The notes beneath the pieces were generated by a model, which ran no database searches, was not told the origin of the DNA, and was given only the letters and a program-made list of their open reading frames with translations. Below, one piece after another: positions 1 to 46,069 of a stretch of 46,069 bases of DNA (position 1 is its first letter; each line of letters begins with the position of its first letter). Made by a program: the position numbers and the translations under genes. The stretch is from positions 1-46,069 of the forward strand of contig NZ_JH376607.1 in the NCBI RefSeq assembly GCF_000233955.1, given 5' to 3'. This DNA is from Paraprevotella clara YIT 11840 (GTDB lineage Bacteria; Bacteroidota; Bacteroidia; Bacteroidales; Bacteroidaceae).

Positions 1-7
1 ATAAAAT

Positions 8-70
8 ATTTTGTGTAAATGTAAAATACGGAACTCATACTGAATCCCGTATTTTACATTTACACAAAAT
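8..70 (-). terminator. Long AT-rich hairpin, likely terminator of the secreted protein gene
   Basis: Positions 8-31 and 47-70 are perfect 24-bp inverted repeats around a 15-nt loop. On the minus strand the hairpin lies 37 nt past the stop codon at 108 and is followed by a short T-rich stretch (ATTTTAT). Termination is inferred from position. The stem is unusually long and AT-rich for a simple terminator. Confidence 0.6.
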
Positions 71-107
71 TGTAGACAGTGCCCTTTTTATTCAATACAA
101 TCAAGAC

Positions 108-1955
108 TTATTTCATCACTTTTTTCACTGTGCCGCCTTGCTTGATTATATAGATACCTTTTTGCAAACCATTCAGACTGCTTCCTACCTTTACACCTCC
201 CAAAGTATATACTTCAACCGGAGCGTTGGAAGCATCTGCACCCACACCTGTAACAGAAGAACCGTCAGATTCTACATACAACATGGGTAACACGCCATTT
301 GCACTCGCTTCAGCATAAGCTGCAAAATTATTGTATTCCGTATCATACTGAACCCATTTACCCGTAGCCACACAAGTAATGGTAGCCTCACCGTTTTCTG
401 CCAAATCTACAGCCCACACATGACCACTTTCGGGAACATCTGCACTTACGTTGAAAGTTGCATACTTCTCAGTAGAATACAAGTAACGCCCGTTGTTATC
501 CATAATGGTATAACCGCCATCCGTCGCCGTAAATGTGAAAGCATTTGTTTCATTCCCCGTCAAAACAGCATCAGCCTCTCTTCCCTCCGAAGTGTAAATA
601 TAGCCATAAGTTTGTGATGCTTCTATTGCTGTGGCCAACTTCATGGCATCCCCGCCATTGTACACCCAAGCATAACGCTTACCGCTTTCAATCTTTGTAG
701 CCTTGATGAAAGATACAGCCTCAGGTTCAGGCTCGGGTTCTTGACCTTCCAATTCGTATTCCGTCACCGACTTCAAACCACACACAGAGAAATAAGCCTC
801 CAAAGCACCATAAAGCTTCACAGATTTGAACAAGTTACCCGGATTGTCCACCAGATTCAAGGCCGAACGCACATCCCCCGACAATTGCACAGGCACGCAG
901 TTGGCAACATCCGTTTCATCGGCACTTGCCGCAATCAACATATTGGAAGCCACAGCACCTTCAACGGAACCAATCACAGCTTTATCCAAACTACCATCCG
1001 CAGAACCTACGATATAACCTTCAACCCATGCTTTAGCACCAGAATTATTTAAAATGAACACATCGCCGACAGTGAAAGGAACTTCCTTCGTACCTTCGCC
1101 CGACACCACCAATGAACTTCCGGACAAAGCTATCTCCACGTTCTCTTTCAAGCCACCACCCGAAATGGTCAACTTACCCTCATAATCACCTACCGCCGTG
1201 GGAGCAAACACCACATTGAAACTGGCATTAGTCGCTTCGTCTTTGGCTATGCTTGTCACCGGACATGTAAAACCATCACCAGATACAGATACGGTTAAAT
1301 CATCCGTCAAATCCGTACCCTTGATTTCCACGACTTCGGTAGCGGTAAGGTCAACGCCCACTACGCCAAAGGCAACTACAGAAGGAGCCGCCACGTGCGG
1401 GTCTTGCGTCTGGCCTGCAGCCAATTTGGTCACTTCAATATCATCCAAGAAGAAACGCCCTTTGGAAGCCACGGAAGAAGCAATCGTTATCTTCGATGTG
1501 CTCGTCCCCTTGATTTGCACGGAAAACTCTTTCAAGTTGGGCGCATAAGGTTTGGCCGAATTCGTCAAACCTTCAACCTCCACCGGCTCTTGGTCATCCA
1601 CTGTAACCTTCAATGTAGTGGCAGCCCCGCTCCAAGCGCAAGCCTTAAATTTCAAAGTATAAGTGGCCGTAGCATCGGACAAATCCACAGACGGGGTAGT
1701 TATACTGCCTGCTTTGCTACTGGTACCGAACTTGGCATTCCCTTCGCCTGCATAACCATTCACGCACGTCCATCCCGGAACATTCGTATAGTCATCCATC
1801 TTACCATCCATTTTGATGTCCGGATTATCCGGGTCTTTAACTCCCGTACACTTGCTGAAATCCTCGCTCAACAAGATGTCCTGCGCCATCGCTCCGCCCG
1901 CCATCATCAACAGGGCAGCCAACAGCAAACTTTTTAATGAAGTAAAACTAGTCAT
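108..1955 (-). CDS. Secreted multidomain protein with DUF6359-like domain and C-terminal sorting-like tail
   Basis: This 615-residue protein begins with a clear signal peptide (about residues 1-24, ending MAGGAMAQ). Residues about 25-175 resemble a jelly-roll adhesion or carbohydrate-binding domain of the choice-of-anchor type. Residues about 185-285 look like an Ig-like beta-sandwich. Residues about 290-400 (beginning PFTVGDVFILNN) resemble the DUF6359 OB-fold family of Bacteroidales surface proteins. An EPEPEPE linker precedes another beta-rich domain at about 415-560. The last 35 residues (LGGVKVG, GIYIIK, KKVMK) resemble a Por/T9SS-type sorting tail. No catalytic motif is recognised, so a cell-surface or extracellular binding role is inferred. 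It is transcribed alone, with a promoter at 1994-2026 and a hairpin after the stop. The domain assignments are by eye and moderate. Confidence 0.75.
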   Translation of the reverse strand: MTSFTSLKSLLLAALLMMAGGAMAQDILLSEDFSKCTGVKDPDNPDIKMDGKMDDYTNVPGWTCVNGYAGEGNAKFGTSSKAGSITTPSVDLSDATATYTLKFKACAWSGAATTLKVTVDDQEPVEVEGLTNSAKPYAPNLKEFSVQIKGTSTSKITIASSVASKGRFFLDDIEVTKLAAGQTQDPHVAAPSVVAFGVVGVDLTATEVVEIKGTDLTDDLTVSVSGDGFTCPVTSIAKDEATNASFNVVFAPTAVGDYEGKLTISGGGLKENVEIALSGSSLVVSGEGTKEVPFTVGDVFILNNSGAKAWVEGYIVGSADGSLDKAVIGSVEGAVASNMLIAASADETDVANCVPVQLSGDVRSALNLVDNPGNLFKSVKLYGALEAYFSVCGLKSVTEYELEGQEPEPEPEAVSFIKATKIESGKRYAWVYNGGDAMKLATAIEASQTYGYIYTSEGREADAVLTGNETNAFTFTATDGGYTIMDNNGRYLYSTEKYATFNVSADVPESGHVWAVDLAENGEATITCVATGKWVQYDTEYNNFAAYAEASANGVLPMLYVESDGSSVTGVGADASNAPVEVYTLGGVKVGSSLNGLQKGIYIIKQGGTVKKVMK

Positions 1956-1993
1956 ACGCTTATGTTTTTAATAAGTTAATAAATAAGTATGAA

Positions 1994-2026
1994 CAAATAT
2001 ATGCAATATATTCCGTAACGGATAAA
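1994..2026 (-). promoter_or_regulatory. Bacteroides-type promoter for the secreted protein gene
   Basis: On the minus strand TTTA (2023-2026) is followed after 21 nt by TATATTTG (1994-2001), matching the Bacteroides -33/-7 pattern TTTG-N19-21-TAnnTTTG. The predicted start of transcription leaves a leader of about 30 nt before the ATG at 1955. Confidence 0.6.
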
Positions 2027-2121
2027 TCCTTCCGCTAAAAAGAGTGAAAAAGGGAATAAAAAAACAAGGAAAAACACAAAGTGTAACACAAATGACGTAT
2101 CACGAGCAAAAAACAAGAAAA

Positions 2122-2149
2122 AGGGAGATTCACATCAGCAAATCTCCCT
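2122..2149 (-). terminator. Hairpin terminator of the minus-strand pair
   Basis: AGGGAGATT (2122-2130) pairs perfectly with AATCTCCCT (2141-2149) around a 10-nt loop. On the minus strand a T-rich run follows (complement of the A-rich 2106-2121). It lies about 40 nt past the stop of the small periplasmic protein gene. Confidence 0.65.
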
Positions 2150-2187
2150 CCCTTTTTACCTTAAAAACCAACTATACCTAACTGGAA

Positions 2188-2736
2188 TTACCAGTCGGCC
2201 TCTCTCTCAAATCCATTTTGCGGAAAACCGTTTGGTTCCCCAAACAAACGGCCTCCGCCCTTCCCCACACTCTGCCTGCCCCCGTTACGAGCATTCATTT
2301 TTCTCACCGGAACAAAGATTTTCATCAACTGTTTGGCAGACATCGTTTTAGAAAAGACTTCATAGTACTTTTTATCCACTTCAAGCGTGTTGTACGCATC
2401 TACAATTTGCTGTGCCTTGCGGTCAAACTCCGCTTTTATGCGCTCTGCTGCTTCCTCCTCCGTCAACTCGGATTCTTTTTTCCCTCCCAAGTCTGCCGGA
2501 AATGGAGGCGTCTTACGATGTGACATCAAATCCTGCTGGTAATTTTTATAAGTAACCAGAAACTCCGAACGTGCATCTCCTTTCAGCTCCAATTCATCAG
2601 CTAATCTTTCTGCACGTTTTTCCATCATCTGTTCCCGTCGCATGTCACCCTTACGGTCTTTCCCGTCCTGCGCCATTGCTATCTCCGAACAAAGCAGACA
2701 GATCACACAAAATCCCCATAAAATAATCTTTTTCAT
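2188..2736 (-). CDS. Small secreted, charged helical protein of unknown function
   Basis: The 182-residue product has a signal peptide (residues 1-22, MKKIILWGFCVICLLCSEIA, then MAQ). The mature part is rich in Lys, Arg and Glu and is predicted mostly helical: residues about 30-75 (MMEKRAERLADELELK) and 85-140 resemble the helical bundles of Spy/CpxP-like periplasmic proteins, but the diagnostic LTxxQ repeats are not visible. The last 40 residues are rich in Gly, Arg and Asn and probably disordered. It sits 72 nt downstream of the DUF5715 gene with no consensus promoter in between, so the two are probably co-transcribed. A periplasmic chaperone-like or envelope role is only a guess. Confidence 0.7.
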   Translation of the reverse strand: MKKIILWGFCVICLLCSEIAMAQDGKDRKGDMRREQMMEKRAERLADELELKGDARSEFLVTYKNYQQDLMSHRKTPPFPADLGGKKESELTEEEAAERIKAEFDRKAQQIVDAYNTLEVDKKYYEVFSKTMSAKQLMKIFVPVRKMNARNGGRQSVGKGGGRLFGEPNGFPQNGFEREADW

Positions 2737-2808
2737 TGTACCTTTATATAATAGTTGATTACTCTTCCTATTTATAAAGACACTTTCAAATCAGAAAGGT
2801 TTAATACA

Positions 2809-3630
2809 TTATCTCACCGTAATGTGAAAACAGCCCTGTTTCACTTCATATTTCACATAACAAAGCTCTTGCTCCCGCAAATCACGCAACACTTCCGACA
2901 AAACCCATTTCAGCGAATCGTTTCTTACGGAACGACGTTCCGGCCCTTCGGGATGGCTAACCGTATTATAGCGATTATAACAAATGTCAAACGTTGTCCC
3001 GAAACGATGACAACTCTCTTCGGAAGCGTTGCAATTAAAACGTCTCAATCTCCGCACATCGTTCTCCGTACGCAGAACGGAAGTTACAATTAACGTATGC
3101 AACGGAATATCTTTGATAGCTAAAGAGTCCAAAAAGTTCCGGCTGATTTTTTGCAGAAGGTCACTGGCCCGAGGCACCAAATAAGGAATGGAATAAGACA
3201 TCTGCTTGTCCATCGTATAATAAGGATTGCTGCCTACATAAACCAGTTCATCCTTTCTCAGTTCCGCTTCTTCCCGATCCTCCACCGGAGAAACGCCCCA
3301 TTTTCGAGCCGCTACAATATGTACATCCTGCAAGTCAGGAAACGTACGTCCGAACCCGGGTACACTATAGATTTTACTCTTCAACGGCCGACCGTCCGCC
3401 TCCTTGAAAACCGGCATGGAATAAGGAGTATGCAACCCCGTTTTCCTGACGACCTCCATAGACTCCGTTTTCGAAGCAGAAACGACAGTCAGCACTGAAG
3501 AATCAAGCGGAACAGACGAAACACCAGCCGTTTCACCCACCACTGCCGGATTGGCACAGCGCACTACGCCCAACACACAGACGGTCAAGCCCGCCATTCC
3601 CAAAAATATTTCTCTCTTGAGTTTTCTCAA
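2809..3630 (-). CDS. DUF5715-like protein with M15-type zinc peptidase motif
   Basis: The product has a basic N-terminus followed by a hydrophobic stretch (IFLGMAGLTVCVLGVV), giving a signal peptide or anchor, so it is exported. The core resembles Bacteroidales DUF5715 proteins. It contains SCHRFGTTFD (H at 3007-3009, D at 2986-2988), which fits the SxHxxGxxxD zinc-binding motif of M15 D-Ala-D-Ala carboxypeptidases and dipeptidases. A C-terminal CFHITV supplies a possible third ligand (H at 2824-2826), preceded by Glu in KYEVKQG. A peptidoglycan peptidase role is inferred from this. The frame is open up to a TTG at 3654, but that codon lies inside the -7 box TATCTTTG, so a later start is needed. 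TTG at 3630 keeps the basic n-region; ATG at 3597 is the alternative. Confidence 0.75.
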   Translation of the reverse strand: MRKLKREIFLGMAGLTVCVLGVVRCANPAVVGETAGVSSVPLDSSVLTVVSASKTESMEVVRKTGLHTPYSMPVFKEADGRPLKSKIYSVPGFGRTFPDLQDVHIVAARKWGVSPVEDREEAELRKDELVYVGSNPYYTMDKQMSYSIPYLVPRASDLLQKISRNFLDSLAIKDIPLHTLIVTSVLRTENDVRRLRRFNCNASEESCHRFGTTFDICYNRYNTVSHPEGPERRSVRNDSLKWVLSEVLRDLREQELCYVKYEVKQGCFHITVR

Positions 3631-3651
3631 CGTTTTCTTTATTTTGCAGCA

Positions 3652-3681
3652 CAAAGATACGGAAAACGTGGCGAATTCAAA
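3652..3681 (-). promoter_or_regulatory. Bacteroides-type promoter for the DUF5715 gene
   Basis: On the minus strand TTTG (3678-3681) is followed after 18 nt by TATCTTTG (3652-3659), an excellent -7 box. It overlaps the most upstream in-frame TTG at 3654, which argues that this codon is not the start. It sits back to back with the phoH promoter. Confidence 0.7.
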
Positions 3682-3691
3682 ACTTAATGCT

Positions 3692-3699
3692 TAAATTTG
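3692..3699 (+). promoter_or_regulatory. -7 box for the phoH-purC-purM operon
   Basis: TAAATTTG matches TAnnTTTG and lies 16 nt before the phoH ATG at 3716. The leader would be only about 10 nt. No clear TTTG is seen at the expected -33 distance, so the assignment is tentative. Confidence 0.45.
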
Positions 3700-3715
3700 C
3701 GGCAAAATTAAGCGA

Positions 3716-4741
3716 ATGATAGAAAAGCATATCGTACTGGAAGACGTGGATCCTGTTGTTTTCTACGGGGTAAACAACACCAACATACAAATGATCAAGG
3801 CGCTCTATCCCAAATTGCGCATCGTGGCTCGCGGCAATATCATCAAAGTAATGGGCGACGAAGAGGAGATGTGTGCTTTTGAAGAAAACATCATGGCCAT
3901 CGAACAGCACTGTGTCAAATACAACAGCCTGAAAGAGGAAGACATATTGGCCATCATCAAAGGCAAAAAGACCCCGAAAGAAAGTGCAGAAGGTGTCATT
4001 GTATACAGCGTCAACGGCAAACCTATCACCGCCCGTAGCGAGAACCAGCAAAAATTGGTCAAAGCATACGAAAACAACGATATGATTTTTGCCATCGGAC
4101 CTGCCGGTTCGGGCAAGACCTACACCAGTATCGCATTAGCGGTAAGGGCTTTAAAGAACAAGGAAATACGCAAAATCATCTTAAGCCGTCCCGCCGTGGA
4201 AGCCGGTGAAAAACTGGGTTTCCTGCCGGGTGACATGAAGGACAAGATAGACCCTTACCTGCAACCGCTTTATGATGCCTTGCAGGACATGATTCCTACC
4301 ATGAAGTTACAGGAAATGATGGAACAAAACGTCATCCAGATTGCTCCCTTGGCTTTCATGCGTGGCCGCACCCTCAATGACGCGGTGGTCATATTGGACG
4401 AAGCACAGAACACGACCACGGCACAAATCAAAATGTTCCTGACGCGTATGGGAATGAACACCAAGATGATTGTTACCGGAGACATGACGCAAATAGACCT
4501 TCCGTCATCCCAACGTTCAGGACTGGTCGAAGCCACTTCCATACTGAAAGGCGTGGAAGGTATCGCTTTTATAGAGATGAACAAAAAAGACATCGTGCGC
4601 CACAAACTGGTGACCCGTATCGTGGAAGCTTACGAAAAGCATGACAAGAAGGCTGCCGCCGCACGTAAGCGCAATACAGCCAAACCGGTATCCGAGGAAT
4701 CATTCGTCATCACAGACTTGACAAGCTTAGGCGACAACTGA
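3716..4741 (+). CDS. phoH: PhoH family ATPase
   Basis: This 341-residue protein has the usual two-part PhoH layout: an N-terminal region of about 100 residues that includes a KH-like stretch ([15 protein letters not shown]), and a P-loop ATPase domain. The Walker A motif is GPAGSGKT with its Lys at residue 134, and Walker B is VVILDEAQN, followed by a sensor-like [10 protein letters not shown]. PhoH proteins are cytoplasmic RNA-associated ATPases; their exact job in Bacteroidales is not settled. The length is close to that of other PhoH proteins. It is the first gene of a plus-strand cluster, 37 nt before purC, and is read divergently from the DUF5715 gene. Confidence 0.93.
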
Positions 4742-4778
4742 CCACAAACAGAATTTCAACTTCAAAAAGAAAACAGAT

Positions 4779-5726
4779 ATGAAAGCTTTAACTCACACTG
4801 ATTTTAACTTCCCGGGACAAAAAAGCGTATATCACGGAAAAGTACGCGACGTGTACAACATCAACGACGAACTGATGGTCATGGTGGCCACCGACCGTAT
4901 TTCGGCATTCGACGTGATCCTGCCCAAAGGAATCCCCTTCAAAGGGCAAGTGCTGAACCAGATTGCAGCCACTTTCCTCGATGCCACGAGCGACATCGTA
5001 CCCAACTGGAAGCTGGCCACTCCGGACCCGATGGTGACCGTGGGACTGAAATGCGAAGGCTTCCGCGTGGAAATGATTATCCGAGGGTATTTGACCGGCT
5101 CCGCATGGCGTGAGTATCAAAACGGTTGCCGCGAACTCTGCGGCGTGAAGTTGCCCGAAGGCATGAAAGAAAACCAGAAGTTCCCCACCCCGATCATCAC
5201 TCCTACCACGAAAGCCGATGCCGGACACGATGAAAACATATCCAAGGAAGAAATCATCGCCCAAGGACTCGTGAGCAAGGAAGACTACGAACTGATGGAA
5301 AAATATACTTACGCCCTCTTCGCCCGTGGCACGGAAATGGCTGCGGAAAAGGGACTGATATTGGTGGATACCAAGTATGAGTTCGGCAAGAAAGACGGTA
5401 AAGTCTATCTCATCGACGAAATCCATACGCCCGACTCCAGCCGTTACTTCTACGCAGACGGGTATCAGGAGAAGTTTGAAAAAGGCGAACCCCAGAAGCA
5501 ACTTTCCAAGGAATTCGTACGCCAATGGCTCATCGACCACAACTTCATGGGCAAGGAAGGCCAGCAAGTGCCGGAGATGACGGACGAATACGTAAACAGC
5601 GTGTCCGACCGCTATATCGAGCTGTACGAGCATATCGTGGGACAGAAGTTCAACAAGGCCGACAACCATGACGATTTGGCCGCACGTATCGAAAAGAACG
5701 TCACCGAATACTTGAACCAGAAATAA
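4779..5726 (+). CDS. purC: Phosphoribosylaminoimidazole-succinocarboxamide synthase (SAICAR synthetase)
   Basis: The enzyme joins aspartate to CAIR using ATP in de novo purine synthesis, in the cytoplasm. The 315-residue sequence shows the SAICAR synthetase signature elements: [12 protein letters not shown] near the start, [27 protein letters not shown], and [14 protein letters not shown] toward the C-terminus. The length fits the longer form of the family. The start ATG follows an A-rich leader typical of Bacteroides. It is 10 nt upstream of menG and sits in the same run of genes as purM, so two purine steps are encoded in one cluster. Confidence 0.97.
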
Positions 5727-5736
5727 GAACCGGGGC

Positions 5737-6471
5737 GTGTACGAACAAGAAAAGATAAAGCCCTACAAGGACGAAGGCCATAAGCGTGAACAAGTGGAAC
5801 GCATGTTCGACCGCATCGCCCATTCCTACGACCGGCTGAACCATTTCCTTTCATGGGGTATCGACAAGAGTTGGCGGCGCACGGCCGTCGACTCTTTGTC
5901 GCCCTTTCACCCCTGCCGAATCTTAGATGTCGCTACGGGGACAGGCGATTTTGCCATTTTGTCTGCCCGGAGGCTTTCTCCGCAATCCATTACGGGAGTA
6001 GACATTTCCGAAGGCATGATGCAGATAGGACGGCAAAAAGTGAAAGCGTTGCATTTGGATGGAATCATCCGCTTCCAGCATGAGGACTGTGAAGCGTTGT
6101 CTTTTGCCGACGACACGTTCGATGCCGTGACCGTAGCCTATGGCGTACGCAATTTCGAACATCTGGACCAAGGACTACGGGAAATGTGCAGGGTGCTGAA
6201 ACCGAGCGGACATCTGTTAATCATTGAGCTGAGTTCTCCCCACCGTTTCCCCATGAAACAACTTTTCTCTGTTTACGCTAAAATCGTCATGCCGCTGATT
6301 GGCCGGCTGATTTCCAAGGATCATAGTGCCTACTCTTACCTACCGGCCACGATGGCCGCTTTCCCGCAGGGAGAGGTCATGCAGGGCATACTCCGGAAAG
6401 CCGGTTTCGGCGACGTGCGTTTCAAACGTTTTACTTTCGGCATCAGCACGATGTATCTTGCCACCAAATAA
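5737..6471 (+). CDS. menG: Demethylmenaquinone methyltransferase (MenG/UbiE)
   Basis: This 244-residue SAM-dependent methyltransferase performs the last step of menaquinone synthesis, methylating demethylmenaquinone. Menaquinone is the main quinone of Bacteroidales anaerobic respiration. Seen in the sequence: the SAM-binding motif [13 protein letters not shown] at residues about 67-79, the family signature [18 protein letters not shown], and [22 protein letters not shown]. The start is a GTG at 5737, 10 nt after the purC stop; no earlier in-frame start fits better. aroE follows after 11 nt. Confidence 0.95.
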
Positions 6472-6482
6472 GCATTCACATC

Positions 6483-7229
6483 ATGGATAAATACGGTTTA
6501 GTCGGCTATCCTTTAGGACATTCGTTCTCGCGTGACTTTTTCAATGAAAAATTCAAGAACGAAGGGATTGACGCCGAATATGTCAATTTTGAGATTCCCT
6601 CTATCGAACGCTTTCCGGAAATCATTACGGAAAACACAAATCTGTGCGGACTCAACGTAACCATCCCTTACAAAGAAAAAATCATTCCATACATGGACGA
6701 GTTGAGCGAGGAAGCCCGCCATATCGGCGCCGTCAACGTCGTACGAATCGGGATGCGGAAAGGAAAACCGTATCTGAAGGGTTTCAACTCGGATGTCATC
6801 GGATTCACCCGCTCGATAGAACCGTTATTGGAACCGATACACCGGAAAGCCTTAATATTAGGTACTGGAGGGGCTTCTAAAGCTGTCCGCTACGGACTTC
6901 ACCGCTTGGGCATCGAAACCCGCTTTGTCAGCCGTAACCCGAAAGAGGATTCGCTGACATACCCACAACTCACACCGGAAATCATGGACGAATATAAAGT
7001 GATTGTAAACTGTACTCCAGTGGGGATGTATCCTCATACGGAAGAGTGTCCGGCACTCCCTTATACGGCTATCGGACGCAATCACCTGTTGTACGATTTG
7101 GTTTACAATCCGGAAGAAACCCTCTTTCTCAGAAAAGGACGGAAACAAGGGACTATCACCAAAAACGGTTTGGAGATGCTGATTCTCCAAGCATACGCCG
7201 GATGGGAATTCTGGCATAGCGAAGACTGA
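6483..7229 (+). CDS. aroE: Shikimate dehydrogenase
   Basis: AroE reduces 3-dehydroshikimate to shikimate with NADPH in aromatic amino acid and chorismate synthesis. The 248-residue protein has the substrate-binding motif GYPLGHSFSRDFF at the N-terminus, the catalytic Lys region NVTIPYKEKIIPYMDEL, NSDVIGF with the catalytic Asp, and the Rossmann motif GTGGASKAVRYGL. The C-terminus has the usual NGLEMLILQAYAGWEFW. At 248 residues it is slightly shorter than the E. coli enzyme. Chorismate also feeds menaquinone synthesis, which may explain its place directly after menG. Confidence 0.95.
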   Translation: MDKYGLVGYPLGHSFSRDFFNEKFKNEGIDAEYVNFEIPSIERFPEIITENTNLCGLNVTIPYKEKIIPYMDELSEEARHIGAVNVVRIGMRKGKPYLKGFNSDVIGFTRSIEPLLEPIHRKALILGTGGASKAVRYGLHRLGIETRFVSRNPKEDSLTYPQLTPEIMDEYKVIVNCTPVGMYPHTEECPALPYTAIGRNHLLYDLVYNPEETLFLRKGRKQGTITKNGLEMLILQAYAGWEFWHSED

Positions 7230-7233
7230 CGAT

Positions 7234-8235
7234 ATGCACAAGGAAAAGAACAAGTTCAAACGGATTCTCTGGATCGTGCTCACCTTATTAGTACTCACAC
7301 TGACGGGGAGCACGTTATACCTGCAATGGTATGCGTTGGAGGCCGGTGGCAACGAACGGGGAAAGAATCTCGAAACGTCATACGCTTTCATGTATGAGCA
7401 CTACCCTTTCCTTTCGCACTGGGTAGACAGCCTGCAACGGGCAAACGCCTTGCGGGACACGTTTATCCTTTCCGAGGACGGGGCAAGGCTGCACGCCCTT
7501 TACCTTTATGCAGACACCCTGACGGCTCATACAGCCGTAGCCGTGCACGGTTATACCGACAATGCCGTGCGCATGCTGCACATCGCTTACTTATACAATC
7601 ACGACCTGCATTACAACGTATTGCTCCCCGACCTCCGCTTTGCCGGACAGAGCGAAGGCGACCACATTCAAATGGGATGGAAAGACCGTCTCGACGTGTT
7701 ACGCTGGATGGAAGTGGCCAACGAACTGTTTGCTCCGAAAGGTTCCCAGACTCGCATGGTGGTACACGGCATCTCCATGGGAGCGGCTACGACCGTATGC
7801 GTGAGCGGCGAACCCCAACCGCCTTTCGTGAACTGCTTTGTGGAAGACTGCGGTTATACTAGCGTGTGGGATGAATACGCAGGAGAACTGAAAAACCAGT
7901 TCGGCCTGCCCGCTTTTCCCTTGCTCCATCTGGCCAGTTGGGCTACACGCCTGCGTTACGGTTGGGATTTCCGGGAAGCCTCGCCACTGGAACAAGTAAA
8001 AAAATGCCGGCTTCCCATGTTGTTCATTCACGGTACGGAAGACACGTTCGTACCGACTTGGATGGGCGACAGCCTGTATGCCGCCAAAACGGGCATCAAA
8101 GAGATATGGCACGTAGAAGGCGCAACACATGCCGATTCTTATCTAAAATATGCTAAAGAATATACAGAAATCGTCAAAAGTTTCGTCGAACGATATAATA
8201 TTCCAAAAGATATGAATAACTTGCCAAGCCAGTAA
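7234..8235 (+). CDS. Membrane-anchored alpha/beta hydrolase
   Basis: The 333-residue protein has an N-terminal transmembrane helix or uncleaved signal (residues about 11-29, ILWIVLTLLVLTLTGSTLYL), so the catalytic domain likely faces the periplasm. The alpha/beta-hydrolase fold is shown by VAVHGYTDN (oxyanion region), the nucleophile elbow HGISMGA with Ser181, FIHGTEDTFVP with Asp270, and His299 in EGATHADSY. These form a complete catalytic triad. The substrate is unknown; the family includes serine peptidase- and esterase-like members. It is 4 nt after aroE and 12 nt before the TPM-domain gene, so it is in the operon. Confidence 0.88.
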   Translation: MHKEKNKFKRILWIVLTLLVLTLTGSTLYLQWYALEAGGNERGKNLETSYAFMYEHYPFLSHWVDSLQRANALRDTFILSEDGARLHALYLYADTLTAHTAVAVHGYTDNAVRMLHIAYLYNHDLHYNVLLPDLRFAGQSEGDHIQMGWKDRLDVLRWMEVANELFAPKGSQTRMVVHGISMGAATTVCVSGEPQPPFVNCFVEDCGYTSVWDEYAGELKNQFGLPAFPLLHLASWATRLRYGWDFREASPLEQVKKCRLPMLFIHGTEDTFVPTWMGDSLYAAKTGIKEIWHVEGATHADSYLKYAKEYTEIVKSFVERYNIPKDMNNLPSQ

Positions 8236-8247
8236 ACAAAGTGTGTC

Positions 8248-9174
8248 ATGAAGAAAGCTTTTTGTCTGTTCCTCTTATTCTTTGTATGCCGGAGCGCACG
8301 ACTCCTGTATGCCGACACGTATACGGTGGACAACCTGCCTATGGTTTATTTGCAGGACAAGACCAAGCACGTGGTCAATCCCGATGGAATCCTTTCCGCA
8401 CAGACCGTACAGCAAATGGACAGCCTGCTATATCGGTTGGAAACGGAGAAGGGCGTACAGTCCGTGGTAGCCGTAGTGGAACGTATCGAAGGAGGAGAAT
8501 GCTATGATTTCGCCATTACACTGGGTAACAAACTCGGGGTGGGCAACCGGCAAAACACGGGTCTCATCATCTTGCTTTCCACACAAGACCGCTGTTACCA
8601 GATATTGACCGGAGAAGGGTTGGAGGGCACGCTGCCCGATGCCATCTGCCGCCGGATAGAAAACCGGCGAATGGTGCCTTACCTGAAAACAGGAGACTGG
8701 GATACCGCCATGCTGCAAACAGTGTCTGCCGTCTGTAGTGTAATCCATGGCGACGACAGTCTGCTCCACGACGGGTCGGGACAACCGACCGGCACAAAGG
8801 GATATGGCTTGATGTGGCTCGCCTTGGCCATTGTCACGGGCGGGTTCCTGATTTCCATTTATTCCAACCGCAAACGGAACACATGTCCCCGATGCGGACA
8901 TAGCCCCATGCACCGCACGAATTCCCAAGTCCGGGTTGACCGGTTCCAAGGCATAGAACATCACACAGTCTATTACCGCTGCCCGAAATGCGGGCAAACC
9001 GTATCCCGTTCCCATGACGAACCGTTCGACAACGGCACCGGCTTTGGCGGTTTCCCTCCCGTGGCAGGACCGTTCCATCGCGGGTTCGGAGGCGGAGGTT
9101 TCGGAGGCGGTTTCAGCGGCGGAAGCTTCGGGGGAGGCAGTTTCGGAGGCGGAGGAGCCGGTGGCAAGTTCTGA
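8248..9174 (+). CDS. TPM-domain (YgcG-like) membrane protein with zinc ribbon and Gly-rich tail
   Basis: The 308-residue protein has a signal peptide (MKKAFCLFLLFFVC), then a TPM domain at residues about 30-170 (LSAQTVQQMDSLLYRLE, GLIILLSTQDR, GEGLEGTLPDAICRRI). A transmembrane helix at about 187-205 follows. After it comes a C4 zinc ribbon with Cys213/Cys216 (CPRCG) and Cys245/Cys248 (CPKCG). The last 45 residues are Gly/Phe repeats (GGGFGGGF). TPM proteins are often encoded next to LemA, as here (49 nt gap), suggesting a shared envelope function that is not well defined. The N-terminal domain would be periplasmic and the zinc ribbon cytoplasmic. Confidence 0.88.
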   Translation: MKKAFCLFLLFFVCRSARLLYADTYTVDNLPMVYLQDKTKHVVNPDGILSAQTVQQMDSLLYRLETEKGVQSVVAVVERIEGGECYDFAITLGNKLGVGNRQNTGLIILLSTQDRCYQILTGEGLEGTLPDAICRRIENRRMVPYLKTGDWDTAMLQTVSAVCSVIHGDDSLLHDGSGQPTGTKGYGLMWLALAIVTGGFLISIYSNRKRNTCPRCGHSPMHRTNSQVRVDRFQGIEHHTVYYRCPKCGQTVSRSHDEPFDNGTGFGGFPPVAGPFHRGFGGGGFGGGFSGGSFGGGSFGGGGAGGKF

Positions 9175-9223
9175 CCGACACACAGATTTCGAATCAAACA
9201 CCTATTTATATATAAGGAAGACA

Positions 9224-9808
9224 ATGAAAACAAAGAAATGGATGACCGCCGCCATAGCCATGGTGTGCATGGTTCTTTTGAACAGTTGTTCATACAACAA
9301 GATGGTAGAGAAAGACGAAGCTGTGTCTACAGCCTGGAGTAACGTGGAAACGCAATACCAACGCCGGGCCGACCTGATTCCGAACCTGGTGAGTACCGTA
9401 AAAGGCTATGCCACGCACGAAAGCAGTACGTTGGAAGCCGTGGTAGCCGCCCGTAGCAAAGCCACGCAAATCACCGTGGACCCGGCGAACCTGACCGCAG
9501 AAAAGTTGGCCGAATATCAGAAAGCCCAAGGTGCCGTAAGTTCCGCCCTCGGAAAGCTGTTGGCCGTGACGGAAAACTATCCGCAACTCCGTGCCAACGA
9601 GAATTTCTCGGAACTGCAAGCCCAGTTGGAAGGTACGGAAAACCGCATCACCGAAGCCCGTAAACGTTACAACGAGGCCGTACAAGACTACAACGTCCTG
9701 ATACGCAAGTTTCCCAACAACTTATTCGCCGGGATGTTCGGATTTAGCAAAAAAGAAAAGTTCGAGGCATCCTCCGGTGCATCGGAAGCCCCGAAAGTAG
9801 AGTTTTAA
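9224..9808 (+). CDS. lemA: LemA family lipoprotein
   Basis: The 194-residue protein starts MKTKKWMTAAIAMVCMV and has a lipobox LLNSC, so it is probably a lipoprotein. The rest is the helical LemA domain: DEAVSTAWSNVETQYQRRAD, LIPNLVSTVKGYATHE, and the C-terminal RYNEAVQDYNVLIRKFPNN followed by GMFGF. The frame is open 70 codons further upstream to 9014, but that part overlaps the TPM gene; the ATG at 9224 with its signal sequence is clearly the start. Its role is unclear; LemA proteins often pair with TPM-domain proteins. The stop ends 32 nt before the preferred purM start. Confidence 0.93.
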   Translation: MKTKKWMTAAIAMVCMVLLNSCSYNKMVEKDEAVSTAWSNVETQYQRRADLIPNLVSTVKGYATHESSTLEAVVAARSKATQITVDPANLTAEKLAEYQKAQGAVSSALGKLLAVTENYPQLRANENFSELQAQLEGTENRITEARKRYNEAVQDYNVLIRKFPNNLFAGMFGFSKKEKFEASSGASEAPKVEF

Positions 9809-9840
9809 TGACAGACAATCATTCAAAAACATATAGTGAT

Positions 9841-11007
9841 ATGAGTAACCAACGTTACATGATGCGCGGCGTGTCGGCAGCCAAAGAGGACGTACACAAC
9901 GCCATCAAGAACATCGATAAGGGTATCTTCCCGCAGGCATTCTGCAAGATTATCCCCGACATTCTGGGCGGCGACCCGGAATACTGCAACATCATGCACG
10001 CCGACGGAGCCGGCACGAAATCTTCGTTGGCCTACGCGTACTGGAAAGAAACGGGCGACTTGTCCGTATGGAAAGGCATTGCGCAAGACGCGCTCATCAT
10101 GAACACGGACGATTTGCTTTGTGTGGGTGCCGTAGACAACATTTTGGTGTCGTCCACCATCGGACGCAACAAAATGCTCATCCCGGGCGAAGTCATCAGT
10201 GCCATCATCAACGGTACGGACGAACTGCTGTCCGAGATGCGCAAGATGGGCATCGGCATCTATGCCACGGGCGGCGAGACAGCCGACGTGGGCGACTTGG
10301 TGCGCACCATCATCGTGGACTCCACCGTGACATGCCGCATGAAACGTAGCGATGTCATCGACAACGCCAATATCCGTCCGGGAGATGTCATCGTGGGACT
10401 GAGCAGTTGCGGACAGGCCACCTACGAGAAGGAATACAACGGCGGTATGGGCAGCAACGGGCTGACCAGTGCACGCCACGACGTGTTTGCCAAGTATTTG
10501 GCCGAAAAATATCCCGAAACCTACGACAAGTCCGTTCCGGAAGAGTTGGTCTACAGCGGCAGTTACCGGCTGACCGACCCGGTGGAGGGTGCCCCGGTCA
10601 ATGCCGGCAAGCTCGTCTTGTCCCCCACCCGTACATACGCCCCGGTGGTGAAGAAGATGCTGGACGAGATGCGTGCGGACATCCACGGCATGGTACACTG
10701 CACAGGCGGTGCGCAGACTAAGGTGCTCCACTTCGTAGGTGAGAGTTACAGGGTGGTCAAAGACAACATGTTCCCCGTGCCTCCTTTGTTCAAGGCGATT
10801 GCCAAGGAAAGCGGTACGGACTGGAGTGAAATGTACAAGGTGTTCAATATGGGGCATCGCCTCGAAGTCTACCTTGCTCCCGAGCACGCCGAACAAGTCA
10901 TCGCCATCGCCAAGAGTTTCAACATCGACGCGCAAATCGTCGGACACATCGAAGAAGGACCGCGTTCGCTGACCATCAAGAGTGAATTCGGCGAATTCAA
11001 CTACTAA
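9841..11007 (+). CDS. purM: Phosphoribosylformylglycinamidine cyclo-ligase (AIR synthase), Bacteroides type
   Basis: PurM closes the imidazole ring, turning FGAM into AIR with ATP in purine synthesis. The 388-residue protein has the AIR synthase features HADGAGTKSSLAY, DALIMNTDDLLCVGA (metal/ATP region), GIYATGGETADVGDLV and GDVIVGLSSCGQATYE, then a C-terminal domain with HGMVHCTGGAQTKV. It is longer than the roughly 345-residue E. coli enzyme and of the divergent form known in Bacteroides. An in-frame ATG at 9808 overlaps the lemA stop (TAATG); the ATG at 9841 (MSNQRYMMRGVSAAKED) fits the conserved N-terminus better. It ends the operon and a terminator follows. Confidence 0.93.
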   Translation: MSNQRYMMRGVSAAKEDVHNAIKNIDKGIFPQAFCKIIPDILGGDPEYCNIMHADGAGTKSSLAYAYWKETGDLSVWKGIAQDALIMNTDDLLCVGAVDNILVSSTIGRNKMLIPGEVISAIINGTDELLSEMRKMGIGIYATGGETADVGDLVRTIIVDSTVTCRMKRSDVIDNANIRPGDVIVGLSSCGQATYEKEYNGGMGSNGLTSARHDVFAKYLAEKYPETYDKSVPEELVYSGSYRLTDPVEGAPVNAGKLVLSPTRTYAPVVKKMLDEMRADIHGMVHCTGGAQTKVLHFVGESYRVVKDNMFPVPPLFKAIAKESGTDWSEMYKVFNMGHRLEVYLAPEHAEQVIAIAKSFNIDAQIVGHIEEGPRSLTIKSEFGEFNY

Positions 11008-11043
11008 GGAAAGGGAGCTTCATTTCCTTTTCCCTCCTGCCTT

Positions 11044-11078
11044 ATCCGGACAAGTCCCCCGCTTGCCCGGATTTTTTT
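11044..11078 (+). terminator. Rho-independent terminator after purM
   Basis: ATCCGGACAAG (11044-11054) pairs with CTTGCCCGGAT (11062-11072) with one mismatch around a 7-nt loop, and a run of T (11072-11078) follows. It ends the phoH-purM operon. Confidence 0.9.
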
Positions 11079-11135
11079 GTTCAATGCGTAAAAAATAAGA
11101 TTCATTCCGTACGAAATACCGTTTACGCATTGAAC
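11079..11135. repeat. 14-bp perfect inverted repeat overlapping a promoter
   Basis: GTTCAATGCGTAAA (11079-11092) and TTTACGCATTGAAC (11122-11135) are perfect inverted repeats 29 nt apart. The loop contains the small palindrome CGTACG. The right arm covers the -33 element of the promoter for the large secreted protein, so it could be an operator or an RNA hairpin. Confidence 0.6.
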
Positions 11136-11160
11136 GACATGTTTTTATCCCTTAATTTTG
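11130..11160 (+). promoter_or_regulatory. Bacteroides-type promoter for the large secreted protein
   Basis: TTG (11130-11132) is followed after 20 nt by TAATTTTG (11153-11160), matching the Bacteroides -33/-7 pattern. The leader to the ATG at 11233 would be about 66 nt. Confidence 0.6.
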
Positions 11161-11232
11161 AACCATTGCGAGAACAGAGGAAAAACGCACACCTGAAAGG
11201 AACAGTTCGATAAAACATAAAAACCAACCATT

Positions 11233-14200
11233 ATGAGAACAACTACTTTATTCACCCTTGCCACATGCCTGGCATTTACAGGCATACGCCCCATCGCGGG
11301 ACAAGAACTTACGCCTCTGGATAGAACCCCGCCTACCCTGAAGAGCATGTATTATGATGTGAACGGGGACGGAAAGATGGAATATCTCGGCACAGAAAAC
11401 AACAAGGAACGCTTCACTGCATGGTTTGCCTTGGACGGCACGGTGGTAGAGCGCGTGGCAAATGATGTGCTCACCATCAAGAATATCCTCGAACTGAACG
11501 GAGATGGCAAACCGGACTTCATCGCTTCCAACGGCAACGACACGAAGATGTACCTGAGCCAACCCGACGGAAGCTACAAAGCCACAAGCAGCCCATTCTT
11601 AGGCGACCAACCCACCCAAGCAGACCTCAACCGGGACGGACGCACGGACTTGGTATTCTTTAAACTGATACAAAGTTGGCCTACCCTTTACGCCCCGTAT
11701 GTCTTGTTGCAGACGGTGGACGGACTCCAAGAAAAACCTCTCCCCCTCGTCACGGACGCCGCCGAGTTGGAAGGCATGGACTACAGTAGCGGAGGAAGCG
11801 GCATGTTCCGCGTGGACAACACCATATTCAGCGGCGCGTGGATTCCCGAACGCGGCACGTCATACGCCCAAGAAAGCGACCACATGCAAGCTTTGGATTT
11901 GAACTCCGACGGCTACCCCGACCTCTTCTCACCCAACGGCACGGGATTCATCTCACTGCCGGACGGACGTTACTACACAGCTTCCATGGGCACGTCGGTC
12001 ACGGCCTGCGAAGTGAACGGCGATGGCCTGACGGATTACGTGCTCTTCGATGCAAACACGGGCGACGTGAACCTGATGCGCAGTACACCCACAGGGTATG
12101 AAACGGAACGCCTCACCAACAACTCCAACCTCACGGATGTGCAGGTTTGCGACTTGGACGGCGACGGCCACCAAGACCTTCTACTCACCATCGACAAGAC
12201 CAAACAGACCACCTACGCCTTCATCATCTTCCTGCGCAACCAAGGCGACGGCACATTCAAAAAGTCGGAACAAGGAATGGAGGGAGAATACACCTTTCAC
12301 GAGGTGGTATATCTCGACGGAAAACCGGGACTGACGGCGGTGAAAACGTTCATAAACTCCCAAGGGTACCAACAATATGACTTCTACTTATTCCAATGGG
12401 ACGCGAACTTCAACCTGAACGAGACCATGCTCCTTCCGGAAGGCTACATGCTATCCAATCCGGAGAATCCGTTCGTCGCCGACTTGAACGGCGATGGGAA
12501 ACTCGATTTCCTCGTTACCCCTAACACGATAGAGCATTACCTCTGCACGCCGGAAAACGCAAAACCCGCCACGGCGGGCACCCCGGAAGCCCCGACTTAC
12601 GCCGTGGATGCGGCCACAGGCTTACTTCGGGTGGAATGGAAAGCCCCTTCGCAAGAACCGGGCCTTACGTATGAAGTGCGGGTGGGCACAGCACCGGGAC
12701 GCGGCGACATCCTGCAAGCGCAATCCAATGCCGACGGCAGCCGCCGCTCTTTCTCGGACGGCAACGCCGGCACTGCCACCTACATGATGCTCAATGCCGG
12801 GACATGGCCGGAAGGGACTTACCACATCGCCGTGCAGGCCATCGCCCCGAACGGCATCGGCAGCGCGTGGAGCGAAGAGACCTCGTTCAAGAATCATCTG
12901 GTCAGCCCGGCCTTCACGGCTTCGGTCAACGAACTGAGTACGGCGGACACCTTGCATATCGTGCCGATTTACGCCCGTGAAGGCGCGAACTACCAATATA
13001 ACCTGCAACCCGATGGACGCATCGTCTGCCAAAACACAGACGGGTCGGCCGACATCGTGTTCGAAAGTTACGGACAGAAAACCGTCACCCTCTCGCTCGA
13101 CGGGCACACGTTCACGCAGGGTGTACGGGTACTCCCGTTCCATACGGAAACCGGCGAAGACGGCTACAGCGGCAGCGTGTTCGACCTCAACCAAGACGGA
13201 TGGGCGGAAGGATTCACCCAAAGGTTCTACACCAACACGCAAGGCACATTTAAGGAACTGATGAAGTCGTTTAACACCGACTTGAACATCAGCCACGGCG
13301 GCTACGTGGTCGACTTCAACCGGGACGGCCTGCCCGACATCTACGGCAACTACCTGAAAGTGAACAACCAACAAAAAAGATTCCTGCTGAACGACGGCAA
13401 CATGGATTTCCACGCATACGAAGGGGAGATTTGCCTCAACACGCCCAGCAATCCGATAGGAGAACACGATTACCTTACGCCCATCGGCGATATGGACAAC
13501 GACGGACGGGTGGATTTTGCGAGCGGAACCCTGATGTACAAGAACACCGCAAACGGCACGTGGGAAGAGAAACGGTTGTTCGAAGGAGAGGAATATATCG
13601 AGCCTGTCGCCGTGGCCGACTTCAACCGCGACGGTTATCTGGACATCGTGGCTGCATACCGTTGGGACCGGGGCACACCCATCTATCGCCAACGGCTCTA
13701 CCTGAACCAAGGCGGATGGAAGTTCGAGGCACGCGAGCTGCCCGCACAAAACAGTTCGTTAACACTTGTCGGCATCGCCGACGTGAACGGGGACGGGCGT
13801 CCCGACCTGATTTATACTGATTATCGCAAAAACATATATTATGCCTACCTCTGTGATGCGGAACTTAATTTTACGGAACGCATCACCCTGCCGGGGGAAC
13901 CATCCGTGGACCTGAACCACGACGGCCTGCCCGAATATGTGTCGGTTGCAACCCGTGACAGCCTCATCTTCCAAGACAAAGACGGGAAGCTGGCCTACAT
14001 GGAGAATATCGAAAACTCTGATTTGTTACTCAAACTCATCCCCGGCAATATCAGTTCGGCATCGCCTGCCGCCTCTTATCTTGACGTGGACGGCGACGGC
14101 ACGCCCGACTACGATGCCAACCTCCGCATCCGTTCCTCGTTCAAGAACACCGCGCCCACCGTGCCGCAAAACGTCTACGCCAGCCAAACGACGGACGGAC

Positions 14201-16056
14201 TGACGATATATTGGGACGGGGCTACGGACAAGGAAACACCCTCGCACAGCCTGCGCTACAACCTGAGCGTGAAGAAGAAAGGCGCATCGGGCGAAGGGGC
14301 TTATGTTATCTCACCCCTGAACCTGACCGACAACAAGGCACAGACGGGCGAACCGGGCTATGTGCATTACCGCACGGCCACGCGCTTCACCATCCCCACC
14401 ACGGCCCTGGAAGCCGGACAGACGTATGAAATACAAGTGCAGGCGGTGGACGCGTGGAACGCCCACTCGGACTTCTCGCCCGTCTACGAGTACACGGCGC
14501 AGGCCGTATCGCTCCTGAGCCTACCGGGCAAAGGACGCGTGAGCTGGCCCGTCCCGTTCGAGACCACCATCTTGGGCAGTCCGCAAATCGACACCGACGG
14601 AGGCGTGATAGACGGGAACACCATCAAATGGAGCACATCCGGACTGAAGACCGTCACCCTGACCGTGGACGACATCGTGAGCCGCGCGCAAATCGAAATC
14701 CTCGACCTGCCGGGCATGGCCATCGACCTGCCACAGCAAGTCCTGGCCGGCACTCCCGTACAGGCCACCCTGCCGGAACACCTGCTCTCGTCCGAGGTCG
14801 CCTTTGAAATCCTGCGCGACGAAGGCGTAGCATTCATCCACGAAGAGGGACAGGCCGAAGCCACGTTCATCTTCCCGGAAAGGGACGGTTCCTACGACCT
14901 GAACGTGAAAGCGGCCGATGACGTGTTCGGCGAAATATACCAGAACACCCGGGTGGAAGTGACAGGCAGCGGCTTTGTGCCCGCCATCGGACAAATAGGC
15001 ACCGACGAGGCTACCGGATGCAACCGTATCAGTTGGAGCATCCCCACGGAACTGCCTGCGCCCCTGCAACCGGGGACGGTACGCATCTACCGCGAGACGG
15101 CCGTGAGCGACCGTTACGAACTGTTGGGCGAAGTCCCGCTGACGGAGGGAAGCTATGTGGACGAGACCTCTACTCCGGCCTTGCTCTCGCAGCGTTACTT
15201 TATCACGATGGCCACGAACTACGGCAGCGAGAGCCGGAGCAGCGCGGTGCATGCCAACGCCCACCTGATGGTGAACCGCTCCATGGGGCACGACATCAAC
15301 CTGAGCTGGACCCCATACGAAGGACGCGACGTGATGCAATACGTGATATTGAGCGGCCCGTCGCCCGACCGACTCACCGAACTGGCCGCCGTGTCCGGCC
15401 ATACCCTGAGCTACACCCACGCGCGGACTTCGGACGAAGCCACATATTACGCCTTGGCCGTACGCTTCGACGTGCCACAGAAACGGGCTTCGGCGGATGA
15501 TGCCCGCAACCGGTCCAACGTGGTTTGCTCTGCCGACGCCTTTGACGTCACCATGGGCCAGAGCGTGGTCATCACTTCGCAAGAGGCTGAATTGAAATTA
15601 GACCAAGAACAACCGCAACTGCACCTGCAAGCGGTCGTATTGCCGATGAGCACCACGCTCAAACGCGTACAATGGAACATCGTGGAGGGTGAAACGTTGG
15701 CCACCGTCGCACAAGACGGCACCGTAAGCCTGAAAGACAATGCCACGGGCGGCCAAGTGACGGTGGAAGCCGCAGCCACAGACGGTTCCGGCATCCGCGA
15801 GACCGTAACCCTCACCGTAGCCCCCTACACCGACATCACTCCGGTGGAGGCAGAAGAGGTACGCATCTACGCGACTGGCGGCATCATCCGCATCGAAGGC
15901 ATACGCTCCGCCACGACCTTGCGCCTTTACAACCTGCAAGGCACGTTGCTCCACCAGAGCGAAGCCTCGGGCGACACGCAAATTTCCACTTCCGGCCTCC
16001 GGGGCGTCTACATCCTGCAAGCCGGACGCAAGACACAAAAACTGATGTTACGATAA
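11233..16056 (+). CDS. Giant secreted FG-GAP/VCBS-like protein with Fn3 domains and sorting-like tail
   Basis: This 1607-residue protein has a signal peptide (about residues 1-23). At least 14 motifs of the form DxNxDGxxD occur between residues about 42 and 955 (for example DVNGDGKMEY, DLNRDGRTDL, DFNRDGYLDI, DVDGDGTPDY), as in calcium-binding FG-GAP/VCBS beta-propeller repeats. They fall in two blocks split by an Fn3-like domain near residues 445-560. Further Fn3-like (about 975-1080), PKD-like and Ig-like domains follow. The last 60 residues (LRLYNLQGTLLHQ, GVYILQAGRKTQKLML) resemble a Por/T9SS-type sorting tail. No catalytic motif was found; a surface adhesin or scaffold is inferred. The gene looks GC-richer than the lpx genes. 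It sits alone between purM and prfA. Confidence 0.85.
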   Translation: MRTTTLFTLATCLAFTGIRPIAGQELTPLDRTPPTLKSMYYDVNGDGKMEYLGTENNKERFTAWFALDGTVVERVANDVLTIKNILELNGDGKPDFIASNGNDTKMYLSQPDGSYKATSSPFLGDQPTQADLNRDGRTDLVFFKLIQSWPTLYAPYVLLQTVDGLQEKPLPLVTDAAELEGMDYSSGGSGMFRVDNTIFSGAWIPERGTSYAQESDHMQALDLNSDGYPDLFSPNGTGFISLPDGRYYTASMGTSVTACEVNGDGLTDYVLFDANTGDVNLMRSTPTGYETERLTNNSNLTDVQVCDLDGDGHQDLLLTIDKTKQTTYAFIIFLRNQGDGTFKKSEQGMEGEYTFHEVVYLDGKPGLTAVKTFINSQGYQQYDFYLFQWDANFNLNETMLLPEGYMLSNPENPFVADLNGDGKLDFLVTPNTIEHYLCTPENAKPATAGTPEAPTYAVDAATGLLRVEWKAPSQEPGLTYEVRVGTAPGRGDILQAQSNADGSRRSFSDGNAGTATYMMLNAGTWPEGTYHIAVQAIAPNGIGSAWSEETSFKNHLVSPAFTASVNELSTADTLHIVPIYAREGANYQYNLQPDGRIVCQNTDGSADIVFESYGQKTVTLSLDGHTFTQGVRVLPFHTETGEDGYSGSVFDLNQDGWAEGFTQRFYTNTQGTFKELMKSFNTDLNISHGGYVVDFNRDGLPDIYGNYLKVNNQQKRFLLNDGNMDFHAYEGEICLNTPSNPIGEHDYLTPIGDMDNDGRVDFASGTLMYKNTANGTWEEKRLFEGEEYIEPVAVADFNRDGYLDIVAAYRWDRGTPIYRQRLYLNQGGWKFEARELPAQNSSLTLVGIADVNGDGRPDLIYTDYRKNIYYAYLCDAELNFTERITLPGEPSVDLNHDGLPEYVSVATRDSLIFQDKDGKLAYMENIENSDLLLKLIPGNISSASPAASYLDVDGDGTPDYDANLRIRSSFKNTAPTVPQNVYASQTTDGLTIYWDGATDKETPSHSLRYNLSVKKKGASGEGAYVISPLNLTDNKAQTGEPGYVHYRTATRFTIPTTALEAGQTYEIQVQAVDAWNAHSDFSPVYEYTAQAVSLLSLPGKGRVSWPVPFETTILGSPQIDTDGGVIDGNTIKWSTSGLKTVTLTVDDIVSRAQIEILDLPGMAIDLPQQVLAGTPVQATLPEHLLSSEVAFEILRDEGVAFIHEEGQAEATFIFPERDGSYDLNVKAADDVFGEIYQNTRVEVTGSGFVPAIGQIGTDEATGCNRISWSIPTELPAPLQPGTVRIYRETAVSDRYELLGEVPLTEGSYVDETSTPALLSQRYFITMATNYGSESRSSAVHANAHLMVNRSMGHDINLSWTPYEGRDVMQYVILSGPSPDRLTELAAVSGHTLSYTHARTSDEATYYALAVRFDVPQKRASADDARNRSNVVCSADAFDVTMGQSVVITSQEAELKLDQEQPQLHLQAVVLPMSTTLKRVQWNIVEGETLATVAQDGTVSLKDNATGGQVTVEAAATDGSGIRETVTLTVAPYTDITPVEAEEVRIYATGGIIRIEGIRSATTLRLYNLQGTLLHQSEASGDTQISTSGLRGVYILQAGRKTQKLMLR

Positions 16057-16071
16057 ACCCATGTTTCGGAA

Positions 16072-16118
16072 GAGAGGGGGCAGTCCGGTCTGCGGGCGTT
16101 TGCCCCCTCTCGTTTTTT
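16072..16118 (+). terminator. Rho-independent terminator after the giant secreted protein
   Basis: GAGAGGGGGCA (16072-16082) pairs perfectly with TGCCCCCTCTC (16101-16111), followed by GTTTTTT. It lies 15 nt after the stop codon. Confidence 0.92.
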
Positions 16119-16752
16119 ATCCTCCGACCCAAGGCGTTGACAAAAAGCCTCATTCCATGTCCAAAAGCTACCATAAAGTCAGTTTTTTCTTGTTTTTCGC
16201 AAGGCTATTTTTGAAGAAAAGCACAAACGGGAGCCGTTTTCGTTAATACAAATTAAAGTTTTATAGGGATTTTAACGACAAAATACCCTTATCGGGGCTT
16301 CACCTTCAAGAGAATAATTTTTCAATCTCAAGAAGAAACACTTTTTTTCTCCGCATGTCGTGCCGACTTTCTCCGCAAAACGTCCCGGAAACGAACTGAA
16401 ATCCTCCATCCGAACACCTGAAAACCGCACCGGAAAATCTATTTGGACACTCCCGACGGACAAAATCCGGCTGTCATTCCGTACACTTCCACCCTCCTCA
16501 CGCTTACTCCGTCCCAAAAGCCATGCGCGGAAAACGCCGTTTGTCCGACAGGAAGAAAGCCGGAAAGCTTCTCCACATTACATTTTGTCCGACGTGGACT
16601 TCGCGAGAATCCCGCATTTCTCCCCTACCGCCACGACACGGACAAAAAACGCAGCCATGCACATCCGGAATTGTCAAATTGACAAAGTGGCACATTCCCT
16701 TCCACACCTTCACAAAAAGAGAAACATCCCCTTGGTTTTCAATTCTTTTTTG
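16119..16752. other. Gene-free stretch with a repeated CGGACAAA motif
   Basis: No convincing gene was found in about 630 nt; the open frames here lack family features and conserved composition. The octamer CGGACAAA occurs at 16457-16464 and 16639-16646, and its complement TTTGTCCG at 16540-16547 and 16584-16591. A promoter for the nuclease gene follows. The stretch may be decayed coding or mobile DNA. Confidence 0.5.
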
Positions 16753-16760
16753 TAACTTTG
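16753..16760 (+). promoter_or_regulatory. -7 box for the Rpn nuclease gene
   Basis: TAACTTTG matches TAnnTTTG. TTGG at 16732-16735, 17 nt upstream, may serve as the -33 element. The leader to the ATG at 16788 is about 20 nt. Confidence 0.6.
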
Positions 16761-16787
16761 CCTTGATTACTGTCAAAAGCGAGAAAT

Positions 16788-17720
16788 ATGGCAAGATTCA
16801 TCAATCCCTTTACCGATGTCGGTTTTAAGCGCATCTTCGGGCAAGCCATCCACAAAGAATTGTTGATAGACTTCCTGAACGACTTGTTAGTAGGAGAAAA
16901 GCGGATAACGGACATCACATTCTTGGACAAAGAGCTGTTGCCGGACTTTTCCGGCGACCGGGGCGTCATTTATGACATATATTGTACGAATGAAGACGGT
17001 GAACAGTTCATCGTGGAAATGCAAAACCGTGAACAGACCTTTTTCCGCGAACGGGCTTTGTACTACCTCTCGCAGGCCATCGCCCGGCAAGGGGAACGGG
17101 GTGCCGAATGGAAATTCAACCTGAAAGCCGTGTATGGCATCTTCTTCATGAATTTCCACCTGTCCCACTCGCCCGGCAAATTCCGCACGGACATCGTCTT
17201 GTCCGACCGGGATACGAACGAAGTGTTCTCCGACAAGCTCCGTTTCATTTTCCTGCAGCTCCCCTGCTTCACCAAGGAAGAAGATGAATGCCAAACTGAT
17301 TTTGAACGTTGGATTTATGTACTGAAAAATATGGAAACATTTCAAAGACTCCCATTCAAAGCCCGTAAATCGGTGTTTGAAAAACTGGAACAAATCGTAG
17401 ACATCGCTTCGCTCAGCAAAGAGGATCGCATGAAATATGACGAAAGCATCAAGGTGTACCGCGACCACCTTGCCGTGCTCGACTTCGCCAAGCAAGAAGG
17501 ATTGGAACTGGGGATGCGGCAAGGAAGAGCAGAAGGAATGGCTAAAGGAATAGCAGAAGGAATTGAACAAGGAATGGCCAAAGGCATCGAACAAGGTAAA
17601 AACGAAGGGGAAATGAATGAACGCCTTAAGAATGCACGACGCATGAAAACCAAAGGATATCCCATCGACGATATTGCCGACATCACCGGCTTGAGCACGG
17701 AAGAAATCAATTCGTTATAA
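16788..17720 (+). CDS. Rpn family PD-(D/E)XK nuclease / putative transposase
   Basis: The 310-residue protein belongs to the Rpn-like PD-(D/E)XK nuclease family (recombination-promoting nuclease, once annotated as transposase). The start MARFINPFTDVGFKRIFG is typical. The catalytic core shows VIYDIYC with the Asp and FIVEMQNREQ with the E-x-Q pair. Residues about 240-275 are short repeats of the type EGMAKGIAEG and EQGMAKG, a variable low-complexity linker. The end (IDDIADITGLSTEEINSL) is a small helical domain common in this family. No terminal inverted repeats were found around the gene, so it is not shown to be part of an intact insertion sequence. It has its own promoter and sits between purM and prfA. 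Confidence 0.88.
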   Translation: MARFINPFTDVGFKRIFGQAIHKELLIDFLNDLLVGEKRITDITFLDKELLPDFSGDRGVIYDIYCTNEDGEQFIVEMQNREQTFFRERALYYLSQAIARQGERGAEWKFNLKAVYGIFFMNFHLSHSPGKFRTDIVLSDRDTNEVFSDKLRFIFLQLPCFTKEEDECQTDFERWIYVLKNMETFQRLPFKARKSVFEKLEQIVDIASLSKEDRMKYDESIKVYRDHLAVLDFAKQEGLELGMRQGRAEGMAKGIAEGIEQGMAKGIEQGKNEGEMNERLKNARRMKTKGYPIDDIADITGLSTEEINSL

Positions 17721-17787
17721 AATCCTTTTCGGCTTCGTTCTCCTATTATATTGTCGCGGCCTTTTACGTCCTTTCATTTTTTCTCCG

Positions 17788-17795
17788 TATCTTTG
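17788..17795 (+). promoter_or_regulatory. -7 box for prfA
   Basis: TATCTTTG is a perfect Bacteroides -7 element 20 nt before the prfA ATG at 17815. The -33 element is weak (TTTA near 17763). prfA is thus transcribed independently of the nuclease gene. Confidence 0.65.
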
Positions 17796-17814
17796 CAGCC
17801 GGAAACTTGATATT

Positions 17815-18927
17815 ATGGCAGAAAACAATTCTATATTAGACAAATTGGAGGGGCTGGTAAGCCGCTACGAGGAGGTGGGCACTTTGATTACCGACCCGAA
17901 TGTAATCAGCGACCAAAAACGCTACGTAAAGCTGACTAAAGAATATAAGGACTTGGGTGATATCATGAAAGCCCGCAAAGAATATATGGACAGCCTGCAA
18001 ACGTTGCAAGACGCCAAGGAGATGTTGGCCACCGAAGACGACCCGGAAATGAAGGAGATGGCGCGCGAAGAAATGGCGGCCACTGAAAAACATATCCCCG
18101 AAATGGAGGAACGCATCAAGTTGCTCCTCGTCCCAGCCGACCCGGAAGACGACAAAAACGTCATTATGGAAATACGGGGAGGAACGGGAGGAGACGAAGC
18201 CGCACTGTTCGCAGGCGACTTGTTCCGCATGTACACCAAATATTGCGAAATGAAAGGCTGGAAGATAGCTATCTCCAGTTTTACGGAAGGAGCTGCGGGC
18301 GGCTTTAAAGAAATCATCTTCAGCGTAACGGGAGAAAAGGTATACGGCACGCTGAAATACGAATCGGGCGTACATCGCGTACAACGCGTACCGGCTACGG
18401 AAACACAAGGCCGCGTACATACCTCGGCCGCAACGGTGGCCGTACTGCCCGAAGCCCAAGAATTCGACGTGGAAATCAACGAAGGCGAAATCAAATGGGA
18501 CACTTTCCGCTCCAGCGGCGCAGGCGGACAGAACGTGAACAAGGTGGAATCCGGCGTACGTGCACGTTATCTGTGGAAAAACCCCAATACGGGAGAGACC
18601 GAGGAAATCCTGATAGAATGTACTGAAACGCGTGACCAACCCAAGAACAAGGAAAGAGCTTTGGCACGCCTGCGCACGTTCATCTACGACAAAGAACACC
18701 AGAAATATATCGACGACATTGCCAACCGCAGGAAGACAATGGTGTCCACCGGTGACCGTTCGGCCAAAATCCGTACGTACAACTATCCGCAAAGCCGTAT
18801 CACCGACCACCGCATCGGCTATAACATGCAGAACCTGCCTTCGTTCATGGACGGCAACATACAAGACTGCATCGACCAACTGACCGTGGCGGAAAATGCC
18901 GAACGGATGAAAGAAAGCGAACTCTAA
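17815..18927 (+). CDS. prfA: Peptide chain release factor 1
   Basis: RF1 reads UAA and UAG stop codons and releases the finished chain on the ribosome. The 370-residue protein has the usual layout: a helical N-terminal domain (residues 1-105), the codon-recognition region with the PAT tripeptide in RVQRVPATETQGRVHTSA, and the GGQ loop SSGAGGQNVNKVESG that acts in the peptidyl-transferase centre. The length is close to the E. coli enzyme (360). It is followed after 12 nt by the DUF4153 gene and then pyrF, and all three are probably one unit. Confidence 0.97.
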   Translation: MAENNSILDKLEGLVSRYEEVGTLITDPNVISDQKRYVKLTKEYKDLGDIMKARKEYMDSLQTLQDAKEMLATEDDPEMKEMAREEMAATEKHIPEMEERIKLLLVPADPEDDKNVIMEIRGGTGGDEAALFAGDLFRMYTKYCEMKGWKIAISSFTEGAAGGFKEIIFSVTGEKVYGTLKYESGVHRVQRVPATETQGRVHTSAATVAVLPEAQEFDVEINEGEIKWDTFRSSGAGGQNVNKVESGVRARYLWKNPNTGETEEILIECTETRDQPKNKERALARLRTFIYDKEHQKYIDDIANRRKTMVSTGDRSAKIRTYNYPQSRITDHRIGYNMQNLPSFMDGNIQDCIDQLTVAENAERMKESEL

Positions 18928-18939
18928 ACGGTAAAGAAC

Positions 18940-20709
18940 ATGAAAAAGTTTTTCACCCGGCAGATTATCATAAAAAGCGTCGAGCAATGCTTGAAACGTT
19001 TTCCGGTCACGGTTGGCTTTACAGTATCGCTCGCTGTTTTCTTATTAGTAGTATGCTGGGGGAAAGACGAATTGTTCACGGAACGTCAGACTTTCACCAT
19101 TAATTATTATCTGACTGTAGGAAGTTTGCTCTCTCTCTCCCTTCGCTTATGGGGAGAGGAAGTGAAACGTAAACGTATCGTATACATCGCCAACGCGCTA
19201 CTCCATTTGCTCCTATTAGCGGACGCCGGATACTTGTACCTATTGCCGGAAGACTTTCCTTTCTTGGAAACAGGGCTTGCCCACGGTTCCGCCCTGACGG
19301 CTTTGGGGTTAAGTATCTTCACACTTCCTTTTTTCCGTGAAAAAGACGATATCGCCTCATGGAATTTCACCCTGCAACTGGTATCTCATGCCGTTACCTC
19401 ATGGATAATCGGCGGTATCATGTGCGGCGGCCTCTGCCTGCTGACAGCATCCTTCTCCGGTTTATTCGGCCTGGAAGTAAATGGTAACTTCTATACCACA
19501 TGGCTCATTGTGTTTTGCCTGACCTTACCCTCATTGCTGTTTTTAGGGCAAATCCCGGCCGGAGAAGCCAAACACGACCGTACCGGTCATACTTCTGCAT
19601 TCCTCAGCAAAGTGATCCGCTATCTGTTCCTTCCGTTATTGGGATGTTACTTATTGGTACTTTATGTCTACGCATTGAAGATTCTCGTCCAATGGCAATT
19701 GCCGGACGGATGGGTTTCCTGGTTAGTCATCGCACTGACTGCGGGTTGCATCGGAGTAGAATTCTGTATGTACCCTTCTCTCCGCCAAGGACTTTCACGT
19801 TTCGAGCAACGTGTGGCGCGTGGGTTGCCCATCGCCATCCTGCCCCTGTTAGTACTGATGACTATCGGCATTGCCAGACGATTCAACGATTACGGCATCA
19901 CGCTCAACCGCCTGTACCTTCTGACTCTGAACATCTGGTTTTACATAGTCTGTATCGGCTTATTCGTTCTACGGGCACGGCGCATTCAATGGATTGCCGT
20001 GTCGTTTGCCGGCATCTTTCTGCTCACATCCGTACTTCCGGTAAATTATGCCCGACTCACCCACCGTTACATGTTCCAAGCCTTATCAATCCAAATCCAA
20101 ACATCATATAAAGGGGGACTCCCCATGGACGAAGAGCAATATCTGGACTGGCTGGCATCGCTTCCGCGGGAAACAGCGCGGCTTACTAACAGCCGTCTCA
20201 AAATACTGGATTATACTTTCAAAGACAAAGAAATTCATCGTCTTGTCGCTCCCGACATCAATTATTGGGGAGCGGAGAAATGTATTAAAGAAAACTCCGA
20301 AGTGCATTTCAGTCAAAAGAAAAATGGTACGGAAATCATTGCAAAAGGGACATACCTCCATTTTGAGGCGTCATCGCCATCTTCTGTCAAAATGGAATTA
20401 AACACCGGATATTCGGAACTGGTCGCATATCATAAGAGCGAAGACTCCATCCCTTGCAAATATTGGAAAGAAGAAGTCATGCCCATAGAACTTACCAACG
20501 GGCATCAAGTGATAGACACGATATACGTCCAGCCGTCCGACATCCGGAAATGGAGTGCCATGGATACGATTCCTCCACAAAAGTTCATCGGCAGGCAAAA
20601 AGACAATCTTTTTATCCTCACCGACTTCTCCCTATCCGGATATGCAGGAGACAAGAACCTGAACTTTACTTATTCCGGTTATTATTTTATTCAAAAGAAA
20701 ACGAACTAA
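18940..20709 (+). CDS. DUF4153-like multi-pass membrane protein
   Basis: The 589-residue protein has about ten hydrophobic segments in residues 1-370 (for example [20 protein letters not shown], and [19 protein letters not shown]). A soluble C-terminal region of about 200 residues follows that probably faces the periplasm. The pattern fits the DUF4153 family of Bacteroidales inner-membrane proteins, whose function is not known. No enzyme motif is visible. It lies between prfA and pyrF with gaps of 12 and 14 nt, so it is co-transcribed with two housekeeping genes, but this does not reveal its role. Confidence 0.8.
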
Positions 20710-20723
20710 AAAACATATACGAC

Positions 20724-21545
20724 ATGAACAAACAAGAGCTTTTTGAGAACATCAAACGGAAAGAATCTTTCCTGTGTGTGGGATTGGACACTGACATTCA
20801 GAAAATCCCCTCGCACCTGCTAAAGGAAGAAGACCCCGTTTTCGCCTTCAACAAAGCCATCATCGACGCTACCGCACCTTATTGTATCGCTTACAAGCCG
20901 AATCTGGCATTTTATGAAAGCATGGGCGTAAAAGGCTGGCTCGCATTTGAAAAGACGATCCAATACCTGAACAAGAACTACCCCGACCAGTTCATCATCG
21001 CGGATGCCAAACGGGGAGATATCGGTAATACCTCGGCGATGTACGCCCGTACTTTCTTCGAGGAAATGCAACTCGATGCCCTGACAGTAGCTCCCTATAT
21101 GGGCGAAGACAGCGTAACCCCGTTCTTAGGTTATGAAAACAAATGGGTCATCCTTCTGGCTCTGACCAGTAACAAAGGCTCGCATGACTTCCAGTTGACC
21201 ACCGACACAGAGGGCGAACGTCTGTTTGAAAAGGTCCTGCGGAAAAGTCAGGAATGGGGCAACGACCAGAACATGATGTATGTAGTGGGTGCCACCCAAG
21301 GACACATGTTTGAAGACATCCGCAAAATCGTCCCCAACCACTTCCTGCTCGTACCGGGCATCGGTGCACAAGGAGGCTCATTGGAAGAAGTCTGCCAATA
21401 TGGCATGAACAGCACTTGCGGCTTGATAGTCAACAGCAGCCGGGCCATCATTTATGCCGATTCCACAGAAAGCTTCGCTGTCGTAGCCGGTGAAAAGGCA
21501 CGTGAAGTGCAACAACAAATGGCAGTGCAATTAAAAAAGCTATAA
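20724..21545 (+). CDS. pyrF: Orotidine 5'-phosphate decarboxylase, type 2
   Basis: PyrF decarboxylates OMP to UMP, the last step of UMP synthesis. The 273-residue protein has the catalytic signature [19 protein letters not shown] and, near the start, [14 protein letters not shown]. Length and motifs place it with the longer, mycobacterial-type enzymes rather than the roughly 230-residue E. coli form. The frame is open back to 20454, but that part overlaps the DUF4153 gene; the ATG at 20724 after an A-rich leader is the start. A hairpin terminator follows. Confidence 0.96.
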
Positions 21546-21573
21546 GCACTGAGCAACCATGTTTTATATTTGA

Positions 21574-21605
21574 CAGCCGTCTGGGAATCCAAATCCGGAC
21601 GGCTG
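21574..21605 (+). terminator. Hairpin terminator after pyrF
   Basis: CAGCCGTCTGG (21574-21584) pairs with CCGGACGGCTG (21595-21605) with one non-Watson-Crick position, followed by ACTTTTAT. It lies about 30 nt past the pyrF stop. Confidence 0.75.
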
Positions 21606-21773
21606 ACTTTTATAAGTCTCCATCCATATTTACACACCCTTTCCTACACGTCTTGGCTACGGGAAAAGGTAGCTTAAATCAGGCTTGCCGTTTATTTTAT
21701 TATCTCAAAATATAGTGTAATTCGATTTTTTTTGCGAAATTTGCAAAATTAGTAATGACAATAACTAAAGACC

Positions 21774-22823
21774 ATGGAATTTACCGCTAAGCAGATAGCA
21801 GAATTCATACAGGGTTCAGTTGAGGGAAATGAAAACGCATCGGTACATACTTTTGCCAAAATAGAGGAAGGTGTACCAGGAGCTATATCGTTTCTGTCCA
21901 ATCCTAAATACACTCATTATCTCTATGACACACAGTCCAGTATTGTATTAGTGGACCGGAATCTTGAATTAGAAAAAGAAACCCAAGCCACGCTGATTCG
22001 TGTGGACAATGCCTACGAGGCCGTAGCCAAATTATTGGCTTTGTATGAGATGAGCAAGCCCAAGAAAAAAGGCATTGATTCATTGGCATATATCGCACCT
22101 ACGGCTCAAATCGACGAAGACTGTTACATCGCCCCTTTTGCTTATATCGGTGAAAACGTGCATATCGGTAAAGGTACACAAATATATCCCCATACCACCG
22201 TGTACGATAATGCTTCGGTTGGCGAAGACTGTGTACTGTATTCCAATGTTTCGGTATATCACGATTGTAAAATCGGCAATCGGGTCATTTTGCATGCAGG
22301 CTGCGTAATCGGTGCGGACGGCTTCGGTTTTGCACCGACCGAGAACGGCTATGACAAAATTCCGCAAATCGGTATCGTAACCATAGAAGACGACGTGGAA
22401 ATCGGTGCCAATACTTGTGTGGATCGTTCTACGATGGGATCTACGTTCGTACGCCGAGGAGTCAAGTTGGATAATCTGGTCCAAATTGCCCATAACGTAG
22501 AAGTCGGGGAAAACACGGTGATGTCCGCTCAGGTAGGCGTAGCCGGTTCTACTAAAATCGGGAAATGGTGTATGTTCGGCGGGCAAGTGGGTATTGCAGG
22601 ACATGCGGTCATCGGTGATGAAGTCAGGTCCGGTGCTCAAGCCGGTATTGCCGGAAGCATACGCAAGGGGCACATTACCGTACAAGGTTCTCCTGCCATC
22701 GAAGCTAAAAATTTTGCACGTTCAAGTGTAGTGTACAAAAAACTACCTGAGATATATGCGGATGTGAACCATTTGAAAAAAGAAATAGAAGATTTAAAAG
22801 AAATACTGAATAAGAAGAAATAA
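21774..22823 (+). CDS. lpxD: UDP-3-O-(3-hydroxyacyl)glucosamine N-acyltransferase
   Basis: LpxD adds the second 3-hydroxyacyl chain (N-linked) to the glucosamine precursor of lipid A. The 349-residue protein has an N-terminal uridine-binding domain (residues about 1-100), then a left-handed beta-helix of hexapeptide repeats ([16 protein letters not shown] and following), and a C-terminal helix. The catalytic His is likely His240 in [13 protein letters not shown]. It is the first of three lipid A genes in a row, 6 nt before lpxC-fabZ. No strong consensus promoter was seen in the 168 nt between the pyrF terminator and the start. Confidence 0.96.
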
Positions 22824-22829
22824 AGAGCT

Positions 22830-24215
22830 ATGCTGAAACAGAAAACATTGCAAGGAAGTTTTTCTTTGTGCGGCAAAGGATTGCATACAGGTCTGAATCT
22901 GACCGTTACATTCAATCCTGCTCCCGAAAACCACGGATATAAAATACAACGAATCGACCTGGACGGGCGTCCCATTATTGACGCCGTAGCCGAAAATGTG
23001 GTAGAAACCACACGCGGCACCGTCTTGGGACGAGGAGAAGCCCGTTGCAGTACAGTAGAACATGCCTTAGCTGCTTTATACGCCATGGGAGTGGACAACT
23101 GCCTTTTGCAAGTCAACGGCCCTGAAGTTCCTATTCTGGACGGAAGCGCGGAAATTTACGTGGAGAACATCAAACGTGTAGGCATAGCCGAACAGAACGC
23201 AGTCAAAGACTATTATATCATCCGTAAAAAGTTGGAAGTCAAAGATGAGGAAACCGGTTCTTGCATTACAATCCTACCGGATGAGCAGTTCAGCATCACG
23301 GCGATGATTTCATTCAATTCCAAAGTTCTTTCCAGCCAATTTGCCACTTTGGACAACATGGAGAATTTCGAATCTGAAATCGCCCCGAGCCGTACTTTCG
23401 TTTTTGTTCGTGAAGTAGAACAACTGATGGCCGCCGGTCTTATCAAAGGCGGAGACTTGGACAACGCTATCGTGATTTATGAGAATGAGATGTCTCAAGA
23501 AAAGTTGGACAAATTGGCCGACAGTATCGGAGTTCCCCATCACGATGCCACAGAAAAAGGATATTTGAACCATAAACCTCTGGTATGGGAAAATGAACCG
23601 GCACGCCACAAACTGCTCGATATTATCGGCGACATGGCACTGATCGGCAAGCCCATCAAAGGGCGTATCATCGCTACCCGTCCCGGACATACTATCAATA
23701 ATAAGTTTGCCCGCCTGATCCGCAAAGAAATTCGGGCACACGAAATACAGGCTCCAGGCTACGACTGTAACGAACCGCCGGTAATGGATGTCAATCGTAT
23801 CCGCGAGCTTCTCCCCCACCGTTATCCCATGCAACTTGTGGATAAGGTCATAGAACTCGGGCCTACGACCATCGTAGCCGTTAAAAACGTAACAAGTAAC
23901 GAACCGTTTTTTACCGGACATTTCCCACAGGAACCGGTCATGCCCGGTGTGCTGCAAATCGAAGCCATGGCTCAAGCAGGCGGTCTTTTAGTGTTGAATT
24001 CCGTAGATGAACCGGAACGTTGGAGCACCTACTTCTTACGCATAGACCAAGTGAAATTCCGCCAAAAAGTGGTTCCGGGAGATACCCTCCTTTTCAAAGT
24101 AGAACTGTTAGCACCGGTACGTCATGGCATCTCGTCCATGCGCGGTTATGTGTTTGTGGGAGAAAGCATCGTGACCGAAGCCACATTTACTGCACAAATC
24201 GTAAAAAACAAGTAA
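22830..24215 (+). CDS. lpxC-fabZ: Bifunctional LpxC deacetylase / FabZ dehydratase
   Basis: This 461-residue fusion joins two enzymes. Residues about 1-300 are LpxC, the zinc-dependent deacetylase that commits UDP-acyl-GlcNAc to lipid A; His78 (VEHALAAL), His260 and Asp264 (ARHKLLDIIGD) are the zinc ligands. Residues about 315-461 are FabZ, the 3-hydroxyacyl-ACP dehydratase of fatty acid synthesis, with His330 (LPHRYPMQLVD) and Glu378 (PGVLQIEAMAQ) in the active site. The two compete for the same hydroxyacyl pool in other bacteria. The fusion is known in Bacteroidetes and is not a sequencing artefact, since the frame is open throughout. It lies between lpxD and lpxA. Confidence 0.97.
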   Translation: MLKQKTLQGSFSLCGKGLHTGLNLTVTFNPAPENHGYKIQRIDLDGRPIIDAVAENVVETTRGTVLGRGEARCSTVEHALAALYAMGVDNCLLQVNGPEVPILDGSAEIYVENIKRVGIAEQNAVKDYYIIRKKLEVKDEETGSCITILPDEQFSITAMISFNSKVLSSQFATLDNMENFESEIAPSRTFVFVREVEQLMAAGLIKGGDLDNAIVIYENEMSQEKLDKLADSIGVPHHDATEKGYLNHKPLVWENEPARHKLLDIIGDMALIGKPIKGRIIATRPGHTINNKFARLIRKEIRAHEIQAPGYDCNEPPVMDVNRIRELLPHRYPMQLVDKVIELGPTTIVAVKNVTSNEPFFTGHFPQEPVMPGVLQIEAMAQAGGLLVLNSVDEPERWSTYFLRIDQVKFRQKVVPGDTLLFKVELLAPVRHGISSMRGYVFVGESIVTEATFTAQIVKNK

Positions 24216-24225
24216 GATAGAATTT

Positions 24226-24999
24226 ATGAGCAAAATAAGTCCTTTGGCTTTCATAGATCCGGAAGCTAAAATCGGTGAGAACTGCGAAATCGGCCCGTTT
24301 TGTTTCATTGACAAAAACGTGGAAATAGGCGACAATAACGTGTTGATGAACAGTGTAAGCGTACTATACGGAGCACGTATCGGCAACGGCAATGTCATTT
24401 TTCCGGGGGCTGTTATCAGTGCCGTGCCTCAAGATTTGAAATTCCGGGGAGAAGACACCACAGCCGAAGTCGGCGATAACAACAAAATCCGTGAGAACGT
24501 AACAATCAACCGTGGTACGGCGGCAAAAGGCAAAACCTGCGTAGGCAGTGGTAATTTGCTGATGGAAAGCGTACATGTAGCCCATGATGCTTTTGTTGGA
24601 AACGATTGTATCATCGGCAACGGTACCAAATTGGCCGGTGAAATCATCATCGACGACCACGCCATCATCAGTGCCAACGTTCTGATGCACCAATTCTGTC
24701 GCGTAGGGGGATATACGATGGTAGGCGGAGGGACACGTTTCAGCCAAGACATTCCACCTTATACTATATGTGCACGCGAGCCGGTTGCCTATTGCGGTCT
24801 GAATCTTGTCGGATTACGACGGAGAGGCTTCAGCAACGAACTGATAGAAAACATACATAATGCTTACCGTATTATTTACCAGGGAGGCGTACCTTTGAAC
24901 GAAGCCTTACAGAAAGTACGGGAAGAAGTGCCTGCCAGTCCGGAAATAAACTATATCATCGAGTTCATTGAAAACTCCAAAAGAGGATTTGTCCACTAA
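24226..24999 (+). CDS. lpxA: UDP-N-acetylglucosamine O-acyltransferase
   Basis: LpxA transfers a 3-hydroxyacyl chain from ACP to UDP-GlcNAc, the first step of lipid A synthesis. The 257-residue protein begins with left-handed beta-helix repeats (IDPEAKIGENCEIGPFCFI) and has the catalytic His120 in MESVHVAHDAFVGND. The C-terminal helical domain has GLNLVGLRRRGFS. The length is usual for the family. It follows lpxC-fabZ after 10 nt. Confidence 0.97.
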   Translation: MSKISPLAFIDPEAKIGENCEIGPFCFIDKNVEIGDNNVLMNSVSVLYGARIGNGNVIFPGAVISAVPQDLKFRGEDTTAEVGDNNKIRENVTINRGTAAKGKTCVGSGNLLMESVHVAHDAFVGNDCIIGNGTKLAGEIIIDDHAIISANVLMHQFCRVGGYTMVGGGTRFSQDIPPYTICAREPVAYCGLNLVGLRRRGFSNELIENIHNAYRIIYQGGVPLNEALQKVREEVPASPEINYIIEFIENSKRGFVH

Positions 25000-25014
25000 A
25001 TATCATAAAAAGCC

Positions 25015-25563
25015 ATGGTATACCGTTTTACCATTATCTCTAATGAAGTAGAAGATTTTATCAGAGAAATCAAAATAGATGCCGAGGCCACCTTTTACGA
25101 CCTGCATCAGGCCATATTGTCTTCGTGCCACTATGCAGACAATGTGCCTACTTCTTTTTTCATCTGTAACCAAGAGTGGGAACAAGAACAGGAGATTCTG
25201 TTGGAAGACATGGGCACAAGCCGATCGGACGAAGACTTGTATTTGATGAAAAAGACACGGCTCAACGAACTGTTGGAAGACGAAAAACAACGCATGGTCT
25301 ATGTTTTCGACCCATTGGACAACCGCATGTTTTTCATTGAACTGACTGAAATCAGTTTCGGAAAGACGCAGGAACAGCCGGTATGCAGCCGAAGCCATGG
25401 CGAAGCTCCGCAACAATCCATGGATTTGGAAGAGTTTCTGAATAAGGAGACCACCAAACCCTCGGAAGATTTAAACGAAGATTTCTACGGAAGCGAGAGC
25501 TTCGACACGGAAGAATTCGACCCGGAAGGATTCGAAATCAGCGAAGGCAACCCTTATCATTGA
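25015..25563 (+). CDS. pRiA4b ORF-3-like (IS1096 passenger TnpR type) protein
   Basis: The 182-residue acidic protein starts MVYRFTIISNEVEDFIREI and has SFFICNQEWEQEQEI and MVYVFDPLDNRMFFIEL, which fit the pRiA4b ORF-3-like fold. That family was named for a plasmid gene and for a passenger of IS1096, but many Bacteroidetes carry it as a stable chromosomal gene. The C-terminal 40 residues are rich in Glu, Asp and Ser and probably disordered. It sits 15 nt after lpxA and 3 nt before miaA, so it is part of the operon. No function is assigned, and no transposon features surround it. Confidence 0.78.
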   Translation: MVYRFTIISNEVEDFIREIKIDAEATFYDLHQAILSSCHYADNVPTSFFICNQEWEQEQEILLEDMGTSRSDEDLYLMKKTRLNELLEDEKQRMVYVFDPLDNRMFFIELTEISFGKTQEQPVCSRSHGEAPQQSMDLEEFLNKETTKPSEDLNEDFYGSESFDTEEFDPEGFEISEGNPYH

Positions 25564-25566
25564 TTC

Positions 25567-26472
25567 ATGAAGCCCCGACTTGTCGTATTGATAGGACCTA
25601 CGGGAGTGGGAAAAACAGAGCTCAGCCTTTCGTTGGCTGAGTTTCTTCATACTCCTATTATCAACGCGGATTCACGGCAACTATTCCGTGACCTGCCTAT
25701 CGGAACCGCTGCACCCACCGAAGCTCAACAACAGCGTGTCAGACATTATTTCGTCGGCACACTTGGGCTAACGGACTATTACAGTGCAGCACAATACGAA
25801 ACAGACGTACTTCGTTTATTGGACGACCTCCACTCCCAACATCCATACGCCTTACTGACGGGCGGAAGCATGATGTACATCGACGCGGTTTGCAAGGGTA
25901 TCGACGACATTCCTGCCGTAGACGAAGAAACCCGCCGCCTTATGTTGGAAAGATACGAAGAAGTGGGACTGGAACAGCTTTGCAAAGAACTGAAACTGCT
26001 CGACCCGGAATACTACAACCTCGTAGACCACAAAAATCCCAAACGCGTCATCCACGCATTGGAGATATGCTACATGACGGGAAAACCTTATTCAAGCTTC
26101 CGCACCAGCCAACCCAAGGCACGTCCGTTTGACATCCTTAAAATCGGATTAAGACGGGAACGGGAAGAACTATACGAGCGTATCAACCAGCGCGTGAACC
26201 AAATGATAACAGACGGACTGGTGGAAGAGGCACGAAAAGTCATCGCCTACAGGCATACCAATGCCCTCAATACCGTAGGATATAAGGAAATATTCAAATA
26301 CATAGACGGTTCCTGGACTTTGGAAACGGCTGTGGAGAAAATCAAACAAAACACCCGTATTTATTCACGTAAGCAAATGACATGGTTTCGCCGCGACGAA
26401 AGCATTCATTGGTTTCATCCGGATGAAACGGAAGCTATAAAAAAACTCATAGAAAAAGAGATTATGCCATAA
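25567..26472 (+). CDS. miaA: tRNA dimethylallyltransferase
   Basis: MiaA adds a dimethylallyl group to A37 of tRNAs that read codons starting with U. The 301-residue protein has the P-loop [16 protein letters not shown], the substrate motif [31 protein letters not shown], and near the end [16 protein letters not shown]. The length is normal for the family. It follows the pRiA4b-like gene after 3 nt. A -7 box for the next gene lies just after its stop. Confidence 0.96.
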
Positions 26473-26480
26473 ACTTTTTC

Positions 26481-26488
26481 TAAATTTG
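26481..26488 (+). promoter_or_regulatory. -7 box for the penicillin-binding protein gene
   Basis: TAAATTTG matches TAnnTTTG, 8 nt after the miaA stop and 40 nt before the next ATG at 26529. No clear -33 element is seen. Confidence 0.5.
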
Positions 26489-26528
26489 CTCCTATTAAAC
26501 ATCATTCAACCTACATAAGTCAAATCAC

Positions 26529-29033
26529 ATGAGTCGCATTCTTCAAAAGACAAGCCATTGGTTGAAAAAGGCCGGAAGGGGATTCACCAACCTCTATCGA
26601 GGCCCTTGGTACAAGAAAACCGTAGTATGGATTATCACTTGCGTCCTATCGGTTATTTTACTTCTTATTGCCGTTGACCTCAACTTTCTCTATCTGTTCG
26701 GGAAATCACCCGGATTCAAGGACATTGAACATCCGGTCACCAGCGAAGCTTCCGAGATATACAGTGCCGACAGTGTACTTATCGGTCGTTTTTTCAGCGA
26801 AAACCGTACGCCGGTCGAGTACGAGGATATCTCTCCCATTATCATCCAGACCCTCATCGATACTGAAGACGAACGTTTTTACCGCCACCATGGCATAGAT
26901 TTTCAAGGACTTTTTGCAGCGATAAAAGACATCGCAAGCGGACGTGCCCGTGGTGCCAGTACCATCACCCAACAACTGGCCAAAAACCTGTTCCGAGTGC
27001 GTACACAATACTCTACCGGACTGCTCGGCAAAATTCCTGGGGTGAAAATCCTGGTCATGAAAGCCAAAGAATGGATTGTAGCCGTTAAGTTGGAAATGAT
27101 ATTCAGTAAAGAAGAAATACTCACCATGTATTTCAACACCGTGGACTTCGGCAGTAATTCATTCGGCATCAAGACAGCATGCCGCACCTACTTCAACACG
27201 ACTCCCGACCAGTTGACCTACGAACAAGCTGCCACATTGGTAGGCTTGCTGAAAGCGACATCCAGCTACAACCCGAAGCTCAATCCCAAGAACAGTACCA
27301 AACGGCGCAACGTGGTGCTAACGAACCTATACGACCACGGTCATCTGGTCATTCACGGTCACAAGGCCACTCGTGCACAACTCGATTCTCTCATGGCACT
27401 TCCCATGATTGTAAATCCACGAAAGGAAGAAAGCAGCTACGACGGTATCGCCCCCTACTTCCGTGCTGTCTTGCCGGAGTACATCGACATGCTGTGCGAG
27501 AAAGGAGCGATAGCCGGAGTAGACGAAGAAAACAAACCGGACCTCTATGCCGACGGGCTGAAGATATACACCACGCTGGATACCCGTATGCAAAAATATG
27601 CGGAAGAGGCTGCCATCCAACAAATGGAAATCCTCCAGCAACGTTTCAAGCAACATTGGGGCAACACAAACCCGTGGCAAGACGAAAGACACCAGGAAAT
27701 TCCGAACTTTATCGAGGACTTAGCTAAAAAAACGACAGCATACAAATATCTCGAAACCCGTTTCCCCGACCAGCCGGACTCCATCACTTACTATCTGAAT
27801 CTGCCCCACAAGGTCAAGGTGTTCAGTTACGACGGTCTGAAAGAAGAAGAGATGAGCACCATGGACTCCATCCGTTATATGGTCAAATTCCTGCATTGCG
27901 GTTTCGTAGCCATAGAACCGGACAGCCGCCATGTCAAGGCATGGGTGGGCGACATAGACTTCGGCTCGTGGAAATACGACAAAGTCACCGCCATGCGCCA
28001 ACCCGGTTCAACCTTCAAACTCTTTGTCTATGCAGAAGCGATGAACCAAGGACTGACCCCCTGCGACACCCGTATCGACGAATGGCAACAGTACCCGGAC
28101 ACCGTAGACGGCAAACCTACCAAATGGACTCCCCATAATGCCAACGGCACCTTCTCGGGAGCCGAAATGCCTTTGAAATCAGCTTTCGCACAGAGTATCA
28201 ATAGTGTGGCAGTCAAGTTAGGCTATGAACTGGGCATCCACAACGTGGCACAGACCGCACATGCCATGGGGATCGAATCGCCGCTGCACGAAACTCCGTC
28301 GCTGAGCTTAGGTTCCTCCGATGTCAATCTGTTGGAACTGGTCAACGGCTACTGCACGGTCATTGACGACGGCAAGATGAATCCGCCCATCCTGATTACT
28401 AAAATTCTCGACCGCGACGGCAATATCATCTATGCGGCAGAACCGGAAGAGCAGCAGGCTATTCCATACCGTTCCGCATTCTTCATGCAGCGGCTTTTGC
28501 GAGGAGGCCTGACTGAGCCGGGCGGAACCACGGCAGCCCTGTGGAGCTACATCCATCCTGTACTGAAATACACCGACTTCGGAGGCAAAACCGGTACATC
28601 CAACAACCATTCCGATGCCTGGTTCGTGGGCGTAACGCCCAAGTTAGTCGCCGGAGGATGGGTCGGAGGAGAATACCGGAGCATACACTTCCGCACCGGA
28701 GCCTTAGGACAAGGCAGCCGGACGGCCTTACCCATATTCGGCAACTTCATCCAGAAAGTCCTGTTGGACGACCGCTTCGCCCAATACCGTGCCAAATTCC
28801 CGAAAAAACCGCTCGAAGACATCGACCCCACCACATACACATGCGAAAGCTATTATGCGCCACAAGAACCGGATTCGCTTACGGCATCCGCAGATTCATT
28901 GGGTATAGCCCTTCCGGGAGACTCTTTGCAACGCGGTAACGCCTCACCGGAAAAACAGCCCGAGGCGAAAACAGAAACAACGGCAAGCGAGGGAAGCGGT
29001 AACCATCCGCAAGCCTCACACACGGCACCTTGA
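26529..29033 (+). CDS. Class A penicillin-binding protein (PBP1A type)
   Basis: The 834-residue protein polymerises and cross-links peptidoglycan. After a short cytoplasmic part, a transmembrane helix spans about residues 35-55. The GT51 glycosyltransferase domain follows, with DTEDERFYRHHGIDFQG carrying the catalytic Glu and RGASTITQQLAKNL. The transpeptidase domain has SxxK (Ser494-Thr-Phe-Lys497), SxN (Ser556-Ile-Asn558) and KTG (Lys687) in place. The last 50 residues are low-complexity (Pro, Ser, Glu) and probably disordered. It has its own promoter and is followed after 18 nt by the helicase gene. Confidence 0.95.
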   Translation: MSRILQKTSHWLKKAGRGFTNLYRGPWYKKTVVWIITCVLSVILLLIAVDLNFLYLFGKSPGFKDIEHPVTSEASEIYSADSVLIGRFFSENRTPVEYEDISPIIIQTLIDTEDERFYRHHGIDFQGLFAAIKDIASGRARGASTITQQLAKNLFRVRTQYSTGLLGKIPGVKILVMKAKEWIVAVKLEMIFSKEEILTMYFNTVDFGSNSFGIKTACRTYFNTTPDQLTYEQAATLVGLLKATSSYNPKLNPKNSTKRRNVVLTNLYDHGHLVIHGHKATRAQLDSLMALPMIVNPRKEESSYDGIAPYFRAVLPEYIDMLCEKGAIAGVDEENKPDLYADGLKIYTTLDTRMQKYAEEAAIQQMEILQQRFKQHWGNTNPWQDERHQEIPNFIEDLAKKTTAYKYLETRFPDQPDSITYYLNLPHKVKVFSYDGLKEEEMSTMDSIRYMVKFLHCGFVAIEPDSRHVKAWVGDIDFGSWKYDKVTAMRQPGSTFKLFVYAEAMNQGLTPCDTRIDEWQQYPDTVDGKPTKWTPHNANGTFSGAEMPLKSAFAQSINSVAVKLGYELGIHNVAQTAHAMGIESPLHETPSLSLGSSDVNLLELVNGYCTVIDDGKMNPPILITKILDRDGNIIYAAEPEEQQAIPYRSAFFMQRLLRGGLTEPGGTTAALWSYIHPVLKYTDFGGKTGTSNNHSDAWFVGVTPKLVAGGWVGGEYRSIHFRTGALGQGSRTALPIFGNFIQKVLLDDRFAQYRAKFPKKPLEDIDPTTYTCESYYAPQEPDSLTASADSLGIALPGDSLQRGNASPEKQPEAKTETTASEGSGNHPQASHTAP

Positions 29034-29051
29034 CACCATAGCCCCAAAGAT

Positions 29052-31064
29052 TTGAAAGAAGACATTGAAATAGACCTTCAGAACCCGGAGTTCCAAAGCA
29101 CGCTGAAACTCATACAGTTTACCCGTAACTCGGTTTTCCTCACAGGCAAAGCCGGTACGGGTAAATCCACCTTACTGAAGTATATCTGCAGCCACACACG
29201 GAAGAAGCACGTGGTATTGGCACCGACCGGCATAGCAGCCATCAATGCCGGAGGCAGCACCCTGCACAGCTTTTTCAAGCTCCCTTTCCACCCGCTCCTG
29301 CCCGACGACCCTCGGTTCAGCTTCCGCAAACTGAAAGAGTTCCTGAAATACAATTCCGCCCATCAAAAGCTGGTGCGTGAAACAGAACTGATCATTATCG
29401 ATGAAATCTCAATGGTACGGGCGGACATCATCGACTTCATCGACCGCATCCTGCGCCTCTACAGCCGCAACCTGCGCGAACCGTTCGGCGGAAAGCAGTT
29501 ATTGCTTGTCGGAGATATATTCCAACTGGAACCGGTTGTCAAAGCGGACGAACGAGAAATCCTGAACCGTTACTACCCTACGCCTTATTTCTTCTCGGCC
29601 AAAGTATTCCAGGAGATGCGCCTCGTCTCCATAGAACTGAAGAAAGTGTACCGCCAGCAAGATGCCGCCTTCATCGCCGTGCTCGACCATATCCGTACCA
29701 ACCAGGCCGGAAGTGCCGACCTGCAACTGCTCAACAGCCGTTGGAACCGGACGAACGATGACAAGTTGAGCCATGGACTGAATATTACCCTGGCCACCCG
29801 AAGGGACAACGTAGATTTCATCAACCGCCGGAAACTATCCGAAATAGACACCGAGAGCACACTCTTTAAAGGCGAAATACAAGGCGAGTTCCCGGAAAGT
29901 TCGCTCCCCACGCTGATGGAACTGGAACTTAAACCCGGCGCACAAGTCATTTTCGTCAAAAACGACCAAGACAAACGTTGGGTAAACGGAACTCTGGGTA
30001 CCGTTTCGGCCATAGACGAAAAGAACGGCCATATCTACGTCGTCACGGAAGACGGAACCGAAATGGAAGTCACCCGCGAAGTGTGGAGCAACGTGCGCTA
30101 CACCTACAACGAGCAAGAAAAAAAGATAGAAGAGGAAGAACTCGGCATCTTCCGGCAGTTCCCCCTGCGATTGGCTTGGGCCATCACCATCCATAAAAGC
30201 CAGGGGCTGACTTTCCGTAAAGTGACCATCGACTTCACCGGTGGCGTCTTCGCCGGAGGACAGGTATATGTAGCCTTGAGCCGCTGCACTTCATTGGAAG
30301 GTATATGTCTGAAGAAGGAAATATCCCGTTCGGATATTTTCGTCAAGCCAGAAATCATCCGGTTCGCCCAACAATTCAATGACGAAAAGGCTATCGAGCA
30401 AGCCATGAAGAAAGCCAAAGCCGACATCGAATACCAAGCCGCCGTACAGGCATTCGACCGCGATGACTTCCGTGAAAGCCTCGACCACTTCTTCATAGCC
30501 ATACACAGCAGATACGACATCGAAAAACCGGTCATCAAACGGTTCATTTGCAGCAAACTCAATATCATCAGCCGACTTAAACGCGAGAACGAAGAGTTGA
30601 AACGACAAATGGCAGCCCAACGCAAACAGATGCAGCAGTACGCCCATGAATATTACGAACTGGGCAACGCTTCCATTCTTCAGGCCCATAACCTGCGTGC
30701 CGCCCTGGCCAATTACGATAAGGCCTTGTCGCTCGACCCTTCATACGTAGACGCATGGATACGCAAAGGCGTCACGCTGCAAGACCATGGAGAATACGAA
30801 GATGCCCTCCAATGCTTCAACCGCGCCGCCGAACTCAGCACGGCCAACTTCAAAGTGCACTACAACCGGGGAAAGAACCACCTGCTTTGCGGACGTACCG
30901 AACTGGCCGTCGCCGATTTCGACAAAGCCGTATCCCTTAAGCCCGAACACGCCAAAGCTCACGAACTGTTTGGCGATGCCCTGTCGCGCTGCGGCAAGGA
31001 AGAAGAGGCCGCTATCCACTGGGCTATCGCGGAAACGCTTCGGGAAAAGCACAAGGGGCGTTAA
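29052..31064 (+). CDS. Superfamily 1 helicase (PIF1/RecD-like) with C-terminal TPR repeats
   Basis: The 670-residue protein has Walker A LTGKAGTGKSTLLKYI near residue 35, Walker B LIIIDEISMV, QLLLVGDIFQLEPV (motif III), and the C-terminal helicase motifs ITIHKSQGLTF and VALSRCTSLEG. Together these fit a PIF1/RecD-like SF1B DNA helicase. A coiled stretch (residues about 505-530) leads to TPR repeats from about 535 to the end (NYDKALSLDPSYVDAWIRKG, DALQCFNRAAELS). The start is a TTG at 29052, 18 nt after the preceding stop; no ATG gives a better N-terminus. A role in DNA repair or replication with a TPR-bound partner is inferred. Confidence 0.9.
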   Translation: MKEDIEIDLQNPEFQSTLKLIQFTRNSVFLTGKAGTGKSTLLKYICSHTRKKHVVLAPTGIAAINAGGSTLHSFFKLPFHPLLPDDPRFSFRKLKEFLKYNSAHQKLVRETELIIIDEISMVRADIIDFIDRILRLYSRNLREPFGGKQLLLVGDIFQLEPVVKADEREILNRYYPTPYFFSAKVFQEMRLVSIELKKVYRQQDAAFIAVLDHIRTNQAGSADLQLLNSRWNRTNDDKLSHGLNITLATRRDNVDFINRRKLSEIDTESTLFKGEIQGEFPESSLPTLMELELKPGAQVIFVKNDQDKRWVNGTLGTVSAIDEKNGHIYVVTEDGTEMEVTREVWSNVRYTYNEQEKKIEEEELGIFRQFPLRLAWAITIHKSQGLTFRKVTIDFTGGVFAGGQVYVALSRCTSLEGICLKKEISRSDIFVKPEIIRFAQQFNDEKAIEQAMKKAKADIEYQAAVQAFDRDDFRESLDHFFIAIHSRYDIEKPVIKRFICSKLNIISRLKRENEELKRQMAAQRKQMQQYAHEYYELGNASILQAHNLRAALANYDKALSLDPSYVDAWIRKGVTLQDHGEYEDALQCFNRAAELSTANFKVHYNRGKNHLLCGRTELAVADFDKAVSLKPEHAKAHELFGDALSRCGKEEEAAIHWAIAETLREKHKGR

Positions 31065-31113
31065 TCTTAGTTAATAAGCAATCGGTTTGCGCACACAAAT
31101 AAAGCTATTTTCG

Positions 31114-31121
31114 TACATTTG
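31114..31121 (+). promoter_or_regulatory. -7 box for the GH43-GH128 pair
   Basis: TACATTTG matches TAnnTTTG, 28 nt before the GH43 ATG at 31150. A TTTG at 31086-31089 lies 24 nt upstream, a little farther than the usual 19-21 nt. Confidence 0.5.
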
Positions 31122-31149
31122 ACCGTTTATTAACCTATTCATATCCAAC

Positions 31150-32148
31150 ATGAGAAAAAACCTAAAGACAGTGTTAGGCATTTGCCTTGTGTGTGCCGGT
31201 ACATTCGCAAGCACCACAACCCTCCAAGCCAAAAAGAAAGTAGCTTACCTTTTTACCTATTTCACAGGTAACGCTCCCGAACAGGAACAAATCTGTTATG
31301 CCATCAGCACGGACGGGTTCAGCTATACTCCGTTGAATGACGGCAAGCCCGTCATTTCCTCCGACACGATTTCTTTAAAGAAGGGGGTACGCGATCCTCA
31401 TATCTTAAGAGGCGAAGACGGCTACTTCTACATGGTAGTCACCGACATGCGTTCCAGTCAAGGATGGACCTCCAACCGGGGCATCGTACTGATGCGCAGC
31501 AAAGACATGGTCAACTGGACGCACCACACGGTAAACTTCCCTGAAAAATATGCCAACACGATGTTCGCCAACGTCATCCGCGTATGGGCGCCGCAAACCA
31601 TCTACGACAAGAAGGCAAAAAAATACATGGTGTACTTTTCTATCCTGACCGACGACGGACAGTGCCCCTACGACAAGGTCTTTTGGGCATACGCCAATGA
31701 AGATTTCAGCGACCTTGAAGGAGAGCCCAAAGTCCTGTTCGACTACAAGAAACCTTCCATCGACACGGATATCGTGCAAGACGACAATGGAACTTATCAC
31801 ATCTTTTTCAAAACCGAAGGCGAACAGAAAAAAGGCATACGCCAATATCTGGCCAAAGACTTGCACAATCCGGCAGAATGGGAACTGTTGCCCGGTACGT
31901 TTGAAGATACCGACAAAGCGGTGGAAGGTTCCGGCGTGTTCCAACGGATAGAAGGAGACTGGGTTCTGATGTACGACTGCTACATGAACGGGCACTACCA
32001 GTTCTGCACCAGCAAAGACCTGATGAAGTTCAAACGCGTGCAGGATACAGCCACTCAGGGAGCGTTCACTCCGCGCCACGGCACGGTCATCGCCATCACC
32101 CAAAAAGAGCTGAAACGGCTGCAAAAGGCGTTTCCCAACACGAAGTAA
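31150..32148 (+). CDS. Secreted glycoside hydrolase, GH43-like
   Basis: The 332-residue protein has a signal peptide (about residues 1-27) and a five-bladed beta-propeller of GH43 type. The three acidic residues of the family are in place: Asp82 in GVRDPHIL (base), Asp205 in SIDTDIVQDDNG (pKa modulator) and Glu259 in VEGSGVF (acid). GH43 enzymes act on arabinose-, xylose- or galactose-containing glycans; the subfamily and the sugar cannot be told from the sequence alone. No added carbohydrate-binding module is present. The GH128-type gene follows after 68 nt without a terminator, so the two are probably co-expressed on the same glycan. No SusC/SusD genes lie nearby. Confidence 0.9.
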   Translation: MRKNLKTVLGICLVCAGTFASTTTLQAKKKVAYLFTYFTGNAPEQEQICYAISTDGFSYTPLNDGKPVISSDTISLKKGVRDPHILRGEDGYFYMVVTDMRSSQGWTSNRGIVLMRSKDMVNWTHHTVNFPEKYANTMFANVIRVWAPQTIYDKKAKKYMVYFSILTDDGQCPYDKVFWAYANEDFSDLEGEPKVLFDYKKPSIDTDIVQDDNGTYHIFFKTEGEQKKGIRQYLAKDLHNPAEWELLPGTFEDTDKAVEGSGVFQRIEGDWVLMYDCYMNGHYQFCTSKDLMKFKRVQDTATQGAFTPRHGTVIAITQKELKRLQKAFPNTK

Positions 32149-32216
32149 CCGGAAGGCGGCCCAAACCATCCGCCCCATTGAAACTAACCCATAAATTATA
32201 AAACCTATAGTAAATA

Positions 32217-35021
32217 ATGAAAACGCAACTATTAACCTTTGCATTGGCTCTCGCGTTGGGACAGACAGCTATTGCCGAAAACACGACCCAGAAAATAGAA
32301 CAAGTAACATCTTCCGTCACCCTTAGCGAAGATGTGGATTACATCGTGACGGGTACAACCCCGTTCGCCACGCCGGGCAGTATCAATATCACCAATACGG
32401 AACATGCCGTCGTGATTCTGGAAAACCTGCGTCCAAGCGAGGCTCTCAGTTACCTTTCCTTCATTAAGATTAATGGGGAGCCGGCGGTCAACGATGAGAA
32501 CTGTCAAGTGAAAATGTATGCCCATGGCGCCATCATCTTTCCTTACAGCAAAGACATCAAACCGCTGACGGTCTATTCCGAGCCCAACTTCGGAGGGGAA
32601 TCCGTCAATGATTTCGGACTGGAAAATTCCAACGGCTACATGAATACCCTTTCGACCGCCAAGCTCAACAATCGAATCAGGAGCTTCAAACTGAAGAGAG
32701 GCTACATGGTGACTTTTTCCAACAATCCCGGCGGAAAAGGTTACAGCCGCTGTTTCGTCGCCGATAAGGAAGACTTGGAGTTTGCCGAGCTACCTATGGA
32801 GCTCGACCACAGGATTTCTTCCTATCGCGTGTTCAAGTGGCATAATTTCCAGAAAAAAGGTATCGCCAGCGATGCAAGTGAAGAAATCGTCAACGCCCTC
32901 AAAGTAACATGGTGCTATGACTGGGGACAGGGCAATGCAAGCCGCGAGCCGGACTGCGAATGGGTTCCCCATCACATCTATGAAGACTGGCCTTCTGTCT
33001 CAACCTGCGGAAAGGTGACCCAATCCTGCCACATGCAGACCAACAACGAACCGGGCAACAGTGCCGACGACCATCCGCAAAGCGTGGAGACCGTGCTCAA
33101 CAACTGGGAAAACCTTATGGCTACCGGCATGCGCCTGTGTTCCCCTTCATCCCACGACGGAAGCCTCTCATGGTTAGAACAGTTCATGACAGAAATCGAC
33201 AAACGCGGTTGGCGTTGCGATATTCTCGACATGCACTGCTATTGGCCTGAATGGAACTTGAACAACCAACTGAAGGGTTATTATGACAAATACAAACGCC
33301 CCATTTGGGTGTCGGAATTCGTTTGGGGAGCTTCATGGAACAACAATGGTATCTTCGCCACAGACCGTTCGTTTTCCATCGAGAACCAACAGAAGAACTA
33401 CGACGTAATGAGCAAGGTGCTTACCAACTGGAACAGTTTCGACTATGTGGAACGTTATGCCTATTGGAACAGCGAAGCCGATTGCTCCAAACTTTACAAG
33501 TATGGAAAAGACGGCAACCCTTCCGAAATTTCCATTCTTGGTAAATGGTATGGCGAAATGAACTCGGGTATGGGTTACAGAAAATCCTACGAGTTCGTGC
33601 CCAAGGTGGTGTACAGCACGCCCTCAGGACTGACTTTGGAATATACCGAACGCACACGTAAGTTGGCTCTCAATTGGGAGTATAAGAACAACATGGGCTT
33701 CACCGATTCCACATTGTTGGAAATGCGCTTGGACGATGGCGAATGGCAAACCTTGCAGAAATACGAAGCTCCGGACAAGAATTCCTATGCGTACAACGAA
33801 GTCTTCCCCGAAGATTTCAAACGGGGAACTTACACGTACCGGGTGCGCAACTTCGACATGGACGGGAACGTGCGTTCTACGGACGAAGTACAGCTCTCGT
33901 TGGTGGCAGCCAAGGGAGAACCGGGCTTCCAGTACGGCACCCTGGAAATCAGCGATACACAGGAGTTCAATACGGAATTCGATGCCATCGGTGAAGATGA
34001 AAAACCGGCCGTTTTTGCAGGCTTGCTTTCCTATAACGATTCAAAGGTCGTACCAGTCAATACAGTGGTCAGCGTGCTGAGCGACAAATTCTCCTTCTGG
34101 GCCTTCCCTTGGAACGAAGGGGACTACGAACAAACCATCACGGAACCGGAAACCACAGACTTCATGGTACTGCGCAAGGGTGCCCACCAAATCGGTGACA
34201 TCACGATGGAAGTGGGAGAAAGTGCAAGCAAAATCAAGAACGACACCACGTGGATCAGTTTTGCCACCCCGTTCCCCGAAGGTGTAACTCCGGTAGTCAT
34301 TGCCAACGTGCTGTCGCGCTACAAGGCATATCCCTACGTAGTCAAGGTTTGGGACATCACGAACAAAGGCTTCGCTGTCAAACTGGCCCGACAAGCCGCT
34401 GTGGACGAAACGACCAGCACTTTTGCCGGACAAGACATCTTCTACGTGGCAGCCACTCCGGGAACCGCCAAGATGGAAGACGGCAAGATTCTGACTGTGG
34501 GTCGCAATACAGAAGACAAGGTGGACGGCCGACGTGCCCGCGAAGTCAATCTCGTGGACGAGACGGGCAATGCCATAGGATTGTTCAGCCCCATCATGCT
34601 GTTTGGTCCCCAGACCAACAACTATGATTGTGCCTCCGTATACAGAATCAGCAGCTACACGACGGACGAAAGCAATACGGACATCAAAGACGTGCCCGCC
34701 ACCACAGGAGTGAAAATCATCCGCCAAAAGGACAAGACCAACGAAACTATCAAGGAAATAGACAACGCCACCAACAATGGCGATATCATGGGCTGGATAG
34801 CCGTAAGTTCTCCCAAAGAAGGTGAATCAGGTATCAAAGGTACAATCGGATCCGCCCCGTTCAAAGTTTTCGTACGTGACGGCCATGTTATCGTAGACGG
34901 TACGGACAATTACCGGATTTACGCCATCAGCGGCCAACAGGTTCCCCGTACGGCACGCCTTTCAAGAGGTATTTATGTGGTAAAAGCCGGAAGCCACTCC
35001 GTCAAGGTAATGGTTCCATAA
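32217..35021 (+). CDS. Secreted GH128-type glycosidase with beta/gamma-crystallin-like N-terminal module
   Basis: The 934-residue protein has a signal peptide (residues 1-20, ending TAIA). Residues about 110-205 look like a beta/gamma-crystallin pair (LTVYSEPNFGGES, then MVTFSNNPGGKGYSRCF, ending HRISSYRVFKW). Residues about 225-430 match the GH128/Asl1-like TIM barrel: WCYDWG at 232-237, the acid/base Glu278 in TNNEPGN, DMHCYWPEW, and the nucleophile Glu367 in IWVSEFVWG. GH128 enzymes are known to cut beta-1,3-glucan. Further beta-sandwich domains follow, the first Fn3-like. The end (IYAISGQQVPR, GIYVVKAGSHSVKVMV) is a sorting-like tail. The crystallin call is by eye. Confidence 0.85.
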   Translation: MKTQLLTFALALALGQTAIAENTTQKIEQVTSSVTLSEDVDYIVTGTTPFATPGSINITNTEHAVVILENLRPSEALSYLSFIKINGEPAVNDENCQVKMYAHGAIIFPYSKDIKPLTVYSEPNFGGESVNDFGLENSNGYMNTLSTAKLNNRIRSFKLKRGYMVTFSNNPGGKGYSRCFVADKEDLEFAELPMELDHRISSYRVFKWHNFQKKGIASDASEEIVNALKVTWCYDWGQGNASREPDCEWVPHHIYEDWPSVSTCGKVTQSCHMQTNNEPGNSADDHPQSVETVLNNWENLMATGMRLCSPSSHDGSLSWLEQFMTEIDKRGWRCDILDMHCYWPEWNLNNQLKGYYDKYKRPIWVSEFVWGASWNNNGIFATDRSFSIENQQKNYDVMSKVLTNWNSFDYVERYAYWNSEADCSKLYKYGKDGNPSEISILGKWYGEMNSGMGYRKSYEFVPKVVYSTPSGLTLEYTERTRKLALNWEYKNNMGFTDSTLLEMRLDDGEWQTLQKYEAPDKNSYAYNEVFPEDFKRGTYTYRVRNFDMDGNVRSTDEVQLSLVAAKGEPGFQYGTLEISDTQEFNTEFDAIGEDEKPAVFAGLLSYNDSKVVPVNTVVSVLSDKFSFWAFPWNEGDYEQTITEPETTDFMVLRKGAHQIGDITMEVGESASKIKNDTTWISFATPFPEGVTPVVIANVLSRYKAYPYVVKVWDITNKGFAVKLARQAAVDETTSTFAGQDIFYVAATPGTAKMEDGKILTVGRNTEDKVDGRRAREVNLVDETGNAIGLFSPIMLFGPQTNNYDCASVYRISSYTTDESNTDIKDVPATTGVKIIRQKDKTNETIKEIDNATNNGDIMGWIAVSSPKEGESGIKGTIGSAPFKVFVRDGHVIVDGTDNYRIYAISGQQVPRTARLSRGIYVVKAGSHSVKVMVP

Positions 35022-35075
35022 CCTCTCACAAGGGCTTCCGCAAGGCATCAGACGGCCTTGCCACAGTATCAACAG

Positions 35076-35114
35076 TTCGCCCCCGAACGGCATATCCTGC
35101 CATTCGGGGGCGAA
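35076..35114 (+). terminator. Hairpin terminator after the GH128 gene
   Basis: TTCGCCCCCGAA (35076-35087) and TTCGGGGGCGAA (35103-35114) are perfect inverted repeats, and the stem extends inward after one mismatch through GGCA/TGCC. TCGTTTTC follows. Confidence 0.8.
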
Positions 35115-35219
35115 TCGTTTTCATAGATTTATATTGACATACAGCGACACACCCATATCTTTCAAAAGAAAACGCAACAGGCTATGAAACAAGTATTTAT
35201 AGGTATGAAGAAATTGGCG

Positions 35220-35281
35220 TTCCGTTCTGCGCCAAACAAAAAATCAATCTCAGGCGAACGATTTTCCGTTCTGCGGCAAAC
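35220..35281. repeat. Short direct repeat in intergenic DNA
   Basis: TTCCGTTCTGCGCCAAAC (35220-35237) recurs with one change (GGC for GCC) at 35264-35281. AACGATTTTC also occurs twice close by. The unit length is 44 nt. Confidence 0.6.
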
Positions 35282-35376
35282 GATTTTCAAATCTCAGCCC
35301 GACGAAAAAGCCTTTCCAAAATCCTTAAATCTTGAACGAAGCCTTCCCCCTCCTCTGCGTCTTGCCCATAAAAAAA

Positions 35377-35402
35377 GGGGCACCTTCTCACGAAGACACC
35401 CC
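35377..35402 (-). terminator. Rho-independent terminator of the GH2 gene
   Basis: On the minus strand GGGGTGTCTTC pairs with GAAGGTGCCCC (with G-T pairs) around a 4-nt loop, followed by seven T (complement of 35370-35376). It lies about 42 nt past the GH2 stop. Confidence 0.88.
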
Positions 35403-35443
35403 CTCACATTTAACCTAAATTTAAAACATAGAAAATTGTATCA

Positions 35444-38575
<3,132 letters not shown>

Positions 38576-38621
38576 TTATTGCGTCATAGACGCGGTTAGT
38601 TAATCATTTAGAAACTGCATA

Positions 38622-38629
38622 CAAAGATA
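38622..38629 (-). promoter_or_regulatory. -7 box for the GH2 gene
   Basis: On the minus strand TATCTTTG is a perfect -7 element, about 59 nt before the ATG at 38563. The -33 element is weak (TTTT near 38653). Confidence 0.6.
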
Positions 38630-38702
38630 CGTTTTTTGTTCTTTTTTCTCTCTAAAATGCAAAGTTTTTTGCTAAAATATTACGTGTTCGCACAAGATTT
38701 AT

Positions 38703-38710
38703 TAACTTTG
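38703..38710 (+). promoter_or_regulatory. -7 box for the DUF6057-TolB-S9 operon
   Basis: TAACTTTG matches TAnnTTTG, 44 nt before the ATG at 38755. No clear -33 element is seen. The GH2 promoter lies on the opposite strand about 75 nt away. Confidence 0.55.
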
Positions 38711-38754
38711 AAGGGGAAAACCTAATCCTTTGTGGAAAAAATAACTTAAATATC

Positions 38755-40653
38755 ATGAATACCGACTTTTCACAACCGTTCAATCCCGAAGCCTACGCCC
38801 CGTCCGGCAAGGCGGACATACGGTTCCGACGTTACGTGGAGAAAGGGATGCCATGGTTCTATGGCATCGTCTTTCCTGTCATTCTCGGCTTTTGCCTGTA
38901 CACTTATGAGAAAGAAACGCTTTTCCGGATACAAGAGCTCAACCTCTTCTTGCCGGACAGTACTTTCTATCATACGCTCTCGGCATATCCGGGCGGCACA
39001 TTGCAATGGGCAGCCTGTTTCCTCACGCAGTTTTTTTATTACCCGGCTGCCGGGACAGCCCTTCTCATAGCCGTTTGGGTCTGCATTTGCTTCGTCATGC
39101 GCTCGGCCTTCCGGCTTTCCCCTTCATGGAGTTTTCTTCCCGCCTTGGTTCCGGCCGCCCTGTTGGCCGGCATAGTGGAGATGGGCTATTTCATTTATTA
39201 TATCAAATTACAAGGTTATTTCTTCACGGGCTCCCTTGGCATATTGGCGGCCCTGTCGGCCGTATGGATTTTCAGCCGTACAGCCAACCGGAACCCATAT
39301 TGGGGCTACGCGTGGATGACCGTATGGCTTCTCGCCGGTTATCCTTTATTCGGAGCATACGCATTGGCCGGCACGGGCTACATGGTAGTGCTCTGTTGGC
39401 GTATGCCGGGTACGCTATATAAGAACCGCGTCACCCCTACGGTATGGGGACTGTTGCTGCTCGTCGGAGTCCCCCTTGCGGCATGGCATTTTTATAGCCA
39501 AACAGCCATCAGCGAAATCTACACGGCTGCCCTGCCGAGTTTCGATGCAGGCGGAGAAGTATTCGCAGACTATCGTACACCTTATTATATATTGTTTTTC
39601 CTGCCACTGGCGGGTGCCGTCCTCTATGATTACGTGCCGGCCATCAAGAAATATCCCCTCATCCTTCTGGCTCACTTGCTCGTATGGGCGGCCACTGCAT
39701 GGGGATTGAAAAAGGCGTGGTATGTGGATGAGAATTTCCGCAAGGAACTGCTGATGGCACGTGCCATAGAGGAAGAAGACTGGGAACAGATTCCGGCCAT
39801 TTTCCTGAGCGGGACGGCAGAGCCAACCCGCCTGATGGTCATGAACAAGAACCTGGCTTTGTTCCGCCTCGGACGGGCCGGTGACGAAATGTTCCAATAC
39901 AGGGAAGGAGGCGCACGCCCCAACGCGCCGTTCCTCGTACGGTTGGCCCACGTAGGCGGTAAAGCCTTGTATTACCATTACGGACAGGAAAACTATTGCT
40001 ATCGTTGGTGCATGGAAGACGGTGTGACTTTCGGATGGCGGACGGAATACCTGAAATACATGGCCAAAACTTCTATCGCGGGCGGCGACTACAAAGTGGC
40101 ACGCAAATACATCGACATGCTCAAACGCACTCTTTTCCACAAAGAGTGGGCCGAGAAATACGAGACTTACCTCGACCATCCGGAACAAATACGGAAAAGC
40201 AAAGAGTTTGCGCCGATTATCCGGCTACTGCCCAGGGAAGACAAACTGAACTCGGACCTGAACGTCATCGAAATGTTCCTGCTGCGAACCTTTGCTTACG
40301 GCGAGAGCGACGACCCACTCTATCAGGAACAGACCTTGATAGCGGCCTTACAGATGAAGGACATCGACATTTTCTGGCCTCGCTTCTTCCAATATGCCAC
40401 CCTGCATAACGGGAAGCCCATGCCGCGCCACTACCAGGAAGCTGCCTACTTGTACGGCCATCTGGAAAACAAGGTAGACATCAGCCACATGCCTTTCGAC
40501 CAGGAAGTGAAAGACAGTTACCAGCGTTTTATGGAGTTCACCCAACAATGCGCCGGTATGACGGAGGCACAAATGGCGGAGGCTTTCCGGCCGCAGTTCG
40601 GCAACACCTTCTATTATTTCTATTTTTTAGTCAACGGATTACAAACCTACTAA
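38755..40653 (+). CDS. DUF6057-like multi-pass membrane protein
   Basis: The 632-residue protein has about nine or ten hydrophobic helices in residues 35-330 (for example FYGIVFPVILGFCLYTY, SFLPALVPAALLAGIVEMGY and ILFFLPLAGAVLYDYV). A soluble, mostly helical C-terminal half follows from about residue 335 to 632. This layout resembles the DUF6057 family of Bacteroidales. No enzyme motif is recognised. The next gene, a CXXCH-bearing lipoprotein, begins 2 nt after its stop, so the two are translationally close and probably work together in the envelope. Confidence 0.75.
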   Translation: MNTDFSQPFNPEAYAPSGKADIRFRRYVEKGMPWFYGIVFPVILGFCLYTYEKETLFRIQELNLFLPDSTFYHTLSAYPGGTLQWAACFLTQFFYYPAAGTALLIAVWVCICFVMRSAFRLSPSWSFLPALVPAALLAGIVEMGYFIYYIKLQGYFFTGSLGILAALSAVWIFSRTANRNPYWGYAWMTVWLLAGYPLFGAYALAGTGYMVVLCWRMPGTLYKNRVTPTVWGLLLLVGVPLAAWHFYSQTAISEIYTAALPSFDAGGEVFADYRTPYYILFFLPLAGAVLYDYVPAIKKYPLILLAHLLVWAATAWGLKKAWYVDENFRKELLMARAIEEEDWEQIPAIFLSGTAEPTRLMVMNKNLALFRLGRAGDEMFQYREGGARPNAPFLVRLAHVGGKALYYHYGQENYCYRWCMEDGVTFGWRTEYLKYMAKTSIAGGDYKVARKYIDMLKRTLFHKEWAEKYETYLDHPEQIRKSKEFAPIIRLLPREDKLNSDLNVIEMFLLRTFAYGESDDPLYQEQTLIAALQMKDIDIFWPRFFQYATLHNGKPMPRHYQEAAYLYGHLENKVDISHMPFDQEVKDSYQRFMEFTQQCAGMTEAQMAEAFRPQFGNTFYYFYFLVNGLQTY

Positions 40654-40655
40654 CC

Positions 40656-42161
40656 ATGAAAATTGCTCACGTTCTGAAGACCCTGACCGGCGGATGGCTG
40701 GCCGCCCTTTGTTTTGCTTGCAGCCCCCAAATGCCTGATGCCTATACAGAAAGTCAGGACGCACCGGACATTTATCCCGACTATACAGACGTGACGGTAC
40801 CGCCGAACATAGCCCCGTTGCGTTTCATCGTGGACGAGAAGGCTGACGCTTATGCAGCCCGCATCAAATATCCCGGAGGAGAATGGACCACGGACGAACG
40901 GGAAGTGACTCCCTCCGTCTCGCAGTGGCGCGACATGCTGGCCTCGGCCAAAGGTGGTGCGCTCGACGTGGAAGTCTTTGTGGAACACGACGGACAATGG
41001 ATGCGCCGCCGGCCATTTAAAATCCATGTAGCCGAAGAGGACATAGACCCTTACCTCTCCTACCGCCTCATCAGTCCTTCGTATGTCACCTACCGGGACT
41101 TGACCCTCAACCAACGCGATTTGACCAGCTTCGATGAAAGCGTCATTTACGGTAATATGATGAACACCGATGTGGAACATGCACAATGTATCAACTGCCA
41201 TTCCTACCAGAACTACAATCCCCGGCGTATGCAGTTCCACGTGAGGGAAGACCGTGCCGGAACGGTCATTGCATACGACGGTACATTGGTCAAAGCCAAC
41301 CTGAAAACGGATTCGCTCATCTCGGGCGGAGTATATCCCGCCTGGCACCCGACGGAAAAGCTCATCGCTTACTCGGTCAACCAGACCGGGCAGACGTTCC
41401 ACACACGTGACTTACAGAAAGTGGAAGTACAAGACATGCTCAGCGACCTGATACTTTACGACGTGGAGAAAAACGAAGTGACGCGCATCCCGGGCGATAC
41501 CGACGAATTGGAAGTATTCCCGTGGTGGAGCCCGGACGGCAAATACCTTTATTATGCCTCAGCCCGTTTCGTACGCAAGGACACGATAGAGAACTTAGAC
41601 AACGAAACCATCCTGCGCTATAAGGAAATCAAATACAATCTTTTCCGGAGAAGCTTCGACCCGGCCAGCCGCCGGATAGGTCCGCCCGAATTGGTATTCG
41701 ACGCGGCCGCACGCGGAAAGAGTGCCACGTTGCCGCGCATATCGCCCGACGGACACTACCTGATGTTTACGCTCGGGGAGTTCGGCGTGTTCCACATCTG
41801 GCACAAAGACGCGGACCTCTACCTGATGGACTTACGTACACGCCAAGTACGTCCCATGACGGAAATCAACTCTGACGATGTGGAAAGCTACCACTCGTGG
41901 AGCAGTAACGGACGGTGGGTGGTCTTCAGTAGCCGACGTTACGACGGAAACTACACACGGCCTTTCATTGCCTACATCGACAAAAACGGCAAAGGGCGCA
42001 AACCTTTCGAGTTGCCGCAGGAGGTGCCCGACATGCACCGGCGCTTCATGCGAAGCTACAACATCCCTGAATTCATGAACGGACCGGTCGAGATAACCCC
42101 GCAGGCGTTCGCCTCGCTTATCAGGGACACCGAAGCCCGACCGGCACGACAAAAGAACTAA
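40656..42161 (+). CDS. TolB-like beta-propeller lipoprotein with CXXCH haem-binding motif
   Basis: The 501-residue protein has a signal peptide with a lipobox (CFAC, Cys22), so it is an exported lipoprotein. Residues about 25-170 are a beta-rich N-terminal part. Cys178-Ile-Asn-Cys181-His182 is a c-type haem attachment motif. From about residue 225 on there are PD40/WD40-like blades of TolB type: YPAWHPTEKLIAYSVN, PWWSPDGKYLYYASA, LPRISPDGHYLMFT and HSWSSNGRWVVFSS. A redox or haem-binding role is inferred from CXXCH alone. The start ATG at 40656 is chosen over the open frame further upstream, which overlaps the previous gene. The S9 peptidase gene follows after 27 nt. Confidence 0.85.
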   Translation: MKIAHVLKTLTGGWLAALCFACSPQMPDAYTESQDAPDIYPDYTDVTVPPNIAPLRFIVDEKADAYAARIKYPGGEWTTDEREVTPSVSQWRDMLASAKGGALDVEVFVEHDGQWMRRRPFKIHVAEEDIDPYLSYRLISPSYVTYRDLTLNQRDLTSFDESVIYGNMMNTDVEHAQCINCHSYQNYNPRRMQFHVREDRAGTVIAYDGTLVKANLKTDSLISGGVYPAWHPTEKLIAYSVNQTGQTFHTRDLQKVEVQDMLSDLILYDVEKNEVTRIPGDTDELEVFPWWSPDGKYLYYASARFVRKDTIENLDNETILRYKEIKYNLFRRSFDPASRRIGPPELVFDAAARGKSATLPRISPDGHYLMFTLGEFGVFHIWHKDADLYLMDLRTRQVRPMTEINSDDVESYHSWSSNGRWVVFSSRRYDGNYTRPFIAYIDKNGKGRKPFELPQEVPDMHRRFMRSYNIPEFMNGPVEITPQAFASLIRDTEARPARQKN

Positions 42162-42188
42162 ACACGATAAAAAACCTATCAAAAAGTA

Positions 42189-44477
42189 ATGAGAAACAAA
42201 ACGATTAAAAGCCTGCTGCTCCCGGCGCTATGCTTCATAGCGGCAAACGGACAGGCACAAGGCACATTGGAAGACTACCGGAGGGCATATTCCCTCTACG
42301 AAAAGTTCAATGCCACACAGGTGTATAACGACCCGACAGACATACGATGGGACGGAAAAACTACATTCCACTACTCTGTCTATACGCCGGAAGGGACAGA
42401 CTATTACGTAGGCAAAGTAACGGGAGACGTGAAAACGGCTGACGTAAAAGCAATTCACATGAAGGCCTTGGCAGAACTGCTTTCCCGCGAGACCGGAAAG
42501 GACATCCCACGAAACACGCTAAGACTGTCACGCTTGAGTGTGGACGAGAACCAACCCACGTCCGTATCCTTCGAATTCGACGGTTACAAATGGAAAGTCG
42601 AAGAAGCTTGCACCGCCGGACTACGGTTAGGCAGCAAAGAAACCCTGCCTGCCTCCAAAAGACCATGGAAAAAACCGCGTCACTGGATGGAAGTGGACGA
42701 TGAGAAAGGGGCGGCTCCCGTAGCGTCACCCGACGGGAAACGGCAAGCTTATATCAAGAACGACAATGTGTACGTCAGCGATCGGGACGGCCGCCACGAA
42801 CGGGCGTTGAGCAACGACGGGACGGCCGGCAATTACTATTCTAGTTGGCTCAAATGGAGCCCGGACGGCAAGTACGTATGTGCCAACAAGATACGTCCGG
42901 CCCAGAAACGGTATGTATATTACGTGGAAAGCTCGCCCAAAAGCCAGCTTCAGCCCATCCTTCACCAACAGGAATACGCCAAGCCGGGCGATGAATTGCG
43001 CTTCAAGGTGCCTTGCATATTCAACGTGGAAACAGGGCAGGCCGTCATTCCGTCTACCGAAGTCTTCGACCGCCAGTACGACTTATACGGTCCGGAATGG
43101 AAAGAAGACGGGAAAGCGGTGACTTTTGAATATAACGAACGCGGCCATAAGACCTACCGCGTGCTGGAACTCGATGCGGAAACCGGAAAGGTACGCACAC
43201 TCGTGGAGGAAAGCAGCCCCACCTTTGTCAACTACAGCCGTATGTTCCGCCATGTCCTGAAAGGCGGGAAAGAAATGATATGGATGAGCGAACGGGACAA
43301 CTGGAACCACCTCTACATGATCGACATGGAGAAAGGCAAGGTGTCCCGGCAAATCACAAAGGGCGACTGGGTGGTGCGCCGCGTACTCAAAGTGGACGAA
43401 GACAACCAAGTGATTTACTTTACGGCCAGTGGTGTAAATCCCAAAGAAGACCCTTACCATGTACATTACTATAAAATAAACATGGACGGCAAGCAAATGA
43501 CCTGCCTCACGCCAGAAGAAGGAAACCACTCGGCCGTCTTCAATGAAGATTACACCCTGTGGATTGACAAATATTCCACAGCAGAACAGGCTCCCGTCAC
43601 CGTCCTGCGCACGACACAAGGCGAGAAAGCGGAGGGACGGACATTGGCACAAGCGGATTTAAGCAAAATCAAATCGGCCGGATGGACTGCCCCTGAAATC
43701 TTCACCGCTCCCGGACGGGACGGCGTGACACCTATGTGGGGCATCATCCAACGTCCGACCAATTTCGACCCGCAAAAGAAATATCCGGTCATCGAATACA
43801 TCTATTCCGGCCCCGGAGATGCTTACACGCCCAAAAGCTTCCTTCCCTACAACGGATATACGACGGCACTGGCCGAATTGGGATTCATCGTTGTGCAGCT
43901 CGACGCCATGGGGACATCCTATCGCGGAAAGAAGTTTGAAGAGGTGTGCTATAAGAACCTGAAAGATGCCGGTTTCCCCGACCGTATCCAGTGGATCAAG
44001 GCGGCAGCGGAAAAGTACCCCTATATGGACAGTACCCGTGTGGGGATATACGGTTGCTCTGCCGGAGGACAGGAAGCTTTGGCCGCCGTACTTTTCCACC
44101 CGGAATTCTACAAGGCATCCTACTCCAGTTGCGGTTGCCACGACAACCGGATGGACAAAATCTGGTGGAACGAACAATGGATGGGCTATCCGGTGGACAG
44201 CAGCTACATCGCTTGCTCCAACGTGGAAAACGCCCACCGGCTGACACGCCCGCTGATGCTCGTGGTAGGAGAAATGGACGACAACGTGGATCCGGCCTCC
44301 ACCATGCAAGTGGTCGATGCTCTCATCAAAGCCAACAAGGATTTCGAGTTGGTGGTCCTGCCGGGCGTAAGGCACAGCATGGGTGAAAGCTACGGGGAAC
44401 ACAAGCGTTTCGATTTCTTCGTAAAAGAGCTCATGGGAGTGGAACCACCGAAATGGGAAGAATTGAAACGAAAATAG
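42189..44477 (+). CDS. S9 family prolyl oligopeptidase / dipeptidyl peptidase IV-like
   Basis: The 762-residue protein has a signal peptide (residues about 1-22, ending GQAQ) and acts outside the cytoplasm. The N-terminal half is a DPPIV-type beta-propeller (ASPDGKRQAYIKNDNVYV, WSPDGKYVCANK). The C-terminal alpha/beta-hydrolase domain has the catalytic Ser624 in YGCSAGGQEA, Asp697/Asp698 in GEMDDNVDP and His729 in GVRHSMGE. DPPIV-type enzymes release X-Pro or X-Ala dipeptides; the exact specificity here is not known. The length is usual for the family. It is the third gene of the operon with the DUF6057 and TolB-like genes, and a very long palindrome follows. Confidence 0.93.
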   Translation: MRNKTIKSLLLPALCFIAANGQAQGTLEDYRRAYSLYEKFNATQVYNDPTDIRWDGKTTFHYSVYTPEGTDYYVGKVTGDVKTADVKAIHMKALAELLSRETGKDIPRNTLRLSRLSVDENQPTSVSFEFDGYKWKVEEACTAGLRLGSKETLPASKRPWKKPRHWMEVDDEKGAAPVASPDGKRQAYIKNDNVYVSDRDGRHERALSNDGTAGNYYSSWLKWSPDGKYVCANKIRPAQKRYVYYVESSPKSQLQPILHQQEYAKPGDELRFKVPCIFNVETGQAVIPSTEVFDRQYDLYGPEWKEDGKAVTFEYNERGHKTYRVLELDAETGKVRTLVEESSPTFVNYSRMFRHVLKGGKEMIWMSERDNWNHLYMIDMEKGKVSRQITKGDWVVRRVLKVDEDNQVIYFTASGVNPKEDPYHVHYYKINMDGKQMTCLTPEEGNHSAVFNEDYTLWIDKYSTAEQAPVTVLRTTQGEKAEGRTLAQADLSKIKSAGWTAPEIFTAPGRDGVTPMWGIIQRPTNFDPQKKYPVIEYIYSGPGDAYTPKSFLPYNGYTTALAELGFIVVQLDAMGTSYRGKKFEEVCYKNLKDAGFPDRIQWIKAAAEKYPYMDSTRVGIYGCSAGGQEALAAVLFHPEFYKASYSSCGCHDNRMDKIWWNEQWMGYPVDSSYIACSNVENAHRLTRPLMLVVGEMDDNVDPASTMQVVDALIKANKDFELVVLPGVRHSMGESYGEHKRFDFFVKELMGVEPPKWEELKRK

Positions 44478-44483
44478 AAAGAA

Positions 44484-44536
44484 CTTTCATACGCAGACAG
44501 CCCGCCGGAATCCGGCGGGCTGTCTGCGTATGAAAG
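44484..44536 (+). terminator. 26-bp near-perfect palindrome, likely terminator of the S9 peptidase gene
   Basis: Positions 44484-44509 and 44511-44536 are perfect inverted repeats around a single-base centre, starting 7 nt after the stop. The stem core is CCCGCCGGA/TCCGGCGGG. The downstream T content is modest. It would also insulate this gene from the promoter region to the right. Confidence 0.7.
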
Positions 44537-44573
44537 CCATACTTAGCCTCATTTTATGGCTATTGGAAATCTA

Positions 44574-44743
44574 TCTCTCCGTAAGAGAGCGTACAGTGGG
44601 TATTTACTGCTTGATAACCAAAGGAGTATATGGAATTTGTTTTCTGGATTTTGTATGCAGTGTTTGATTTTTGTTCACTTTTGTTTGCTTAGTTCCTTGG
44701 TAAATCCTAACTTTGTGTGAGCGATCGCTCTCTTACGGAGAGA
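44574..44743. promoter_or_regulatory. Candidate invertible (phase-variable) promoter segment
   Basis: TCTCTCCGTAAGAGAGCG (44574-44591) and its exact reverse complement (44726-44743) bound 134 nt of AT-rich DNA. Inside, close to the right repeat, is a consensus promoter pointing at the lipoprotein gene. Inversion between the repeats would turn the promoter away from the gene. This is the known layout of Bacteroides invertible promoters. No recombinase gene lies in the window, and inversion itself is not shown. Confidence 0.65.
44684..44715 (+). promoter_or_regulatory. Consensus promoter for the lipoprotein gene
   Basis: TTTG (44684-44687), 20 nt, then TAACTTTG (44708-44715): a full match to the Bacteroides -33/-7 consensus. 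Transcription would start near 44722, just before the right inverted repeat, so the leader of about 57 nt contains that repeat. Confidence 0.8.
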
Positions 44744-44778
44744 CAAACCCAATTACCAACCATTTAAATTCAAACTTT

Positions 44779-45753
44779 ATGAAGAAACATTTGTTATGGA
44801 CATGCTGCCTCTTGGCAGTAGGATTCGCTTCCTGTAGCGATGACGACGAAAAAAAGACTGACCCCACTCCTCCGGGAGACCAAGCCACGACAACTCCGGA
44901 CGTAAGTCAGGATCTGGGCATACAATTCCCGGTGACCTCCATCAACGGAAGTTGGGAAGTATTCAATTACACTGACGGCAAACTAACAAGCGGTACGTTA
45001 TCCAACCCGAACGGTACTTTCACCATCAGCCACAATCCGCTCACCATCAAGGTTGAAATGCAATACGGAGACAGCGGCGATGAAAGTTCCGTGGAAACCT
45101 ACACCAATATCAAGGTAAACGACAAGGGATTTGCCACGTCGGCCACTTACCAATCCACGGACGTGTACGATGGCGAGACCGAAAAGACAAACGGACAGGC
45201 CACCATGGCATACGACGCGGATGGGCATATCACTGAAAAACAAGTGAACTCAACAGGCCCTGGATACACGGAGAACTATAAAATCACTTACACTTGGAAC
45301 AACGGCAACCTGCTCAGCGTACAAGTTGAAGACCGCTATTCAGACAATGAAGAATCAGGAGTTCTGACGACCATTTACAAATACACGTATGGAGAAGGAC
45401 AACCGAACCCCGGTATTTATTTTGATGGAATGTGGTACATGACTTACGACTTCATGTGGTATGCCGGACTGTTCGGAAAGACCACCAAGGACATCCCCAC
45501 CTCCGTAAAATATACTGAAATAGAAGACGGGCAAGTCTACTATGAATATGAAAAAACGCTTGTCCCGCATTACAATGAAAACGGCTCATTGGCTTCTCTG
45601 GAGTATTGGAATGCAGCCGGGTATGTAGAACGGACCTATACATTCGGATATAACGGACAAGCCGTGGAAGCCTACGTGGACCCGGCCCAAAAGAGCCTGG
45701 AAACAAGACGGGCACACCGTATCCACCGGAAAGCAAAACCTATCCGGTATTAA
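44779..45753 (+). CDS. Putative surface lipoprotein (DUF4595-like) under the invertible promoter
   Basis: The 324-residue protein has a lipoprotein signal peptide (MKKHLLWTCCLLAVGFASC, lipid Cys at 19) followed by an acidic SDDDEKK, a sequence that in Bacteroides favours surface export. After a Pro/Thr-rich linker, residues about 60-310 form beta-rich repeats of the YD type (GFATSATYQSTDVYD, TMAYDADGHITEKQVN, NYKITYTWNNGNLLSVQVED). These suggest the DUF4595 family of Bacteroidales. No enzyme motif is seen. The start is the ATG at 44779, since the signal peptide begins there, although the frame is open back to 44713. The promoter lies between inverted repeats, so its expression may switch on and off. 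Confidence 0.82.
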   Translation: MKKHLLWTCCLLAVGFASCSDDDEKKTDPTPPGDQATTTPDVSQDLGIQFPVTSINGSWEVFNYTDGKLTSGTLSNPNGTFTISHNPLTIKVEMQYGDSGDESSVETYTNIKVNDKGFATSATYQSTDVYDGETEKTNGQATMAYDADGHITEKQVNSTGPGYTENYKITYTWNNGNLLSVQVEDRYSDNEESGVLTTIYKYTYGEGQPNPGIYFDGMWYMTYDFMWYAGLFGKTTKDIPTSVKYTEIEDGQVYYEYEKTLVPHYNENGSLASLEYWNAAGYVERTYTFGYNGQAVEAYVDPAQKSLETRRAHRIHRKAKPIRY

Positions 45754-45795
45754 CCCGCATACCGTCGGACGGATTTTCCGCCCGACTTTATATCC

Positions 45796-45839
45796 AAAAA
45801 GTTGCGCCCCGGGAGTTTCCCGTGAAGGCGCAACTTTTT
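45796..45839. terminator. Bidirectional terminator between lipoprotein and GH3 genes
   Basis: AAAAAGTTGCGCC (45796-45808) and GGCGCAACTTTTT (45827-45839) are perfect inverted repeats, giving a T run in both directions. A nested stem lies in the loop. It serves the two convergent genes. Confidence 0.9.
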
Positions 45840-45863
45840 TAATATCTACAAAAATATACGGAC

Positions 45864-46069
45864 TCAGCGCAAAACCACCGTCAGTTTGTTTGCCTCCGGC
45901 GTGTCCGAACTGTTGCCATACATGATTTCGTACTCACCGGGAACCACGCGCATTGTGTTCGTGGACGTGTCGAAGAACTCGAAAGCATCGGGAGACAGTT
46001 CGATGGTAACCGTACGGCTCTCGCCTGACTTCAGTTCCACACGACGGAAACCTCGAAGGCTCTTCAACG
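45864..46069 (-). CDS. GH3 glycoside hydrolase, C-terminal Fn3-like domain only (cut by window edge)
   Basis: The last 68 or so residues of a minus-strand gene are visible; the frame is open to the window edge. LRGFRRVELKSGESRTVTIE, LSPDAFEFFD and VPGEYEIMYGNSS match the Fn3-like domain at the C-terminus of GH3 beta-glucosidases and xylosidases. The catalytic domains lie outside the window, so the substrate cannot be judged. The gene converges on the lipoprotein gene and they share a terminator. Confidence 0.8.
   Translation of the reverse strand, partial: LKSLRGFRRVELKSGESRTVTIELSPDAFEFFDTSTNTMRVVPGEYEIMYGNSSDTPEANKLTVVLR

Follow-up and report, generated by a model that had tools for sequence, protein, structure and literature searches.

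Invertible promoters are a known kind of switch in Bacteroidales. In the available part of a study of Bacteroides fragilis, three master invertases are described: the serine recombinase Mpi, which serves 13 regions, Tsr0667, and Tsr19, which acts on a near and a distant promoter (PMC4747536). In several Bacteroides species and in Parabacteroides distasonis, tyrosine-type invertases are accompanied by repeats that contain inner palindromes and have half-sites GTTAC or GCTACT, and the repeats of Bacteroidales invertible promoters are given as GTTAC...GTAAC or GCTACTYRGNRAGTAGC in the text available (PMC12118408). Invertases with two downstream switches have been described on conjugative elements, as has pMMCAT, in a paper whose accessible portion names Paraprevotella xylaniphila once, as host of one such element (PMC8748976). 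The invertons of a defined community have been profiled, and the stem 'prevotell' is absent from the main text of that report in its accessible form (PMC11892184). Across the literature searched, in which subscription papers lay largely outside scope, we found no description of the site family or the Paraprevotella network presented here. To this known kind of switch our analysis adds a 16-locus family, a site code, inversions between species and a candidate enzyme.

The stretch analysed, hereafter the window, comprises 46,069 nt of Paraprevotella clara YIT 11840 (NZ_JH376607.1). Near its end, positions 44574-44743 very probably form an invertible promoter (inverton), one of at least 16 in the genome that use a common site and are most likely served by one stand-alone tyrosine recombinase. 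The features of the locus are:

42189..44477, + strand: upstream gene, a 762-aa ORF from the ORF list, which runs towards the switch and lies outside its control
44484..44536, no strand: perfect 26-bp hairpin (z -10.1), between the upstream gene and the left arm
44569..44593, no strand: predicted left recombination site of about 25 bp, centre 44581, with core CTCTCCGTAAGAG at 44575-44587 and the 18-bp arm at 44574-44591
44592..44725, no strand: predicted invertible segment of 134 nt, the stretch between the perfect arms
44684..44715, + strand: predicted promoter, with -33 TTTG at 44684-44687 and -7 TAACTTTG at 44708-44715
44724..44748, no strand: predicted right recombination site of about 25 bp, centre 44736, with core at 44730-44742 and the 18-bp arm at 44726-44743
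44779..45753, + strand: putatively controlled gene, a predicted surface lipoprotein of 324 aa with a lipobox and an acidic stretch after the cysteine (CSDDDE), by eye

A sequence-only reading of this DNA had reported two perfect 18-bp inverted repeats enclosing 134 nt, and its positions are exact to the base: TCTCTCCGTAAGAGAGCG at 44574-44591 and CGCTCTCTTACGGAGAGA at 44726-44743 are 100% complementary. They form the only perfect inverted repeat of at least 14 bp at 60-400 bp distance within the window, and over the same distances 100 dinucleotide shuffles yielded on average 0.03 perfect inverted repeats of ≥14 bp and 0.01 of ≥16 bp each. The window holds no further copy of the 18-mer arm within 3 mismatches, and the 100 shuffles gave 0 matches. 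The conserved site exceeds this repeat, each arm comprising an imperfect palindrome of about 25 bp.

The -33 TTTG of the promoter is part of the consensus TTTG, 19-21, TAnnTTTG. As the same reading had claimed, the promoter aimed at the lipoprotein gene at 44779 has the full consensus: TTTG-N20-TAACTTTG is an exact match at 44684-44715 on the + strand, and its -7 box ends 14 bp before the core of the right arm. TAnnTTTG is named as a B. fragilis promoter consensus in the available part of one study (PMC3090145). Exact matches to TTTG-N19-21-TANNTTTG occur twice in the window, and shuffles contain 0.58 on average and 3 at most, so that by itself the promoter match lacks significance; its worth lies, rather than in its rarity, in where it stands, within the repeat and at a distance from the arm that recurs at sister loci. 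A generic E. coli-type promoter scan misses it, as expected for a Bacteroidota-type consensus.

With one mismatch allowed, the 15-bp core of the arm recurs elsewhere in the genus, in pairs that face each other. We defined a pair as the symmetric pattern CTCTYNNNRAGAG found twice at 141-201 bp, with the reversed pattern as control. The P. clara genome holds 16 such pairs, a lower bound since collection by the core pattern undercounts variant sites, and at least one pair occurs in 13/18 Paraprevotella genomes, versus 0/18 for the control. There are 66 pattern matches in the genus, two of which (G014) have a common arm. Family-wide, matches were found in 63/301 genomes, P. clara counted, against control matches in two (G120, G216); the arms in G152 are unequal, so the family count is an upper bound. 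Two genomes of another genus reach 12 matches each. A scan of contigs for pairs gave 33 stretches, ten of which were dropped from the argument: L040, L043, L045, L048, L052, L053, L062 and L066 have CCCCTCTCC..GAGAGGGG-like flanks and look like unrelated palindromic repeats, and L044 and L057 have unequal arms.

All 63 genus pairs compared, drawn from loci in part of the 18 genomes, have identical 13-bp arms, the three free centre letters included, and arm equality was no search criterion; a few of these pairs share an arm. Past the fixed letters the half-site has A followed by G or T; after two loose positions come A (0.82) and C or T, and it reaches position 12, which gives a whole site of about 25 bp around one central base. 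Centres vary between loci and also recur, several P. clara loci having the same one. The switches at G000:C21:233497, C39:1657 and C65:66045 have the centre CCT/AGG in common, so exchange between these loci should be possible. At three P. xylaniphila switches the arm is doubled at one end (L232 3054/3079, G014:C23; L154 3723/3755, G014:C87; L233 3368/3407, G014:C32), and doubled repeats are also described for the Tsr19 capsule switch of B. fragilis in the text available (PMC3090145). In metagenome assemblies contig ends lie close to some arms (e.g. G002:C1, C16), where orientations could be mixed.

Like the tyrosine-type invertible promoters of Bacteroidales, as far as the accessible text describes them, these loci combine short repeats containing inner palindromes with a loose centre, an enclosed promoter, surface or capsule genes and a related kind of enzyme. 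They differ in that the P. clara half-sites are of AAGAGA type and most loci lie away from any recombinase gene (PMC12118408). The GTTAC...GTAAC half-sites of the B. thetaiotaomicron, B. fragilis and B. xylanisolvens class are found neither in the arms of the window's switch nor in any of the 63 pairs, a set collected by the AAGAGA-type core that they have instead.

The reading of the segment as an invertible promoter is strengthened by sister loci with the same arms, which are found in both orientations across two species. We compared the 16 P. clara pairs with all 12 distinct P. xylaniphila pairs by BLAST and scored inner-segment identity for each sense, same and reversed. Among 11 orthologous switches, four are inverted exactly between the arms (inner identity 0.80-0.92 reversed vs 0.45-0.56 same), six are alike, five of them at 0.84-0.95 and one weakly (0.60 vs 0.49), and one is ambiguous; at this last locus, C39:60816, the orientations score 0.57 vs 0.55 and a 51-nt local match leans to inverted. 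At C3:160564 the right outer flank is in place and the two inner flanks have swapped sides, a pattern that places the exchange inside the core. The core itself differs between the species at four of the 11 loci (C15:3557, C3:160564, C23:149814 and C39:60816), and both arms have changed alike, as expected if recombination keeps arms equal. The comparison with related genomes that had been proposed for this DNA finds inversion at sister loci (4/11), and for 44574-44743 itself P. xylaniphila offers no ortholog to compare. There the flanks of the locus are kept at 94-95% identity, the upstream gene at ~94% DNA identity, and both switch and lipoprotein are absent, so that the two seem to come or go together; in their place P. 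xylaniphila carries different ORFs, of which the two largest encode 133 and 379 aa.

The sister loci also share a common build. From the end of the -7 box of the best promoter to the nearer arm core is 13-17 bp at 11 of the 16 P. clara loci (14 in the window); at the remaining five the box is 34-38 bp off (three) or farther or ambiguous (two). Promoters at six loci score a full 10/10 letters, whereas three of the eleven reach just 8/10; a best-of-several search favours such finds, which makes the weaker promoters tentative. Judged by eye from N-termini, the genes beside the switches include some for lipoproteins, for outer-membrane proteins and for UpxY-like regulators, as well as divergent glycosyltransferase operons, and at these operons the promoter faces one side or the other. 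At L140 3567-3756 (G000:C15:26566), L155 and L151 the switch lies between two divergent glycosyltransferase operons and an exact promoter faces the same operon in three genomes; this is likely an either/or glycan switch. Two switches on G000:C39 (L144 1657-1878, L230 3317-3536) stand before UpxY-like genes, again by eye, so capsule loci seem to be part of the same network.

The predicted lipoprotein itself matches no Pfam or NCBIfam family (NCBIfam, none above cut-offs). Modelled alone it is all-beta at low confidence, with a poor fold (mean pLDDT 56), and its best structural match is a porin-like Bacteroides protein (E 4.5e-4, TM 0.33/0.42). This predicted likeness is only a hint, as Rhs-repeat proteins score about equally. 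Surface lipoproteins in an S-layer study of B. thetaiotaomicron are reportedly phase-variable under an invertible promoter, and by that description the P. clara locus is alike in placing a surface lipoprotein under such a promoter. Matches to the lipoprotein occur in 10/18 genus genomes, the P. clara genome counted. A switch pair lies within 600 bp on the upstream side of three of the 17 homologues screened (G017:C34, G014:C42 and the paralogue G000:C21), and at none of the other 14; outside this 17-member screen, homologue G002:C4:89324 has a pair just upstream. In each of the three screened cases the best promoter, at 14-15 bp from the core of the arm, is oriented away from the gene. The nearest homologue, G017:C34 from another species (47% identity), has a core one letter off the pattern; its promoter is exact, lies 14 bp from that core and is directed away from the lipoprotein gene. 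Within the screened lipoprotein-switch set the copy in the window is the sole member read as ON, and the earlier proposal that the present orientation is ON gains support from this closest homologue, where the same switch faces away.

Moreover, there is physical linkage between the site family and genes for tyrosine recombinases. P0002 is a tyrosine recombinase with PF00589 and a SAM-like integrase domain, whose gene adjoins a pair in G011:C26, and relatives were found in 18/18 genus genomes, some of them very weak. Tyrosine recombinase genes adjoin CTCTYNNNRAGAG pairs in the genus at G011:C26, G006:C22, C34, C37 and G008:C20, and recombinase genes adjoin pairs in four further named records (L056, L060, L063, L070); other P0002 relatives adjoin repeats of related or different sequence, and many adjoin none. 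NCBIfam gave no match above cut-offs for the five recombinases compared with it. This linkage to PF00589 relatives, together with the known character of Mpi sites, suggests that the sites are most likely recognised by a tyrosine recombinase and not by Mpi, in line with the initial suspicion of a different recombinase. In the P. clara genome, inverted repeats that differ in sequence (L237 2689-2901, G000:C19; L238 4558-4739, G000:C33) lie next to other recombinase genes, which makes additional switch families there probable. An interrupted recombinase gene of the same clade (G000:C16) lies near the repeat TCTCTGCGCAAGAGACCGACA (L239 4147-4337), which is a variant form of the family's site.

A tree of 29 rows and one of 37, with eight added, both built without fragments and genes with inner stops, contain the same ten-member group, one per genome, at support 100/100. 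The group spans 10/18 genus genomes and contains G000:C8 (2233-3438) and G014:C8. No CTCTYNNNRAGAG pair lies beside any of its ten genes in the stretches examined (in G015 just 48 nt past the gene), and none is adjacent to G000:C8:2233-3438 in 7 kb; the G013 gene has an unrelated repeat ~0.5 kb away. Between G000 and G014 the region of the C8 gene aligns over 5.1 kb at 92% identity, beside a MATE-type transporter gene (by eye) that also neighbours the group gene in G017, G005, G010 and G002. Dispersed pairs, from which five recombinase-adjacent pairs were subtracted by hand, number 16, 12, 7, 5, 4, 3, 3, 2, 2 and 0 in the ten genomes with the C8 group and 3, 1, 1, 1, 0, 0, 0 and 0 in the eight without it, and are more numerous with the group (p = 0.003, uncorrected for relatedness and completeness). 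The exceptions are G016, with three dispersed pairs and no C8 group, and G007, with the group and 0 pairs.

Beyond the genus, a close recombinase relative occurs in 10/10 pair-rich and 10/16 pair-free genomes among 26 further genomes of the family, which makes such a gene a weak predictor of pairs; three of the ten pair-free genomes with a relative (G081, G138, G187) have a wider-spaced pair beside the gene. From 30 loci taken in other family genomes, 28 were readable, and 13 of these have a complementary CTCTYNNNRAGAG pair within 750 bp of the gene end. Plasmid records include relatives ~54% identical to the C8 enzyme, 79 records having any match. On the Phocaeicola massiliensis plasmid OY726003.1 (L246 7233-7455, 7558-7769) a recombinase is followed by two pairs, the second with the exact core of the window, so this type of switch is also found on plasmids. 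On pMMCAT, two repeats related in sequence lie between a recombinase gene and the UpxY/EPS operon that follows it. The pMMCAT and conjugative-element invertases, as the accessible text presents them, are alike in their ~54% identity to the C8 enzyme, in being followed by such repeats and, on pMMCAT, in the UpxY/EPS genes; they are mobile and local, whereas the C8 gene is chromosomal, at a place common to P. xylaniphila, and remote from its putative sites (PMC8748976). Tsr19 (BF2766) of B. fragilis, as proposed for the C8 enzyme, is a tyrosine enzyme acting at a distance on surface genes that include a lipoprotein cluster; in the part of the source available it has two loci, versus at least 16 in P. 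clara, and its own adjacent switch, and none was found beside the C8 candidate in the 7 kb examined (PMC4747536).

In the mechanism that we propose, a tyrosine recombinase would bind the two near-palindromic sites, exchange strands inside the 13-bp core and so turn the segment round. In the ON state transcription would be expected to start near 44720, just before the right site, and to enter the lipoprotein gene. In the OFF state the flipped promoter would aim at the hairpin at 44484-44536, which scores as terminator-like on the - strand only, i.e. for leftward transcripts, and the lipoprotein gene would be silent; the expected states are thus plain ON and OFF, and expression would be expected to follow orientation. 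The at least 16 switches would most likely be served by one stand-alone tyrosine recombinase encoded elsewhere (G000:C8:2233-3438). We lean towards a network in which this enzyme, at one Paraprevotella chromosomal place, is the master of the at least 16 promoters, with pair-matched centre triplets partly insulating the loci from each other. Its putative targets comprise capsule regulators, glycosyltransferase operons, outer-membrane proteins and lipoproteins.

This copy very probably flips, and given that it does, the C8 enzyme is the probable agent, to judge from sequence comparison; what ties it to the sites is relatedness and co-occurrence. Against the inverton we count the like orientation of 6/11 orthologous sister loci. 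The promoter could instead be flipped by an enzyme other than C8, such as the relative at C19 or at C33, or one that the assembly lacks. We hold this to be possible and distinctly less likely: the P. clara genome has 18 P0002 matches, members outside the C8 group adjoin such pairs, and G016 keeps its three dispersed pairs without the group, but the C19 and C33 genes adjoin repeats of other sequence and dispersed pairs are commoner with the C8 group, at the uncorrected p value given above.

Improbable, in our judgement, is a segment that was formerly invertible and has become fixed in the ON state in this lineage. One inner half-site of the switch, AGCGTA, lacks the consensus A at position 11, a deviation seen in 18% of half-sites; decay, however, would tend to spoil a repeat that is perfect over 18 bp, free centre included, and the promoter is perfect too. 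Least probable by far is that the repeats are operators or an RNA hairpin rather than recombination sites. Each arm is itself a short palindrome, and within the expected leader a small hairpin can fold from the right arm, yet the leader folds no better than shuffles (z -0.35), and operators would leave unexplained both the inverted sister segments and the recombinase genes beside the same sites. The inverted sister loci contradict either form of this explanation unless the present copy differs from its family. An invertible promoter in a family of like switches is the reading that we retain.

Overall, the analysis defines a phase-variation network for a gut genus outside Bacteroides: its site code can be read, its ON/OFF states are predicted and a master enzyme is proposed for it, so that surface variability becomes testable by a handful of PCRs. 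The network resembles that of B. fragilis Mpi in comprising many invertible-promoter loci, and differs in that Mpi is a serine recombinase in the available text, whereas the P. clara site family goes with tyrosine recombinases (PMC4747536). If the one-enzyme reading is true, the C8 enzyme would be a many-locus counterpart of Mpi from the tyrosine family. The matched centre triplets would then pose the question of how one recombinase can act on many sites and leave the chromosome unscrambled.
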